In this document: positions 1 through 64,000 of the stretch, piece by piece | How positions within the stretch are numbered: position 1 is the stretch's first letter | Layout: every line of letters starts with the position of its first letter | From: Pseudotamlana agarivorans | GTDB taxonomy: Bacteria > Bacteroidota > Bacteroidia > Flavobacteriales > Flavobacteriaceae | Assembly: GCF_001642835.1 (NCBI RefSeq) | Contig: NZ_LXEI01000006.1 | Coordinates: forward strand, 186,001-250,000 | Length of the DNA stretch: 64,000 nt | Direction: 5' to 3' | Notes under the pieces: generated by a model | The model's input: the letters and a program-made list of their open reading frames with translations, nothing else | Databases searched by the model: none | Told to the model about the DNA's origin: nothing | Program-made: the position numbers and the translations under genes

Positions 1-366
1 GAACACTTTTTTCAATTCTTTGGTAATGTATGGTTGCATACCATAATTATCATCAATGTGTAAAAAACCACCTGAAAGCAGATAGTTTCTTAAGTTTTCG
101 GCGTCAGCCCCATCAAAAAACACATTACCGTGCCCAGTCATGTGCAAAAACGGGTATTGAAAAATATCTAAACTTCCAGTTTCTACAGTTTGGGGGTTCG
201 GGTTTATTTTAGTGTGAATGTGTTGGTTGCAATACGCAATAAGGTTTGGTAATGCTGTGGGGTTGCCATACCAATCGCCACCACCTTTGTATTTTAAAAC
301 AGCTATATCCTGAGCTAAAAGTCCGAGTGAAAACAATGAAAAACTAATAATAAAAAGAATCCTCAT
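1..366 (-). CDS. DUF4159 family protein, N-terminal part (cut by window edge)
   Basis: The first 122 codons of a gene that runs off the left edge of the window. The ATG is at 366-364. Translation begins with a signal peptide (MRILFIISFSLFSLGLLAQ), so the protein is exported. It continues with a GGGDWYGNP motif and later HMTGHGNVFF and GGFLHIDDNYG, which match the DUF4159 family of Bacteroidota secreted proteins, whose function is not established. The start lies only 6 bases after the rsmE stop on the same strand, so it is likely the last gene of the tsaD-ppiC-rsmE operon. The C-terminal part cannot be judged. Confidence 0.8.
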   Translation of the reverse strand, partial: MRILFIISFSLFSLGLLAQDIAVLKYKGGGDWYGNPTALPNLIAYCNQHIHTKINPNPQTVETGSLDIFQYPFLHMTGHGNVFFDGADAENLRNYLLSGGFLHIDDNYGMQPYITKELKKVF

Positions 367-372
367 GTATAC

Positions 373-1077
373 TTATTCGTTTATAAAAGCCACAGAATGA
401 CAAGCTACTATAGCTGCTGTTTCTGTACGTAATCGTGTTTCTCCCAAAGTTACTGGAATAAATTTGTTTTTAAGGGCCAAGTCAATTTCTTTAGGCGAAA
501 AATCACCTTCAGGACCAATTAAAATAGTAACATCCTTATTGGGTATTAGTTTTTGTTTTAAGGATTTTTTATCGCTTTCCTCGCAGTGTGCAATAAAAAG
601 ATCTCCCGAAAACGAGCCATTTATAAAATCTTTAAAGTGAATAGGGGCGTTTAATGTAGGCATAAAACAGCTTAAAGACTGCTTCATAGCCGATTGTAAA
701 ATGCGTTCAAAGCGGTCGTTTTTAACCACTTTACGTTCACTATGATCGCAAATAATTGGGGTGATGCTTTCTATACCGATTTCGGTGGCCTTTTCTAAAA
801 ACCATTCGTAGCGATCGTTCATTTTCGTAGGCGCTACAGCCAAATGCAAATTAAAATCTCGCTTTTTTTGTTGGGTTTTAGAAATAATATTGGCTGTACA
901 TTTATTAATGTTAGGTATAATAATCTCAGCAATAAACAGGCAACCTTTACCATTAGTGATGTGCAAAGTGTCGCCAGTGGTTTTACGCAACACTTTTACA
1001 ATGTGCTTGCTTTCCGTTTTATCAAAGGATATTTGGGCGGTTTGGTCGTTTATTTCTGGATTATAGAAAAGTTGCAT
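373..1077 (-). CDS. rsmE: 16S rRNA (uracil(1498)-N(3))-methyltransferase RsmE
   Basis: A SPOUT-class methyltransferase that uses S-adenosylmethionine to methylate N3 of U1498 in 16S rRNA within the assembled 30S subunit. At 234 residues it has the usual family length. The C-terminal knot motifs are clear: IGPEGDFSPKEIDLA near residue 190 and LGETRLRTETAA near residue 215, which form the cofactor site. The N-terminal PUA-like part begins MQLFYNPEI, typical of the Bacteroidota version. It starts one base after the stop of the upstream parvulin gene, so the two are very probably co-transcribed and translationally coupled. Nothing unusual is visible. Confidence 0.96.
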   Translation of the reverse strand: MQLFYNPEINDQTAQISFDKTESKHIVKVLRKTTGDTLHITNGKGCLFIAEIIIPNINKCTANIISKTQQKKRDFNLHLAVAPTKMNDRYEWFLEKATEIGIESITPIICDHSERKVVKNDRFERILQSAMKQSLSCFMPTLNAPIHFKDFINGSFSGDLFIAHCEESDKKSLKQKLIPNKDVTILIGPEGDFSPKEIDLALKNKFIPVTLGETRLRTETAAIVACHSVAFINE

Positions 1078-1078
1078 C

Positions 1079-1714
1079 TTACTTTTTTTCAGTAATTTTT
1101 AATACTTGTATTTCTGAAATTTCCTTAGGTTCATGGGTTTTTAAAACCACATAATAGCGATTGGTTTCAGGTAAATCTATGGTAAACAAGTCATTTAAAG
1201 CATAGCTGTTATTCGTTAAGCTATTTTCTAAAGCCGTATCTAGTTTTCCTTTTGTAAACCAACCTGTGTCACCACCTTTTTCGGCACCTGCATCCATCGA
1301 GTAGCGTTTAGCCAGAAAATCAAAGGGTGCGCCATCTTTATAATTAGCCATGATTTGAGCTCTAAGCGCATTCAAATCTGTCATATTATATTTATTGCCA
1401 TCTAAATAAATATAGGATACACGGTTGTAGGTGTTCGTAGTTTTATTAACGACTTTGTAATAGGTTTTCTCAAACTCACGATCTACAACTTCAGTGCTGC
1501 CTACATTTTTCTTAAAAAGGGATTTGGCTAATACCGTTTGGTGTTTCTCTTCGTTAAAAGTAATTAATTTATTTTTAGTTGATTTATTCGATTTTATAAA
1601 GGCATCGGCTTGTTCTGGATTTTCAATGTCTTTCAATTCCTTTTCAACAGAGGGCTGTGCATGTAAGGTAGCTACACTAACAAAAATTAGTGTGGTAAGT
1701 AGTTTTTTAATCAT
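1079..1714 (-). CDS. Exported parvulin-type (PpiC) peptidylprolyl isomerase
   Basis: A 211-residue secreted protein with a signal peptide (MIKKLLTTLIFVSVATLHA, predicted cut before QPS). The C-terminal half carries a parvulin/PpiC rotamase core: ALRAQIMANYKDGAPFDFLA, then YSMDAGAEKGGDTGWFTKG, then a short region containing DLFTIDLPETNRYYVV. It probably assists folding of exported proteins in the periplasm. The N-terminal half (residues 20-105) is not recognised. It lies between tsaD and rsmE on the same strand, one base before rsmE. The active-site region is somewhat divergent, so enzymatic activity is inferred rather than shown. Confidence 0.85.
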   Translation of the reverse strand: MIKKLLTTLIFVSVATLHAQPSVEKELKDIENPEQADAFIKSNKSTKNKLITFNEEKHQTVLAKSLFKKNVGSTEVVDREFEKTYYKVVNKTTNTYNRVSYIYLDGNKYNMTDLNALRAQIMANYKDGAPFDFLAKRYSMDAGAEKGGDTGWFTKGKLDTALENSLTNNSYALNDLFTIDLPETNRYYVVLKTHEPKEISEIQVLKITEKK

Positions 1715-1762
1715 GTAAATGGGTTTTGGGGCAAGGTTAGTATTTCGTTTTGTATATGTATT

Positions 1763-2785
1763 TTAAATTTTTAATCGCGCTGAAGCCACAACATCTTGTT
1801 TAGCAAAATTGCCCTCTAGATATTTTAAATAACCAACAATAGCAATCATAGCACCATTATCGGTAGTGAATTCAAATTTAGGGACGTAGGTGGTCCAACC
1901 AAATTTTTGCTCGCCGTCTTTTAAGGCTTGTCGAATACCAGAATTCGCCGAAACACCACCTCCAATGGCAATGTGCTTAATGCCTGTTTCTTTAGAGGCT
2001 AATTTCAACTTGTCTATTAAAATTCCAATAATGGTGTATTGGATGGAAGCACAAATATCATTAAGGTTTTCTTCAATAAAATTCGGGTTTTCCTTAACTT
2101 CTCGTTGAATAAAATATAGAATGGCTGTTTTTAATCCAGAAAAACTAAAGTTTAATCCGTCTACTTTTGGTTTCGAGAATTTAAAAGCTTTAGGATCTCC
2201 TAATTTTGCACGCTTGTCAATTTCTGGACCCGCCGGATAGCCTAGCCCTAGAATCTTACCACTTTTATCAAAAGCTTCACCAACCGCATCATCAATAGTT
2301 TCACCAATAACGGTCATGTCAAAATAATTTTCAACTTTAACAATTTGAGTGTGCCCTCCAGAAATGGTCATCGCTAAAAACGGAAATGGTGGTTTGTTAA
2401 ATCCTTCTTCATCAATAAAATGCGCTAAAATATGACCTTGCATGTGGTTCACATCAATAAGCGGAATGTTTAAACCATAAGCCAAAGATTTAGCAAAAGA
2501 AGTGCCTACCAATAAACTACCCATCAGTCCAGGGCCTTTTGTGAAAGCAATGGCATGTAACTGTTCTTTAGTAATGTTAGCTTTTTTAAGTGCTTGATGT
2601 ATAACGGGAACTATGTTTTGCTGATGGGCACGAGAGGCCAATTCTGGCACCACGCCACCGTACTCTTCATGTATTTTTTGGCTAGAAACAACATTACTTA
2701 AAATTTTACCGTTAACCAATACAGAAGCCGCCGTATCATCACAAGACGACTCAATTCCTAGTATATATATATTTTCTGAAGACAT
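1763..2785 (-). CDS. tsaD: tRNA N6-adenosine threonylcarbamoyltransferase TsaD
   Basis: TsaD transfers the threonylcarbamoyl group from threonylcarbamoyl-AMP to A37 of tRNAs that read ANN codons, together with TsaB and TsaE, which are not in this window. The protein has 340 residues, the normal length. The ASKHA-fold N-terminus reads ILGIESSCDDTAAS, the metal-binding pair is H114 and H118 in NHMQGHILAH, and the C-terminal nucleotide motif IAIGGGVSANSGIR is present. It starts the minus-strand operon tsaD-ppiC-rsmE-DUF4159 and is divergent from tamB, an arrangement common in Flavobacteriaceae. Confidence 0.98.
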   Translation of the reverse strand: MSSENIYILGIESSCDDTAASVLVNGKILSNVVSSQKIHEEYGGVVPELASRAHQQNIVPVIHQALKKANITKEQLHAIAFTKGPGLMGSLLVGTSFAKSLAYGLNIPLIDVNHMQGHILAHFIDEEGFNKPPFPFLAMTISGGHTQIVKVENYFDMTVIGETIDDAVGEAFDKSGKILGLGYPAGPEIDKRAKLGDPKAFKFSKPKVDGLNFSFSGLKTAILYFIQREVKENPNFIEENLNDICASIQYTIIGILIDKLKLASKETGIKHIAIGGGVSANSGIRQALKDGEQKFGWTTYVPKFEFTTDNGAMIAIVGYLKYLEGNFAKQDVVASARLKI

Positions 2786-3027
2786 TAATTTATATTAGGC
2801 ATAATAATTACTAATTTTACAGCGAATAAGCGTTTTATTCACATGCACAAAACTACTCAATTATTTTTTTATTAAAAACGTTAATAAGTTTATATCTATA
2901 GCTTAATATTTGCTAGGTATTAGGTATATTAAAAGATAAAAGTAGTTTGTTTTTTCATTAGGTTATAATTCGGTTTAAGATTAAGAAATTTCTAAAAATA
3001 TTATCTAAAGTTGCTGGCATTTTATTA

Positions 3028-6000
3028 ATGCTATTTATCATCTTGTTGCTTATTTTATCCATTCCGTTTGTTCAAACGCGCTTGGGTAATTATGCTACGA
3101 ACCGCTTAAATGAAGAGTATAAAACCAACGTGTTTATCAACCGTGTGAGCATGCAACTTAATGGTGATATTGAGCTTAAAAAGATTTATATTCAAGATTA
3201 TAAAAAAGACACTTTAATTAGTGTAGCCGAATTGAATACCTCTGTATTAAGTTTTAGAAATTTATTAAACGGAAATTTGGTATTTGGAGATGTCGATATT
3301 GAGGATTTAGACTTTAATGTGAAAACTTACAAAGGAGAAACCGAAACAAATCTCGATGTTTTTGTACATAAATTTGAAAGTGATAATCCCGAACGCGTTA
3401 AAAGTGATTTCTTAATGTCCTCCAGCGATGTGTCCATCTATAATTCGGTTTTTAGCCTTACCGATGAAAATCGAGAAACATCTAAAATGCTTCATTTTAG
3501 TGATTTAAATATCAATGCCACCAACTTGCTAATTAATGGAAGTGATGTGAGTATGCGGGTAAACACCTTGTCTTTTAAGGACAGTAGAGGCGTAGTGGTT
3601 AAAAATTTAATGACCAATTTTGCCTATACACTTAACGATATGACTTTCGCGAATCTTCAAGTAAAAACAGAGAATTCGGTTTTAAATGGGGATTTGAAAT
3701 TCATATATAAACGTGAAGATTTACAGTTTTTTACCGATAAAGTTAATATCGAGGCTAATTTTAAAGATTCAAACGTGCTTATTGATGAGCTGAATACGTT
3801 TTATAATGAATTCGGACGTGATATTAACGCGGTTTTTGATGTGAAGTTATCAGGTACTTTGAATGATTTACAAATGACTGATTTAAGGTTGTCTACTAGC
3901 GATAGAACTCATGTAAATGGCGATATCCGCTTTCAAAATTTGTTTACCCCAGATAAGGAAAGTTTTTATATGGATGGAACATTTAGAAGCCTGTCTTCGA
4001 CGTACTCCGATTTAAGACGCTTACTTCCTAATATTTTAGGGCGTTCTATACCGTCATCTTTAAGTCGTGTGGGGAAATTCAATATTATAGGTAACACACA
4101 AATTACAACAAAAAAGGTGGTTGCCGATGTTAAAATTAATACCGATATTGGTTTTGTAGACTCTAACTTGGTGATTGATAAAATCAATGATATAGATAAT
4201 GGCTCATATCAAGGGAATATTATTTTAAATGAATTCGATTTCGGTTCCTTTTTAAATAGCCCGAAGGTGGGTAAAGGTTCTCTAAATTTTGATGTAAACG
4301 GTAAAGGTTTTACTGCCGAAAAGGTAGACACCCAAGTAAAAGGAGATGTTTTCCAGTTGGAATACAATAACTATAATTATAAAGCCATTAAAGTTGCCGG
4401 AAATGTGATGAACAATATTTTCGATGGTAATCTTATGGTTAACGATCCTAATCTACAAATGAACTTTTTAGGGCTTATCGATTTTTCCGATCATGTGAAA
4501 AAATATGATTTTGAAGCTGTTGTAGATTATGCCAATTTAAACACCTTAAACTTTATTAAGCGCGATTCTATTTCTATTCTAAAAAGTAAGGTTAATATGA
4601 ATATGAATGCCGGAAGTGTCGATGATGCTTACGGTAAAATCACTTTTAGAAATACCGTTTATCAAAATGAAAACGATACTTACGCTTTCGATAAGTTTGA
4701 TTTAACCTCGAGGTTTGAAGGGAATGAGCGTTACTTGTCTTTTAGTTCCCCAGACATTATTCAAGGGAATTTAAATGGCCATTTTGTCTTAAGGGATCTT
4801 CAAAAATTATTTAAAAATGCCATTGGTTCGGCGTATTCAAACTATACGCGCGATAAGGTTCAAAATAATCAGCATATTGACTTTAATTTTAAGATTTATA
4901 ATAAAATTGTAGAAGTACTTTATCCTGAGGTAAAGTTGGCTAAAAACACGTTTATTCGCGGACATGTAGAGAGTGATGAAAGCAAGTTTAAACTCATGTT
5001 TAAGTCACCAAAAATTAACTACGACGATTATTTTGTTAATAATGTCGAGTTGCAAATTGATAATGGTAATCCGTTATTTGACACCTATATCGAAGCCGAT
5101 AGCTTAAATACCAAATATTACAATTTATCTAAGCTTAATTTGATAAATGTGACCTTGAATGATACGTTGTTTATGCGTGCCGAAATTGTTGGCGGTAAAC
5201 GTAACGATGACACCTATAATCTGAATTTCTACCATACCATCAACGACCTTAACGAGTCAGTTGTCGGTTTTAAAAAGTCTGATTTTACCATTAAAAATCA
5301 CAAATGGCATATCAATGAGGTAAACGATAAATTCCATAAACTTATCTTCGATAAAAAACTGGCGCATTTACAGTTGGACCAATTTAAGGTGAATCACGAC
5401 AACGAGATTATTAACCTTTCTGGATTTATTCAAGATTCAACTCAAAAAGATATCAAGTTAGATTTTGCTCATATCGATCTCGATAAAGTCTTGCCAGAAT
5501 TGGACAGCTTAAAGTTTGAAGGTCGGGTTAATGGTAAACTGGAAATCATTCAAAATAATGGCAACTATGTGCCCTCCTCAGAAATTATAGTGAACAATTT
5601 AAAAATTAATGAGTTTGAATTGGGATCTTTCGAAGCTAATATAAAAGGAAATCAATCCTTAACAAGCTATCTTGTAGATGCATCCATTAAAAACGATCTA
5701 GCCAAATCTTTTCACGCTCAAGGTGCTATAAATGTCGAGAAAAAACAGACATATATCGATGTCGATTTAGATTTTGATAAATTTCGTTTGCATCCTTTAA
5801 ATGCGTTATTACAGGGCGTTTTGTCTGATATTCGTGGTGAAGCCACCGGTATAATTCATGTCGTTGGAAACCTTAACAAGCCCGAAATTAACGGTGATTT
5901 ACTTCTAAATGAAGCAGGTTTAGGTGTACCTTATTTAAATGTGGATTACGCTTTCGCGGAAAACTCCTCAATGAGTTTAAACGAGCAAACGTTTAAGTTT

Positions 6001-7428
6001 AACAATATCGATATTACAGACACAAAATACCAATCTAAAGGAAAACTAAGGGGAACTATAAGCCATACCAACTTCTCAAAATGGAATCTAGGCTTAGATA
6101 TTACAACGGATAATTTATTGGTTTTAGACACTAAAGAAGATGAAGAGTCGCTTTACTACGGAACAGGTTTTTTAGGAGGTCGAGCAAGTATAAAAGGGCC
6201 TACAGAACAATTGGTAATCTCGGTTGAAGGTGAAACAAAAAAAGGGACCGTTTTTAATATTCCTCTAAACGATTCAGAATCTTTTGGTGATAACTCTTAT
6301 ATGCACTTCATTACGAAGGAAGAAAAAATGGCTAAAGAGCAAGGAGTCGAAATTGTATTTAAAGAAATTAAAGGTTTAGAACTCGATTTCGATTTGGATG
6401 TCACCGAAGATGCCGAAGTACAACTCATAATAGATAAAAGCACTGGGCACTCTTTAAAAGGTCGTGGACGAGGTGGTTTATTAGTAGAAATAAATACCAA
6501 CGGAAAATTTAAAATGTGGGGGGACTTTTCAGTGTTTCAAGGGGTTTATAATTTTGCCTATGGTGGCTTGGTTCAAAAGGAATTTATAGTACAACCTGGG
6601 GGTACCATTGCTTGGGAAGGCGATCCTTTAAAAGCTCAAATCGATATGAAAGCAACCTATCGAACACGTGCCAATCCTTCTCCTTTATTAGACACTCCTA
6701 TAAATAGAAGTATTCCTGTAGAGCTCAATATTGCGCTTGTCGGTGATTTGGAACAACCGGAACCCGAATTTAGTTTCGAGTTCCCTAATGTAAGCTCTAC
6801 GGTGAAATCGGAGTTGAATTATAGACTTCAGTCTAATGAAGATAAACAAAATCAAGCCTTATATCTATTGTCTACGGCGTCATTCTCTAGCGGATTAAGT
6901 GATCTTAATTTTTCTGGAACTATTGCCGAAAGACTAAACGGCATTATCAACGGATTGTTTACAGGAAGTGATAGTAAACTCAATATTGGTTTAAATTATG
7001 AATCCGGACAAAACCGACCCGATTATCAATCTGATGATCGTTTTGGTGTAACTCTACAAACTCAAATTAGTGATCGTGTGATTATTAATGGTAAAGTAGG
7101 GGTGCCTGTTGGCGGAAGTGGTGCCACGCAGTCGGTTGTAGCAGGAGATGTTGAGATTGCATTTTTGTTAAACGAAGATGGCAATCTAACCGCTAATGTT
7201 TTTAATCGCGAAAATAGTATTCGAAATTTTGGTGAGAAAATAGGGTATACGCAAGGGGTGGGGATAGCCTATAGTTTAGATTTTGATACCTTTAAAGAAC
7301 TCATTAATGCGATTGTACGAAAATCAGCTCCTCTTGAAATTATCGAAATAAAGGATGAGCAGGTCGAAAATAAAAAAGAGGAAGCGTTGCCAAATTACAT
7401 TTCAATTAAAGGAGAATCAAGTGATTAG
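3028..7428 (+). CDS. tamB: Translocation/assembly module TamB (DUF490) family protein
   Basis: A 1466-residue AsmA/TamB-type protein. Such proteins are anchored in the inner membrane, span the periplasm as a long beta-rich groove and are linked to outer-membrane protein assembly and lipid transport. The N-terminus is one hydrophobic helix (MLFIILLLILSIPFVQ), the middle is repetitive beta sequence, and the C-terminal 350 residues form the conserved TamB domain with GRGRGGLLVEINTNGKFKMW and the YNFAYGGLVQKEF region. The assigned ATG lies inside the membrane helix. The frame is open upstream to 2962 and encodes a basic stretch (RFKIKKFLKILSK), so translation may start upstream at a rare codon such as ATT at 2968. 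No TamA lies nearby in this window. Confidence 0.93.
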   Translation: MLFIILLLILSIPFVQTRLGNYATNRLNEEYKTNVFINRVSMQLNGDIELKKIYIQDYKKDTLISVAELNTSVLSFRNLLNGNLVFGDVDIEDLDFNVKTYKGETETNLDVFVHKFESDNPERVKSDFLMSSSDVSIYNSVFSLTDENRETSKMLHFSDLNINATNLLINGSDVSMRVNTLSFKDSRGVVVKNLMTNFAYTLNDMTFANLQVKTENSVLNGDLKFIYKREDLQFFTDKVNIEANFKDSNVLIDELNTFYNEFGRDINAVFDVKLSGTLNDLQMTDLRLSTSDRTHVNGDIRFQNLFTPDKESFYMDGTFRSLSSTYSDLRRLLPNILGRSIPSSLSRVGKFNIIGNTQITTKKVVADVKINTDIGFVDSNLVIDKINDIDNGSYQGNIILNEFDFGSFLNSPKVGKGSLNFDVNGKGFTAEKVDTQVKGDVFQLEYNNYNYKAIKVAGNVMNNIFDGNLMVNDPNLQMNFLGLIDFSDHVKKYDFEAVVDYANLNTLNFIKRDSISILKSKVNMNMNAGSVDDAYGKITFRNTVYQNENDTYAFDKFDLTSRFEGNERYLSFSSPDIIQGNLNGHFVLRDLQKLFKNAIGSAYSNYTRDKVQNNQHIDFNFKIYNKIVEVLYPEVKLAKNTFIRGHVESDESKFKLMFKSPKINYDDYFVNNVELQIDNGNPLFDTYIEADSLNTKYYNLSKLNLINVTLNDTLFMRAEIVGGKRNDDTYNLNFYHTINDLNESVVGFKKSDFTIKNHKWHINEVNDKFHKLIFDKKLAHLQLDQFKVNHDNEIINLSGFIQDSTQKDIKLDFAHIDLDKVLPELDSLKFEGRVNGKLEIIQNNGNYVPSSEIIVNNLKINEFELGSFEANIKGNQSLTSYLVDASIKNDLAKSFHAQGAINVEKKQTYIDVDLDFDKFRLHPLNALLQGVLSDIRGEATGIIHVVGNLNKPEINGDLLLNEAGLGVPYLNVDYAFAENSSMSLNEQTFKFNNIDITDTKYQSKGKLRGTISHTNFSKWNLGLDITTDNLLVLDTKEDEESLYYGTGFLGGRASIKGPTEQLVISVEGETKKGTVFNIPLNDSESFGDNSYMHFITKEEKMAKEQGVEIVFKEIKGLELDFDLDVTEDAEVQLIIDKSTGHSLKGRGRGGLLVEINTNGKFKMWGDFSVFQGVYNFAYGGLVQKEFIVQPGGTIAWEGDPLKAQIDMKATYRTRANPSPLLDTPINRSIPVELNIALVGDLEQPEPEFSFEFPNVSSTVKSELNYRLQSNEDKQNQALYLLSTASFSSGLSDLNFSGTIAERLNGIINGLFTGSDSKLNIGLNYESGQNRPDYQSDDRFGVTLQTQISDRVIINGKVGVPVGGSGATQSVVAGDVEIAFLLNEDGNLTANVFNRENSIRNFGEKIGYTQGVGIAYSLDFDTFKELINAIVRKSAPLEIIEIKDEQVENKKEEALPNYISIKGESSD
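5949..5962 (+). repeat. CGCTTTCGCGGAAA 14-mer, copy 1
   Basis: One of three exact copies of this GC-rich 14-mer in the window. This copy lies inside tamB and is read there as Tyr-Ala-Phe-Ala-Glu-Asn. All three are on the plus strand although the host genes face both ways. Confidence 0.7.
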
Positions 7429-7573
7429 GGTAGGTTTTTTATGAATAATTTCAATTTCTTTTAATTTCTTATCAACTAAAACGTTGTAGTTTTAATTGTA
7501 GGGTAAAATATGACTTATGTTATAGAAATATGGTTTTTGTTTATTAATTTTACCGTAATAAATAAGAAAATGA

Positions 7574-9582
<2,009 letters not shown>

Positions 9583-9603
9583 TTTATTTAAAATATTAAT
9601 AAT

Positions 9604-9654
9604 AACTCCACAGAGTTATTGTGTATAAAGCACAGTATTCTGTGGAGTTTTTTT
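9604..9654 (+). terminator. Rho-independent terminator after gapA
   Basis: A perfect 11-bp stem: AACTCCACAGA at 9604-9614 pairs with TCTGTGGAGTT at 9639-9649. A run of T follows (9648-9654). It lies 22 bases after the gapA stop and separates the pfkA-gapA unit from the kinase gene that follows. Confidence 0.92.
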
Positions 9655-9666
9655 ATCTCTAAACTT

Positions 9667-10527
9667 ATGATTTTAATTGTTGATAGTGGTTCTACAAAAT
9701 CTGATTGGATTGCCGTAGATAGTAATGGAAACCAATTGTTTGAAAAAATTCGTACTAAAGGACTCAATCCTGCCATACTACCCGAAAAGAAGCTGTTTAA
9801 AATTATTAAAAGCAGTAAAGAGCTAAAAAAGAATAGAGAACGAGTAACGCACATATTTTTCTATGGAGCTGGTTGCGGTACTGAAAACCCGAAACGTTTA
9901 TTAGAAGGTGTGTTACAAGAAATTTTTGTGAATGCCCAAATTGATGTAAATGAAGACACTCTAGCTGCGGTATATTCTACAATAAATACCCCAACCGAAG
10001 CTGCTGTAGTTTGTATCATGGGTACAGGTTCTAATTGTAGTTATTACGACGGAGAAAAACTGCACCAACGAGTGAATTCTTTAGGGTATATTTTAATGGA
10101 TGACGCTTCAGGAAATTACTACGGTAAGCAATTGATTAGAGATTATTACTTTAATCATATGCCTGTTACAGTGAAGCATGCTTTTGATACCAAATTTAAT
10201 TTGGAATCCGATTACATTAAATACAACGTTTACAAGCAACCGAATGCTAATGCTTATTTAGCAAATTTTGCTGAATTTATGTTTTTAAATAAAGATTCAG
10301 AATACATTGTTAATTTAATAAAAGATGGTATTCGCCTCTTTGCTAAAAATATGATCATGCAGTTTAAGGAAGAGCTTAAATATGTTCCTGTACATTTTGC
10401 TGGATCTATAGCCTTTTTTGCACAAAAAGAAATTAAAGAAGTAGCTGAAGAAATGGGCTTTAAGGTTGGGAATTTCCAACGTAGACCTATCGAAGGCTTA
10501 ATACCGTACCATACTAAAGACCTTTAG
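9667..10527 (+). CDS. BadF/BadG/BcrA/BcrD ATPase family, N-acetylglucosamine-kinase-like
   Basis: A 286-residue ASKHA-fold sugar kinase or ATPase. The N-terminus MILIVDSGSTKSDWIAVD is the phosphate-1 motif typical of GlcNAc kinases. A second motif, CIMGTGSNCSYYDG, sits near residue 115, followed by GYILMDDASGNYYGKQLI. The likely role is phosphorylation of GlcNAc or a related amino sugar recovered from cell wall or chitin; the substrate is inferred from family resemblance. An alternative start at 9619 would lie inside the gapA terminator stem, so ATG 9667 is preferred. Its place after pfkA-gapA fits feeding of sugar into central metabolism. Confidence 0.85.
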   Translation: MILIVDSGSTKSDWIAVDSNGNQLFEKIRTKGLNPAILPEKKLFKIIKSSKELKKNRERVTHIFFYGAGCGTENPKRLLEGVLQEIFVNAQIDVNEDTLAAVYSTINTPTEAAVVCIMGTGSNCSYYDGEKLHQRVNSLGYILMDDASGNYYGKQLIRDYYFNHMPVTVKHAFDTKFNLESDYIKYNVYKQPNANAYLANFAEFMFLNKDSEYIVNLIKDGIRLFAKNMIMQFKEELKYVPVHFAGSIAFFAQKEIKEVAEEMGFKVGNFQRRPIEGLIPYHTKDL

Positions 10528-10558
10528 TCGATAGTTTCTACAAACGGGAATTTTTTTT

Positions 10559-11785
10559 ATGTTGAAAAATCATGTGGCGCTTTATATCTCTAACAATGAA
10601 GATAAAAAGCGTATTGTTGAAAGTATACAGACTGGTGAGTTATTTGAAAACTTAGCAGGATTAAAAACGGTGCTTTTTTCTGAGTTGACGCTTGATAAGT
10701 TTATTCAAGAGGAATTGCAACATGATCAATTTGATGTAGAAACCATTCATAAAAATAAATTATCTCAGGCATCTGGAGGAGAAAGAAAAAAAGCGCTTCT
10801 AAAGTACCTCATTTCACAAAATCCAGAACGCCTTATTGTAGATAATGTATTTGATAGTTTAGATAGCGCTTCACAAAAAGCAATAACCTTACAATTAGAG
10901 ACTTTAAGTGATAACACGACAATCATTCAGGTATTAACGCGTAGACATCAGCTATTACCGTTTATTTCAAATCTGTATCAGTTTCATAACAATACATTTA
11001 AAAAAGTTGAGCGCTTAGAAACTCCTGTTTCTTATAAGTTCTTAATAGATAAACTGCCTCAGCCAGAACATGAATTTGGTACTGATTTTAAAAGTCTTGT
11101 TAAATTTAACAAGGTGAACATCCAGTACGGTGAACGCCCTATTGTTCGTAACATTACTTGGGAAATAAAACCTGGGGAGTTTTGGCAACTTATAGGTCCT
11201 AATGGCGCAGGAAAAAGCACTCTAATAACTTTAATAACAGGAGACAATCCTAAAGCCTATGGCCAAGATCTAGTTTTGTTCGGTAGGCAAAAGGGTAGTG
11301 GAGAAAGCGTCTGGGATATTAAAAATAATATTGGTCATTATTCTGCAGAAATCTTACGCGGATTCCGAAGATTAGACTCCGTTGAGAAAATGATGCTCTC
11401 AGGGTTTTATGATTCTATTGGGCTTTATAAATTCCCAACAGATAGGCAAAAGTTTATAGTGCATGATTGGCTTAAAATGTTAGGCTTAATTGAGCTTAGA
11501 AATAAAGATTTTTTGTCTCTGTCTGTAGGTCATCAGCGCTTGATTTTAATAGCACGAGCCATGGTTAAACATCCTCCACTATTAATTTTAGACGAGCCAA
11601 CCAATGGATTAGATGATGCAGATGCTGTAATATTCTCAGAACTCGTTAATAAAATAGCATCAGAAAGTAAAACAGCCATATTATATGTTTCCCATCAAAA
11701 GGAAGCATCACTACTGCGTCCAGATTTTATTTATGAATTAACCCCAAGCGCATCGGGATCTCAAGGAAAAGTGCTACAGGTTTAA
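10559..11785 (+). CDS. ModF-like tandem ABC ATPase with degenerate first domain
   Basis: A soluble 408-residue protein with two ABC ATPase halves and no membrane segment, resembling ModF. The second half is complete: Walker [11 protein letters not shown] near residue 218, signature [15 protein letters not shown], and Walker [13 protein letters not shown]. The first half has a signature-like [13 protein letters not shown] but no Walker A loop, and its Walker B reads [11 protein letters not shown] with Asn where the catalytic Glu should be, so it probably cannot hydrolyse ATP. No permease gene is adjacent. The function is unknown; ModF of other bacteria is linked with molybdate genes, which are absent here. 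Its stop overlaps the guaC stop by 4 bases (convergent). Confidence 0.8.
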
Positions 11786-12822
11786 CTGTTGTAAACACGA
11801 TTTTCCTGTTCATTAACTCGAATAAAAGTGGTGCGTTTGGTGAGTTCTTTTAACCTGGAAGCTCCAACATAAGTACAGGTACTTCGTAAACCTCCTAAAA
11901 TGTCTTGAAGCGTACTGTCAACCGCTCCTTTGTATGGTACTTCCACCGTTTTGCCTTCGCTCGCTCTATATTCGGCAACCCCGCCCACATGTTTTTCCAT
12001 GGCAGTAGCCGAACTCATACCGTAAAATTGTTTAAATACTTTGCCGTTTTTTTCAACGATTTTACCACCACTTTCATCATGTCCTGCTAACATGCCTCCA
12101 AGCATAACAAAATCGGCACCAGCACCAAAAGCTTTAGCAATATCACCTGGCGTTGTACAACCTCCATCACTAATTATTTGTCCGCCTAAACCATGAGCCG
12201 CATCAGCACATTCTATAATCGCAGAAAGTTGAGGATAGCCAACACCTGTTTTAACTCTTGTGGTACACACAGAACCAGGTCCAATACCTACTTTAACAAT
12301 GTCGGCTCCAGAAATTAAAAGTTCTTCTACCATTTCGCCTGTAACTACATTTCCTGCTATGATAACTTTATCAGGAAATTGACTTCTTGTTTTGCGAACA
12401 AAGGCTGTAAAGTGCTCCGAATAGCCATTCGCCACATCAATGCAAATAAACTTTAAATGAGGATGCAATTCGAAAATACGCGTAAGCTTCTCGGTGTCTT
12501 TATCACTTGTTCCTGTACTAACAGCAATATAATCCTCGATGGATTTAGGGGCGCTTTCCAAAAAGGTATTCCACTCTTCTATAGTGTAGTGTTTATGTAT
12601 GGCTGTAAATACTTTTTTTTCTGATAAAGCCTTGGCCATTTCAAAAGTACCTACGGTGTCCATATTGGCCGATATGATAGGAATTCCTGACCAAGTTATT
12701 GGACTATGTAAAAATTTGAATTCACGTTCCAAACTCACTTCAGATCGGCTCTTTAAGGTAGATCTTTTAGGTCTTATCATGACATCTTTAAAGCCTAATT
12801 TGATATCGTATTCTATTCTCAT
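11782..12822 (-). CDS. guaC: GMP reductase
   Basis: GuaC catalyses NADPH-dependent deamination of GMP to IMP in purine salvage. The 346-residue protein is an IMPDH/GMPR TIM barrel without CBS domains, which separates it from IMP dehydrogenase. The catalytic loop [11 protein letters not shown] holds the active Cys. [18 protein letters not shown] and the flap [11 protein letters not shown] match GMP reductase rather than IMPDH. Its 3' end overlaps the ABC ATPase gene tail to tail by 4 bases. It appears to be a single-gene unit; no clear consensus promoter was seen just upstream. Confidence 0.95.
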
Positions 12823-12893
12823 CTAATAGTTTTATGGTAGTTTTTATATGTATCTAAAATTAGTCATTTTTAAAATAAAAGTTGACTTAATAA

Positions 12894-12916
12894 CGAATAA
12901 TCATTTTGATAATTCG
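12894..12916. promoter_or_regulatory. Imperfect inverted repeat over the -33 region of the hybrid kinase promoter
   Basis: Arms CGAATAATC (12894-12902) and GATAATTCG (12908-12916) pair with a single mismatch around a 5-base centre. The right arm overlaps the TTTG of the promoter at 12905, so a bound protein would block transcription. A regulator is inferred only. Confidence 0.4.
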
Positions 12917-12936
12917 TAAATTTATAGATATGTTTG
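12905..12936 (+). promoter_or_regulatory. Bacteroidota-type promoter for the hybrid kinase gene
   Basis: TTTG at 12905-12908, 20 bases, then TATGTTTG at 12929-12936. This matches the TTTG / N19-21 / TAnnTTTG consensus exactly. The ATG follows 16 bases later at 12953, leaving a very short leader. Confidence 0.7.
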
Positions 12937-12952
12937 TTAAAAAACCTATTAT

Positions 12953-14359
12953 ATGAGGTTAACCCCCAAATTTATGAAATCGATTAAAAAGAGATATAAA
13001 TTATCTTTTCTGATTTCCTTAAGCATTATTACAATTTTACTTATTGGTTTTCTTTTCTTAGAGAAAAAGATTTACATCGAAAGTGCTGCTAGTATTTTGT
13101 TTGTTCTTGCTGTTATTCAGGTATTCGGACTTCAATACTTCTTTAAAAACCAGCTTAAAAATGATGTAGTTAAATCAAATCTAAAGTTGCGTGTCAGTGA
13201 GTTAAAACGAAATTTAGACACCGCAGAAACAGTTGCCGATCAAAAATCCATTTATTTGGCAAACATGAGTTACGAAATTCGGACCCCTTTAAATACGGTT
13301 TTAGGCATGTTAAACATGCTTAAACAAACGCATTTAGAGTCCGATCAAACCGCCCAAGTAGAAATTGCGGAATATTCATCGTTGCACATTCTACAATTGG
13401 TTAATATGATTGCCGATAATGCCGTTGCGGAGCGTGGTAATATTAAATTGAGTATGGAGGCCGTCGACTTAAAGGCCGATTTGATAAGACTTTTTAAAGT
13501 TTTTGAATTTCAGGCTTTCGAGAAAAGTTTAGGTTTTAAATATAAATTTTTAGCCGAAAATGACAGTAAGTTCCTTGTTTTAGCAGATTCGGCTAAAATT
13601 CAGCAAGTGCTAACCAACCTAATTAATAACGCTATTAAGTTTACCAATTCTGGAACCATCACGGTTACTGTAGATCAAACTGAAGGTATAGACGATAGTT
13701 TATTTTTAACTTTTTACATTAAAGATACTGGCGTAGGTATGAGTCATGAAGAAGTTAAATACCTGTTTAATAATAAAAATGATTTATCGCAGTCAAATTT
13801 ATTAAGAGACTATAGAGGAGGAGGTATAGGTCTTGCAGCATCGCATCATCTGGTAGAATTAATGGGCGGCGAATTAAAAATAGAAAGTAAAGAGAATGAA
13901 GGGTCTACCTTTTATTTCAGTTTACAACTTACTAAGACCTTAAATATCGAAAACGATACAGTTGAAAAAACGCCTGAAATTATCAATAGGTTGAATGTTT
14001 TAATTGCAGAAGACAATAGAACCAATCAAAAGGTTATAAAAGCGCTTTTAGAACGCCAGGGTGCCGATTGTACTTTTGTTAAAAATGGTTTAGAAGCTGT
14101 GGAACTTTATAAAATTCTAGATTTTGATTTAATTTTTATGGATATTTATATGCCTGATATGGACGGATATGAAGCAACAAGGCTGATTAAATCTACTGAT
14201 AAGTATAGCAAAAATTTAACTCCAATAATAGCTGTATCTGCAAGTGCTTTTGAAGAAGATATCCAGAAAGCCAAACAAGCCGGTATAGATGATTTCCTAG
14301 CAAAGCCCATAGAAGTCGCTAAACTGAAAGAAGTATTAATACGTTATTCTAAATCGTAA
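12953..14359 (+). CDS. Membrane hybrid sensor histidine kinase-like protein lacking the phospho-acceptor His
   Basis: A 468-residue protein with two N-terminal membrane helices (about residues 17-36 and 45-65), a short coiled region, a HisKA dimerisation segment, an HATPase domain and a C-terminal receiver. The H-box reads LANMSYEIRTPLN: Tyr107 (TAC) replaces the His that is phosphorylated in this family. The ATP-binding boxes look intact (LTNLINNAIKFT, DTGVGM, GGGIGLA), and the receiver keeps its acidic pair (AEDN), Asp397 (FMDIYMPDMDG) and Lys451. There is almost no sensory domain. It might act as a phosphatase, pseudokinase or partner of another kinase. A TAC/CAC sequencing error is possible. 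ATG 12974 is an alternative start. Confidence 0.88.
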   Translation: MRLTPKFMKSIKKRYKLSFLISLSIITILLIGFLFLEKKIYIESAASILFVLAVIQVFGLQYFFKNQLKNDVVKSNLKLRVSELKRNLDTAETVADQKSIYLANMSYEIRTPLNTVLGMLNMLKQTHLESDQTAQVEIAEYSSLHILQLVNMIADNAVAERGNIKLSMEAVDLKADLIRLFKVFEFQAFEKSLGFKYKFLAENDSKFLVLADSAKIQQVLTNLINNAIKFTNSGTITVTVDQTEGIDDSLFLTFYIKDTGVGMSHEEVKYLFNNKNDLSQSNLLRDYRGGGIGLAASHHLVELMGGELKIESKENEGSTFYFSLQLTKTLNIENDTVEKTPEIINRLNVLIAEDNRTNQKVIKALLERQGADCTFVKNGLEAVELYKILDFDLIFMDIYMPDMDGYEATRLIKSTDKYSKNLTPIIAVSASAFEEDIQKAKQAGIDDFLAKPIEVAKLKEVLIRYSKS

Positions 14360-14387
14360 TGCTTGATTTACTTAATAATTGAGCTTT

Positions 14388-14768
14388 TTATTTTACAGCA
14401 ATCACGCTAATCTCAACATTAACATCTTTTGGTAAACGCGCTACTTGAACGGTTTCTCGCGCAGGAGCAGTAGCATCATCAAAATAACTGCCGTAAACGG
14501 TGTTTATTTTTTGAAAATCATCCATATTGCTTATAAAAATAGTAGCCTTTATAACATTTTCAAAGCCCATGTTAGCTTGAGTTAAAATCGCTTTGATATT
14601 ACTCATAACCTGTTTGGTTTCCGATTCAATATCTCCTAAAACAAGGTCGCCAGAAGTGGGATGAATCGCAATTTGACCAGATGTATATAAGGTGTTTCCT
14701 GTTAAAACAGCTTGGTTATAAGGACCAATAGGAGCCGGAGCGTGTGGTGTAGTGATAATGGTTTTCAT
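14388..14768 (-). CDS. ridA: RidA family enamine/imine deaminase
   Basis: RidA hydrolyses reactive 2-aminoacrylate and related imines made by pyridoxal-phosphate enzymes and so protects those enzymes. The 126-residue protein has the family hallmarks: PIGPYNQAV near the N-terminus, LYTSGQIAI, and the C-terminal RETVQVARLPKDVNVEI, where the Arg binds the substrate carboxylate. It is cytoplasmic. It lies 87 bases downstream of the LptD-like gene on the same strand and may be read with it. Confidence 0.95.
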   Translation of the reverse strand: MKTIITTPHAPAPIGPYNQAVLTGNTLYTSGQIAIHPTSGDLVLGDIESETKQVMSNIKAILTQANMGFENVIKATIFISNMDDFQKINTVYGSYFDDATAPARETVQVARLPKDVNVEISVIAVK

Positions 14769-14855
14769 ATGGAACTATTTAAGGTTGTGTTTAAATTGCA
14801 AAATTAAAAATAACGAAGAATTTCACCAGAAACAAAATAAGTTTCAGAAACCGGT

Positions 14856-17579
14856 TTATAACCTAAGATCTTGTTGTCTTCGTTTTTCGTATTTTAAATC
14901 TTTTAGTATACTAGATTTTATACCGATAAAGAAATTCCAGGATTTGTAATCGCCAAAAGGCGTCCAACTAAAGTTCATACGCCAACTTAGTAAGTCACGT
15001 TCAAAGCGAAGCTGGGTTGGTGTGAAACCAAGATTTTTAAAGTCATAACCAGAAGACGCTCCAATAGTCCATTTATCTGTTAATTGAATATCTCCAGAAA
15101 ACATTAAAGAATGTGATGAAATTTCATTTTGCCTTTGGCTATTCGAATAATTTATGGCATAAGCCAGCCTTAAACTCCATGGTATTTTATGATGATAAAA
15201 TTGCTCGGGTTCTTCATCTTTACTTTCGTCATCAGGATCTTGCATGGTATGTGTGGCAAAATCTTCAGAAACACCAAATAAATCATCGTCACGACCACCA
15301 CCTCGTAAGTTTTCTTCAAGGTTTTTATCGGTTAAACCTTCTTCAGCAGCACTTCTTCCTTTGTTGGATAGCGCCCAGCTAGCAGTTAAGTTTCCAGAGG
15401 TAAGCCTAAATAAACTTCCGCCATTATCAATATTAAACTTATCAACTCGTTTATTGTTATTATCTAGAGCATAAGGATCTAAGGTCGCTCCAAAGTTAAT
15501 GCTTAACTGGTCTTTAAAAAGTTGTGTGCCACCACTCATACGTACAGGACTCCATTTAAGGGAATCGCCAGCCACGTTATAAGAGGTAGAAAAGTTTAAG
15601 TTATTTAATAAAACTACTTTTTTAGCTTCAGTAGCCGTGCTGTCCTTATCACGTACTTTAGCTTCAAAATTATTAGAAAGCGAAAGCCCTACAGCACTTG
15701 AGAACGTTTTGTTTGGCGCACCAAAAATGGTGTTATCAAAACGGCTGTATTCCACATCGGCAGTAGTATTACCATCGGCATCAATAACTTCATAAGTGTC
15801 ATAATATTGGTCGAAAGCAGGATTGATATTATAACTTACCGAAGGTCTCATAACATGCCTAATGGCCTTTATTTTTCGATCTTGACCTTCTTTTTCAAAG
15901 TTAAACATACCATAAACCGTTGTTCCCATACTGGTGTTAAAGTTGTATGTTCTATAAGAGTCGAAGCCATTTACCGTTTCATCAACTTCTTCTTCTGTAA
16001 CAGGATCATAATATTTATTTACAGTTTTAAAGGTCCAGTATTCGTTATAACTTGTTCCTGCACTTACACTAAAATATTTGAATAGCTTAAAGTTTGTCGT
16101 TAAAGGAATGGTGTGTTGAAACCCTGCTTTAGCGTCATCAAACATTTCCTTTTTAAAGAATAATGAGTCAGTGGTTACAATCCTGTTTTCAGCTCTTAAA
16201 TTATATTGTAAATTAATGTTTTGAATGATTCCTTTTTTAGAACCCGATTTTGACGCAAAGGGATACATTCTTCCTACACTACCTTGAAGTGTAGGTAAGG
16301 TCATATTAATCTCTTCTGTTTGTGAATTTTGTGTGTGGGTAGCCGTTACGCTGTAGTTAACTTGTGGTTCGCCTTGAAAGGTTTTAGAGTATGAAACCGA
16401 AGACGACAAGGTGTTGTTTAAACGGTTACTCACATTAACTTGATTGTTCGAAATTTGGTAGTACTGACTACTACCTAAGTTTACAGATGCAGAAAATCGA
16501 GAACTCGGATTCGCTTTAGCGTCTTGACTGTGAGACCATCGTAAGTTGTAAATGGTACTATTGGCATAATCGGGAAAACCTCGCTCACTAGTTATGAGGT
16601 TTTCGTAACGGAATCCAAAATTACCTCTGTAACGGTACCGTTTGGCATAATTGCTTTCTAACCTAAGCGCATAACTTCCATTGGTATAGTAATCTCCCAG
16701 TAAAGTTAAATCGATATAATCACTTACAGCAAAATAGTAGCCACCATTTTGTAAAAAATAACCGCGGTCATCTTGCTCACCAAAAGTTGGAATAATAACA
16801 CCAGAAGTTTGTTTTTCACTTTGAGGAAAAAATCCAAAGGGCAAACCTACAGGTGTAGGAACATCATATATGAAAATGTTAGCAAAACCGGTTACAATTT
16901 TTTTACCAGGAACAATTTTAGCTTTTCGTAATTTAATGTAATAGTCTGGGTCTTCTAAATCTTCGGCAGTCGTGTATTTAGCACCTTTTACAAAATACAC
17001 CGAATCGTTTTCTTTTTTTGTGATTTCTGAAATGACCGTCCCTTCGCCTTGCTCTGTTTTTGAGTTGTATATAAGAGCCTTTTTCGATTTTGTGTTAAAG
17101 AGAATTGAATCAGGTTCTACCACGTTACTTCCTTGTGTAAACACAGGTTTTTGGGTGTAACCTCCTATAGAATCTGTTATTCCTTTGGCATATACGGTAT
17201 TTTTTACATAATCGATCGTAATATCACCAGCCGTGATATTCATATCACCATAAACAATTTTAGCCTGATTGTATAGATATAGTTTATGCTCTTTTTGATT
17301 GAATTTAGAGTAATCTTCGGCGTGATAATTAACTGTATGCTCTAAAAAATCCTTTTTAGGTTTAATTGAATCTGTTAAAGTAGAATCTTGAGTTTTTTCA
17401 GAAATTTCTTTAGTGTTGAGACTATCATTTGAAACAACAAGCGTGTCACGACTAACAGGTTCGATGACTTTTCGGTCTATTTTTCTTTCCTGTCTAGGAA
17501 TGTCTTGAGCGAAGCTAAACGTGTTGATAAACACTGTAAAACTTAGTGTAAAAAGTATTTTAAAGTTGTTTGTACGCAA
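14856..17579 (-). CDS. lptD: LptD-like outer-membrane LPS assembly protein
   Basis: A 907-residue outer-membrane protein with a signal peptide (MRTNNFKILFTLSFTVFINTFSFA). Residues about 90-240 form an OstA/LptA-like beta domain (KLYLYNQAKIVYGDMNITAG; TVYAKGITDSIG). The rest is a large beta-barrel with alternating aromatic strands (GGYYFAVSDYIDLTLLGDYY, RSHS-like strand turns, final WRMNFSWTPFGDYKSWNFFI). LptD places lipopolysaccharide on the outer leaflet. The Bacteroidota form diverges from the proteobacterial one, so the symbol is given with caution. The N-terminal region (25-75) is Ser/Thr/Lys-rich and low complexity. It is divergent from the amidase gene, in a cluster about envelope building. 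Confidence 0.82.
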   Translation of the reverse strand: MRTNNFKILFTLSFTVFINTFSFAQDIPRQERKIDRKVIEPVSRDTLVVSNDSLNTKEISEKTQDSTLTDSIKPKKDFLEHTVNYHAEDYSKFNQKEHKLYLYNQAKIVYGDMNITAGDITIDYVKNTVYAKGITDSIGGYTQKPVFTQGSNVVEPDSILFNTKSKKALIYNSKTEQGEGTVISEITKKENDSVYFVKGAKYTTAEDLEDPDYYIKLRKAKIVPGKKIVTGFANIFIYDVPTPVGLPFGFFPQSEKQTSGVIIPTFGEQDDRGYFLQNGGYYFAVSDYIDLTLLGDYYTNGSYALRLESNYAKRYRYRGNFGFRYENLITSERGFPDYANSTIYNLRWSHSQDAKANPSSRFSASVNLGSSQYYQISNNQVNVSNRLNNTLSSSVSYSKTFQGEPQVNYSVTATHTQNSQTEEINMTLPTLQGSVGRMYPFASKSGSKKGIIQNINLQYNLRAENRIVTTDSLFFKKEMFDDAKAGFQHTIPLTTNFKLFKYFSVSAGTSYNEYWTFKTVNKYYDPVTEEEVDETVNGFDSYRTYNFNTSMGTTVYGMFNFEKEGQDRKIKAIRHVMRPSVSYNINPAFDQYYDTYEVIDADGNTTADVEYSRFDNTIFGAPNKTFSSAVGLSLSNNFEAKVRDKDSTATEAKKVVLLNNLNFSTSYNVAGDSLKWSPVRMSGGTQLFKDQLSINFGATLDPYALDNNNKRVDKFNIDNGGSLFRLTSGNLTASWALSNKGRSAAEEGLTDKNLEENLRGGGRDDDLFGVSEDFATHTMQDPDDESKDEEPEQFYHHKIPWSLRLAYAINYSNSQRQNEISSHSLMFSGDIQLTDKWTIGASSGYDFKNLGFTPTQLRFERDLLSWRMNFSWTPFGDYKSWNFFIGIKSSILKDLKYEKRRQQDLRL

Positions 17580-17827
17580 CGCTTTTAAATGTATTTTTGT
17601 AACGAATGGCTCAGTTTTTGAAAAGCCAAAATTACATATATTTTTTTGGGATTGATTTAATTATCAATTAAAAATTAAAAATTATAAATGCATGATTATT
17701 TAATGGTGCAATAAATAGTGATTTTTAATGGTTTAAGCTAGACAGAATATCATGGTGCCTAAGTTTATTACGTATAAATTTTAATTCATGTTTTATTCTT
17801 GTTAATAGTAAATATAGAATTTATCAG

Positions 17828-18970
17828 ATGAAAACGCATAAAATATTACATTTCGTATTAATTATAATAGTATTAACATACGCCCTAGATGTTAATGCAT
17901 TTAACGATCAACCTAAGAAGAAATTTGTGGTTGTTTTAGATGCCGGACATGGTGGTCATGATCCTGGAAATATGGGTAATGGCTATAAGGAAAAAGAAAT
18001 TGCCCTAAATGTAGTTTTAAAAGTAGGTAAGATGCTCGAAAAAAATCCGGGCATAGAGGTGATTTACACTAGAAAGAGCGATAAGTTTATCGATTTATTT
18101 GTACGTGGTAAAATTGCCAATGAAGCCAATGCCGATTTGTTTGTCTCTGTTCATTGTAACGCCCACGGTTCATCGGCCCACGGTACAGAAACTTTTGTTT
18201 TAGGGACCCACAGAAACAATACCAATTTTGAAGTGGCTAAACGAGAAAACTCGGTGATTTTCATGGAGGAAGATTATCAAAAAAATTATGCGGGCTTCGA
18301 TCCAAATTCACCAGAATCAGTAATGAGTATCTTATTAAGTCAGGAAGAATATCTCGACCAAAGCATCATGTTGGCGAGTCTTATTCAAAACGCATTCACC
18401 AATAATTTAAAACGTAAAGATAGAGGGGTGAAGCAAGCTGGGTTTATCGTATTACATCAAACGGTTATGCCTAGTGTTTTGGTAGAAACGGGATTTTTAA
18501 GTTATAAAAAGGAAGGTGCTTATTTGAATTCTTCAAAAGGCCAACAGCAAATCTCAGAAGCCATTTATGAAGCCATTTTAGAGTATAAGAAAACTTTAGA
18601 TAAGACTGTTCCAGGGTACATGCCGGTAGAAGAAGCTGTAATTGTAAAGGAAACTACAGAAACTCTGCAAGTAGAGAAACCTCAGACTATAGTTACTAAT
18701 ACTTCAAATATAATTTTTAAGGTTCAAATTGCTGCCAGTTCCAAACTTTTAGGAAGTCAACCATATAATTTTAATGGATTACATGGTGTTTCAGGTGTAA
18801 AAACAGGAAGTTTATATAAATATTACTACGGGAATACAACTAGTTATGAAGAAGTTAAGCGCTTAGCTGAAGAAGCTAAATCTAAAGGTTATCCTTCTAG
18901 TTTTATTGTGGCATTTAAAGACGGAATTAAAACACCGTTAAGTGAAGCCATAAAATCAGTTGCTAATTAG
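17828..18970 (+). CDS. N-acetylmuramoyl-L-alanine amidase with C-terminal SPOR-like domain
   Basis: A 380-residue secreted zinc amidase that cleaves the bond between MurNAc and the stem peptide of peptidoglycan. A signal peptide (MKTHKILHFVLIIIVLTYALDVNA) is followed by the Amidase_3 domain: VVLDAGHGGHDPG with the first zinc His, KEKEIALN with Glu, SVHCNAH with the second His, and VLVETGFLS with the catalytic Glu. Residues about 300-375 (IIFKVQIAASS to SSFIVAFKDG) resemble a SPOR-type peptidoglycan-binding domain. It probably acts in daughter-cell separation. It heads an operon with the MlaD-like gene. Confidence 0.94.
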   Translation: MKTHKILHFVLIIIVLTYALDVNAFNDQPKKKFVVVLDAGHGGHDPGNMGNGYKEKEIALNVVLKVGKMLEKNPGIEVIYTRKSDKFIDLFVRGKIANEANADLFVSVHCNAHGSSAHGTETFVLGTHRNNTNFEVAKRENSVIFMEEDYQKNYAGFDPNSPESVMSILLSQEEYLDQSIMLASLIQNAFTNNLKRKDRGVKQAGFIVLHQTVMPSVLVETGFLSYKKEGAYLNSSKGQQQISEAIYEAILEYKKTLDKTVPGYMPVEEAVIVKETTETLQVEKPQTIVTNTSNIIFKVQIAASSKLLGSQPYNFNGLHGVSGVKTGSLYKYYYGNTTSYEEVKRLAEEAKSKGYPSSFIVAFKDGIKTPLSEAIKSVAN

Positions 18971-19021
18971 AGCGGTTCTTCATAAATATGTATTAAATTT
19001 GTTCCTCTAAATCTATACATT

Positions 19022-19969
19022 TTGCAAATATCTAGAGAAGTAAAAACAGCCATACTCGTAATCATAGGAATTATCCTTTTTGTTTTTGGATTCAATTTTT
19101 TAAAAGGGCACAACTTGCTCGACGGGTCAAAATCCTATTACACAGAATTTAGTAATGTTGAAGGGCTGGTGCCGTCAACACCTGTTACCATAAGCGGTTT
19201 AAGTGTTGGTAAAGTTGCCAATATCACTTTCAAAGATGATGGCTCTGCAAATCTGGTTGTAGAATTGGTAATTGATAATGATTTTAAATTCTCTAAAAAT
19301 AGTGTTGCCGAACTTTACGATACAGGCTTACTAGGAGGAAAAGCGATAGCTATTATACCAGCTCCAGATGGTGGAGAAAATGCAAAAAGTGGCGATGTTC
19401 TAAAAAGCCGAGTGAAAGAAGGCTTAGTGGATTTGGTAGGTGAAAAATTAGCACCTATTCAAGAACAAGCAAAAAATATGATTACCAATGCTAATGTTTT
19501 AATTGGTGGTTTAAACGAAGTACTAGATAAAGAAGGTAAAGAAAATCTTAAAAAAAGTCTTGCCGATTTAAGTACAACGATGAACGATTTGAAGAAAACC
19601 TCACATTCTTTAAATCAAATTGTAGCAGGAAACCAAGAACATTTGGATCATGTTTTGGCTAATGCCGATAAAATTACAACCAATTTTGCCGATGTGAGTC
19701 AAAAACTAGCCGATGCAAATTTAGATCAAACTTTAGCTAGCTTAAATTCAGCTCTAAAAAGTTTCGACGGTTTAATGGCAAATCTTCAAAACGGAAAAGG
19801 CAGTATCGGTAAACTTTTAAAAGATGATCAATTGTATAAAAATCTAGAAGAAGCTTCAAGCGAACTAGAAGAACTTATAAGAGATATCAAATTACATCCT
19901 AACAGATACACTCGAATTTTATCTAAAAGAGAAATTCCTTACGAACCAAACGAAGAAGAAACTAACTAA
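19022..19969 (+). CDS. MlaD/MCE family lipid-transport protein (TTG start)
   Basis: A 315-residue protein with one N-terminal membrane helix (about residues 10-28) and an MCE domain (residues 35-115: LLDGSKSYYTEFSNVEGL through GLLGGKAIAIIP). The rest is a long helical, heptad-rich tail ending in a conserved NGKGSIGKLLKDDQLY segment. MCE proteins form ring channels that carry phospholipids between membranes. The start is TTG at 19022: MQISREVKTAI matches the family N-terminus and no ATG lies upstream in frame. No MlaE or MlaF lies nearby, so the ABC part must be elsewhere. It follows the amidase by 51 bases. Confidence 0.9.
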   Translation: MQISREVKTAILVIIGIILFVFGFNFLKGHNLLDGSKSYYTEFSNVEGLVPSTPVTISGLSVGKVANITFKDDGSANLVVELVIDNDFKFSKNSVAELYDTGLLGGKAIAIIPAPDGGENAKSGDVLKSRVKEGLVDLVGEKLAPIQEQAKNMITNANVLIGGLNEVLDKEGKENLKKSLADLSTTMNDLKKTSHSLNQIVAGNQEHLDHVLANADKITTNFADVSQKLADANLDQTLASLNSALKSFDGLMANLQNGKGSIGKLLKDDQLYKNLEEASSELEELIRDIKLHPNRYTRILSKREIPYEPNEEETN

Positions 19970-19975
19970 TCGTAT

Positions 19976-21283
19976 ATGCAGTATTTGCCAAATATAATAT
20001 TCGCTGTAGCACTTATTTTGGGCTTTGGGTATTTTGCTAAAAACGTAAAAAAACTCATCCGAAATATTAAATTAGGTCAGGATGTAGATGTTAGTGATAA
20101 CAAATCCGAACGTTTCAAAAACATGGCCCGTATTGCGTTAGGACAAAGTAAAATGGTACGTCGTCCAGTTTCAGGTGTTTTACACGTTATCGTTTATGTG
20201 GGGTTTATCATTATTAATATAGAGCTATTAGAAATTATAATTGACGGACTTTTCGGTACGCACCGAATATTCTCTTCTTTAGGAACTGCTTATGGTTTTC
20301 TAATCGGAACTTTCGAAGTCTTAGCGCTACTTGTTTTAATTTCAGTAACCGTTTTCTGGGTACGAAGAAACATCATCAAATTAAAGCGTTTCTGGAAAAG
20401 TGAGATGAAAGGCTGGCCAAAAAACGACGGAAATTTCATTCTGTATTTCGAAATGGTATTAATGTCCTTGTTTCTTATTATGAATGCTACCGATGTGCAT
20501 TTTCAAGCTATGAATTCAGGAAACGTTATTAGTCAATATATAGCACCTTTATTTAGCGGTTTACCAGAAACGACATTACATATTATCGAAAGAGGTGCAT
20601 GGTGGTTACACATTTTGGGCATTTTAGTGTTCTTAAATTACCTCTATTTCTCTAAACACCTTCATATTTTATTAGCTTTTCCAAATACTTATTTTGGTAA
20701 ATTAAAGCCTAAAGGGCAGTTCAATAATTTAGAAGCGGTGACTAAGGAAGTAAAATTAATGATGGATCCTAATGTCGATCCGTTTGCTGCACCCGAAGAA
20801 GGTGCCGAAGATGTAGAACCTGCTAAGTTTGGAGCTAGTGATGTACAAGATTTAAACTGGGTGCAACTATTAAGCGCTTATACTTGTACCGAATGCGGAC
20901 GATGCACATCGGCATGTCCAGCAAACTTAACAGGTAAAAAGTTATCGCCTCGAAAAATAATGATGGATACCCGTGATCGTTTAGAGGAAGTCGGTAAAAA
21001 TATAGACGCTAATAACGGCGAATTTAAAGACGATGGTAAACAATTATTAGGCGATTATATTACACATGAAGAACTTTGGGCTTGTACCACTTGTAACGCT
21101 TGTGTAGAAGAGTGCCCTGTAAGCATCGACCCATTGTCTATTATCCTAGAAATGCGACGTTATTTGGTTATGGAGCAGTCTGCAGCCCCTACAGAGCTTA
21201 ATACTATGATGACCAATATCGAAAATAACGGAGCGCCTTGGGCTTATAACCAAATGGATCGCTTAAACTGGAAAGACGAATAG
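19976..21283 (+). CDS. Membrane (Fe-S)-binding oxidoreductase, heterodisulfide-reductase-like N-terminal half
   Basis: A 435-residue membrane protein. Several hydrophobic helices occupy residues 1-235, including segments with His that could bind haem (for example YLYFSKHLHILLAFP). Two 4Fe-4S clusters follow: CTECGRCTSACP from Cys304 and CTTCNACVEECP from Cys370. The layout resembles the fused HdrE/HdrD-type or glycolate-oxidase-type membrane electron-transfer subunits. The next gene supplies the CCG domain, so the two together look like one oxidoreductase split in two. Electron donor and acceptor are unknown. The gene starts 6 bases after the MlaD-like stop. Confidence 0.88.
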   Translation: MQYLPNIIFAVALILGFGYFAKNVKKLIRNIKLGQDVDVSDNKSERFKNMARIALGQSKMVRRPVSGVLHVIVYVGFIIINIELLEIIIDGLFGTHRIFSSLGTAYGFLIGTFEVLALLVLISVTVFWVRRNIIKLKRFWKSEMKGWPKNDGNFILYFEMVLMSLFLIMNATDVHFQAMNSGNVISQYIAPLFSGLPETTLHIIERGAWWLHILGILVFLNYLYFSKHLHILLAFPNTYFGKLKPKGQFNNLEAVTKEVKLMMDPNVDPFAAPEEGAEDVEPAKFGASDVQDLNWVQLLSAYTCTECGRCTSACPANLTGKKLSPRKIMMDTRDRLEEVGKNIDANNGEFKDDGKQLLGDYITHEELWACTTCNACVEECPVSIDPLSIILEMRRYLVMEQSAAPTELNTMMTNIENNGAPWAYNQMDRLNWKDE

Positions 21284-21291
21284 TAATATAA

Positions 21292-21372
21292 TTAGGGCGT
21301 TACCACAAGGGTCGGGCTTTCGCAAGTCGCTCTCGAAAAGAGGAGCTCCAACAATTGCTCAATCCCTAACGC
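21292..21372. repeat. REP-like intergenic element between the two Fe-S genes
   Basis: An 81-base segment much richer in GC than its surroundings. It begins TTAGGGCGTTACC and ends AATCCCTAACGC, so GCGTTA and TTAGGG of the left end recur inverted at the right end. The centre holds GGGTCGGGCTTTCGC and CTCTCGAAAAGAG with local hairpin potential. From memory, similar elements occur in other flavobacterial genomes; copy number here cannot be checked. Confidence 0.55.
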
Positions 21373-21444
21373 ACACACAACATAAAACAAAACCCCTACA
21401 AAGTTTTAAAAATAGTAGGCTTTTAAACTTTTAAACTCAAAAAG

Positions 21445-22236
21445 ATGAGCGATTTACTCAAAGTGCCAACCATGGAAGAATTTATGGCGCAAGGAAAACA
21501 ACCAGAAATATTATTTTGGGTAGGTTCTGCAGGTAGTTTTGACGATAGAGCTAAAAAAATTACACGAGCATTTGTTAAGATATTAAACAAAGCCAATGTA
21601 GATTTCGCCGTATTAGGAACCGAAGAAAGCAATACAGGAGATATCGCTAAACGAGCTGGAAATGAGTTTTTATTTCAAATGCAGGCCGTTACCAATATCG
21701 AAGTGCTTAATGCTTACGACATTAAAAAAATTGTAACTTGCGATCCGCATTCCTTTAATTGTTTAAAAAATGAATACCCTGGTTTGGGTGGTGTTTATGA
21801 AGTCATTCATCATACACAATATATCAATGAACTTATAGCTTCTGGTCGTTTAAAAGTTGAAGGCGATTTATACAAAGGCAAGAAAATTACGTTTCACGAT
21901 CCTTGTTATTTAGGTAGAGCAAATAATGAATACGAAGCACCTCGCGATGTTTTAAAACAAACCAATGCCCAGCTTGTCGAAATGAAACGACATAAACGCA
22001 CCGCTTTATGTTGTGGGGCAGGAGGCGCTCAAATGTTTAAAGAACCCGAAAAAGGTGATAAGGATGTAAATGTGCTTAGAACAGAAGATGCGTTAGAAAC
22101 ACGTCCAGATATTATTGCTACGGGTTGTCCGTATTGCAATACCATGATGACCGATGGGGTAAAGGCTAAAGAAAAAGAAGCCGAGGTTAAAGTTCTAGAT
22201 ATTGCAGAACTTATTGCCAATACATTAAACCTTTAA
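21445..22236 (+). CDS. CCG-domain (Fe-S)-binding protein, heterodisulfide-reductase subunit B-like
   Basis: A 263-residue cytoplasmic protein, the partner half of the membrane Fe-S protein upstream. The C-terminal CCG domain is complete: FHDPCYLGRANNEYE and the double-Cys motif ALCCGAGG near residue 192, with a further GCPYC. The N-terminal CCG repeat is degenerate (VTCDPHSFNCLKNEYP). In HdrB-like proteins these cysteines hold an unusual 4Fe-4S centre used in disulfide or quinone chemistry. A REP-like repeat and about 160 bases separate it from its partner, so expression may be partly uncoupled. Confidence 0.88.
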   Translation: MSDLLKVPTMEEFMAQGKQPEILFWVGSAGSFDDRAKKITRAFVKILNKANVDFAVLGTEESNTGDIAKRAGNEFLFQMQAVTNIEVLNAYDIKKIVTCDPHSFNCLKNEYPGLGGVYEVIHHTQYINELIASGRLKVEGDLYKGKKITFHDPCYLGRANNEYEAPRDVLKQTNAQLVEMKRHKRTALCCGAGGAQMFKEPEKGDKDVNVLRTEDALETRPDIIATGCPYCNTMMTDGVKAKEKEAEVKVLDIAELIANTLNL

Positions 22237-22376
22237 TCTGTCATTAAAAATAGTTGTAAGAATAAAATAACGCCTTACCATCGTTGTTTAAATGATAGTA
22301 TTACGCTTCAATAAAGAAAGTTTTAATCAACTTTTGAGACCAATAAAATAATAATAAACGTAAATTTCCATATATC

Positions 22377-22862
22377 ATGTTAGTCGATTTTAATAGCTTG
22401 CCAGAAGAATCTCGAGTTTGGATTTACCAAGCCAATCGTTCTTTTTCAGAAGAAGAATTAGAAGAAATTCAAGCCAAATTAAACACCTTTATTGAAAATT
22501 GGACGGCTCATGGTAGTGACTTACATGCAGGATATATTCTAAAATACAAACGCTTTATAGTTATTGGTTTAGATCAATCACAAGCGAAGGCTACAGGTTG
22601 TTCAGTCGATAGCTCTGTGCATTTTATTCAACAGTTAGAAAAAGACTATAACGTCGATTTAATGGACAAAATGAATGTTTCCTATAAGCAAGGGGAGTAT
22701 GTAGCGCATAAAACACTTACCGATTTTAGAAAAATGGCTAAAGATAAAGCGGTTTCAAAAAATACTATTGTTTTCAATAATTTAGTCACTACCGTGGCCG
22801 AATTTAACGAAAGTTGGGAAGTTCCAGCAAGCGAGAGCTGGCACAGTCGTTTTGTTAAATAG
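22377..22862 (+). CDS. Conserved flavobacterial protein of unknown function
   Basis: A 161-residue soluble protein beginning MLVDFNSLPEESRVWIYQAN. From memory, related flavobacterial proteins are often labelled 'ABC transporter ATPase', but there is no Walker A loop, signature or Walker B here, so that label has no support. It is acidic, has Trp-rich ends (WIYQANR; SWHSRFVK) and no signal peptide or membrane segment. It follows the Fe-S gene pair by 140 bases in the same direction. No function is assigned. Confidence 0.8.
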   Translation: MLVDFNSLPEESRVWIYQANRSFSEEELEEIQAKLNTFIENWTAHGSDLHAGYILKYKRFIVIGLDQSQAKATGCSVDSSVHFIQQLEKDYNVDLMDKMNVSYKQGEYVAHKTLTDFRKMAKDKAVSKNTIVFNNLVTTVAEFNESWEVPASESWHSRFVK

Positions 22863-22919
22863 TTTACGAGTTCTACTAAGCTTTTTTTAATATTCTCTAC
22901 ATTTTTTAGTTTTTTCTTA

Positions 22920-22944
22920 TTTATTAAGAATTATTCTTAATAAA
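22920..22944. promoter_or_regulatory. 25-bp perfect palindrome, candidate operator of the imelysin island
   Basis: The arms TTTATTAAGAAT (22920-22931) and ATTCTTAATAAA (22933-22944) are exact inverse complements around one central T. It sits just upstream of the TTTG of the imelysin promoter. Length and AT-rich symmetry resemble Fur/DtxR-class boxes; the regulator is inferred, not identified. Confidence 0.65.
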
Positions 22945-22949
22945 GTTTT

Positions 22950-22976
22950 TTTGTGTCATAAAAGAAAATATATTTG
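22950..22976 (+). promoter_or_regulatory. Promoter of the imelysin island
   Basis: TATATTTG at 22969-22976 matches TAnnTTTG exactly. TTTG at 22950-22953 lies 15 bases upstream, shorter than the usual spacing, which could mean dependence on an activator. The ATG at 23015 follows after 38 bases. Confidence 0.6.
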
Positions 22977-23014
22977 CACCTCTATTTATAAGAAGTCTAA
23001 ATAAAAACTAACAA

Positions 23015-24232
23015 ATGAAATTTAATTTAACCAAACTATTTTACCTATTAACCCTAGGATTATTTATGGTATCATGTTCTAGTGATGATGATGCTACAAG
23101 CCCATCAAATGACACTGAAAAATCAGAGTTTATAGAAACCTATGCAAAAATAGCATCGGAAAACTATAAAGATACTTATGATACTGCAGTTGCTATGAAG
23201 TCTAAAATTGACGCATTCATTGCAGCACCAAGCGAATCAACTTTAACAGACGCAAGAAACGCTTGGTTATACGCCAGAGATTTTTACGGACAAACAGAAG
23301 CTTATCGTGAAGCTAACGGGCCTATTGATAATGAAGACTTATTAGGGACTGAAGGTCAAATTAACGCTTGGCCATTAGACGAAGGTTATATTGATTATGT
23401 TGCCAATGGAGCAGGAGGTGTAGTTCAAAATGGGTTAATTGGCGATACTAGTTTTGATCTTACAGAGGAAAATATTATCAATAAAAACGAATTTGGTAAA
23501 GATGATAACATTTCTACAGGATGGCACGCTATCGAGTTTTTACTTTGGGGACAAGATTTAAACTACGATCCTGTTAAAGACACTTACGATAATTATGCTG
23601 TTTCTGGTGAAAGACCTTTTACAGATTATACAACAGCAGATTTTGCTGAAAGAAGAAAAACATACTTGCAAATTGTAACTAATTTATTAGTTAATGATTT
23701 AAAAGACTTAAATGATGCTTGGGCATCAGGAGGCGATTACCGCAAAACATTTGAAGCTTTACCAGTTGATGAAGCTTTAACTAACATATTAAATGGTATC
23801 GGATTTATTTCTAATGGTGAAATAGCAGCAGAGCGTATCATTCCTGCTATCGACGAAGGTCAAGAAAACGAACATTCTTGTTTTTCAGATAATACAAACC
23901 AAGATATGTGGGCTAATGTTCATGGTATTAATAACATCATTATTGGAAGCTATACCACCGAAAGTGGTGCTAAAATTGAAGGTTTGTCTTTAATCGATCT
24001 TGTAGCTGATGAAAACTCTGAAGTTGCCGATAAACTAGAAACGAAAGCTTCAGAAACCATTTCTAAATTAAATGCGTTATTAAATTTAGGGAAAAATTTT
24101 GATGAAATTATTAGCGAAGAATCATTAGGTTCTAATGGCCCTGCCGAACAATTATCAGAAGCTTTAAAAGCTCAAAGTAAAGAAATTGCTGAAGCAGCAT
24201 CAACTTTAGGTGTTTCTATTACTATAGAATAA
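23015..24232 (+). CDS. Imelysin-family (M75) lipoprotein
   Basis: A 405-residue lipoprotein: the signal MKFNLTKLFYLLTLGLFMVSC ends at the lipidated Cys and is followed by SSDDD, the acidic type of sequence that directs Bacteroidota lipoproteins to the cell surface. The imelysin domain spans most of the protein, with the GxHxxE motif intact as GWHAIEFLLWGQD (Gly169, His171, Glu174). Related imelysins (IrpA, EfeO/EfeM) are induced by iron limitation and are thought to bind metal; M75 peptidase activity is doubtful. It heads an island with a di-heme protein and a second imelysin, and its promoter carries a large palindrome. Confidence 0.93.
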   Translation: MKFNLTKLFYLLTLGLFMVSCSSDDDATSPSNDTEKSEFIETYAKIASENYKDTYDTAVAMKSKIDAFIAAPSESTLTDARNAWLYARDFYGQTEAYREANGPIDNEDLLGTEGQINAWPLDEGYIDYVANGAGGVVQNGLIGDTSFDLTEENIINKNEFGKDDNISTGWHAIEFLLWGQDLNYDPVKDTYDNYAVSGERPFTDYTTADFAERRKTYLQIVTNLLVNDLKDLNDAWASGGDYRKTFEALPVDEALTNILNGIGFISNGEIAAERIIPAIDEGQENEHSCFSDNTNQDMWANVHGINNIIIGSYTTESGAKIEGLSLIDLVADENSEVADKLETKASETISKLNALLNLGKNFDEIISEESLGSNGPAEQLSEALKAQSKEIAEAASTLGVSITIE

Positions 24233-24279
24233 GCTTAAAATAAATATTTAAGGTTAGTATAAAAACTGATATCGTAAAC

Positions 24280-24319
24280 AAAACTGAAGTCCTTTATTTG
24301 GGCTTCAGTTTTACTTTTT
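24280..24319 (+). terminator. Terminator between imelysin and the DUF1111 gene
   Basis: A 13-bp stem with one G-T pair: AAAACTGAAGTCC (24280-24292) with GGGCTTCAGTTTT (24300-24312), loop of 7, then ACTTTTTT. It probably lowers read-through from the imelysin gene. The next promoter starts inside it. Confidence 0.85.
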
Positions 24320-24327
24320 TACATTTG
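24297..24327 (+). promoter_or_regulatory. Promoter of the DUF1111 gene, embedded in the terminator
   Basis: TTTG at 24297-24300 (loop and first stem base of the terminator), 19 bases, then TACATTTG at 24320-24327: an exact fit to the Bacteroidota consensus. The ATG is 15 bases further at 24343. Confidence 0.72.
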
Positions 24328-24342
24328 CCAAAATTTTTTCTT

Positions 24343-25752
24343 ATGAAATACGTTTTCTGTTGTATTTTATTTATCTCAATACTTTCATGTGATTCCGATA
24401 CATTTACAGAACAAGATTATATCGATATAAATTATGAAATAGGAGAAGAAAACTTAGTCTCTCATCTATCTATTGAAGCCTTCACGGCAGATAAAGCTTT
24501 TGGCAGAGGAATTCCAGAATTAACAAACTTAGAGTCTTCTTTTTTTGGTATAGGTAATGCCATGTTTGACCAAAGTTGGGTGTCGGCGCCAGCCACAACA
24601 ACCTCTAGAGATGGATTAGGGCCGCTTTTTAACGCGCGAGCGTGTAGTGGGTGCCATTTAAGAGATGGTAGAGGAAAACCGCTTTTAGAAAGTGGCGCGA
24701 ATTCTGAAGGGTTTTTAATCCGCTTAAGTCATGGTAATAATGAAATGACAGGTCCCATTGCTTTGTTTAATTATGGCGGCCAATTACAAGATAATTCCAA
24801 TCTAGGCATAAAGAACGAAGGTCAAATACAAGTCGCTTTTGAATTGATTTCTGGCGAATACCCAGATGGTACAGCTTTCGAATTGCGAAATCCAACATAT
24901 ACCATTGCAAACGAAAACTATGGCAGTCTTGGAGCAGCCGAACAATCACCCAGAGTAGGGCAACAGGTTATCGGTTTAGGATTTATTGATGCCCTAAGTG
25001 AAGCTAGTATTTTAGTCAATGAAGATATTAATGATGCTGATGGCGATGGTATTTCAGGAAAAGCAAATTGGGTTTGGAATGTAAAAGCAAATAAAAATAC
25101 CATAGGCAAATTTGGTTGGAAAGCCAATCAGCCAACCCTGGAGCAGCAAGTAGCAGGAGCTTTAAATGGCGATATGGGATTAACTACAAGTATATTTCCA
25201 GATGAAAACTGTCCTGATGGAGTAGATTGTTCTACCCTTTATAATGGTGTAAATGAAGGTGATTCTGTAGAGATTCCAGATACACAATTTAGCCGATTAA
25301 TGTTGTACCAAGCAGCAATTTCGGTTCCTATACGTAGAGACTTCAAAAATGTCGATGTTTTAAAAGGAAAAAAACTGTTTAATGATTTGGCTTGTGTTTC
25401 TTGTCATGTTAATGATTTTACCACCAGTTCATATGACTTATTACCACAGATTAGTGGAGTAAAAATTCGTCCTTATTCAGATTTTTTACTGCATGATATG
25501 GGCGATGCATTAGCAGATAACAGAGGTGACTTTTTAGCCAATGGAAACGAATGGCGTACCCAACCTTTATGGGGGCTTGGTTTGATTGAAATGGTAAACG
25601 GCCATACATTTTTATTACATGATGGGCGTGCACGAAATATTGAAGAAGCTATTTTATGGCATGGTGGCGAAGCTGAAAAGTCTAAAACAGATTTTATGAA
25701 TTTGTCTAAAGTTGAACGTGAACACCTTCTTAGTTTTTTAAATTCTTTATAA
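24343..25752 (+). CDS. Di-heme c-type cytochrome lipoprotein, DUF1111 (thiol-oxidoreductase-like) family
   Basis: A 469-residue exported lipoprotein (MKYVFCCILFISILSC, then DSD) with two c-type heme sites: CSGCH at residues 101-105 and CVSCH at 351-355. The fold is that of the DUF1111 family, distantly related to cytochrome c peroxidases, and such genes often accompany imelysins in putative iron or copper uptake loci. A Ca-binding-like stretch (NDADGDGISGKANWVWN) lies near residue 230. A longer reading from TTG 24298 would start inside a terminator and is rejected. It ends one base before the second imelysin gene, so these two are coupled. Confidence 0.92.
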   Translation: MKYVFCCILFISILSCDSDTFTEQDYIDINYEIGEENLVSHLSIEAFTADKAFGRGIPELTNLESSFFGIGNAMFDQSWVSAPATTTSRDGLGPLFNARACSGCHLRDGRGKPLLESGANSEGFLIRLSHGNNEMTGPIALFNYGGQLQDNSNLGIKNEGQIQVAFELISGEYPDGTAFELRNPTYTIANENYGSLGAAEQSPRVGQQVIGLGFIDALSEASILVNEDINDADGDGISGKANWVWNVKANKNTIGKFGWKANQPTLEQQVAGALNGDMGLTTSIFPDENCPDGVDCSTLYNGVNEGDSVEIPDTQFSRLMLYQAAISVPIRRDFKNVDVLKGKKLFNDLACVSCHVNDFTTSSYDLLPQISGVKIRPYSDFLLHDMGDALADNRGDFLANGNEWRTQPLWGLGLIEMVNGHTFLLHDGRARNIEEAILWHGGEAEKSKTDFMNLSKVEREHLLSFLNSL

Positions 25753-25753
25753 T

Positions 25754-26824
25754 ATGAAAAAGTTTATTTTTTGTTTAATAGCAGTTGTTTTTGTATTTAA
25801 TTCTTGTCAAAAGGATGATGATTCAACAAAACAACAACCCATAGATACATTTCATGAAGATTACTATGCTGAAAATATTCTACCAGCATTAAACAATTTT
25901 AAAACTGAAATAGAAGTACAATTTAAGCTTTCAGAAACCTTTAAAGCCGAGCCTACCGAAGATAATTTTAAAAATTTGCAAGCGCAATGGTTAAATACAG
26001 CTAAGACTTTTTCTAAAACCCGTGCGTATAATTTGGTAGCTGTTAAATCTAAGTTTTTTGATATTCTTATTTATAATTTAGTGACAAACCCAGATCAAAT
26101 TGAAGTAAATATCAATGAAAAAGCAGTTTATGATACCGATTATGTCGCTTCAAAAAGTACGGTAACTAAAGGTTTGGGGGCTATTGAGTATCTTTTGTTC
26201 AACAATCAAGATTCTGATTCTGCATGGAATCTACTTCAAAATGATGCTTTTAGAATAGATTATATGATTGGGGTTACTCAAGAAGTTTTAAGACAGGCCA
26301 ATTTGTTAATTGATTTCTGGGAAGCAGGCTATAAAGATACTTTTATAAATGCTCGAAGCGTGTCATGTATAGAAAATGCACGTTGTTTGGCTTTTAATCA
26401 ACTTATTAATATTCTTGATGTAACAAGAGTGACTAAAGTTGGAAAACCATCTGGTTTAGAAGACTCTAGTAGTGCCACTTTAGAATCATTGGAAGCTTAT
26501 AGAAGTGGGAGTTCGTTAGCGCTTATACGAAGCACTATAGAGGAGGTAGAATATGCCTATTCTTTAAGTCCTGCTAATTTTTCCAATGTTGTTAATGATA
26601 TTGCAGATTCTAATCAAATATCAAACGAGATTGATAAAACCTTTGAAGCCGTTTATACGCATATTGATGCTATAGATACGAGTTTGTACGAGGCTATTTC
26701 AAATGATAATCCTAATGTAGAATTGCTTTATAATTCGTTATTTGATTTGGTTAAATATTTTTCAGTAGATGCTGCAAGCGTTTTATCTGTTACTGTTTTA
26801 CCAACAGACAATGATGGCGATTAA
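25754..26824 (+). CDS. Second imelysin-family lipoprotein with degenerate metal motif
   Basis: A 356-residue lipoprotein (MKKFIFCLIAVVFVFNSC followed by QKDDD, an acidic surface-export-type signal). It has the imelysin fold, but the GxHxxE motif reads GLGAIEYLLF (Gly140, Gly142, Glu145), so the His is lost. It may be a structural or haem/metal-delivering partner of the first imelysin and the di-heme protein rather than a metal binder of the same type. It begins one base after the DUF1111 stop and has no promoter of its own that can be seen. The tail ends in an acidic DNDGD. Confidence 0.88.
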   Translation: MKKFIFCLIAVVFVFNSCQKDDDSTKQQPIDTFHEDYYAENILPALNNFKTEIEVQFKLSETFKAEPTEDNFKNLQAQWLNTAKTFSKTRAYNLVAVKSKFFDILIYNLVTNPDQIEVNINEKAVYDTDYVASKSTVTKGLGAIEYLLFNNQDSDSAWNLLQNDAFRIDYMIGVTQEVLRQANLLIDFWEAGYKDTFINARSVSCIENARCLAFNQLINILDVTRVTKVGKPSGLEDSSSATLESLEAYRSGSSLALIRSTIEEVEYAYSLSPANFSNVVNDIADSNQISNEIDKTFEAVYTHIDAIDTSLYEAISNDNPNVELLYNSLFDLVKYFSVDAASVLSVTVLPTDNDGD

Positions 26825-26996
26825 GTTTAAGTAAATCTTTGTTTGAACAAACTATTTAATTTACGGATATACGATTTCAAGCTTTGTTGTTTATAAAGAT
26901 GTTATAAATCTATCATAAAGTCTTTTCATCTTCCTATTAAAAGTGGTATTTTGGCATGGTTTTTAACAACTACAAATCCCTTATAAATTCACTTTT

Positions 26997-29912
26997 ATGC
27001 GTCAGCTATTTAAATTAAGTTTTTTTTGTTTAGTAACAGTTTTAGGTTTCGCACAAAACACAAAAAATCCATTACTATCTAAAGACATAGAATCTCAAAA
27101 AAAATGGGTAGATAGTATTTATAATTCCATGACTTTAGCCGAAAAAGTGGGGCAGCTTTATATGGTTCAAGTGATGTCTAATCAAAGTGATGCCTCACAT
27201 AAAAAGGTTATCGATGATATTAAAAAGCATCATATAGGTGGTATTATTTATTCAAAAGGAGGTCCATACCGACAAGCTAAATTAAATAACGAATTACAAG
27301 CCATTTCTAAAGTACCTATGCTCATAGGCATGGATGCTGAGTGGGGTTTAAGTATGCGATTAGATTCAACCTATGCATTTCCTTGGAATATGACTCTTGG
27401 AGCTATTAAAGACAACAAACTTGTCGAGCAGGTAGGAAAGCATATAGGAGAGCATTGCAAACGATTAGGCGTTCATTTTAATTTTGCTCCAGATGTCGAT
27501 ATCAATACAAACCCTAAGAACCCTATTATAGGAAATCGCTCTTTTGGTGAAGACCGCTATAACGTTACCGATAAGGCCTCTGCATTTATGAAAGGTATGC
27601 AAGGTGCTGGGGTTTTAGCTAATGCCAAACATTTTCCAGGACATGGTGATACCTCTCAAGATTCACATAAAACACTACCTACAATAAATTTTGATAAAGA
27701 ACGTATCGAAGCTGTCGAGTTGTTTCCTTATAAGCAATTAATTAACGAAAATCTTTCCAGTGTTATGGTGGCACACTTAAATGTGCCAAGTTTAGAGCCA
27801 CGTGAAAATTACCCATCGTCTTTATCTAAAAATATAGTTACAGGTATTCTTAAAGAAGAGTTAGGTTTTAAAGGCTTAATTTTTACCGATGCATTAACTA
27901 TGAAAGGGGCAGCCGATTTTAGTGAAACCGGTGATATCGATTTGGCAGCCTTTCAAGCAGGTAATGATGTGATGCTCATGTCTGAGGATGTTGGAATTGG
28001 TGTTGGTAAAATTATGGAAGCCTATAATAGTGGCGAAATTAGCGATGCGCGTTTAGAGCTTTCAGTGAAAAAGATTCTTCAAGCAAAGTATAAGGTTGGT
28101 TTGAATAATTATGCACCAATTTCATTGACTAATCTAGCTCAAGATTTAAACCGTTTGGAGGATGACATGCTTTATGAAGAGCTTATGGAGAATGCCTTCA
28201 CCATCGTAAAAAATGATAACAATTTACTTCCATTACAGGAATTAGAAACCAAGTCTGTAGCCTATGTGAAGTTAGGAGATGACTCAGGAACGGCTTTTTA
28301 TGATGAACTAAAGAAATACATGAAAGTTCATGCGATTTCAGCCGATAATATAGGTGATCTACTAGGGAAATTACAAGCGTATAATACGGTTATTATTGGT
28401 TTTCATCGTTCGAATGATAGTCCTTGGAAATCTTATGAATTCAGTGAAGTAGAAAGCATCTGGATTGAAGAAATTGCGAAAAGACATACAGTGATATTAG
28501 ATGCTTTTGTAAAGCCTTATGCTTTAGCAGATTTAAAAAGCATCACCAATATTGAAAGTATTGTAGTGAGCTATCAAAATAGTGTTATTGCTCAGCAAAA
28601 ATCGGCGCAACTTATTTTTGGAGCTTTTGGTTCTAAAGGGAAGCTACCTGTTAGTATTGGTAATTATTTCCCAGTTGATTTTGGTTTTCAAACACCAAAT
28701 ATTAAACGACTAGGATATACGATCCCGGAACGTGTTGGTGTAAATTCAAAAAAGCTTGCGAAAATTGACGAGATAGCCGAGTATGCCGTAAAAAAAAAAA
28801 TGACCCCGGGAATACAACTTCTCGTCGCTAGAAAAGGTAAAGTCATCTACAGTAAAAACTTTGGAAAGCATACTTATTCCGGAAATGAAGAAGTGAGTTT
28901 TGATGATATATATGATGTCGCATCGCTTACAAAGATATTAGCTACCCTCCCTTTAGTGATGGAGCTTGAAGAGAAAGGACTTATTACTTTAGACACCAAA
29001 CTATCTGAAGTTTTACAAGATTATAAAAACTCCAACAAAAAGGATGTGACTTTCAAAAGTATGTTGTCACATTACGCACGTTTAAAACCCTGGGAGCCGT
29101 TTTATTATCACACTTTAGATAAAACTAAACATCCAAGTGAAAAATATTATAGAAAAACGAAAAGTGATTCTTTTAATGTTGAAGTAGCTAAAAACCTATT
29201 TATGCGCACTGATTATCAGGATTCTATTCCAGATATTATACGCGATTCTGAGTTGTTAAACAGACTGACTTACCGATACAGTGACTTCCCTTATTATATT
29301 TTAAAGAAATTTATTGAGCAACATTACGACAGAACATTAGATCAATTAGCGAATTCTCATTTTTATGAACCACTAGGGGCTAATTATACGACTTATAACC
29401 CTTATCATACAATAAGTAGTAAAAAAATTGTACCTACAGAAGTGGATGATTATTATAGGTATCAAACCGTTCATGGCTATGTGCATGATATGGGTGCAGC
29501 TATGCAAAATGGTATTGGTGGTCATGCAGGACTGTTTAGTAATGCTAACGATGTAGCTAAAATTATGCAAATGTATTTGCAAAAAGGATATTACGGTAAT
29601 AAGCGTTTTTTTAAAGAAGAAACCTTCGATAAATTTAACACGCGTTATTACTTAAATAAAGAAAATAGACGAGCAATTGGTTTTGATAAACCGCAATTAT
29701 CGGGTAGTGGTCCAACCTGCGGATGTGTACCTATGAGTAGCTTCGGACACTCAGGATTTACCGGTACATACGCTTGGGCAGATCCGGAAAATGAGCTTGT
29801 TTATGTGTTTTTAGCTAATAGAACTTATCCGAGTTCAGAATCAAACCTGTTACTCCGAGCGAATATTAGAACAGATATTCAAAAATTGATTTACGAGGCT
29901 ATTGAAAATTAA
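26997..29912 (+). CDS. Exported fusion of glycoside hydrolase family 3 and serine beta-lactamase-like hydrolase
   Basis: A 971-residue protein with a signal peptide (MRQLFKLSFFCLVTVLGFAQ). Residues about 30-370 are a GH3 domain close to NagZ beta-N-acetylglucosaminidase: the acid/base motif KHFPGHGDTSQDSH and the nucleophile Asp298 in FTDALTMKGA. Residues about 600-965 are a class C beta-lactamase-like domain with Ser643-x-x-Lys646 (ASLTK) and RYSD near the second motif. GH3/beta-lactamase fusions are common in Bacteroidota and may recycle or remodel peptidoglycan, cutting both glycan and peptide. A run of 11 A at 28790-28800 marks the seam between modules. Substrates are inferred. Confidence 0.92.
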   Translation: MRQLFKLSFFCLVTVLGFAQNTKNPLLSKDIESQKKWVDSIYNSMTLAEKVGQLYMVQVMSNQSDASHKKVIDDIKKHHIGGIIYSKGGPYRQAKLNNELQAISKVPMLIGMDAEWGLSMRLDSTYAFPWNMTLGAIKDNKLVEQVGKHIGEHCKRLGVHFNFAPDVDINTNPKNPIIGNRSFGEDRYNVTDKASAFMKGMQGAGVLANAKHFPGHGDTSQDSHKTLPTINFDKERIEAVELFPYKQLINENLSSVMVAHLNVPSLEPRENYPSSLSKNIVTGILKEELGFKGLIFTDALTMKGAADFSETGDIDLAAFQAGNDVMLMSEDVGIGVGKIMEAYNSGEISDARLELSVKKILQAKYKVGLNNYAPISLTNLAQDLNRLEDDMLYEELMENAFTIVKNDNNLLPLQELETKSVAYVKLGDDSGTAFYDELKKYMKVHAISADNIGDLLGKLQAYNTVIIGFHRSNDSPWKSYEFSEVESIWIEEIAKRHTVILDAFVKPYALADLKSITNIESIVVSYQNSVIAQQKSAQLIFGAFGSKGKLPVSIGNYFPVDFGFQTPNIKRLGYTIPERVGVNSKKLAKIDEIAEYAVKKKMTPGIQLLVARKGKVIYSKNFGKHTYSGNEEVSFDDIYDVASLTKILATLPLVMELEEKGLITLDTKLSEVLQDYKNSNKKDVTFKSMLSHYARLKPWEPFYYHTLDKTKHPSEKYYRKTKSDSFNVEVAKNLFMRTDYQDSIPDIIRDSELLNRLTYRYSDFPYYILKKFIEQHYDRTLDQLANSHFYEPLGANYTTYNPYHTISSKKIVPTEVDDYYRYQTVHGYVHDMGAAMQNGIGGHAGLFSNANDVAKIMQMYLQKGYYGNKRFFKEETFDKFNTRYYLNKENRRAIGFDKPQLSGSGPTCGCVPMSSFGHSGFTGTYAWADPENELVYVFLANRTYPSSESNLLLRANIRTDIQKLIYEAIEN
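28790..28800 (+). other. Run of 11 A at the domain boundary of the GH3/beta-lactamase gene
   Basis: The tract reads GTA AAA AAA AAA ATG in frame (Val598-Lys-Lys-Lys-Met602). Loss of one A gives an immediate TGA; gain of one A gives a TAG after 11 further codons. Either slip would release the GH3 module without the hydrolase module. Confidence 0.8.
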
Positions 29913-29929
29913 TATTTAAAATTTAAGAT

Positions 29930-29945
29930 TTTACGCTAGCGTAAA
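29930..29945. promoter_or_regulatory. 16-bp perfect palindrome just upstream of bshA
   Basis: TTTACGCT (29930-29937) is the exact inverse complement of AGCGTAAA (29938-29945). It ends 17 bases before the bshA ATG and 18 bases after the preceding stop. There is no T run, so it looks like a protein-binding site rather than a terminator. Confidence 0.45.
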
Positions 29946-29962
29946 GACTCATAATTGAAAAC

Positions 29963-31102
29963 ATGAAAATAGGTATAGTTTGTTACCCAACTTTTGGTGG
30001 AAGTGGCGTTGTAGCTACAGAATTAGGATTAGAATTGTCTAAAAGAGGTCATGAAATTCATTTTATAACCTATAATCAACCTGTTCGTTTAGATTTATTA
30101 AGTCATAATGTGCATTACCACGAGGTTACGGTACCAGAATATCCGTTATTCCATTACCAACCTTATGAGCTCGCTTTATCAAGCAAATTGGTTGATATGG
30201 TGAAACTTCATCAAATTGAAATATTACATGTGCATTACGCCATTCCTCATGCTTATGCCGCTTATATGGCGAAGAAAATGCTTCAGGAAGAAGGTATTTA
30301 TGTACCTATTGTTACGACACTTCACGGTACAGACATCACTTTAGTGGGGAGTCATCCGTTTTACAAACCAGCGGTAACTTTTAGTATTAATAAATCTGAT
30401 GCCGTAACCGCTGTGTCTGAAAGCTTAAAGGACGATACCTTACGCTTGTTTGATATTAAAAAGGATATTCATGTTGTGCCTAATTTTATAGACTTAGAGA
30501 AATATAAAACGCATGGTATGCCCGACTGCCAGCGTGGTATGATGGCCAAAGAAAACGAAAAAATAATCACACACATTAGTAACTTAAGGCCAGTAAAAAG
30601 GGTTCAGGATGTTATTAGTGTGTTTTATAACATTCAAAAGGAATTGCCAGCAAGATTAATGTTTATAGGTGAGGGGCCTGAAAAAGAAAAAATTGAGCAG
30701 CAATGTCGTGATTTGGGAATAGCCAATAAGGTTGTTTTCTTCGGAAAAAGTAATGAAATTGATAAAATTTTATGTTTCAGTGATTTGTTCTTGCTTCCAT
30801 CGCAAACCGAAAGTTTTGGTTTGGCAGCTTTAGAAGCTATGGCATCTGGAGTTCCTGTTATTTCAAGTAATTCAGGAGGTATTCCAGAAGTTAATATTCA
30901 TGGAAAATCCGGTTATTTAAGTGATGTAGGTGATGTGGCCGATATGACTAAAAATGCTTTGGAAGTTTTGCGTGACGATAAAGTTTTAAAAACATTCAAA
31001 GAAAACGCAAGAAAGGAAGCCTTGAAATTCGATTTACACACCATAGTGCCTAAATACGAAGCGATCTATGCTGATACTTTATCTAAATGCTTTGCGCTTT
31101 AG
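29963..31102 (+). CDS. bshA: N-acetyl-alpha-D-glucosaminyl L-malate synthase BshA
   Basis: The first enzyme of bacillithiol synthesis: it joins GlcNAc from UDP-GlcNAc to L-malate. The 379-residue GT4 glycosyltransferase has the family N-terminus MKIGIVCYPTFGGSGVVATE, the HYAIPHAYAAY segment, the C-terminal nucleotide-sugar motif QTESFGLAALEAMASG and SNSGGIPEV. Bacillithiol is the low-molecular-weight thiol of many Bacteroidota, which lack glutathione. bshB and bshC are not in this window. It follows the GH3 fusion by 50 bases with a palindrome between, so it may have its own regulation. Confidence 0.97.
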   Translation: MKIGIVCYPTFGGSGVVATELGLELSKRGHEIHFITYNQPVRLDLLSHNVHYHEVTVPEYPLFHYQPYELALSSKLVDMVKLHQIEILHVHYAIPHAYAAYMAKKMLQEEGIYVPIVTTLHGTDITLVGSHPFYKPAVTFSINKSDAVTAVSESLKDDTLRLFDIKKDIHVVPNFIDLEKYKTHGMPDCQRGMMAKENEKIITHISNLRPVKRVQDVISVFYNIQKELPARLMFIGEGPEKEKIEQQCRDLGIANKVVFFGKSNEIDKILCFSDLFLLPSQTESFGLAALEAMASGVPVISSNSGGIPEVNIHGKSGYLSDVGDVADMTKNALEVLRDDKVLKTFKENARKEALKFDLHTIVPKYEAIYADTLSKCFAL

Positions 31103-31172
31103 TGTAAAAAAGAAGCGTTCCAATTAATAAGTTAAATTGATAGCCAAATTCCGATATGTATAAATAGTATAC

Positions 31173-31544
31173 TTATACATGCTGATCTATTAAAATGGTA
31201 TTACCATCGGGGTCTGTTAAAACGATGCTAGCGGGTCCAGTTGTGCTCTCATCGGCTTCACTATTTAAAGTGACCTTTTTACCTTTAAGGGTTTGTTGAA
31301 TGCTTCTAACATCATCATAATCTTTCAATGCGTTTGCACTTTCATCCCAACCTGGATTAAATGTTAAAATGTTGTTTTCAAACATGCCTTGAAACAAGCC
31401 TATTAACGCATTGCCATTTTTCATGATGAGATAATTCATTTCTAAACTTCCCGCAAAAACGGAAAAACCAAGATTTTCGTAGAAACTTTGTGATGTTTTA
31501 AGGTCTTTTACGTTTAAACTTATAGAAAATGCTCCAAGTTTCAT
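31173..31544 (-). CDS. VOC family (glyoxalase/bleomycin-resistance fold) protein
   Basis: A 123-residue single-module-pair vicinal oxygen chelate protein. The start MKLGAFSISLNVKDLKTSQSF and the end IVLTDPDGNTILIDQH are classic for the fold; the DPDGN turn before the last strand is diagnostic. Such proteins include glyoxalases, dioxygenases and drug-binding proteins; neither substrate nor metal can be told from sequence alone. It is soluble and stands alone on the minus strand, convergent with bshA. Confidence 0.88.
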   Translation of the reverse strand: MKLGAFSISLNVKDLKTSQSFYENLGFSVFAGSLEMNYLIMKNGNALIGLFQGMFENNILTFNPGWDESANALKDYDDVRSIQQTLKGKKVTLNSEADESTTGPASIVLTDPDGNTILIDQHV

Positions 31545-31599
31545 ATAGTGTTGATTTATAGTTTTCTATAAAGTTACAAATATTAATTATTGATTGATA

Positions 31600-31665
31600 A
31601 AAGAAAAAAGCTGTTTAAAAACAGTAAATCTAAAAAAGTATAGATTTCATTTTTAAACAGCTTTT
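31600..31665 (-). terminator. Terminator of the PliI-family gene
   Basis: A perfect 16-bp stem: 31606-31621 (begins AAAAGCTG) pairs with 31650-31665. The loop holds a second hairpin, AAATCTA with TAGATTT. On the minus strand it is followed by a T-rich run (complement of 31600-31609). It lies 35 bases after the PliI-like stop. Confidence 0.85.
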
Positions 31666-31699
31666 AAACTAGTTTAACCACAAATGGGTTGCGATAGTT

Positions 31700-32668
31700 C
31701 TAATATTCTGAAATATTGGTAACTTCAAAAGCCTTTCCAGCTTCTCCGTTTTTAAGCTTGTAACTTACTTGTCTTGTTTTTCCGCCAACTGGGAATTTTT
31801 GTCCTAAAGTAGTTTCTATTAATGAAAATTCATCACCACCATTATACCCTTCACTTATCTTAGAATTTTCGCTAACAGGAGGGAAATAAACAGGGATCAT
31901 AGAATTTTTTTTCAATGTTGAGAAAGCCACAACATTGCCTTTTCCATTATGATCTGTAAAAACAACAAGTTCTGGTGATCCATCAGAATCCAAATCTTCT
32001 ACTTGAGCATCAACAACATCTCCTTTAAATGTAGTGACTTGAGGATTTCCATGGTTTTCGTTTAAACCAAAAGCGTTAACGGTTAATTCTGTTTCACCAC
32101 CTTTTTTAACTGCAGAAATGTTAAATCCGATATCTTGTAGCATCAGTATTTTAGCATATGCGGTCTTATCTATTTGTGAAGTATCAAGATCACCGTCAAG
32201 TTTAGAGTAATCACCGGCAAACGTAGCACCTCCAGAACAATAGAAGTAAAGTGCAGCTTCATCAGCCTTATTTTCAGTAGTAATGTTTAATTTGTTATCT
32301 TTAAAAGTAAATAATACCGTTTTTCCACTAACATTGGCATAATAAACACCATCAGATTTTTTATAGGCTTTAGTGTCAAAAGTACAAGTTGGTTTTTTCT
32401 TATCAGCTCGAGATCTAACTTTTACATTAATATCATTATCACTTGTTTGGTTTACAAGTACAGCTACCCAATCGTAACCCTCGCCACGTTTTGTATAGTC
32501 TTCGGTAATATAGCTTCCAGAAACATCGGCAGAGCTCGTTGATGCTGTAGTTTCTGTTTCTGCTACTTCATGGGTTTCTTCAGTAGCCTGATTTTGTGCT
32601 TTATTGTCTTTACAGCTTGTAAAGGCAAGTACAGTTAAAAGTAGAATTAAAAATTTGTTTGTTTTCAT
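31700..32668 (-). CDS. Lipoprotein with PliI-type I-type lysozyme inhibitor domain
   Basis: A 322-residue lipoprotein (MKTNKFLILLLTVLAFTSC, then KDNK). A Thr/Glu-rich linker (residues 25-48) leads to a beta-rich domain (50-150) with three Cys, not firmly recognised. Residues about 165-320 match the PliI family: DIGFNISAVKKGGETELTV, VEDLDSDGSPELVVFT, VYFPPVSENSKISEGYNGG and a final TRQVSYKLKNGEAGKAFEV. PliI proteins bind and block invertebrate-type lysozyme, so this may protect the cell wall during contact with marine invertebrates. The family match is from recalled motifs. It is a single-gene unit with its own terminator. Confidence 0.8.
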   Translation of the reverse strand: MKTNKFLILLLTVLAFTSCKDNKAQNQATEETHEVAETETTASTSSADVSGSYITEDYTKRGEGYDWVAVLVNQTSDNDINVKVRSRADKKKPTCTFDTKAYKKSDGVYYANVSGKTVLFTFKDNKLNITTENKADEAALYFYCSGGATFAGDYSKLDGDLDTSQIDKTAYAKILMLQDIGFNISAVKKGGETELTVNAFGLNENHGNPQVTTFKGDVVDAQVEDLDSDGSPELVVFTDHNGKGNVVAFSTLKKNSMIPVYFPPVSENSKISEGYNGGDEFSLIETTLGQKFPVGGKTRQVSYKLKNGEAGKAFEVTNISEY

Positions 32669-32849
32669 AATTTTAATAATTAGTGACTAAATAATAATTT
32701 AATTAAGTTTTATTTAAAATGAACTGACTAAAAAGTTATAGGTTTTCATTAATTAATGGAATCTGTAATCTATATTTTTGAAAGCATTGAATACATGCAA
32801 TATAATTGATGCTTATAACTTTTTAATCTGTCTTTTTTTAAATTTTGTT

Positions 32850-33281
32850 TTATAATTTCATTGTAACACCAACAGAGGGAATAAAATTAACGGTACCACC
32901 AGCAATTTCGGCAAAAACACCCCATTTTTCATTCCAAAACCAACGTCCGCCTACTTGTAAACCAATGTCAAATTCACTAGTGTCATGATCGTTGTCTCCC
33001 ATATAAATCGCATAACCAGCGTTTGCACCTCCATAAACATCCCAATCCTCATCAGTGATACCAAAAATATGATCGAAATAATAATTGGCTTTCACCCCAA
33101 GAGTCATCCAATCTAAATCAAAATTTGTTGCTACAGCAGGAGCTATTGTAACATCTTTATGTACAGGGATTTCGTAATTGACACCAATCAGTCCGAAGTT
33201 TAACTCTTTCCTTGCTTGTCCAAATACACTAGAAACACTGAATATAAGAGCAAAAGCAAATAAAAATTTAAATTTTTTCAT
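32850..33281 (-). CDS. Small outer-membrane beta-barrel-like protein
   Basis: A 143-residue secreted protein with a signal peptide (MKKFKFLFAFALIFSVSSVFGQ). The mature part is made of alternating amphipathic strands (YGGANAGYAIYMG; DIGLQVGGRWFWNEKWGVF; IPSVGVTMKL), ending in Leu as many outer-membrane proteins do after an aromatic-rich strand. It could be a small 8-strand barrel or a beta sandwich. No specific function is recognised. It is transcribed alone and divergent from the FAD/Fe-S dehydrogenase gene. Confidence 0.8.
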   Translation of the reverse strand: MKKFKFLFAFALIFSVSSVFGQARKELNFGLIGVNYEIPVHKDVTIAPAVATNFDLDWMTLGVKANYYFDHIFGITDEDWDVYGGANAGYAIYMGDNDHDTSEFDIGLQVGGRWFWNEKWGVFAEIAGGTVNFIPSVGVTMKL

Positions 33282-33398
33282 ATGTCTTAAGTTTTTAAGT
33301 TATCATATAAATATACATTAATTTTACTATATTTCTTACTTGCTAATATCTTTATAGCTGGTATAAAAATTAATAGAATCAACTAAGTTTTTAATAAC

Positions 33399-36314
33399 AT
33401 GACGCTAAGTATTTTAAAGAAGGAATTGTCTGGAGAGCTTTTGTACGACGATTTAATAAAAGCAATTTATGCCACCGATGCCTCGGTTTATAGAAAGTTA
33501 CCACAAGCCGTAGCGTACCCTAAAAATACCAATGATATTAAAAAACTTATTCAGTATGCTAAACAAACGGGAAGTACATTAATCCCGCGAACAGCGGGCA
33601 CTTCATTAGCAGGACAATGTGTTGGGGATGGTATTGTTGTCGATGTTTCAAAACACTTTACAGGTATTTTAAAAATCGATGAAGTTGCCAAAACTGTAAC
33701 GGTCCAACCAGGCGTTGTACGAGATGAGCTTAATTTATATCTTAAACCTTATGGTTTGTTCTTCGCACCAGACACCTCAACATCTAATCGTTGTATGATT
33801 GGTGGTATGGTAGGTAATAACTCCTCGGGAACCACATCCATACAATTTGGAGTGACTAGAGATAAAGTTTTACAATTAAAAACTATATTAAGTAATGGCG
33901 ATGAGGCGGTTTTTGGAAACTTAACCCCAGAGCAATTTCGTGAAAAATGCCGTTTAAACACTTTAGAAGGGCAGATTTACAAGTCTATTTTCGACGAATT
34001 AGAACCTGAAGTGGTTCAAAAGCAAATTCATGATAATTTTCCAAAGCCAGAAATACATCGTAGAAACACAGGCTATGCTTTAGATATGTTAATCGATTCG
34101 GAGGTGTTTAATGATTCAAGTAAACCTTTTAACTTTTGTAAACTACTTTCAGGGAGTGAAGGCACTTTAGCTTTTACGACCGAAATCACATTAAAATTAG
34201 ATGAATTACCACCAAGTGAACGTATTATGGTGGCGGCGCATTTTAGAACGATTGAAGATTCGTTAACCGCAGTAACCACTTGTATGAAACATCATTTATA
34301 CATGTGTGAAATGATGGATAAAACGATTTTAGATTGCACGAAAAACAATTTGAAGCAGCTGGGAAACAGACAGTTTATTGTTGAGGATCCTGAGGCTATT
34401 TTAATGTGTGAGCTAAAAGCAGATTCCCGAGAAGCGGTTATGGAAGCTGCCAACCAATTGGTAAATTCCCTAACACTTGAAGGATTGAGCTACGCCAACG
34501 TGGTGCTTTTTGATGACGATATTGATAAAGCCATCGAGCTTCGTAAAGCAGGGTTAGGATTATTGGGGAATATTATTGGTGATAACAAATCGGCCGCCTG
34601 TATAGAAGATACAGCGGTGACCTTACCAGATTTCGCCAATTATATCAACGAATTTACAGCCATAATGGATGGCTACAAGCAAAAAGCTATTTACTATGCA
34701 CATGCTGGAGCCGGAGAATTACATTTGCGCCCAGTTTTAAATTTAAAACTTAGCAAAGACGTTAAGCTTTTTAGGCAAATAACCACCGATGTAGCGCATT
34801 TGGTAAAAAAATACGGTGGATCTATGTCTGGTGAGCACGGCGATGGTATTGTGCGCGCCGAGTTTATTCCGTTAATTATAGGTCAAGATAATTATGAGAT
34901 TGTAAAACGAATAAAAACGGTTTTTGATCCCGAAAATATATTCAATCAAGGCAAAGTAGTGGATGCTTTCCCGATGGATGAATCGCTACGTTACGAGGCC
35001 GATCGTGTGGAACCTGAGATAGAAACGCTTTTAGATTTTTCACATTCAGAAGGTATTTTACGTCAGGCGGAAAAGTGTAATGGTAGTGGCGATTGCAGAA
35101 AATCTCCAGAAATGGGAGGGACCATGTGTCCAAGTTACCGAGCCACAAGAAATGAAAAAGACAGTACCCGTGCACGTGCCAACGCTTTACGTGAGTTTTT
35201 AACCAATACCAAAGCTGGCGAAAATCCTTTTGATCATAAGGAATTGAAAGAGGTGCTAGACTTGTGTTTAAGTTGTAAAGCTTGTTTAAATGAATGTCCA
35301 AGTACTGTGGATATTTCGGTGATGAAAGCCGAATTTCTGTATCAGTACCAAAAGGAGCATGGTACAGATTTACGAACAAAACTGTTTGCTTACAACAATA
35401 AAGTGAATGAATGGACTTCAGGAGTTTCTAAGCTGACTAATTTTTTCTTCGAAAATGAAGCTACTTCAAAAGTCATTAAAAACATATTGGGTATTGCTCC
35501 CGAAAGGAGTATGCCTTTGTTATCTTCTAAAAGTTTACAGAAGCACATTAAAGCTTTACCAGCTCAACCCACTAGTCAAAAGAAATATATTAAAACAGTT
35601 TATTTGTTTGTTGACGAGTTTACCAATTTCTTGGAATCATCTATTGGTATAGATGCCATAAACTTATTACAGGCTTTAAATTATAAGGTTGAATTTGTAA
35701 ACCACGTAGAATCTGGGAGGGCTTTTATTTCGAAGGGTTTTCTAGACCAGGCAAAAGAATGTGCTGTTCAAAATGTGGCTATTTTTAAAGATTTAATTTC
35801 AGAAGAAATCCCTTTGTTAGGTATTGAACCTTCAGCTATTTATACGTTTAAAGATGAGTATTTGATGCTGGCTCCTGATAAAACTTCAGCTAAAAAAATA
35901 GCGCAACATACTTATATTATTGAAGATTTTTTATTGCTGGAACTTGAAAAAGGGCATATTTCAGCAGAACAATTTAATTCAGAATCTAGAACGATTAAAA
36001 TACATGCCCATTGTCATCAAAAGGCGCTGAGTAATCAAATGTCAACTTTCAAACTCCTTAATCTTCCTAGAAATTATAAGGCGACCATTATTCCAAGTGG
36101 TTGCTGTGGTATGGCGGGTAGTTTCGGCTTTGAAAAAGAGCATTACGAAGTAAGTATGCAAATTGCCGAACAAACCTTGCTTCCAGCAGTTCGTAAGTCT
36201 CCGGTTAACATCATAATTGCAGCTAATGGGACCAGTTGTAGACATCAAATTAAAGATGGGGCACAACGCGAAGCCAAGCATCCTATAACAATTTTAAGCG
36301 AAGCTGTATTGTAG
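33399..36314 (+). CDS. FAD-binding and (Fe-S)-binding oxidoreductase (GlcD/GlcF-type fusion)
   Basis: A 971-residue fusion in the order FAD_binding_4 (residues 30-230: PRTAGTSLAGQCVGDG, GGMVGNNSSGTTS), FAD-oxidase C domain (240-530: YAHAGAGELHLRP, SGEHGDGIVRAEF), two Fe-S clusters (CNGSGDC...CP near 565 and CLSCKACLNECP near 630) and a CCG domain (HCHQKAL; PSGCCGMAGSFGFE). This layout is that of 2-hydroxyacid dehydrogenases such as D-2-hydroxyglutarate dehydrogenase (YdiJ) and D-lactate or glycolate dehydrogenases. The exact substrate is not clear. It stands alone and ends convergent with the LpxH-like gene, 16 bases apart. Confidence 0.93.
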   Translation: MTLSILKKELSGELLYDDLIKAIYATDASVYRKLPQAVAYPKNTNDIKKLIQYAKQTGSTLIPRTAGTSLAGQCVGDGIVVDVSKHFTGILKIDEVAKTVTVQPGVVRDELNLYLKPYGLFFAPDTSTSNRCMIGGMVGNNSSGTTSIQFGVTRDKVLQLKTILSNGDEAVFGNLTPEQFREKCRLNTLEGQIYKSIFDELEPEVVQKQIHDNFPKPEIHRRNTGYALDMLIDSEVFNDSSKPFNFCKLLSGSEGTLAFTTEITLKLDELPPSERIMVAAHFRTIEDSLTAVTTCMKHHLYMCEMMDKTILDCTKNNLKQLGNRQFIVEDPEAILMCELKADSREAVMEAANQLVNSLTLEGLSYANVVLFDDDIDKAIELRKAGLGLLGNIIGDNKSAACIEDTAVTLPDFANYINEFTAIMDGYKQKAIYYAHAGAGELHLRPVLNLKLSKDVKLFRQITTDVAHLVKKYGGSMSGEHGDGIVRAEFIPLIIGQDNYEIVKRIKTVFDPENIFNQGKVVDAFPMDESLRYEADRVEPEIETLLDFSHSEGILRQAEKCNGSGDCRKSPEMGGTMCPSYRATRNEKDSTRARANALREFLTNTKAGENPFDHKELKEVLDLCLSCKACLNECPSTVDISVMKAEFLYQYQKEHGTDLRTKLFAYNNKVNEWTSGVSKLTNFFFENEATSKVIKNILGIAPERSMPLLSSKSLQKHIKALPAQPTSQKKYIKTVYLFVDEFTNFLESSIGIDAINLLQALNYKVEFVNHVESGRAFISKGFLDQAKECAVQNVAIFKDLISEEIPLLGIEPSAIYTFKDEYLMLAPDKTSAKKIAQHTYIIEDFLLLELEKGHISAEQFNSESRTIKIHAHCHQKALSNQMSTFKLLNLPRNYKATIIPSGCCGMAGSFGFEKEHYEVSMQIAEQTLLPAVRKSPVNIIIAANGTSCRHQIKDGAQREAKHPITILSEAVL

Positions 36315-36330
36315 TTTTTTGAGGGTTTTT

Positions 36331-37164
36331 TTATCCCTGCCCAACAATCGTTATAGCGGCAATTAAATCTTTAACCTCCATTTCGGCGAAATCGTCGTGA
36401 ACAATGAATGGCGCTAATTTATCGTTGTTAAAATTATAGATTTTCCAGCGTTTAAATTGATACTCTAAAGCAGTGAAATTTTCAACCCAATCCCCAGAGT
36501 TAAGGTATGTTGTACTACCTTGTTTGGTTTCTATGTAAGACATTTTCGGCTGATGGATATGCCCACAAACGACATAATCATAACCGTTTTCGATAGCAAT
36601 TTCAGCAATGACTTTTTCGTAATCGTTTATATATTTAACAGCACCTTTTACACCGTTTTTTACTTTTTTAGAGAGCGAAAAGCGTTCCTTTCCTCGTTTT
36701 TCCAAATACCAGTTTACCATTTTGTTAAGAAGCGTCAACAGGTCGTAACCATATCCGCCAAGTTTCGCAAGCCATTTAGCATTTTGGATAGAAATATCGA
36801 ATACATCACCGTGAAAAAACCAAGCTTTTTTACCGTCTAATTCTAAAACAGCTTTATCAACTATAGAAATATTTCCAATGGTAGTATTGCTAAATTTTCG
36901 TAGCATTTCGTCGTGGTTTCCCGTTACATAAATCACTTCTACGCCATTCGCTGCCATAGACATGATTTTTTTTATAACTTTTAAGTGTGGTTTTGGGAAG
37001 TAACGCTTACTAAACTGCCAAATATCAATAATATCACCATTAAGGATGAGCTTTTTCGGGGCAATACTATTTAGGTAAGTTAGTAAGTGTTTGGCATGGC
37101 ATCCGTATGTGCCTAGATGTACATCGGAAATAACGGCAATTTCTATTTTTCTTTTAATAATCAA
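36331..37164 (-). CDS. LpxH-like UDP-2,3-diacylglucosamine diphosphatase family metallophosphoesterase
   Basis: A 277-residue calcineurin-like phosphoesterase with all metal motifs: ISDVHLGTYG, NGDIIDIW, TGNHDE, HGDVFD and GHIHQP. The insertion between GDIIDIW and GNHDE and the FFHGDVFD segment place it near LpxH, which hydrolyses UDP-2,3-diacylglucosamine to lipid X in lipid A synthesis. Bacteroidota often carry several such paralogues, so a role in lipid A is likely but not certain, and no symbol is given. It is divergent from aroC. Confidence 0.88.
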   Translation of the reverse strand: MIIKRKIEIAVISDVHLGTYGCHAKHLLTYLNSIAPKKLILNGDIIDIWQFSKRYFPKPHLKVIKKIMSMAANGVEVIYVTGNHDEMLRKFSNTTIGNISIVDKAVLELDGKKAWFFHGDVFDISIQNAKWLAKLGGYGYDLLTLLNKMVNWYLEKRGKERFSLSKKVKNGVKGAVKYINDYEKVIAEIAIENGYDYVVCGHIHQPKMSYIETKQGSTTYLNSGDWVENFTALEYQFKRWKIYNFNNDKLAPFIVHDDFAEMEVKDLIAAITIVGQG

Positions 37165-37347
37165 CGGCTTTAAAATGTTTATCTAAATAACATATTTTAG
37201 TGTTATTTGGGTATTAACTCATAATTATCTAATTATCAGAATATTGTTAATTCTCTGTTAAGCCTTCCTTATAATTATTAATTCGCATTATGTTTTTTAG
37301 TTTTCGTATTTCTAAGAATAGATTTACATTAGCAAAAAATATGTATT

Positions 37348-38409
37348 ATGGCTGGTAATTCCTTTGGAAAACTATTTAACTTAACGACTTATGGTGAATC
37401 ACACGGACCTGCTTTAGGGGGTGTTATTGATGGCTGTCCTGCTGGAATCGAATTAGATTTAGAGGCTATACAAAACGAATTGGATAGACGTAAACCAGGG
37501 CAATCGGCTATTGTAACACAACGTAAAGAACCAGATACAGTGAAGTTTCATTCAGGGATTTTCGAAGGCGTTACAACAGGAACCTCGATAGGTTTTGTAA
37601 TAGAAAATACCAACCAAAAATCTCACGATTATTCACATATTAAAGACAGTTACCGTCCGAGTCACGCCGATTATACCTACGATAAAAAATATGGTATTCG
37701 CGATTATCGTGGTGGCGGACGTAGTTCAGCACGTGAAACCGCATGTCGTGTGGTAGCAGGAGCTATTGCCAAGCAAGTACTAAAAGATGTTGAAATTACC
37801 GCTTATGTGTCTGGCGTTGGAACCATGCAACTTAATAAGCCTTATAACGAACTAGATTTAACAAAAATAGAATCTAACATTGTACGTTGTCCAGATCAAG
37901 AAATGGCAGCGAAAATGGAAACTTACATTAAAGAAGTTCGCGGAAAAGGAGATACCGTTGGAGGTATTGTTAGCTGCGTGATAAAAAATGTGCCTGTAGG
38001 TTTAGGCGAACCTGTTTTCGATAAGCTACATGCCGAGCTAGGTAAAGCGATGCTTTCTATAAACGCCGTTAAAGGTTTTGAATATGGTAGCGGATTCCAC
38101 GGAAGCACCATGTATGGTAGCGATCATAACGATAAGTTTAACAACGATGGTTCAACAAAAACCAATTATTCTGGAGGTATTCAAGGCGGCATAAGTAACG
38201 GTATGGATATTTATTTCAACGTGGCTTTCAAGCCCGTGGCTACGCTTATTCAGAAATATGAAACTATAGATAAAGCCGGTAATACCGTAGAAATGCAAGG
38301 AAAAGGACGTCACGATCCATGTGTTGTACCTCGTGCCGTACCTATTGTAGAAGCTATGGCTGCTTTGGTTTTAACAGATTTCTTTCTTATTAATAAAATG
38401 TATCATTAG
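37348..38409 (+). CDS. aroC: Chorismate synthase
   Basis: AroC converts 5-enolpyruvylshikimate 3-phosphate to chorismate, the last step of the shikimate pathway, and needs reduced FMN. The 353-residue protein has the normal length and the signatures [16 protein letters not shown] near the N-terminus, [14 protein letters not shown] and [14 protein letters not shown]. It appears as a single gene; other aro genes are not nearby. A short inverted repeat (AAATAACA at 37185 and TGTTATTT at 37201) lies in the 183-base upstream gap. Confidence 0.98.
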
Positions 38410-38785
38410 TAGCTATTTCCCGCTTTACACTATATCTTTTTAAAAACAAGTTGTAGCTTAACGGGGCATAGTATAAATCTATATAGGTTTTAGTATACCT
38501 TCAATTTTCGGTTGCTTTTAGTTTTTAAAAAGGATGCCGTTTCAATCGGGGCTAGGCTATTTTGTGTCATTATACCTAATTATCAAGGTCTGTATGGGTT
38601 TACCTAGGTAAGTCTGTTAATGGGTTGTGTTTTAGTATGATATGTTGTATTTCAATGTGAAATCTCACGTTTATTTCTGACTGTTTATAACACATGATCG
38701 ATTAGGTATTTAGATTTCCAATAATTCGAATTCCAAAAAAATTAAAAATACTTATCTTGCTCACTACTTAGAAAGAACATAGCAA
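38410..38785. other. 376-base intergenic region, no gene seen
   Basis: AT-rich sequence between aroC and the symporter gene. No open frame of note, no clear hairpin with a T run and no exact TAnnTTTG promoter were found. Presumably it carries the symporter promoter (a weak TATCTTG lies at about 38752). Confidence 0.5.
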
Positions 38786-40111
38786 ATGAAGAAACTAGCA
38801 TTACATTGGAAGATTATTATCGGAATGGTTTTAGGAGTCATATTTGGCTTTATAATGAATTCTATAAATGGTGGAAAGGGGTTTGTATCAGACTGGATAG
38901 CTCCTTTCGGAACCATATTTATTAATCTTCTAAAGCTTATTGCCGTGCCTTTAATTTTAGCTTCTTTAATTAAAGGAATTTCAGATTTAAAAGATATTTC
39001 TAAAATTAAATCCATGGGACTACGTACCATTGGGATTTACATAGCCACTACTTTAGTGGCTATTGTTATCGGTTTAAGTATAGTTAATGTCGTGAAACCT
39101 GGAGAAGGTATGCCTCAGGATACTATCGAAAAAATTAAACAAAAATACGAGAACGATGCTGGAGTTACCGATAAACTCATGAAAGCAAGCGCTCAAAAAG
39201 ATGCCGGGCCTTTACAAGCTTTGGTCGATATATTTCCGAGTAACATTTTTCAATCCTTTGCCGAAGCTTCTATGCTTCAAATCATATTTTTCGCCCTATT
39301 TGTTGGTGTTTGTTTGTTATTAATAGGCGAAAAGAAAGCCAAGCCTTTGGTGGATTTTTTCGATTCCCTCAACGATGTGGTCATGAAAATGGTAGATCTT
39401 ATCATGCTTTTTGCACCTTATGCGGTTTTCGCATTATTAGCAAATGTTATTATTGCTTTCGACGATGTAGAGATTTTAATAAAACTGCTTTTTTATGCTT
39501 TCTGTGTGATAGGCGGCCTTTTATTAATGATTTGTTTCTACCTACTTTTAATAGGGGTGTACGTAAAAAAATCACCCATGTGGTTCTTAAAACAAATTAG
39601 TCCGGCGCAATTATTAGCCTTTTCTACCAGTAGTAGTGCTGCAACACTTCCTGTAACCATGGAGCGTGTTGAAGAGCATTTGGGAGTTGATAAAGAAGTG
39701 TCTGGTTTTGTACTGCCTGTTGGAGCTACTGTAAATATGGATGGAACCAGCTTGTATCAAGGTATTGCGGCGGTTTTTATCATGCAGGTTATTTGGCCAG
39801 AAGGCCTAACATTTTCAAATCAATTGGTTATTATCGCTACAGCTTTGTTAGCTTCAATAGGAAGTGCTGCCGTACCAAGCGCAGGTCTAGTGATGTTGGT
39901 TATTGTGTTAGAATCAATTGGCTTTCCTGCGGAATTATTACCCATTGGAATCGCTTTAATTTTTGCGGTAGATCGCCCTTTAGACATGCTTAGAACCGTA
40001 GTAAACGTAACTGGTGATGCTACAGTTTCCATGTTAGTAGCAAAATCTTTAGGAAAGCTACATGATCCTAAACCTGAAGAATGGGATGATAATTATGAGG
40101 CGGTTAGGTGA
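38786..40111 (+). CDS. Dicarboxylate/amino acid:cation symporter (DAACS family)
   Basis: A 441-residue inner-membrane carrier that takes up dicarboxylates or acidic amino acids with Na+ or H+. Eight membrane helices and two re-entrant loops are expected; the first loop is marked by AFSTSSSAATLPVT and the second helix-break by VLPVGATVNMDGTSLYQG, the substrate and sodium motifs of GltP-type carriers. The C-terminal FAVDRPLDMLRTVVNVTGD segment, with the Asp and Asn used in substrate binding, is intact. Glutamate/aspartate or C4-dicarboxylates are both possible. It appears to be a single-gene unit. Confidence 0.95.
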   Translation: MKKLALHWKIIIGMVLGVIFGFIMNSINGGKGFVSDWIAPFGTIFINLLKLIAVPLILASLIKGISDLKDISKIKSMGLRTIGIYIATTLVAIVIGLSIVNVVKPGEGMPQDTIEKIKQKYENDAGVTDKLMKASAQKDAGPLQALVDIFPSNIFQSFAEASMLQIIFFALFVGVCLLLIGEKKAKPLVDFFDSLNDVVMKMVDLIMLFAPYAVFALLANVIIAFDDVEILIKLLFYAFCVIGGLLLMICFYLLLIGVYVKKSPMWFLKQISPAQLLAFSTSSSAATLPVTMERVEEHLGVDKEVSGFVLPVGATVNMDGTSLYQGIAAVFIMQVIWPEGLTFSNQLVIIATALLASIGSAAVPSAGLVMLVIVLESIGFPAELLPIGIALIFAVDRPLDMLRTVVNVTGDATVSMLVAKSLGKLHDPKPEEWDDNYEAVR

Positions 40112-40336
40112 TTTTAAAAGTTAGAAATTAAAAGTTAAAAGTGGAAAGTTAGGAGTAAGCGATAAGCCGAAAACTAATACCCAACACTCATTCAATAATA
40201 AATTATAAATATTTCTATGCTTTATGCAGAAGGCAATATGTTATCAACTAATAAACAACAACAAATAACCAGTAACCAAAATCCAACACCCCTTCAATAA
40301 TAAATAGGCAATAATAAATAATCAATTTCAACGCTC
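40112..40336. repeat. Low-complexity, short-repeat intergenic region
   Basis: 225 bases of AT-rich degenerate repeats: AGTTAGAAATTAAAAGTTAA-type units at the left, and TTCAATAATAAAT occurring twice (about 40192 and 40291) preceded by related CCAACAC sequences. No gene or terminator is seen. Confidence 0.5.
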
Positions 40337-41158
40337 ATGTCCGATAAAATAACATTAACCGATCCTGTTGTTTCTGTATCTTGGCTTAATAGTCATTTGG
40401 ATGCATCAAACTTGGTAATTTTAGATGGCACCATTGCTAAAGTGTTTACGGCGGATTCAAAACAAATCCCGAAGGCGCGTTTTTTCGATATCAAACAAAA
40501 ATTTAGTGATACTCAAAATGAATTTCCTAGCGCCTTTCCTTCTGAAGCTCAATTTCAAGAAGAAGCTCGGCTTTTAGGTGTTAATTCCGATAGTGCCATT
40601 GTGGTTTACGATGATAAAGGTATTTATTCCAGTGCCCGTGTTTGGTGGTTGTTTAAAGCTTTTGGTTATAATAATGTGGCAATTTTAGATGGTGGTTTTC
40701 CGGAATGGAAAAAAATGAACTATACCATAGAGCCCGCTTCAGCATATCAGGGTGAAAAGGGTAATTTTTCAGCAGAATTACAGCCAGGTTTTATGCAGTT
40801 TTTTAACGATGTTAAAGCGGCTTCCGAAAATAAATCACACACCATTATAGATGCGCGTTCAGCAGCAAGGTACCAATGTGAGACACCAGAACCTCGTGAA
40901 GGTTTGCGTATGGGCACGATTCCTAATTCTGTGAATTTACCTTTTACGGATTTATTATCCGATGGAAAATTAAAGTCTACATCCGAAATCAAAGAGGCTT
41001 TTCAAAAATTAGCAAAAAAAGACGATCCGATTATCTTTTCTTGTGGTTCCGGGATTACCGCTTGCGTTTTAGCTTTGGGAGCTACGATGTCCGATTATAA
41101 AAACATATCGGTTTATGATGGCTCTTGGACGGAATGGGGGAGTTTGGTTGATGGCTAA
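40337..41158 (+). CDS. Tandem-rhodanese sulfurtransferase, 3-mercaptopyruvate type
   Basis: A 273-residue cytoplasmic protein with two rhodanese domains. The N-terminal one is inactive and structural (no Cys; VVYDDKGIYSSARVWW). The C-terminal one has the catalytic loop FSCGSGITACV; CGSG-x-T is the loop of 3-mercaptopyruvate sulfurtransferases (SseA type) rather than thiosulfate sulfurtransferases (CRKGVT). The enzyme moves sulfur from mercaptopyruvate to acceptors such as thiols or cyanide. The linker Arg motif (SAARYQCETPEPREG) that binds substrate is present. It stands alone. Confidence 0.92.
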   Translation: MSDKITLTDPVVSVSWLNSHLDASNLVILDGTIAKVFTADSKQIPKARFFDIKQKFSDTQNEFPSAFPSEAQFQEEARLLGVNSDSAIVVYDDKGIYSSARVWWLFKAFGYNNVAILDGGFPEWKKMNYTIEPASAYQGEKGNFSAELQPGFMQFFNDVKAASENKSHTIIDARSAARYQCETPEPREGLRMGTIPNSVNLPFTDLLSDGKLKSTSEIKEAFQKLAKKDDPIIFSCGSGITACVLALGATMSDYKNISVYDGSWTEWGSLVDG

Positions 41159-41499
41159 ACCTTTGTATTCTAATTTTATTTCTGGGGTGATATGCTTGAC
41201 TCAGACCATTTTTCATGTTGGTCCAAGGCGTTGATATAAGTCACTTTTGCAGCGTACTACTTCATTATTATTAAAATATTTTTTCTTAATTAGTTAGGTT
41301 GTTTAAACTCTTTAAACAGCTGTTTTACTGTTTTATGCAGTTCATATTTTTTCGAATACCATTTATGTTTTGTTGGCCACTATTGTAATTTTAGTTGCAT
41401 ACTTAACGCACTAAAACCTGTTTGTTACTCATGTAGCACTTGTTGAGTTCATTAATAAAAGTGAATTTTCAAACGGTTTAGTGGACATACAGATGAACA
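41159..41499. other. 341-base intergenic region before the amidohydrolase cassette
   Basis: No open frame, RNA gene or clear terminator was found. It must carry the promoter for the amidohydrolase/QEGLA/ATP-grasp cassette, but no exact TAnnTTTG is seen close to the start codon. Confidence 0.5.
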
Positions 41500-42333
41500 A
41501 TGGAACGCTTAACAATAAAAGACATTATTAGTAAAATTGGTCAAGGGAAAACCTTTGAAGCAGTTTCTTCAGATTACGCTTTTACCATTAAAATCGATAA
41601 ATATGTACCTTATGTATGTGCCGCGATACACGATGGCCATCAGTTTAGAAAGGAACTATGGGATAATTGTATGCATACCGAGTATGAGCGCTGGTATGAA
41701 GAGGACCCAGAAACGAAAAGCATGATTCATTCCCATCCCATTGTAATTGCAGGCTGTGATTCTAGGTTTGAATACGACTTAAATCGGGCACCAGAAGAAG
41801 CTGTTTTTGAAACAGCTTGGGGAAAAAAACTTTGGTTTAAGCCTTTGTCTAAACGGATGAAAGCTAAAAGCTTACGCAAACACGCGAACTTTTATAAGGT
41901 AGTACATCAATTAATCGAGGCTTTAGAGGCTAAATTCGGATTTTGTACAGTGTATGATATTCATAGCTACAACTGGAAACGTTGGGAAAGAGATGTACCC
42001 ACTTGGAACATAGGTACCGCCAATATTGATACTTCACGATTTAAAAATGCTATTAAAAATTGGCGTAGGATGCTTTCTAATATCAAATTTCCTTATAAAA
42101 TTAAATCCACAGCTAAAGTGAATGATACTTTTCAAGGGAATGGCTATTTCCTTAAATACATTACAACACATTTTAAGAATACTTTAGTTCTTGCAACCGA
42201 AATTTCGAAGATTTATGTAGATGAGAAAAAATACATCACGTTTCCCGAAATTGTTAATACCGTAGAAGAACAACTTAAAGTCGCTTTGCCTAAAAATGCG
42301 CTAGAAAACTATAAAAACTATTCAAATTCATGA
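41500..42333 (+). CDS. N-formylglutamate amidohydrolase family protein
   Basis: A 277-residue cytoplasmic zinc amidohydrolase-type protein. The family resemblance lies in HSHPIVIAGCDSRFEYDLNR, VYDIHSYNWKR and IGTANIDTSR; the His residues are candidate zinc ligands. Classical members release formate from N-formyl-glutamate in histidine breakdown, but no hut genes are here. Instead the stop codon overlaps the start of the QEGLA-motif metallopeptidase (ATGA), and an ATP-grasp ligase follows, so it may act on a peptide or acylated amino acid made by that ligase. The function is inferred from context. Confidence 0.85.
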   Translation: MERLTIKDIISKIGQGKTFEAVSSDYAFTIKIDKYVPYVCAAIHDGHQFRKELWDNCMHTEYERWYEEDPETKSMIHSHPIVIAGCDSRFEYDLNRAPEEAVFETAWGKKLWFKPLSKRMKAKSLRKHANFYKVVHQLIEALEAKFGFCTVYDIHSYNWKRWERDVPTWNIGTANIDTSRFKNAIKNWRRMLSNIKFPYKIKSTAKVNDTFQGNGYFLKYITTHFKNTLVLATEISKIYVDEKKYITFPEIVNTVEEQLKVALPKNALENYKNYSNS

Positions 42334-44168
42334 TTAGAGAAAATTATATAGATTCCAATATTTTAGAAGGTATTTGCGCCGATTTAGACTCAGATAGACC
42401 AATTAATGAGGTTTTACCTAAAAATGGCATTCTTCATATCGATAAGCTTTTACCTTTTATTTGTATTTATAGATTTGATAAAATTGATGTTTATTTTTCA
42501 AGGTTAATAAAAACGCAGGCTTCATATATCATTGCCGACGAAACGCTTAATCTATCACATTTAATAGAAGCGATTCGCCTCATTATGGAAAAGAAATTTG
42601 AGGCATTCTTAATCCTAGAATTTTGGCCAGACAACAATCCAGATGCCACTGAATTCAAGATATTTTGTCCGAAAGTAAAAGATCCAGGAACACTTAATGC
42701 GCTTCAAAAAGGTTTCGAGTCCTTAAATAGTGCTTATCCTAATATTTCGTGTCGTATGGAGGTTGAAAAAATGCGTCACCCGAAACATTTGGAACCTTTA
42801 TTAAATGATCGAGCTTCCAAGAAAACAGGAACCTTGATTTTAGGAATTATGGTGCCAGTGATTTACAAAAACTCCAAAACTAACGAATTGTATTCCTTGT
42901 TTTTTAGGGAATTTTACACGGTATTTTCTGAAACTGTAAAGCGAGCTGCTTATGAGTTTATACGAATTCAAAATGCCGATGACTTCAAAAATTATCTTAT
43001 GCTTGGGAAAACCCATGTCGATGCGATTACAAGACAAGCAGATGAAGATTTGGCTTCAATAAGTTCGGATATGTATTTTCTATTACGAACAACACCGGTA
43101 AATAGCAATGAAGAATGGGAGAAATTTGTAAAAAACGATTTTAAAAAGGAACCCAGTTTTAAATACCGATTGATTGCTTTAGATCCTGAATTAAAAAAAC
43201 GGAAACTTTACGAAATCCCTATCGATAAAATTGAAGACCCGACCATTGCCTTTATTTTAAGAGGTAAACGCTTGGAAATAGAAAAGCAACTTATCATGTT
43301 GGAGGAGCGTGGTACAGAAAACTTTCTGCACTTAAGCAAAAGCTTGTATGGTTCTATTCAACCCGATGTTTTGGAAGCAGCTGAAAAAATATTAACGACC
43401 TACCCAAAAGCTTCAAGCGCCTTGCAAGGAAAGCGTTACAACAGCTACCAATTTGCTCAATATGCTCAAGAAGAATTGGATTATTACAGTGAAAAGTTCC
43501 CAGACATGGAATTAAAAATTGAAATTAGAGATGATATTGCTGGTATTATGGTTTCAAAATCAAAGTTATTAATGAATGATCAAATGACTTTAGATACTAG
43601 GCGATGCGATGCTTTAATTCAGCATGAAATAAGCACGCATATTTTAACCTATTGTAATGGTAAACAGCAACCTTTACAACAAATGTACGAGGGGTTCGAG
43701 GGATACGATCAATTTCAAGAAGGTATTGCAGTAGTTACCGAATACCTTGTAGGTGGTTTAACTGTAAATAGATTGCGATTGTTGGCAGGTCGTGTGATGG
43801 CTGTAAATGCTATGATTTCTGGTGCTACATTTATTGAAACCTTCCAACTTTTAAATCGTAATTATGGATTTTCGGAATACGTTGCCTTTAATACGGCCAT
43901 GCGTGTGTATCGTGGTGGTGGATTAACAAAAGATGCGGTATACCTTGCGGGAGTTCTTGATGTATTAAAATATTTGAAACAAGGCGGAGCGCTTGAAACC
44001 CTGTATACCGGAAAATTTAATGTGCATCATATTAAAATTATTGAAGAACTTTTGAGTAGAAAAGTGCTTAAAGCACCTGTGTTGCCCAGGTTTTTAGAGC
44101 GAGAGGCTGTTAGGGTTAGACTTAATCGGTTGAGGAAAAATGTAGAGATTACCGAGTTAATAAATTAA
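42330..44168 (+). CDS. QEGLA-motif (DUF1704 / MATCAP-like) putative metallopeptidase
   Basis: A 612-residue protein of the family named 'flavohemoglobin expression-modulating QEGLA motif protein'. The zinc-type motif HEISTH is at residues 432-437 and the QEG motif is Gln463-Glu464-Gly465 (FQEGIAVVTEYLVGG), giving the third ligand. Eukaryotic relatives (MATCAP) are carboxypeptidases that remove the terminal Tyr of tubulin. A bacterial substrate is unknown; one guess is the C-terminus of a peptide or protein tag. The first 300 residues are unassigned and helical. The start overlaps the upstream stop by 4 bases (ATGA), a sign of translational coupling. Confidence 0.88.
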   Translation: MIRENYIDSNILEGICADLDSDRPINEVLPKNGILHIDKLLPFICIYRFDKIDVYFSRLIKTQASYIIADETLNLSHLIEAIRLIMEKKFEAFLILEFWPDNNPDATEFKIFCPKVKDPGTLNALQKGFESLNSAYPNISCRMEVEKMRHPKHLEPLLNDRASKKTGTLILGIMVPVIYKNSKTNELYSLFFREFYTVFSETVKRAAYEFIRIQNADDFKNYLMLGKTHVDAITRQADEDLASISSDMYFLLRTTPVNSNEEWEKFVKNDFKKEPSFKYRLIALDPELKKRKLYEIPIDKIEDPTIAFILRGKRLEIEKQLIMLEERGTENFLHLSKSLYGSIQPDVLEAAEKILTTYPKASSALQGKRYNSYQFAQYAQEELDYYSEKFPDMELKIEIRDDIAGIMVSKSKLLMNDQMTLDTRRCDALIQHEISTHILTYCNGKQQPLQQMYEGFEGYDQFQEGIAVVTEYLVGGLTVNRLRLLAGRVMAVNAMISGATFIETFQLLNRNYGFSEYVAFNTAMRVYRGGGLTKDAVYLAGVLDVLKYLKQGGALETLYTGKFNVHHIKIIEELLSRKVLKAPVLPRFLEREAVRVRLNRLRKNVEITELIN

Positions 44169-44236
44169 GTTTTACAGTTAACTCGTCTTGTTTAGGAGTT
44201 TTACCTTTATTGGTATCAACGATTAAGCTAAAACAT

Positions 44237-45277
44237 ATGAAAATTGCATTTATAATAAACGATCACCAAACGGAAAAGGAAAATTTTACAACCCCTGGTT
44301 TGGGATATGCAGCCTATAAACGCGGACATGAAGTCTATTTTATTGCTGTAGGAGAATTGTCATATGCTTCACAAGGGCATTTGTCTATTCGTTGTAAAAC
44401 CATTAAAGATTCAAATTTTAATACCCAAGAAACGTATTTTAAAGCTGTTCAAAAACAAGACTTTACTAAAGTAAGTTCGGAAGATTTGGATGTGCTGTTT
44501 TTAAGAAACAATCCTGCAGATGAAATTAATAAGCGCGATTGGGCTCAAAATGCAGCTTATATTTTTGGTGAGATTGCCATGCGTAACGATGTTCTAGTGC
44601 TTAATCATCCTAGTAGCTTAGCTAGCGCAGTTAATAAAATGTATTTCCAACATTTTCCTGAGATTTTAAGACCGAAAACCATTGTAACTCGAGATCATAA
44701 TGAGATTAAAGCCTTTTTTCAAGATCAAAAGCAGAAAATGATTTTGAAACCTTTACAAGGGTCTGGAGGTACAAATGTTTTTATGATGGATAAAAAAAAT
44801 GAACACAACTTAACACAAACTATTGATGCTATTTGTAGAGATGGCTTTGTTATAGCTCAGGAATATTTAACTGAAGCCTCTAAAGGTGATATTAGATTAT
44901 TTATGGTTAACGGAGAGGCTTTACAGGTAGATGGAAAGTATGCTATTATGCAACGTGTTAATGCTTCAGGAGATATTAGAAGTAATATTCACGCTGGAGG
45001 TAAACCGGTAGCCGTGAAAATGAACGATCAAATTATGGAACTTGCCGACCTGGTTCGTCCAAAATTGGTTCAGGATGGTATGTTTATGGTGGGCTTGGAT
45101 ATTGTAGGTGATAAACTCATGGAAATTAATGTATTTAGTCCAGGAGGGTTAAATATAATTAGCGACATGTATGACGTTGATTTTTGTACCCCTGTTATAG
45201 AGGCTATAGAGAAAAAAGTATATTACAAAAGTATGTATAAAGATTACTTGTATAATTCTAGATTAGCAACCCTTTAG
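44237..45277 (+). CDS. ATP-grasp ligase, glutathione-synthetase-like
   Basis: A 346-residue ATP-grasp enzyme. The N-terminal preATP-grasp domain begins MKIAFIINDHQTEKENFTTP. ATP-grasp motifs are KMILKPLQGSGGTNVFMMD, GDIRLFMVNGEAL, MQRVNASGDIRSNIHAGG and GLDIVGDKLMEINVFSPGG, close to bacterial GshB. Since Flavobacteriaceae generally make bacillithiol (bshA is in this window) and no gshA is here, it is more likely to join an amino acid to another metabolite or peptide. ATG 44237 is preferred over an upstream TTG at 44210. It is 68 bases after the QEGLA gene and completes the three-gene cassette. Confidence 0.88.
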   Translation: MKIAFIINDHQTEKENFTTPGLGYAAYKRGHEVYFIAVGELSYASQGHLSIRCKTIKDSNFNTQETYFKAVQKQDFTKVSSEDLDVLFLRNNPADEINKRDWAQNAAYIFGEIAMRNDVLVLNHPSSLASAVNKMYFQHFPEILRPKTIVTRDHNEIKAFFQDQKQKMILKPLQGSGGTNVFMMDKKNEHNLTQTIDAICRDGFVIAQEYLTEASKGDIRLFMVNGEALQVDGKYAIMQRVNASGDIRSNIHAGGKPVAVKMNDQIMELADLVRPKLVQDGMFMVGLDIVGDKLMEINVFSPGGLNIISDMYDVDFCTPVIEAIEKKVYYKSMYKDYLYNSRLATL

Positions 45278-45288
45278 TTAGTTTCAGA

Positions 45289-45705
45289 TTAATCTAAAAA
45301 CTTAGCTTTTAACTCGGGCGTGGGAATCATGCAGCTGTCTTTTTTACCGTACCATTTATAACGATTTTTTGCAATAAAATCGTAAACAGCGTTTCTAATA
45401 AAGGCAGGGACGATTAAAAACACGCCCATTAAATTTCGTGGAAACCCTAATTTTAACGCCACTTTTAAAGCTGCGGTAGATTTGTAGCTAATGCCTTTTT
45501 CAGGGCTGTAGAGTAGGATAGAGTCCGTTTTTTCGGTGTCAATGTTATAAGCTTTAATAATTTTTTTGCCAATCTCACTTTGTAACGCCGCAAACATAAA
45601 ACGGTTGTCCTTATCGTGTTTTATAACATATTTCACACTGCTGTCACAGAGGTTGCAAACACCGTCAAAAAGAATAAGTTGTTTATGTTTTGGTAAATCT
45701 ATCAT
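45289..45705 (-). CDS. Thiol-disulfide oxidoreductase DCC family (DUF393) protein
   Basis: A 138-residue thioredoxin-like protein with the DCC hallmark LILFDGVCNLCDSSVKYV, containing a CxxC pair, and FAALQSEIGKKI. The DxxCxxC signature suggests a redox role, but no substrate is known. Its start codon overlaps the mutS2 stop (ATGA), so it is translated with mutS2. It ends convergent with the ATP-grasp gene. No signal peptide is present. Confidence 0.92.
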   Translation of the reverse strand: MIDLPKHKQLILFDGVCNLCDSSVKYVIKHDKDNRFMFAALQSEIGKKIIKAYNIDTEKTDSILLYSPEKGISYKSTAALKVALKLGFPRNLMGVFLIVPAFIRNAVYDFIAKNRYKWYGKKDSCMIPTPELKAKFLD

Positions 45706-47867
45706 TTTTTTGCTTCCACCAATTCTAATTGGTCTATACTCACATTAGTCGTGAAAATGCCATAATTCACAACAGCTTTATTTTTTTCAATTTTATCAAT
45801 AGTACCAATAGAACGGCCATCTTCCATGCGTACGCGATCGCCAAGTTTTAAGGTTGGTTTAGGTTTAGGCGCTTCAATAGCTTTTTGCTTAGCGACTTTT
45901 TTCTTTTGTCGAATCACTTCAACCTTCTTTTCAGCTTCTTGCTTCACTTTTTGCACTTTGGCTTTTATGACCTTCTTTTGCTTAGCTGAAACTTTTTTAC
46001 GCTTCGAATTTTCTATTTGAACCACTTTAAAAAGCTCCGACATTAATTCGCGTTTCTGCTTGTTTTCAAAGTATTTTTCGGCAATATCATTTACTTTTTG
46101 TCCTAAGTAAATTAAACGCTGATTACTATCATACAATTCTTGGTAACTTTCTAGTTTCTTTTGAATTTTAGCATTTATTTCTTCTAACTTATCAGCTTCC
46201 TCGAGCTTTTTCTTTTCGTTTAACTTTAACGACTGACCTGTTTTTTCAAGTTTAGAGCGTTCTTTTTGAAGTTTCGCTATCGTAGCATCAAAACGTACTT
46301 TACTACGCTCAATCTTCTTTTTAGCACGGTTTATTAATCCGTATGGAATACCATTTTTCTGCGCGACTTCAAATGTAAAACTACTTCCGGCCTGACCGAT
46401 AACCAATTTGAATAAAGGCTCTAAAGTGCGTTCATCAAAAAGCATGTTAGCGTTAAGCATGTGTGGCATTTCATTAGCCAGAATCTTTAAGTTGGAGTAG
46501 TGGGTAGTAATAATTCCAAAGGCCTCACGATGGTAAAATTCTTCTAAAAAGGTTTCAGCAAGGGCACCACCAAGTTCTGGGTCAGAGCCTGTTCCAAATT
46601 CATCAATAAGAAATAGTGTGTTTTTATTACACTTTCTTAAAAAATAATTCATTTGTTTTAAGCGGTAACTGTAAGTACTTAAATGATTTTCAATAGATTG
46701 ATTATCACCAATATCACTTAAAATTCTATCGAATAAACATACTTTACTTCGTTCGTGAACTGGAATTAACATCCCACTTTGAAGCATAACTTGAAGTAAA
46801 CCGACTGTTTTTAATGTGATACTTTTTCCTCCAGCATTCGGTCCCGAAATCACAATAATACGACTGTCTTGTTGGAGTTCGACGGTTTGAGGAAATGTTT
46901 TTTCGCCTTTCTCTAAATTGTTTAAATAGAGTATCGGGTGGTAGGCATCACGTAAAAACATGCTTTTTTCATCCGAAATCTCTGGAAGTATTGCATTTAA
47001 CGATCTGGCGTATTTCGCTTTCGCGGAAATGACATCGATATCAATTAAAAAGTTCTGATAATCGTTTAGTAAAGGTAAAAACGGACGAATATAATCGGTA
47101 ACTTCCTTTAGAATACGAATGATTTCTTCATGTTCCTCATATTCTAAATTATTAAGTTCTCTGGTGTGCTGAAGCGTGGTTTCTGGCTCGATATAAACAA
47201 TACTCCCTGTTTTACTACCACCCATAATTGATCCTCTAACCTTACGACGATACATGGCTTTTACCGCCAAAACACGCTTGTTGTCTACCACCGATTCTCT
47301 AATATCGTCTAAGTATTCTAATCCGTGATAGGTGTTTAAGGCCGAACTGAAACTGGCATTGATTTTTCCTTTAACTTTATTAATCGACTGTCGTAATTCC
47401 TGTAGTAAAGGGGATGCATTGTCTTTGATGTCTCCAAAACGATCGACAACGCTATTAATTTTTTCAATAAGCAGTTTGGTAACTTCTATATGCGAAGCAA
47501 ACTGATATAAATTAGGATAGTATTCCTCAAACTTTTTTAGAAAAATAAGGATATCGTTAACTGTAACCGACATGGCTACAATTTTTTTTAACCCATGAAC
47601 TTCTAAAAAGGTGTTTTCTATTTTTAAAAGCTTAAGCTCTTTGGTAATGGCATCAAAGCCGTGATTTGGAATGCGGTTATCGTTATAAAACGAGGCCACA
47701 TATTCATGTGTTAATTGTAAAGAAAAAAGGAGTTCTTCTTTTATTTTATATGGTGAAATTTCTAAAGCTTTTTCATGTCCAAGTGGCGTAACACAATGTT
47801 CGCTAACTTGCTGTAAAACGGTTTGAAATTCTAAATCTTGTAATGTTTTTTGATGAATATGAATCAT
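45702..47867 (-). CDS. mutS2: MutS2-family ATPase without Smr domain
   Basis: A 721-residue MutS-family protein (start ATG 47867, giving the family N-terminus MIHIHQKTLQDLEF; an upstream TTG at 47903 is less likely). The core and lever domains lead to the ATPase: Walker A ISGPNAGGKSITLKTV and Walker B LFLIDEFGTGSDPELGGALA. A long Lys/Glu-rich coiled coil follows, then a KOW-like end (KLGDRVRMEDGRSIGTIDKI). MutS2 suppresses recombination or rescues collided ribosomes in other bacteria. The C-terminal Smr nuclease found in many MutS2 proteins is missing; the protein stops after the KOW-like part. Confidence 0.93.
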   Translation of the reverse strand: MIHIHQKTLQDLEFQTVLQQVSEHCVTPLGHEKALEISPYKIKEELLFSLQLTHEYVASFYNDNRIPNHGFDAITKELKLLKIENTFLEVHGLKKIVAMSVTVNDILIFLKKFEEYYPNLYQFASHIEVTKLLIEKINSVVDRFGDIKDNASPLLQELRQSINKVKGKINASFSSALNTYHGLEYLDDIRESVVDNKRVLAVKAMYRRKVRGSIMGGSKTGSIVYIEPETTLQHTRELNNLEYEEHEEIIRILKEVTDYIRPFLPLLNDYQNFLIDIDVISAKAKYARSLNAILPEISDEKSMFLRDAYHPILYLNNLEKGEKTFPQTVELQQDSRIIVISGPNAGGKSITLKTVGLLQVMLQSGMLIPVHERSKVCLFDRILSDIGDNQSIENHLSTYSYRLKQMNYFLRKCNKNTLFLIDEFGTGSDPELGGALAETFLEEFYHREAFGIITTHYSNLKILANEMPHMLNANMLFDERTLEPLFKLVIGQAGSSFTFEVAQKNGIPYGLINRAKKKIERSKVRFDATIAKLQKERSKLEKTGQSLKLNEKKKLEEADKLEEINAKIQKKLESYQELYDSNQRLIYLGQKVNDIAEKYFENKQKRELMSELFKVVQIENSKRKKVSAKQKKVIKAKVQKVKQEAEKKVEVIRQKKKVAKQKAIEAPKPKPTLKLGDRVRMEDGRSIGTIDKIEKNKAVVNYGIFTTNVSIDQLELVEAKK
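47016..47029 (+). repeat. CGCTTTCGCGGAAA 14-mer, copy 2
   Basis: An exact copy on the plus strand, inside the minus-strand mutS2 gene, where its complement is read as Ile-Ser-Ala-Lys-Ala-Lys. Confidence 0.7.
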
Positions 47868-48236
47868 GCGTAATGTTTGCCTCACTTGTTTTAAGGATTG
47901 CAAAGTTAATCAATCTGTTTGAGAAGATTTTAATGAATTTGAATCTCGGTAAACTGTTAATTAACAGTGTGGTATCGGTAATTAACAAAACACTAACACA
48001 TTGGAGTCTAAAATATAAATACCTTGAAACTCGACAAAAGTGTCATCAATCAAACTTCAATCAGTGAGTTAAGGCTGTCTAAAATGTGATATCTCTGTTG
48101 TGTTGAATTTGTCGAAATATCCTCATATACCTATTTTTATAGGGGTTTCGACCGGGTTAACTTGACAAAACTAAATTAAAAGACATTTAGATGGCCTTTT
48201 TAAATGAATTTCTGGGAATACTTTGTTAAAAAGCGT
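47868..48236. other. 369-base intergenic region with a 16-bp palindrome
   Basis: No gene is seen. ACTGTTAA (47953-47960) is the exact inverse complement of TTAACAGT (47961-47968), a candidate operator about 85 bases upstream of mutS2. The part nearest miaE has no convincing terminator. Confidence 0.5.
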
Positions 48237-48818
48237 TTAACCATGAATGGTTTCACTTTTTCCGTAGTTTTGAATCACTTCCGCTTCAAAATCAATGAGT
48301 TCTTTCCAGCGTTTTTCAACATCGACACCTTGACCGTATTGACGTGCAAATTTTAAAAAAGTTGTGTAATGACCGGCTTCACTAATCATTAAATCATGAT
48401 AAAACTTTGAAAGTTCGGGGTCTTTAATTCTTTTAGAGAGTAGTTTGAAACGTTCGCAGCTTCTAGCTTCAATCATCGCCGAAAATAAAAGCCTATCTAC
48501 CATAGATTGCACACGGTTTCCGCCTTTATTCATAAACTTATAAAGCTCATTAACATAACTGTCTTTACGCTCACGCCCTAAAGTGTAGCCTCTTTTCTTT
48601 ATGATATCATGAACCATTTGGAAGTGCTCTAATTCTTCTTTAGCCAGTTCCAAGAGTTCGGTAACCAAATCGGTATGCTCAGAATTTAATGTGATAATAG
48701 TTATGGCATTCGTAGCAGCTTTTTGCTCGCACCAAGCGTGGTCTGTTAATATTTCTTCTATGTTAGATTCTACAATATTAACCCAGCGTGGGTCTGTTGC
48801 TAATTTTAAACCAAGCAT
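48237..48818 (-). CDS. miaE: tRNA-(ms2io6A) hydroxylase MiaE-like protein
   Basis: A 193-residue ferritin-like di-iron protein. MiaE hydroxylates the isopentenyl side chain of ms2i6A37 in tRNA. The two ferritin helix pairs show LAKEELEHFQMVHDII and SEAGHYTTFLKFARQY with the metal ExxH motifs; a further Glu lies in SAMIEARSCERF. The start MLGLKLATDPRWVNI matches the family. The hydroxylase role is known for proteobacterial MiaE; the Bacteroidota version is assigned by homology. It lies between recG and mutS2, about 114 bases after the recG stop. Confidence 0.9.
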   Translation of the reverse strand: MLGLKLATDPRWVNIVESNIEEILTDHAWCEQKAATNAITIITLNSEHTDLVTELLELAKEELEHFQMVHDIIKKRGYTLGRERKDSYVNELYKFMNKGGNRVQSMVDRLLFSAMIEARSCERFKLLSKRIKDPELSKFYHDLMISEAGHYTTFLKFARQYGQGVDVEKRWKELIDFEAEVIQNYGKSETIHG

Positions 48819-48932
48819 ATCTTTTTTTTGTAAAAGTAGGAATTTTAATTTTTTGTTATTCTAGTGAAGTTGGAAATCTACAATGGCATTGTAGCATTAA
48901 AACAGATTTCTGTATCCCAAAGCATCATAAAC

Positions 48933-51479
48933 TTAACTGATGTAATTCCAAATGTTTTTAAACCTAGTAAGCTGTTTGTAGGTGTTTAATACCACTTGGT
49001 TTTCTGGAAGCGCCAATTTAGGGTCTGTTTTCAATAGGTTTTTTGCTTGATGTCTGGCGTGTTTTAATATGTCGTTATCCTTGATGATATCTGCAATTTT
49101 TAAGTTTAAAACGCCACTTTGTTGGGTGCCCATAATATCTCCCGGACCTCTTAAACGTAAGTCAACTTCGGCAATTTCAAAGCCGTCATTGGTCCTAACC
49201 ATGGTTTCCATGCGGGTTTTGCTGTCGGCACTAAGTTTGTGCCCCGTCATTAAAATACAGTAACTCTGTTCGGCACCACGCCCCACACGTCCGCGTAATT
49301 GATGTAATTGCGATAAACCAAAACGCTCGGCACTTTCGATAATCATAACCGAGGCATTAGGAACGTTAACACCAACCTCAATAACCGTCGTGGCTACCAT
49401 AATTTGTGTTTCACCTTTAATGAACCGCTGCATCTCAAATTCTTTATCGGCTGGTTTCATCTGGCCATGAACAATGGAAATTTGATATTTTGGCATAGGG
49501 AAGTCTCTCGCAATACTATCATAACCATCCATCAAATCTTTATAATCCATTTTCTCGCTCTCTTGAATAAGCGGATATACAATATAAATTTGTCTGCCCT
49601 TATCAATTTCATCTCTAATAAATCGGAATACATTCAGGCGATTTTTATCGAAGCGATGCACCGTTTTTATAGCCTTTCTTCCTGGAGGTAATTCATCGAT
49701 TATAGAGATGTCTAAATCCCCATAAACCGACATGGCTAAAGTTCGTGGAATAGGGGTAGCGGTCATCACTAAAATGTGTGGTGGGATGGAAGCCCCTCTA
49801 ATCTCCCCAGAAGGGAGACTTTTTAGTTGCTTTTCAATATAATCTAAAACATTATCAATGTCGCCGGTTATTTGTTCATTGGTAAACCTAATAACTTTAA
49901 AACCTATTTCATTTAAAATTTTAGTACGTAAATCATCGGCTTCTTTTTGTTCAATCGTGTTGTGATAACCGCCATCAACTTCAATAATTAGATTTTTTTC
50001 AATACAGATAAAGTCAACAATAAATTCATCAATGATATGCTGTCTTCTAAATTTTAAATCGAGTTTTTTACCTCTTAAACATTCCCATAAAATTTGTTCT
50101 GCTTGAGTGCTGTTTTTTTTGTTTTCAGATTGAAGTTCCTTTAATAATTTATAAGTTGAAGGTCTGGCCGTCATGTATTTTTGAAGTACCTTTTTGGCTT
50201 CCTCCCTTTGGGAGGATTGAGGAGGGCTTGTCGGGCCCTTCCGCCATAATTTACTTCTTTGAGCAACTCCAAAACGGTGTTGTTCGTCGACAATAGCAAG
50301 GCCTAAATTTTTAAATTTCACCTTGTCTTCAAGAAGGGCGTGAGTGCCAATTAAGATTTGTAATTCACCATTTTCTAGCGATTCGTGAATTTTTCGTCTT
50401 TCTGAAGTTTTACTTGAACCAGTAAGCAGTAAAATGCTGATATTTAATGGTTTACATAGTTCTTGTAATCCGTTATAGTGTTGGACTGACAAAATTTCAG
50501 TTGGGGCCATTAAGCAGGCTTGAAAACCGTTGTCAAGTGCCATGAGCATTGACATGAAGGCTACAATGGTCTTCCCAGAACCCACATCACCTTGTAAAAG
50601 GCGGTTCATTTGCGCATTGCTCCCTAAATCGGCACGAATTTCTTTTAAAACACGCTTCTGTGCACCTGTCAAATCGAAGGGTAATTGCTCGCTAAAAAAG
50701 GTGTTAAAGTAGTCACCTACTTTCGTAAATGGGAGTCCTTTTATTTTCGATTTATGCACTAAATTTTTAATAATTAATTGCAGTTGAATGTAAAATAATT
50801 CTTCAAATTTTAGTCGAAATTGTGCCTTAGAAAGTAGCTCCGAACTCTTAGGAAAATGCACATTAAAAAGCGCCGATGATTTGCTAATTAAGTGTAATTC
50901 TGAGCGCATATTTTCGGGTAAAGTTTCGGCAAATTTTCCGCCAGAATCGATAAATAATTGCTGCATGATTTTACATAAAACCCGATTGCTTATTCCTCGA
51001 TTTGATAATTTTTCGGTAGATGGATATACCGGTTGCATGGCCGAACGAATATTTTTTTCATGCTCTTCTACTAGCTCTAAATCGGGATGCGCCATACTGA
51101 ATTTATTTCCAAAGGCGTTGCATTTCCCAAAAGCGACATAAGGTTTGTTTGCTTTTAGGCTCTCACGAATCCATTTTTGTCCGCGAAACCAAACCAATTC
51201 CATTGTGCCTGTGTCATCCTGAAAGGTCGCGACTAGTCGTTTGCCTCGTTTTTGAGCGACTTCCTTAAAACCTGTTATTTTGCCAATAACTTGAACTTCA
51301 GCATTGGTTTGCTGTAATTCATTTATTTTATAATAGCGGGTGCGGTCTATGTATCTGTTTGGAAATAAATTGATTAAATCCTGAAAGGTATGTATGCCAA
51401 GCTCCTTGCGTAATAAATCGGCTCGACTCGAGCCTACGCCTTTTAAATAATCTATGGGAGTTTGTAGGTTTACAGACAT
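48933..51479 (-). CDS. recG: ATP-dependent DNA helicase RecG carrying an in-frame DUF559 endonuclease insertion
   Basis: RecG remodels stalled replication forks and Holliday junctions. The wedge domain (residues 50-200), Walker A (QGDVGSGKTIVAF), DEQHRFG, TATPIPRTLAM, and the C-terminal motifs (GRVGRGAEQSYCI; LRLRGPGDIMGTQQSG) are all intact. The protein has 848 residues against about 700 usual. The extra part, roughly residues 417-563, lies between motif II and motif III and is a DUF559 domain: ILWECLRGKKLDLKFRRQ, then EFIVDFICIEKNLIIEVDGG with D and ExD of a Vsr-like nuclease, then GFKVIRFTNEQI. The reading frame is kept at both junctions, so the protein is probably made as one chain. Helicase activity may or may not survive. 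Confidence 0.95.
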   Translation of the reverse strand: MSVNLQTPIDYLKGVGSSRADLLRKELGIHTFQDLINLFPNRYIDRTRYYKINELQQTNAEVQVIGKITGFKEVAQKRGKRLVATFQDDTGTMELVWFRGQKWIRESLKANKPYVAFGKCNAFGNKFSMAHPDLELVEEHEKNIRSAMQPVYPSTEKLSNRGISNRVLCKIMQQLFIDSGGKFAETLPENMRSELHLISKSSALFNVHFPKSSELLSKAQFRLKFEELFYIQLQLIIKNLVHKSKIKGLPFTKVGDYFNTFFSEQLPFDLTGAQKRVLKEIRADLGSNAQMNRLLQGDVGSGKTIVAFMSMLMALDNGFQACLMAPTEILSVQHYNGLQELCKPLNISILLLTGSSKTSERRKIHESLENGELQILIGTHALLEDKVKFKNLGLAIVDEQHRFGVAQRSKLWRKGPTSPPQSSQREEAKKVLQKYMTARPSTYKLLKELQSENKKNSTQAEQILWECLRGKKLDLKFRRQHIIDEFIVDFICIEKNLIIEVDGGYHNTIEQKEADDLRTKILNEIGFKVIRFTNEQITGDIDNVLDYIEKQLKSLPSGEIRGASIPPHILVMTATPIPRTLAMSVYGDLDISIIDELPPGRKAIKTVHRFDKNRLNVFRFIRDEIDKGRQIYIVYPLIQESEKMDYKDLMDGYDSIARDFPMPKYQISIVHGQMKPADKEFEMQRFIKGETQIMVATTVIEVGVNVPNASVMIIESAERFGLSQLHQLRGRVGRGAEQSYCILMTGHKLSADSKTRMETMVRTNDGFEIAEVDLRLRGPGDIMGTQQSGVLNLKIADIIKDNDILKHARHQAKNLLKTDPKLALPENQVVLNTYKQLTRFKNIWNYIS
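49790..49818. repeat. Terminal inverted repeat of the recG element, distal end
   Basis: Starts AAGCCCCTCTAATC and holds a hairpin TCTCCC (49802-49807) / GGGAGA (49813-49818). Translated in recG as LPSGEIRGA. It pairs with the repeat at 50200-50229 with several mismatches. Confidence 0.7.
50200..50229. repeat. Terminal inverted repeat of the recG element, proximal end
   Basis: The complement starts AAGCCCTCCTCAATC and holds a hairpin CCTCCC (50201-50206) / GGGAGG (50210-50215). Translated in recG as SPPQSSQREEA. Together with 49790-49818 it bounds the DUF559 insertion. Confidence 0.7.
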
Positions 51480-51607
51480 AACGAGGCGAATTTAATCAAT
51501 AAAAATAAAATGAAAACCCTTATTGAATTCTTAATATCTGGATGATTTTTGAAATTTTATTTTGAGAATTTAGAAGATTAATGAATTTTAACTAAAAGCA
51601 TTAAATG

Positions 51608-51641
51608 TTTGTTATTAATTCTATAGCAATGGTTAAATTTG
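51608..51641 (+). promoter_or_regulatory. Promoter of the PHP-ACT gene
   Basis: TTTG at 51608-51611, 22 bases, then TAAATTTG at 51634-51641, which matches TAnnTTTG. The ATG at 51682 is 40 bases further. Confidence 0.55.
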
Positions 51642-51681
51642 TTGTTCTTAAAAATAGACGATTTTAAAGTTAGATAGATTG

Positions 51682-53370
51682 ATGAGAAAACTCAACGAAT
51701 TTATATGGGAAACGCATGGTATTCATGCGGGTACCGAACAAGATCACGTAAAGCATGGTATCGATAAACTAGAGGATATTATTGATAAAGCCATTGAAGC
51801 GAAAAACCCAAGTATTACTTTTATTATTCACTCACCGCGTTTAACAAATTTTAGATATACGGCTGAAAAAGATACGAATGTTAAGTTTATTCGTGGAAAC
51901 AGATCTTATTTAAACTATCCCAAACGTATAGCTAATTTACGTAAGAAATACGCTGGGAGAATCAATATAAAATTTGGTGTCGAGCTGGAATGGATGGGGC
52001 CAGACTTAGGTTTACAATGGAGTCGTTCTAAGATTTTTCAAGCGGAAGATGCCGATTACGTTATTGGATCGGTACACTTTGCTCCTGAAGGTTTACCTTA
52101 TGATGGATCGAAAGAAGAGGCTGAAGAACTGCTGAAACTTAGAGGAAGTTTGGAAGCGTATTGGGATGGTTATTTCAATGAAATGATTCAAATGATTGAA
52201 TGTTTTGGAGATATGATTCAAATTATCGGACATATCGATTTGCCAAAACTGAATGTGGATATGCCGGAAGCGCTTGTTAATTTTGAAACGAGCTCGCATC
52301 CTTTAGCTAATAAGTTTAGAGCGCTTTTAGAGCTTATTGCCGATAGAAACCTTTCTTTAGATGTGAATATGGCAGGGAAGTTTAAAGGTGTTGGCGTATA
52401 TCCTGTACAAAGTATTTTACGTCGTGCGCACCAATTGCAAATTCCGGTTTGTGTTGGTACCGATACGCATCACGTACGCTACTATGGCTTAAATTACAAG
52501 GAAAGTTTAGAATATATACAGGAAGCAGGTTACGAGAGTTATGTAAGTTATTCGAAGCTTATCCCTGAAAACCGTACGATTTACGACGATCATGAACTAA
52601 AGGTAAAATATACCGTTTTAAACAAGGGAATTGAGTTGTTAAATCAGCGATTAGATGACACAGAACGCCGTATTATTCCAGATTTCTCATTTGGAGGCTC
52701 TTTCTCTGAGTTTGTAGATTTATACAAGAACTCAACAGGGATGGGCGATTATAACGCCATTCGTATTAGAAAATGGGGTAAATCCATTACGGTTACTAAC
52801 GAAATTCCTAAAATGTCTGGAAAGAAAGTCAATGGTTTGTTTTCAGAGCATTTAGATCAGCCAGGTGTTATTTCTTCATTGTTTAATACTTTGGCTTCCG
52901 AAGGGATTAATGTGGAAACAGCACGTTTAAGATCGAATAAAAACGGTACGGCAGAGGCTTTTCTTTCACTAAGTGAAGGTAATGGCAATGTTAAAAGTGC
53001 TATCGATTTTATAAATGGTACCGATTCGGGAACGTTTAGTAATTTGACGTATAAGGAAAACGCTGAACTACCAAACTACTACCGCGAAGGTGTTTATTTG
53101 TTAGAAATGGACGGCGTGGCTTTAAATTTAGCATTAAGCGAAAAAGTGATCCTAACAAAGCATAATAACGCTCCAGGGGTTCTTTTAATATTGCTTTCGG
53201 CCTTAGCGTCTAAAAATATTAATATCGCCGATTTAAGGTTAGGACATTTAAATAATGTAGGGTATTCTGCTATTGCTGTTAAAGGCGATAGTCATGTAAT
53301 ACGAAACTTATTGACTAAGCTTGGAGATCAGTATTACGAAGCGAATTTAATAGAGTTTCATAGTTTTTAA
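51682..53370 (+). CDS. PHP-domain phosphoesterase fused to two ACT domains
   Basis: A 562-residue cytoplasmic protein. Residues 1-300 are a PHP domain of the histidinol-phosphatase (HisJ/HisK) type: ETHGIHAGTEQ, IGSVHFAPEGLPYDG, IIGHIDLPK and VGTDTHHVRY carry the metal His and Asp residues. Residues about 383-450 (LDQPGVISSLFNTLASEGIN) and 488-560 (NNAPGVLLILLSALASKNIN) are ACT domains; the second resembles the serine-binding ACT of 3-phosphoglycerate dehydrogenase. A phosphatase controlled by an amino acid is inferred. Substrate could be histidinol phosphate or phosphoserine. ATG 51682 is preferred over TTG 51679. It has its own promoter and terminator. Confidence 0.85.
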   Translation: MRKLNEFIWETHGIHAGTEQDHVKHGIDKLEDIIDKAIEAKNPSITFIIHSPRLTNFRYTAEKDTNVKFIRGNRSYLNYPKRIANLRKKYAGRINIKFGVELEWMGPDLGLQWSRSKIFQAEDADYVIGSVHFAPEGLPYDGSKEEAEELLKLRGSLEAYWDGYFNEMIQMIECFGDMIQIIGHIDLPKLNVDMPEALVNFETSSHPLANKFRALLELIADRNLSLDVNMAGKFKGVGVYPVQSILRRAHQLQIPVCVGTDTHHVRYYGLNYKESLEYIQEAGYESYVSYSKLIPENRTIYDDHELKVKYTVLNKGIELLNQRLDDTERRIIPDFSFGGSFSEFVDLYKNSTGMGDYNAIRIRKWGKSITVTNEIPKMSGKKVNGLFSEHLDQPGVISSLFNTLASEGINVETARLRSNKNGTAEAFLSLSEGNGNVKSAIDFINGTDSGTFSNLTYKENAELPNYYREGVYLLEMDGVALNLALSEKVILTKHNNAPGVLLILLSALASKNINIADLRLGHLNNVGYSAIAVKGDSHVIRNLLTKLGDQYYEANLIEFHSF

Positions 53371-53400
53371 GTTATCTTTCTAAGCTAGTATAATTAAATA

Positions 53401-53445
53401 AAAACACTTTCTATGGTTTAAAAATCAAAGAAAGTGTTTTTTTTT
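53401..53445 (+). terminator. Terminator after the PHP-ACT gene
   Basis: A perfect 12-bp stem: AAAACACTTTCT (53401-53412) with AGAAAGTGTTTT (53429-53440), then five more T. It lies between convergent genes and could serve both. Confidence 0.9.
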
Positions 53446-53526
53446 GCTTATAGAATAATCAATCAAATAAATATCGGCTTATTAGCGATAATTAGAATTG
53501 ATAATGTATTCAAAATGAATCATATA

Positions 53527-53994
53527 TTATAATTGTTTTAATTGTTTTTGAATTATAAGGCTCCATTTTTCAATAGATTCTAGTTCGCCACTTAGCTGAT
53601 AATTCAAATCTAAATTATAAAACTCCAAGTTAACTTGTTTTGTGCTGTTATTTGTTGGTAAGAGCACTAAATCAAGCCGTTCTAAAGTGTTATTACCTGA
53701 AGTTTTTTTAGAGATGTGACAATCCTTAATGTTCGAAAGATCCACACACAGTTGTTCTGTTTCGTCTTTTACGTTCTTTTGAAAAAATATAAGGTTTTTA
53801 GTTTGGTCGATGCCAATAATACAATAATCTAAAACTTCGTACTGACTAATATCGCTATGTTGCTGTTTGGCCAGTTCTTTTATTGAGTTAAGTAATTGTT
53901 TTACTTTATTTTTTCTGTTTCTGCTTATTAAAGCGAATGGCATAGCACATAAGGCTATGCATACAATGCTTATTATGATTGTTCCTAAATCCAT
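53527..53994 (-). CDS. Hypothetical membrane-anchored protein
   Basis: A 155-residue protein with one N-terminal membrane helix (MDLGTIIISIVCIALCAMPFALI), then a basic stretch (SRNRKNKVKQ) consistent with an inside-facing C-terminus. The rest (residues 45-155) is a soluble beta-rich domain with Leu/Asn/Lys-rich sequence. No domain is recognised. It is convergent with the PHP-ACT gene and lies about 110 bases downstream of a small gene that follows the antiporter. Confidence 0.7.
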   Translation of the reverse strand: MDLGTIIISIVCIALCAMPFALISRNRKNKVKQLLNSIKELAKQQHSDISQYEVLDYCIIGIDQTKNLIFFQKNVKDETEQLCVDLSNIKDCHISKKTSGNNTLERLDLVLLPTNNSTKQVNLEFYNLDLNYQLSGELESIEKWSLIIQKQLKQL

Positions 53995-54102
53995 TTTTAA
54001 TGTTTTAATTTTTTACAATAATGATGTAGGCAATGCAAAAATTTGCAATGCCTAAAAAGGTGTTATTAATTCCTTTGTGTTTTAATTAGAGTAAGAAATT
54101 AA

Positions 54103-54447
54103 TTACCAGAAGTTATGGAAAGGAAAAATAAGATCGGTTTTTCTATACCGAAGCAATATATTTTTAAAGTAGGTTTGATACTGTTTGAAATTAGCATATA
54201 GGCGCCATTCATTTGGGAGTATAACAGCCCAAAAGCTTTCAAAATCTTGATTAAGTTTAAAACTTAAATTTTCGGTAATCCCCGAAAATGTTGTTTCTGA
54301 AACTGGAGTGTGAAAACAAAGCGTATTTGAAGCTGAAGTAAACGCTTTTTCGTGCGTTGTATCTGTTTCAATACTTTGATTGTAAGAAAATGGCGTTTTT
54401 GGAATAGAAAAACTAAGCCCGAAACAATAAATGGTAACGAGCAGCAA
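54103..54447 (-). CDS. Small hypothetical exported protein after the antiporter gene
   Basis: A 114-residue reading frame starting at TTG 54447 just after the antiporter stop (33 bases). The first residues (LLVTIYCFGLSFSI) are hydrophobic and preceded in frame by a basic stretch (KLKNKNYIWQ), so the true start may lie a little upstream, but no ATG or GTG is there. It has a fairly normal composition, with FWAVILPNEWRLYANF near residue 70. No domain is recognised. It is probably co-transcribed with the antiporter. That it is a real gene is likely but not certain. Confidence 0.55.
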   Translation of the reverse strand: MLLVTIYCFGLSFSIPKTPFSYNQSIETDTTHEKAFTSASNTLCFHTPVSETTFSGITENLSFKLNQDFESFWAVILPNEWRLYANFKQYQTYFKNILLRYRKTDLIFPFHNFW

Positions 54448-54479
54448 AACTTGCCAAATGTAGTTCTTGTTTTTCAGCT

Positions 54480-55952
54480 TTAAATATTTGTGTTCCCCGA
54501 AAGTACTTGGTTGACTTCAGTTAAATTTTCCTCATCATCTAAAACAACGACCAAAACATCGTTGGCTTTAATAACGGTTGAACCCCCAGGGCGAATATAT
54601 TCACCTTGCCTTTTAATCATCACGATAAAGGCTGATTTAGGGAAGTGCAAATCTACAATTCTTTTATCAACAGCATTGAAATATGGAGAAATTTTAAACT
54701 CTTTTAACAATGATTTTGGGAGTTCTAATATAAACTTCTCTACTTCGGTTATCTTTTTCGATTCTTCGGGCAGCGCAACATGAAGCCATTTAGCGACAAC
54801 AGATAAAGTTGTACCTTGAATAAGAATTGAGGTTACAGAGATAAAAAATACAATATTGAAAATGGTATTGGCCTTATCAATTCCAGCGAGCAAAGGATAT
54901 GTGGCGAATACAATTGGAACAGCGCCTCGCAACCCTACCCATGAAATATACAAGCGTCTTCTCATTTTCATTTTAAAAAACATCAAACTTATAAGTACGC
55001 CTATAGGTCGAGCAATGAATATTAAAAATAGCGAGATGAGTATGCCTATACCAAAATAAGGGATAATTTGAGAAGGGAATACAAGTAAACCTAATGTAAG
55101 GAATAATACAATTTGCATGAGCCATGCTAAGCCATCAAACATTTTTAAGATGGTTTTTTTGTGTATGAGATCCTGATTTCCTAAGTAAACAGCACAAATG
55201 TAAATGGCAAGAAATCCGTTTCCGCCAACAAAGTCTGTTGCCGAAAAAGTTATAAACATTAAAGCGATTGCTAATACAGGGTAAAGTCCTTCAAAATCTA
55301 GTTTTATTTTATTAATAACATATTTACTTAATATACCAAAACCAAAACCTAATGCGCCACCTAAAATCATTTGCTGTAAGAACATGGGGATTATGGAAAT
55401 AAAACTTTGATCTTGATTGACAACCAGACTTAAAAAAGCTAAAGTTAATACATAAGCCATCGGATCATTACTTCCGCTTTCAAGCTCTAAAGTGGGTCTG
55501 AGATTGGTTTTAAGAGCGAGATTTTTAGATCGTAGGATTGAAAAGACTGCTGCGGCATCTGTAGATGATACAATAGAGCCTAAAAGTAAACTTTCATAAA
55601 TTGTAAAATCTGTAACAAGCCATACAAAAGTACCAAGCGAAACGGCTGTTAATAAAACACCTAGAGTTGATAAAGCAATTCCTTCTTTAAGAATGGGTTT
55701 AACGGCATTCCAATTGGTGTCCAGACCACCAGAAAACAAAATAAAATTAAGCGATACAATGCCTATAAATTGAGCTAATTTTGGATCGTCAAAATTAATA
55801 CCACCAATACCATCCGATCCCGCTAACATACCTATGCCTAAAAAGAGTATTAAGGTAGGAACACCAAATTTATAAGACGTTTTACCAAATATAACACTAA
55901 CAAAAAGCAATAAGGAGCCTATTAAGAGAATGTTTTCAATGGTAATATTCAT
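54480..55952 (-). CDS. Potassium/proton antiporter, NhaP2/CvrA-like (CPA1)
   Basis: A 490-residue inner-membrane antiporter. About twelve membrane helices fill residues 1-390; VSSTDAAAVFSILRS and ESGSNDPMAYVL (with the ND ion-binding pair) are the CPA1 core motifs, and WVGLRGAVPIVFA is a further conserved segment. Residues about 405-485 form a TrkA-C (RCK_C) domain (KRIVDLHFPKSAFIVMIKR), which usually binds a regulator. Such proteins export K+ (or Na+) in exchange for H+ and keep ion balance. A small hypothetical gene follows at 54447. Confidence 0.93.
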   Translation of the reverse strand: MNITIENILLIGSLLLFVSVIFGKTSYKFGVPTLILFLGIGMLAGSDGIGGINFDDPKLAQFIGIVSLNFILFSGGLDTNWNAVKPILKEGIALSTLGVLLTAVSLGTFVWLVTDFTIYESLLLGSIVSSTDAAAVFSILRSKNLALKTNLRPTLELESGSNDPMAYVLTLAFLSLVVNQDQSFISIIPMFLQQMILGGALGFGFGILSKYVINKIKLDFEGLYPVLAIALMFITFSATDFVGGNGFLAIYICAVYLGNQDLIHKKTILKMFDGLAWLMQIVLFLTLGLLVFPSQIIPYFGIGILISLFLIFIARPIGVLISLMFFKMKMRRRLYISWVGLRGAVPIVFATYPLLAGIDKANTIFNIVFFISVTSILIQGTTLSVVAKWLHVALPEESKKITEVEKFILELPKSLLKEFKISPYFNAVDKRIVDLHFPKSAFIVMIKRQGEYIRPGGSTVIKANDVLVVVLDDEENLTEVNQVLSGNTNI

Positions 55953-56369
55953 GTTTTGAAGCGCTTTGGAGGTTAGGTAGCCACATCATTGGCTAATCTT
56001 TTTATACTTGCAAGTTAACAAAATGTATTTACATCATTTTCATTCAATAAATTTAAACTGAGATCATTTTGAGTCTTATTCTAAAGTAAGGTGCGTTATA
56101 TTGAAACTTTAAAGCTCCTAAGGATTCAAACGACATTATTCAAAAAACTTAAAGGGTTGCATTAAAATTAAATTCTGAATCGGCTATTTTTTTGTATGTT
56201 TATTTCTAAATGATGTCAATCGGAATTTATCTCAGATGCTCATAATCTTTGATTTTTCAGTATATTGAGATTCAGTGCCAAACACAGCATGACGATTGTT
56301 CTTATTTTAGTAAACCATTGTTTTCATCCTTAGGTGATAGCATGTATTGAAAACTAACACATATTAAAA
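55953..56369. other. 417-base intergenic region with an orphan repeat
   Basis: Divergent region between the antiporter and a lipoprotein gene. Apart from the repeat copy at 56160-56236 no gene or RNA is seen. No exact TAnnTTTG promoter was found near the ATG at 56370. Confidence 0.55.
56160..56236 (+). repeat. Direct repeat, copy 1 (upstream of the cyclotransferase-like gene)
   Basis: Shares the core CTGAATCGGCTATTTTTTT and the following GTATGTTTATTTC with 57155-57227, with a one-T length difference and partial match beyond. Here the paired terminator arm (AAATAGCCGATTCAG) is absent, so this copy looks like a stray half. Confidence 0.75.
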
Positions 56370-57035
56370 ATGAAATTAAATCAAACATACGTTCTAATGG
56401 TGTTTTTAACCGTTTTTTTTGGGTGTAATAAAAATTCAGAAAAACAAATTATCAATATTCAAAAAGGTAAAGTTGGAATGGTAGGTTATGGTTCTTTAAT
56501 GTCAAAAAATAGTATGGAAAAAACCTTAAGAAGAACCTATCAAGATTCTGTTTATCTTGTTCATCTTGAAGGTTATCATAGGTCTTGGAATGCCTCTTAT
56601 TCCGTAATTAACCCTAATAGAGATTTCTTTTATCTACGAAATGAAGATTCCATTCAAATACATAATGTGTTAGCGTTGAATATAATAGAGTCTGATAACG
56701 AAAAAATGAATTGTGTGTTGTTTTTTATTACACCTGAAGAATTAGCTGAATTTGATATACGTGAAGAAGGCTATAACAGAATAGATGTAACTGATAAAAT
56801 TAATGAATATGAGTTTAAAGGAGGGGAAGTTTATGCCTACAAAGCAGATAAGGAACATACTTATAATTTTGAACTCAAGGACAATACCGTTTTACCAAAA
56901 CCATATTTTGAATTGGTAACGAAGGCTTGTGATAGTATTGGTGTTGAATTTAGACAAGAATTTGAATCATCAACAAAACACCTCGATAAGGTTATCATAC
57001 TACCAGATAGTGATGTTATTAGTATTGATAAATAA
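56370..57035 (+). CDS. Gamma-glutamylcyclotransferase-like lipoprotein
   Basis: A 221-residue lipoprotein (signal MKLNQTYVLMVFLTVFFGC, then NKNSEK) of the gamma-glutamylcyclotransferase (GGCT/AIG2-like) fold. The substrate loop VGYGSLMS and the acid residue in FDIREEGYNR (catalytic Glu of GGCT enzymes) are present. Known GGCT enzymes are cytoplasmic and release 5-oxoproline from gamma-glutamyl peptides, so an exported lipid-anchored member is unusual. Its substrate is not known. It lies between two direct repeats of about 75 bases and has a strong terminator, which suggests it may have been inserted as a unit. Confidence 0.82.
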   Translation: MKLNQTYVLMVFLTVFFGCNKNSEKQIINIQKGKVGMVGYGSLMSKNSMEKTLRRTYQDSVYLVHLEGYHRSWNASYSVINPNRDFFYLRNEDSIQIHNVLALNIIESDNEKMNCVLFFITPEELAEFDIREEGYNRIDVTDKINEYEFKGGEVYAYKADKEHTYNFELKDNTVLPKPYFELVTKACDSIGVEFRQEFESSTKHLDKVIILPDSDVISIDK

Positions 57036-57120
57036 AAAATATAAGCTAACACTGCGTTTAATTAATTGTGTTCATTTTGGTTTATAACACCTTTAACAAG
57101 TCGTAATTTTATAAAAATAT

Positions 57121-57184
57121 AAATAGCCGATTCAGTTTTTCTTCGTTACGGAGACATTAAAATTCTGAATCGGCTATTTTTTTT
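57121..57184 (+). terminator. Terminator after the cyclotransferase-like gene
   Basis: A perfect 15-bp stem: AAATAGCCGATTCAG (57121-57135) with CTGAATCGGCTATTT (57165-57179), then a run of T. The loop is long (29 bases). The right arm belongs to the direct repeat at 57155. Confidence 0.85.
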
Positions 57185-57227
57185 GTATGTTTATTTCCAA
57201 TTGAAGTCAATTTGAATTTATTTCAGA
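57155..57227 (+). repeat. Direct repeat, copy 2 (upstream of the aminopeptidase gene)
   Basis: Second copy of the repeat seen at 56160-56236. Both start with CATTAAAATT and continue through CTGAATCGGCTATTTTTTT and GTATGTTTATTTC. It ends 69 bases before the ATG of the M1 aminopeptidase gene. Confidence 0.75.
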
Positions 57228-57295
57228 ATTTCAATATCTAACTCAGAATTGGTATTAAACCTCATCTATATAAAAGTATTGTAGCCTCATCCTAT

Positions 57296-59260
57296 ATGAA
57301 TCGCAACCTATTCTTTTTTTTTCTACTAACGACTTGTATTTGTTTTTCACAACAAACCCAAATTGTCGATTTTAAACAAGCTAAAGCCGAAATTTCTTTT
57401 GGTGATCTAATACTCAAGGAAGTTAAAGGTACTGTGCTTTATAAGTTTGATATTCTAAAAGACACCGATTCCATTTTTCTAGATGCTAAAGGCTTTAAAA
57501 GTATAACAGCTGTTTTAAATGATGATGTCCAGGTAGGAACTTACAATGGTGAGCGGCTTATAATTAACCATCAATTTAAAGCGAATACATCTTATTCTCT
57601 AAAGATTATCTGGGAAGCACGTCCGAAAAAAGCTTTATATTTTATCGATTGGGAATATATTGATGGTAACCGTCAAATTTGGACTCAGGGTCAGGGGAAA
57701 TACACCAGTAATTGGTTTCCGAGTATCGATGATATGAATGAGAAAATCGAATTTGATTTAAGTATTACTTTCGATAAAAATTATGAAGTGATAGCTAACG
57801 GCAAGCTTACCGATAAAACTATTTCGGGGCCTTTAGCCACTTGGCATTTTGATATGACTAAGCCCATGTCGAGTTATTTGTTAGCCTTTGCTATTGGTAA
57901 ATATGACAAAAAAACAACACTTTCAAACAATGGCATTCCGTTAGAAATGTATTATTACCCTACTGATGAAGAAAAGTTCGAACCGACCTACCGTCATACT
58001 CTGCAGATTTTCGAATTTCTACAACGAGAAATAGGTGTGCCTTTTCCGTGGCAAAATTACAAGCAGATTCCTGTTAAAGATTTTCTGTATGCCGGTATGG
58101 AGAATACTAGTGCTACGATATTTTCTGATGCCTTTTTAATTGATGAAACGGCATTTGTAGATAAAAACTATGTGAATGTTAATGCGCACGAGTTAGCACA
58201 TCAGTGGTTTGGTGATTTAGTTACTGAAACATCAGGAACACACCATTGGCTTCAAGAGGGCTTTGCGACCTACTATGCTTTGTTAGCGGAACGGGAGGTT
58301 TTTGGAGAAGAATATTATCAGTACAAACTTTATGAATACGCTCAGGAATTATTAGATCAAGACAGGGCAGGAGCAAGCACGGCCTTATTGGATCCTAAAT
58401 CGAGTAGCACCACTTTCTATAAAAAGGGCGCCTGGGTCTTGGTTTTACTAAAAGATAAGGTAGGCGAGAAGGACTTTAAAAAAGGGGTTAAAAATTATTT
58501 GTGGAAGTATCAGTTTAAAAATGTTGAAACCCAAGATTTTATTTCTGAAATTGAAAAGGCTAGTGGTAAAGACTTAACGGAGTTTGTAAACAAGTGGCTG
58601 AAATCTTCGCAGTACCATTATAATGATATTGAAAGTTATCTAAGGAAAAATTTTAAAGGCTATAAGACGTTTTTAGATTTGGATTGCGATAAATCGGCCG
58701 AAGATTGCCAGAAGTTTATACAAGCTTCAGGAAACAAATATCAGAACGCTGAAGTGATTCGCTTACTAAAAGGAAATATTACAAAATCAGTTTTTAACCT
58801 AAAATCTATTAAAGAGAGGCAGGCCGTGGCTTTATCCGTGTCAACCATCACTTCAGCTGAAAAAGCAGATTATGAAACCCTGCTTCAAGATAAGTCTTAC
58901 GCTACCATAGAAGCGGCTTTATTCAATTTATGGCGTAGTTTTCCGAATGATAATGCTTTATATTTAAAACAAACCAAGGATATCGTTGGTTTTAACGATA
59001 AAAACGTGCGTATTCTTTGGTTAACTTTAGCATTGATTACAGATGATTTTGAACCCCTAAATAAATCACGTTATTTTGACGAACTCACCGATTATACCAG
59101 TCCGAGGTATAGTTTTGAAATTCGTCAGAATGCCTTTGCATATTTGAATCAGATTCAAGCTTGCAGAATCTTGTGTTTAGATAATTTGCAACAGGCAACC
59201 ACGCATCATAACTGGCAGTTTTCAAAATTTGCTAAACAAATGTTGAAGCAGGATAAATAG
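57296..59260 (+). CDS. Exported M1 family (zinc) aminopeptidase
   Basis: A 654-residue protein with a signal peptide (MNRNLFFFFLLTTCICFSQQ) and the M1 layout: N-terminal beta domain (20-210), thermolysin-like catalytic domain (210-450) and a helical C-terminal part (480-654). The exopeptidase motif is AGMENTSA; the zinc motif is HELAH (298-302) with Glu321 in HHWLQEGFATYYA. The enzyme would remove N-terminal residues from peptides in the periplasm or outside. It starts after the second direct repeat and runs in the same direction as the patatin gene. Confidence 0.94.
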   Translation: MNRNLFFFFLLTTCICFSQQTQIVDFKQAKAEISFGDLILKEVKGTVLYKFDILKDTDSIFLDAKGFKSITAVLNDDVQVGTYNGERLIINHQFKANTSYSLKIIWEARPKKALYFIDWEYIDGNRQIWTQGQGKYTSNWFPSIDDMNEKIEFDLSITFDKNYEVIANGKLTDKTISGPLATWHFDMTKPMSSYLLAFAIGKYDKKTTLSNNGIPLEMYYYPTDEEKFEPTYRHTLQIFEFLQREIGVPFPWQNYKQIPVKDFLYAGMENTSATIFSDAFLIDETAFVDKNYVNVNAHELAHQWFGDLVTETSGTHHWLQEGFATYYALLAEREVFGEEYYQYKLYEYAQELLDQDRAGASTALLDPKSSSTTFYKKGAWVLVLLKDKVGEKDFKKGVKNYLWKYQFKNVETQDFISEIEKASGKDLTEFVNKWLKSSQYHYNDIESYLRKNFKGYKTFLDLDCDKSAEDCQKFIQASGNKYQNAEVIRLLKGNITKSVFNLKSIKERQAVALSVSTITSAEKADYETLLQDKSYATIEAALFNLWRSFPNDNALYLKQTKDIVGFNDKNVRILWLTLALITDDFEPLNKSRYFDELTDYTSPRYSFEIRQNAFAYLNQIQACRILCLDNLQQATTHHNWQFSKFAKQMLKQDK

Positions 59261-59296
59261 GGTTAAGGATCATTTTATAATACAAAATTTAAAAAT

Positions 59297-60211
59297 TTGA
59301 AAGCATTAGTAATTTCTGGAGGCGGTAGTAAAGGCGCATACGCAGGTGGTGTGGCAGAGTATTTAATTAAGGAAGAAAAACGTGAATACGATTTGTATTT
59401 AGGTACTTCTACGGGTAGTATGCTTATTCCGCATTTAGCGGCCGGTAAAATAGATGAAATACATGAAGTTTTCACGAATGTTAATCAGTATAACATATTT
59501 AGTGTAAATCCTTTTATAGTGCGTAAAAAAGGCGATCGAGAGTTTGTATCTATCGACTTTATAAATTCTCTTTGGCAATTTATAAAAATGAAACGCACCT
59601 TTGGAGAAAGCAAGGCTTTAAGACGTTATTTTAGGAAGCATTTCACAAAAGCGTATTACGATCAAATTAAAGCGACCAAGGAGGACGTTGTGGTAACCGT
59701 GTCTAATTTATCTAAAAACATCGCCGAATATAAATCTATTAAAGACTTTAGTTACGATGAGTTTTGTGATTGGGTTTGGATTTCGTGTAACTACATACCA
59801 TTTATGTCTTTGGTGAAAAAAGACGGTTTCGAGTATGCCGATGGAGCTTTTGGTTGTGTGGTGCCTATTCGAGAGGCGATTTTAAGAGGTGCTACAGAAA
59901 TTGATGCGATTATCTTAGAATCTGAAAACATGCAGTACAATAAGGTTTTAGGGAAAAACCCGTATTCCTTAATGTTAAATCTTTTTGGTCACCTTTTAGA
60001 TCAAGTAGAACGCAGTGATATCTTAATTGGAAAATTGGCGGCAAAAAATCGTGGTGTGAAGTTAAATCTTTATTATACGCCGTCACGATTAACTGAAAAC
60101 TCCTTGATTTTTAATAAGAAACTCATGACCGATTGGTGGGACAAGGGGTATGAGTATGCTAAAGAAAAGTGTAAAGCAGCACAATCAAATGAATTACGAA
60201 TGGATAAATAA
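59297..60211 (+). CDS. Patatin-like phospholipase (TTG start)
   Basis: A 304-residue cytoplasmic patatin. The oxyanion loop is SGGGSKGAYAGG (residues 7-18), the nucleophile Ser38 lies in GTSTGS (a G-x-S-x-G elbow) and the second catalytic residue is Asp182 in YADGAFG. The Ser-Asp dyad is thus complete; such enzymes release fatty acids from phospholipids. The start is TTG at 59297, giving the family start MKALVISGGG; no in-frame ATG is near. It lies 36 bases after the aminopeptidase stop and probably shares its transcript. Confidence 0.92.
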   Translation: MKALVISGGGSKGAYAGGVAEYLIKEEKREYDLYLGTSTGSMLIPHLAAGKIDEIHEVFTNVNQYNIFSVNPFIVRKKGDREFVSIDFINSLWQFIKMKRTFGESKALRRYFRKHFTKAYYDQIKATKEDVVVTVSNLSKNIAEYKSIKDFSYDEFCDWVWISCNYIPFMSLVKKDGFEYADGAFGCVVPIREAILRGATEIDAIILESENMQYNKVLGKNPYSLMLNLFGHLLDQVERSDILIGKLAAKNRGVKLNLYYTPSRLTENSLIFNKKLMTDWWDKGYEYAKEKCKAAQSNELRMDK

Positions 60212-60251
60212 GCTGTTTAAGTATTCAGATTATATAAACTTCACAGGATGC

Positions 60252-60773
60252 TTACCACATATCCGAAACTTCACTTTTTACAAAAGATAAAGCGGCATCG
60301 CTAGGGGAAGGGCGCTCCATCATTTCGGTTAATACAACCTCTCTTAATTTGTTGGCAGTATCTGTTTTTTCAGACATGTTTGCCTTTCTAATGAGTTGGA
60401 TTGTGGCGTTTTTAGCGGTTGTAATAATGCTCCAACATTTATCGCTAATATAGATTTGTTGCGATAAGTTATGTTCAAATTCTTGTTCTATGTTTTTAAT
60501 AAGTAACGATTCGTAATCTTCTTTGTTTGATGTAATTGGAGTTACTCTTACCATAAGTTTTGATGGGGCAATGCGCTCTAAAAATAAAGCCATACGCTCA
60601 TAAGCCTGTAAGCGTAATGGAATCGTGTTTACCTGCAAATCTTTTTTGAGTAGATAACGTCTTCTGCCGTCTTCATTTTTGGTATGCTCTTTAAAAAAGT
60701 AATAGGCAATACAGCCTGTAATTAATGATGGTATGGCGAATAAAAAAAGGTCAATAACTCTAGAGGCTTCCAT
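60252..60773 (-). CDS. Conserved hypothetical membrane-anchored protein
   Basis: A 173-residue protein with one N-terminal membrane helix (VIDLFLFAIPSLITGCIAYYFF) and a soluble, mostly helical cytoplasmic part (residues 28-173: LRLQAYERMALFLERI and following). From memory, similar proteins occur widely in Flavobacteriaceae with no known function. It is 23 bases downstream of the glutamate-synthase-family gene on the same strand and probably part of its operon. No motif of known function is seen. Confidence 0.75.
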   Translation of the reverse strand: MEASRVIDLFLFAIPSLITGCIAYYFFKEHTKNEDGRRRYLLKKDLQVNTIPLRLQAYERMALFLERIAPSKLMVRVTPITSNKEDYESLLIKNIEQEFEHNLSQQIYISDKCWSIITTAKNATIQLIRKANMSEKTDTANKLREVVLTEMMERPSPSDAALSFVKSEVSDMW

Positions 60774-60796
60774 AAGATTTGGTTTGGTTTAAGTGA

Positions 60797-62356
60797 TTAC
60801 TTTGGATGATGACCCAAATATAAACAATCTTTTAAATTTTGCATTCCTAAAAATGGAACGCTTGTTTTTTCGTATGCAAAAGTTGAATGTAATTTATTCG
60901 ACAGACTGTGGTCGTCGATATTCATTTCGATGTCTTTCATGGTAAACTGGCAAGGGTGTTCGTAGCCGGCAGCATGTGTAATTTCAATCAATTCTTTTCT
61001 AAATGTTGTAAAATACTGTGCTAGGCGCTCCGATTTTAGCGTAGGATCTATGCCGCTCTGCAACCATTTACTTTGGGTTGCCACACCACTAGGGCAACGG
61101 TTTGTATGGCACACTTGAGCTTGAATACATCCAATACTCATCATGGCCTCTCTGGCTACGTTAATACAATCGGCTCCCATAGCAAAGGCCATAGCAGCTT
61201 TAGCAGGGAAACCTAATTTGCCGCTACCAATAAATACGATACGCTCGGAAAGGCCTTTGTTTTTAAACATCTTATACAAATCGCTAAAACCATAAATCCA
61301 AGGTAGCGAAACATGATCGGCAAAACTAGGAGGAGCCGCTCCGGTACCACCTTCGCCACCATCTACAGTAATAAAGTCGGGGCCTTTTCCGGTGGCAACC
61401 ATAAAGTCTGCCAATTCTTCCCATTGTTCTAATTTACCTATAGCAGCTTTAATACCAACAGGTAAGCCTGTAGCTTCGGCTATTTTTTCAATAAAATCTA
61501 CCATTTCAGGAATATTAGAAAAAGCTTTATGGTTTGGAGGTGAAAGCACATCAACACCAATTGGAACACCTCTAATTTCTGAAATTTCTTTAGTGATTTT
61601 AGCACCAGGAAGCACACCACCTTTTCCAGGTTTAGCGCCTTGAGAAAGTTTAACTTCAATAGCTCGTATAAAAGGGTTGTTTTCAACCAGTTTTATCATT
61701 TTTTCCATGGAAAATCCGCCTTCTTCAGAGCGCACACCAAAATACCCGGTTCCGAAATGGAAAATAACATCGCCACCATGACTGTGATGTGGCGATAAAC
61801 CGCCTTCACCAGTATTGTGATACGCTCCAGCGATTTTAACGCCTTTGTTTAATGATTCTATCGCTTTCGCGGAAAGCGAGCCAAAACTCATGGCTGAAAC
61901 ATTGATGACTGAAGCTGGTCTGAAAGGCCTTCTCCTTTTATGAAATTCACCCATCACTTTGGCGCATGGCAAAAAAGATTTGTCTTCATGGTTAGGATGA
62001 TTTTCTGGAAGTTTAAAAGGCATCATTGCATTATTAATAAAAATATGCTGATGCTGATAAATATCTCGGTCGGTACCAAAACCTTCGTAGTTGTTTTCCT
62101 TTTTAGCCGAAGCGTAAATCCATCCGCGTTCAATTCTGTTAAAAGGCAATTCTTCACGGTTATTAGCCACGAAATATTGACGCATTTCAGGGCCTATACT
62201 CTCAAATAAATAGCGTAAATGTCCGAAAATGGGGTAGTTGTGGCTTATGGTATGTTGTTTTTGAAAAAATACATCGCGTATAGCTACTAAGGCTAACCCT
62301 ATTAATAACCATCCCCACCAGCTTATGTGAGATACTAAATCTAAAATCGTACTCAT
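60797..62356 (-). CDS. FMN-binding glutamate synthase family protein
   Basis: A 519-residue membrane-anchored protein. A membrane helix (WWGWLLIGLALVAI) lies near the N-terminus and the rest is the FMN-binding (GOGAT) barrel of the glutamate synthase large subunit: EGGLSPHHSHGGDVI, KLSQGAKPGKGGVLPG, TVDGGEGGTGAAP and the Cys-rich CHTNRCPSGVATQ that would hold a 3Fe-4S cluster. It lacks the N-terminal glutaminase domain, so it is not full GltB; family members are oxidoreductases of unknown substrate. The gene downstream encodes a small membrane-anchored protein. Confidence 0.9.
   Translation of the reverse strand: MSTILDLVSHISWWGWLLIGLALVAIRDVFFQKQHTISHNYPIFGHLRYLFESIGPEMRQYFVANNREELPFNRIERGWIYASAKKENNYEGFGTDRDIYQHQHIFINNAMMPFKLPENHPNHEDKSFLPCAKVMGEFHKRRRPFRPASVINVSAMSFGSLSAKAIESLNKGVKIAGAYHNTGEGGLSPHHSHGGDVIFHFGTGYFGVRSEEGGFSMEKMIKLVENNPFIRAIEVKLSQGAKPGKGGVLPGAKITKEISEIRGVPIGVDVLSPPNHKAFSNIPEMVDFIEKIAEATGLPVGIKAAIGKLEQWEELADFMVATGKGPDFITVDGGEGGTGAAPPSFADHVSLPWIYGFSDLYKMFKNKGLSERIVFIGSGKLGFPAKAAMAFAMGADCINVAREAMMSIGCIQAQVCHTNRCPSGVATQSKWLQSGIDPTLKSERLAQYFTTFRKELIEITHAAGYEHPCQFTMKDIEMNIDDHSLSNKLHSTFAYEKTSVPFLGMQNLKDCLYLGHHPK
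61862..61875 (+). repeat. CGCTTTCGCGGAAA 14-mer, copy 3
   Basis: An exact copy on the plus strand inside the minus-strand glutamate-synthase-family gene, where its complement is read as Leu-Ser-Ala-Lys-Ala. Confidence 0.7.
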
Positions 62357-62453
62357 GTTTATAATTTAAGGTGTAATTCCTGTTTTTCTTTAAGTTTTTA
62401 AAGGTATTTAAAATTATTGTTTTTCATAAAGATTGAATATATATCTTTATAAC

Positions 62454-63986
62454 ATGAAATATAAATATTTAGGACTTCTCGTCTTTATTGTTATTCTGGC
62501 CGTTATAGCGGTGCCTGTTTCTAATTATTTTGTAAAGCTAAAAATAGAAAAAGCATTACATAATTTACCAGAACATATTGATGTAAATACAAAAGATATT
62601 TATGTTGATGTAGTTTCTGGAACCGTGGAGTTTAAAGATGTGCTCATTTCTGTTTTAAATAAAACCACTCAAGAGAAATCTGTAAAATTGAATTTGAAAG
62701 GGGTTTTAATTGAAGATATTGATTATATAGAATTTATATTTTATAATAAAGTCAAGATAGATGAATTGGCATTAGATGCGCCAAAAGTAACATATTATAA
62801 AGCAGGTAAACAAAAAAAGCCAACCAGTGCTTATAAAGCTTCAGAAACACCTCAGGTATCCATTAAAAATGTACAAATTACCAATGGAGCTGCTCAAGTT
62901 TTAAGTCTGCAAAGCGATTCGTTATTGTTTGATATTAAATCTTTTAAAATAAATTTAAAGGATTTGCAACATCACCCCGATAAAAAAAATCGCATGCCTG
63001 TAACGTTTCATAATTTTGATATTGAAGCAGATTCGATACAGCTCAACGTTGGCGAGTATGACCGTTTATTTATTAATCAAGCACAATTAAAGGATCATGC
63101 TTCAGTATTAAAAACCGTTCAATTAAAAACCAAGTTTTCTAAAAAGGAACTTTCTAAACACATTAAAACTGAAAGAGATCATTTCAATTTAAATGTCGAT
63201 TCCATTGTAATTGCCGAAGTAGATTTTGGTTACAAACAGGATACTATTTTTTATTTCACTACTAACAAATCGGCGTTACATCACTTAGATTTTGAAATTT
63301 ATAGAGATAAATTAGTAGCAGACGATCATAGTATAAAATCACTATATGGTAAAATGCTCAGAGAGTTAAATTTCGATCTTAATGTGAAAGAGCTTCAGGT
63401 TCTAGATGGGAAAATCGTGTACGAAGAGCGCGTACATCATTCGGGCGTGCCTGGCAAAATTTTCTTCTCAGATTTTAACGCGACCATGTCCAACATCAAT
63501 AATACATACCCTGAAGGTGATAAAACTGTAGTAAATATAACCACGAGGTTTATGGATGAAGCGCCATTAAAAGCGTACTGTGATTTTGATATTAATAACG
63601 AATACGATCGGTTTCTTTTTAAAGCAGAATTAGGATCGTTTCATGCCGAAAAAATGAATCAATTTTTAGTGCCAAATCTCAATGTCAAATTTGAAGGTAT
63701 CTTGCACAAAACCTACTTCACTATTGATGCTACTGCGAATCATTCGTCTATTGACTTAAAAACGGATTTCGATGGCCTTAGAGTGGATGTTTTAAGAAAG
63801 CATAAACATAAGAAAAACAAGTTTTTATCGGCTATAGCTAATATCTTTGTTAAGAAAACCACCGAGCACGGTGATAGTGTTTTTGCTGAAGCTAAAAGAC
63901 ATGGTATTAAACGCGATAAAACTAAATCGGTTTTCAATTTCCTTTGGCTTAACGTCAAGGAAGGGCTTCTTCATGCTAAAAACTAA
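62454..63986 (+). CDS. AsmA/DUF748-like membrane-anchored protein
   Basis: A 510-residue protein with one N-terminal membrane helix (YLGLLVFIVILAVIAVPVSNY) and a long beta-rich periplasmic part that begins with an AsmA-like start (KLKIEKALHNLPEHI, VDVVSGTVEFKDVLISV). Repeated units with alternating strands (residues 60-460) suggest a lipid-handling or outer-membrane-assembly role like TamB and AsmA relatives, but no enzyme motif is present. It has a highly basic C-terminal part (RKHKHKKNKF). ATG 62454 is preferred over TTG 62433. The stop is close to the window end. Confidence 0.8.
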   Translation: MKYKYLGLLVFIVILAVIAVPVSNYFVKLKIEKALHNLPEHIDVNTKDIYVDVVSGTVEFKDVLISVLNKTTQEKSVKLNLKGVLIEDIDYIEFIFYNKVKIDELALDAPKVTYYKAGKQKKPTSAYKASETPQVSIKNVQITNGAAQVLSLQSDSLLFDIKSFKINLKDLQHHPDKKNRMPVTFHNFDIEADSIQLNVGEYDRLFINQAQLKDHASVLKTVQLKTKFSKKELSKHIKTERDHFNLNVDSIVIAEVDFGYKQDTIFYFTTNKSALHHLDFEIYRDKLVADDHSIKSLYGKMLRELNFDLNVKELQVLDGKIVYEERVHHSGVPGKIFFSDFNATMSNINNTYPEGDKTVVNITTRFMDEAPLKAYCDFDINNEYDRFLFKAELGSFHAEKMNQFLVPNLNVKFEGILHKTYFTIDATANHSSIDLKTDFDGLRVDVLRKHKHKKNKFLSAIANIFVKKTTEHGDSVFAEAKRHGIKRDKTKSVFNFLWLNVKEGLLHAKN

Positions 63987-64000
63987 TAAAGTACTGTTTA

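Follow-up and report, generated by a model that had tools for sequence, protein, structure and literature searches.

A DUF559 nuclease element lying in frame inside RecG of Pseudotamlana agarivorans, probably of homing type and unspliced

An important question raised by the recG gene of Pseudotamlana agarivorans is what a nuclease domain is doing between the two halves of a helicase, and how it could have come to lie there in frame. Selfish elements in essential genes are usually held to require splicing, either of the RNA or of the protein. Here we analysed the window, a stretch of 64,000 nucleotides (positions 186,001 to 250,000 of contig NZ_LXEI01000006.1), together with related loci from other Bacteroidota, and we argue that the insert is an unspliced, in-frame selfish element of the homing type. 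We put the probability of this reading at roughly 0.72, with cleavage and homing being the inferred parts of it. The features on which the argument draws are as follows, in positions of the window:

48933..51479, minus strand: recG open reading frame, 848 aa, one open frame with the insert in frame (Pfam and alignment to 1gm5)
49790..50229, minus strand: entire element of 440 bp, bounded by the outer edges of its inverted terminal repeats
49824..50126, minus strand: DUF559 (PF04480) nuclease core, E 3.9e-32 on the genome and 9.2e-31 in the protein
49821..50183, minus strand: modelled nuclease segment of 121 residues, including an N-terminal extension (KYMTARPS...), pLDDT 91.0, pTM 0.84
49790..49818, no strand: terminal repeat 1, at the downstream end in recG orientation, an outer arm and a hairpin with arms TCTCCC/GGGGAGA, in which one pair covaries among 31 RecG copies
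50200..50229, no strand: terminal repeat 2, at the upstream end in recG orientation, the hairpin TCCTCCC-AAA-GGGAGGA and an outer arm

The first-pass annotation had placed a DUF559 domain in frame inside RecG, and this is borne out by a single frame of 848 residues in which both RecG halves are intact. Pfam recovers the RecG wedge, OB, DEAD, Helicase_C and RecG C-terminal domains, with DUF559 at residues 452-552 between the two halves (E 9.2e-31, 106 bits against a cut-off of 20.6). When aligned to the solved RecG structure 1gm5, query residues 3-416 correspond to chain positions 111-515 and residues 569-815 to positions 519-763, with 152 query residues standing opposite three reference residues. 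With all its RecG domains present, the interrupted protein passes the family models NF008165 (898.5 bits, cut-off 711), NF008168 (843.1, cut-off 718) and TIGR00643 (713.2, cut-off 659.4), and scores under the cut-offs of several other RecG subfamily models. It is also the sole RecG match at E<=1e-60 in a search of the whole genome. A structure prediction for the whole protein (847 aa) reached a pLDDT of 56.6 and was set aside.

Splicing was the obvious candidate for how such a gene might function. None of the nine Pfam families matched at E<=0.001 in the 848-residue protein is a Hint or intein splicing domain, in line with the earlier remark that intein and HINT motifs are missing, and an Rfam search that included group I and II introns and catalytic RNA gave no family at E<=1 over positions 48800-51600. 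The insert thus lacks the defining feature of an intein, a HINT splicing domain, by Pfam, and shows no Rfam signal of a group I or II intron around the nuclease gene. Consistent with these missing signals, the DUF559 domain appears to remain in mature RecG. A sequencing error, which had been raised as another way to account for the insert, is very unlikely, because the insert is open at the identical site in two further genomes among the other five of the genus, including one assembled as a single contig.

The limits of the element were read from the sequence and compared with empty and scar-like alleles of the RecG site, and the span of 49790-50229 proposed earlier matches the outer limits of both inverted repeats. 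These edges start with AAGCCCCTCT and, on the opposite strand, AAGCCCTCCT, each of which then runs into a short hairpin; the ends are therefore imperfect inverted repeats with a hairpin in each. The genome-wide search for the palindrome used the exact pattern CTCCCNNNGGGAG alone, which occurs once in the 3.8-Mb genome, inside the recG element. We make no claim of a target-site duplication at the RecG site, where the flanks have diverged so that the boundaries cannot be fixed. The insert has room for about 147 amino acids, around 120 of which are taken up by the nuclease fold. Pfam detects no transposase domain in it, and a long modular DNA-binding region joined to the nuclease is absent from its 440 bp.

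As to the nuclease itself, the isolated domain is predicted with high confidence, and Foldseek returns three matches at E<=0.001, namely 3hrl, an endonuclease-like protein (E 3.6e-7), and two chains of 3r3p (E 4.9e-5, TM 0.77 by target). The latter is the catalytic domain of the homing endonuclease I-Bth0305I, whose molecule name in the PDB is 'Mobile intron protein'. A sequence profile search retrieves the same entries (3hrl at E 6e-30, 3r3p at E 9.8e-8), and the modelled fold and the sequence together indicate that the insert nuclease is related to the I-Bth0305I catalytic domain. Vsr (1cw0) stands lower in the Foldseek ranking, at E 0.046. In PADLOC a homing endonuclease model ranks first (E 1e-5), slightly ahead of DpdF (E 2e-5), with a model of a methyl-directed restriction enzyme also matched (E 1.3e-4). 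In an alignment of 78 nucleases (the window's own and 77 locus sequences picked for diversity out of 164, with the HsdR group, L054, L022 and L112 left aside), the invariant residues include T26, E29, D57, E68, D70, H74 and D83. The strict pattern E[VICLT]DG..H is missing from nine of the 164 elements: four HsdR copies read EFDG, one element reads EADG, one is truncated, two LeuRS inserts (L022 and L112) are apparently decayed, and L054, with YY for YH, is the only RecG copy without it. Following the suggestion to look for DUF559 elsewhere in the genome, we found one further match, a free-standing gene on a different contig.

How old is the insertion? In the genus, three of six genomes carry it (G000, G004 and G005) and three do not, and the insert-free congeners have short in-frame loops such as KGPTSPPQSSHGDGTIPPH, resembling pieces of the insert, at a position where other species show an uninterrupted KNTSPPH. 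These scar-like loops suggest that the insertion predates the species of the genus. The expectation that sister species would lack the insert is thus correct for three of the five other genus genomes, but these three are the ones with scar-like loops. Of 397 genomes from the family, 386 gave a RecG match, and no fewer than 15 of these align across the insert. The 15 occupied genomes represent 15 genera, 11 of which have another sampled genome, and at least one congener without an alignment across the insert exists in 11/11 of them, where for some congeners, whose rows are not listed, absence was called from a split alignment alone.

A wider set of 68 distinct RecG sequences comprises 32 occupied alleles, 20 with a short uninterrupted loop and 16 with a loop of intermediate length, proportions that describe a non-random sample and are not frequencies; the empty and scar-like alleles were the best-scoring relatives plus 20 chosen as congeners of occupied genomes or for their odd length. 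Several of the intermediate loops hold recognisable fragments of one or both terminal repeats. On a tree of these 68 sequences, no fewer than 17 changes of the occupied state are required, starred branches forcing 12 of these, and with the root on L155 a single gain would demand 19 losses without trace, all of these counts being approximate given 22 unresolved branches out of 65. This pattern could also come from the exchange of whole alleles in place of new insertions. The first-pass annotation had taken a matching insert at this site in relatives as the mark of an old fixed domain. Many species do share the site, but its occupancy varies within genera and comparable inserts occur in unrelated genes, so that the recG insert is neither a one-off recent event nor simply a domain fixed long ago.

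The recurrence in unrelated genes deserves particular attention. When 60 relatives were searched with the DUF559 model, long open frames appeared in other hosts, and a profile built from seven fused domains hit 162 of the 395 genomes searched from the phylum at E<=1e-12. In a scan of named genomes, the organisms named among the best 80 of 579 confirmed matches were Bacteroidota, as expected from a Bacteroidota seed; profile and scan were both seeded with fused copies from this phylum, which makes fused copies over-represented and the survey one within Bacteroidota. An ORF search of the fetched loci yielded 164 distinct DUF559 elements, a set selected for likeness to the fused copies, 131 of which lie in stop-to-stop frames longer than 250 aa. 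About 32 host families carry the domain in frame, internally or at the ends (in some hosts it sits at the N- or C-terminus and not inside), often with palindromic ends. Pfam or NCBIfam bears out the identity of the host for RecG, LeuRS and IleRS and for 30 further representatives.

These hosts include, from translation and metabolism, MetH, MetRS, a class I synthetase and methylmalonyl-CoA mutase; from restriction-modification, HsdR, HsdM and several other enzymes; and, among helicases and other proteins, UvrD-type and AAA_12 helicases, CinA, MazG, urocanase and an ABC-F-like ATPase. To these can be added a Ham1-family protein, YgbB/IspF, a His_biosynth protein, histidinol dehydrogenase, coproporphyrinogen oxidase, RNase H, a GATase_5 amidotransferase, N-formylglutamate amidohydrolase, an M23 peptidase, DegT aminotransferases, UDP-GlcNAc epimerase, an aldehyde dehydrogenase-MaoC protein and a family-31 glycosidase. 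The class I synthetase (L174), which Pfam places in the I/L/M/V group, is a putative ValRS by short motifs, and the His_biosynth family protein (L107) is likewise a putative HisF. By motifs of the same kind, LeuRS, IleRS and MetH presumably have at least two insertion sites each.

For two of the hosts, gene content makes the interrupted gene the most likely source of the enzyme, because it is the sole gene above the family cut-off: this holds for leuS in 10/10 genomes given (of 11 G-handle genomes with a LeuRS insert, G007 being left out) and for ileS in 10/10 genomes given (of 11 loci with an insert at the first site, profile positions ~553-563, L152 being left out).

The palindromic ends also recur. 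Hairpins whose pyrimidine arm is six bases or longer, lying no more than 150 bp from an element end, are present at one end or more in 104/128 fused and 24/33 free-standing elements, and at both ends in 77/128 and 18/33, respectively (3 of the 164 elements, at locus ends, were skipped); 24 of the 128 fused elements have none at either end. Control windows elsewhere in the same loci contain such a hairpin in 45 of 4611 cases, a contrast that is descriptive, as the pyrimidine-arm definition was chosen after the first output and near relatives were counted separately. A first, ad hoc hairpin score had placed 8 left ends, 10 right ends and both ends of 4 of 88 elements beyond the 99th percentile of controls; terminal repeats (43/88) separated from controls better than these ad hoc hairpins. 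Under the pyrimidine-arm definition, the same first set of 88 gave 54 left, 53 right and 43 both, with 24 of 1778 control windows. In RecG copies, the hairpin pairing itself may be maintained. At pair 3-19 of the right hairpin, which joins the third-position base of a serine codon to the first base of an isoleucine or valine codon, 31 of the 32 copies (L150 gave no match) have T-A in 8 cases, C-G in 21, T-G in one and C-A in one; these paired base changes suggest that it is the pairing that is kept, in counts that ignore phylogeny and are uncorrected for relatedness.

A tree of the nucleases speaks to how the elements are passed on. Built from 162 of the 164 (two were too short) with few columns and many unresolved forks, it requires 47 changes of host-site label against 112 for shuffled labels (0/200 as low); the host names in these labels are putative ones read from short motifs, with representatives confirmed by Pfam or NCBIfam. 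The 32 RecG nucleases need two changes, with a urocanase insert among them (81/92, an unstarred branch), and the four HsdR nucleases form one starred clade. The nuclease at the second MetH site (L180) groups with those at the first (100/98), and a UvrD-family insert falls among the LeuRS ones, paired with a decayed, long-branched LeuRS insert (98/88). Most of the sampled free-standing genes lie elsewhere on the tree than the groups of RecG, LeuRS first-site and MetH nucleases. As far as this tree resolves, the pattern is one of site-specific lineages with occasional jumps.

Within RecG, the nuclease copies are, by their substitution ratios, under purifying selection, with a median dN/dS of 0.097 in the nuclease and 0.067 in the RecG flanks (136 pairs of 17 copies, of which 51 nuclease and 43 flank pairs are undefined by saturation). 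Over the same number of copies, nuclease identity correlates with flank identity (r 0.80), as would be expected under long co-inheritance. When the nucleases of 31 of the 32 RecG copies (all but L155) are aligned, they reject the RecG topology (AU p 0.00055); however, all six control slices of 120 aa from RecG likewise reject the topology of the rest of RecG (p 0.0002-0.013), so the test is uninformative on horizontal homing and we dropped the incongruence as proof of it. No co-conversion tract is visible beside the RecG insert, where synonymous sites are near saturation. With the window's nuclease as query, phage records gave two matches at 33-35% identity, none a close relative, and plasmid records gave 39, all below 60%; no vector is therefore visible.

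Taken together, the best explanation of the sequence data is that the recG insert is one of a large family of elements in Bacteroidota, mostly palindromic at one or both ends. Each would consist of a homing-type endonuclease domain of the Vsr/EDxHD type (DUF559), open in frame from end to end, and would occupy the interior or an end of a conserved and sometimes essential protein, presumably where extra residues are tolerated. The nuclease would be translated within the host protein and then fold as an autonomous, tethered domain; in a recipient it may cut the insert-free allele of that gene, and repair of the cut would copy the element into that allele. Because nothing is spliced, the element should survive only where it is inserted in frame and harmlessly. 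We infer both the production of the fused protein and its cutting of DNA. Target specificity would be unexplained unless the host protein or the palindromes contribute, because the insert lacks the space for a long DNA-binding region. Of the two options offered by the first-pass annotation, a selfish element is well supported by recurrence in many unrelated genes, palindromic ends, a patchy distribution with scars and the fold of a homing endonuclease catalytic domain. The other, a newly combined helicase-nuclease, is disfavoured by the related nucleases in tRNA synthetases, methionine synthase and metabolic enzymes.

A version of the latter idea that needs no recent origin is that the domain was domesticated and kept as a useful nuclease activity of RecG at stalled forks. 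Purifying selection on the nuclease near RecG's own, the loss of the strict E[VICLT]DG..H pattern from L054 only among RecG copies, and one RecG site shared by many genera would all fit. Yet related nucleases with ends of the same kind lie in LeuRS, IleRS, MetRS, MetH, genes of histidine and haem biosynthesis and others, for which the processing of forks has no relevance; within genera there are genomes without the insert and loops resembling scars; and a misfolding insert would damage its host, which could by itself explain part of the constraint; we therefore regard domestication as improbable. Still less credible, with very little weight in our view, is a defence or repair nuclease, such as one for Vsr-like mismatch repair, carried passively by host genes. 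It has a precedent in VsrA, a Caulobacter DUF559 protein called Vsr-like that is responsible for an SOS response in cells without a cytosine methyltransferase (PMC12907096), and the Vsr hit in the fold search (1cw0) and the PADLOC matches to DpdF and the methyl-directed restriction enzyme model point the same way. However, the homing endonuclease catalytic domain is nearer in both structure and sequence, a homing endonuclease model is also the top PADLOC match, if by a small margin, and there is no evident logic for fusion to so many unrelated proteins, although several hosts are restriction-modification enzymes.

The main rival treats the palindromes as the mobile part of a transposon-like unit, the DUF559 protein moving or cutting palindromes and not the empty host allele. 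That palindromes border fused and free-standing DUF559 genes alike, and that the nuclease has apparently moved to new genes and sites (the L180 MetH, urocanase and UvrD-family inserts), would be natural under such a scheme. On the other hand, nuclease lineages are strongly bound to one host site, which is a prediction of allelic homing, CTCCCNNNGGGAG has no second copy in the genome, and the insert contains no transposase domain by Pfam. We consider this rival unlikely, if the most serious of those weighed here.

The reading of the insert as an unspliced homing-type element has several implications. Among the papers listed in full-text searches of open-access literature, none describes in-frame DUF559 elements in its title or the opening of its abstract. 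The nuclease element seems to persist in single tRNA synthetase genes, methionine synthase and RecG without sign of splicing in many Bacteroidota; if true, this would be an additional route from selfish DNA to new domain architectures and would explain housekeeping enzymes that bear a DUF559 domain. Homing without splicing is directly testable, as occupied and scar-like alleles exist in one genus and empty alleles in close relatives. A more general proposal, to which we would give about even odds, is a class of 'spliceless intein', an autonomous, palindrome-ended nuclease cassette that relies for its life cycle on translation inside a working host protein, with allele-specific homing, occasional jumps between genes and short in-frame peptide scars; it would keep supplying Bacteroidota proteins with inserted domains and extended loops.

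How does such an element compare with known systems? Free-standing DUF559 proteins (3hrl-like ones and Caulobacter VsrA) belong to the same Pfam family, and the sampled free-standing genes have a palindrome at one or both ends in 24/33 cases, but these proteins are not joined to a host protein. In REP/RAYT systems (REPtrons), palindromes likewise accompany a nuclease gene (PMC3733652); RAYTs, however, are tyrosine transposases, whereas the insert encodes a Vsr/PD-(D/E)XK-type nuclease, and the palindromes of the DUF559 element bracket the nuclease gene itself. The palindromic elements of Rickettsia are closer in one respect, as they too lie in frame in unrelated genes (PMC10969869), and the insert shares with them, at the level of sequence, a palindromic element with an open frame inside host proteins, its translation being predicted. 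Compared by description, they are about 150 bp long and encode a short conserved peptide (PMC10969869), against 440 bp and a nuclease domain here.

The EDxHD homing endonucleases of the I-Bth0305I type are kin in catalytic-domain fold and sequence. Those described have a long DNA-binding region, and I-Bth0305I a long multi-domain structure (PMC3943268), in contrast to the roughly 120 residues of nuclease here, and the insert, unlike the 'Mobile intron protein', has no intron signal and is fused to its host protein. Inteins with homing endonucleases differ in that the insert has no splicing domain, apparently stays in the protein and ends in DNA palindromes. What it shares with them is an in-frame position in conserved genes, a nuclease domain, site-bound lineages and a sporadic distribution, and in RecG it recurs, as an intein does, at one site of a conserved gene.

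The genome carrying the recG insert holds a single other DUF559 match, at G000:C49:30896-31210 (locus L002, on a different contig), a free-standing gene of about 120 residues. The repeats on both sides of this gene contain the palindrome CCCCTTGAGGGG, and together gene and repeats possibly represent a second family of palindrome-bracketed DUF559.

Among the Bacteroidota loci fetched for their DUF559 elements, the domain is also fused, via a palindrome-coded linker, to the extreme start or end of metabolic enzymes; such terminal fusions perhaps arose when the element took over the start codon or the stop codon of its host:

L107 and L111: HisF-like host (for L107, Pfam gives the His_biosynth family; the finer name comes from short motifs)
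L117: RNase H host
L113: HemF host
L210: IspF host
L004: HisD host
L099 and L106: further terminal fusions

Two separate in-frame DUF559 inserts occur within one host protein in a Flavobacterium MAG (L180; MetH frame of 1172 residues) and a Sphingobacteriales MAG (L216; LeuRS frame of 840 residues). The LeuRS inserts of L022 and L112 encode nucleases that have lost some conserved residues while the frame stays open, as expected from decay after fixation. Additional in-frame palindrome-like peptides adjoin the nuclease insert in L126 (LeuRS) and L211, an arrangement resembling what insertion of solo ends or deletion of nucleases would leave. Finally, the urocanase nuclease of a Lutibacter MAG (L154) clusters with RecG nucleases, on a branch that is not well supported in the tree of 162 nucleases, and may reflect a jump between genes.
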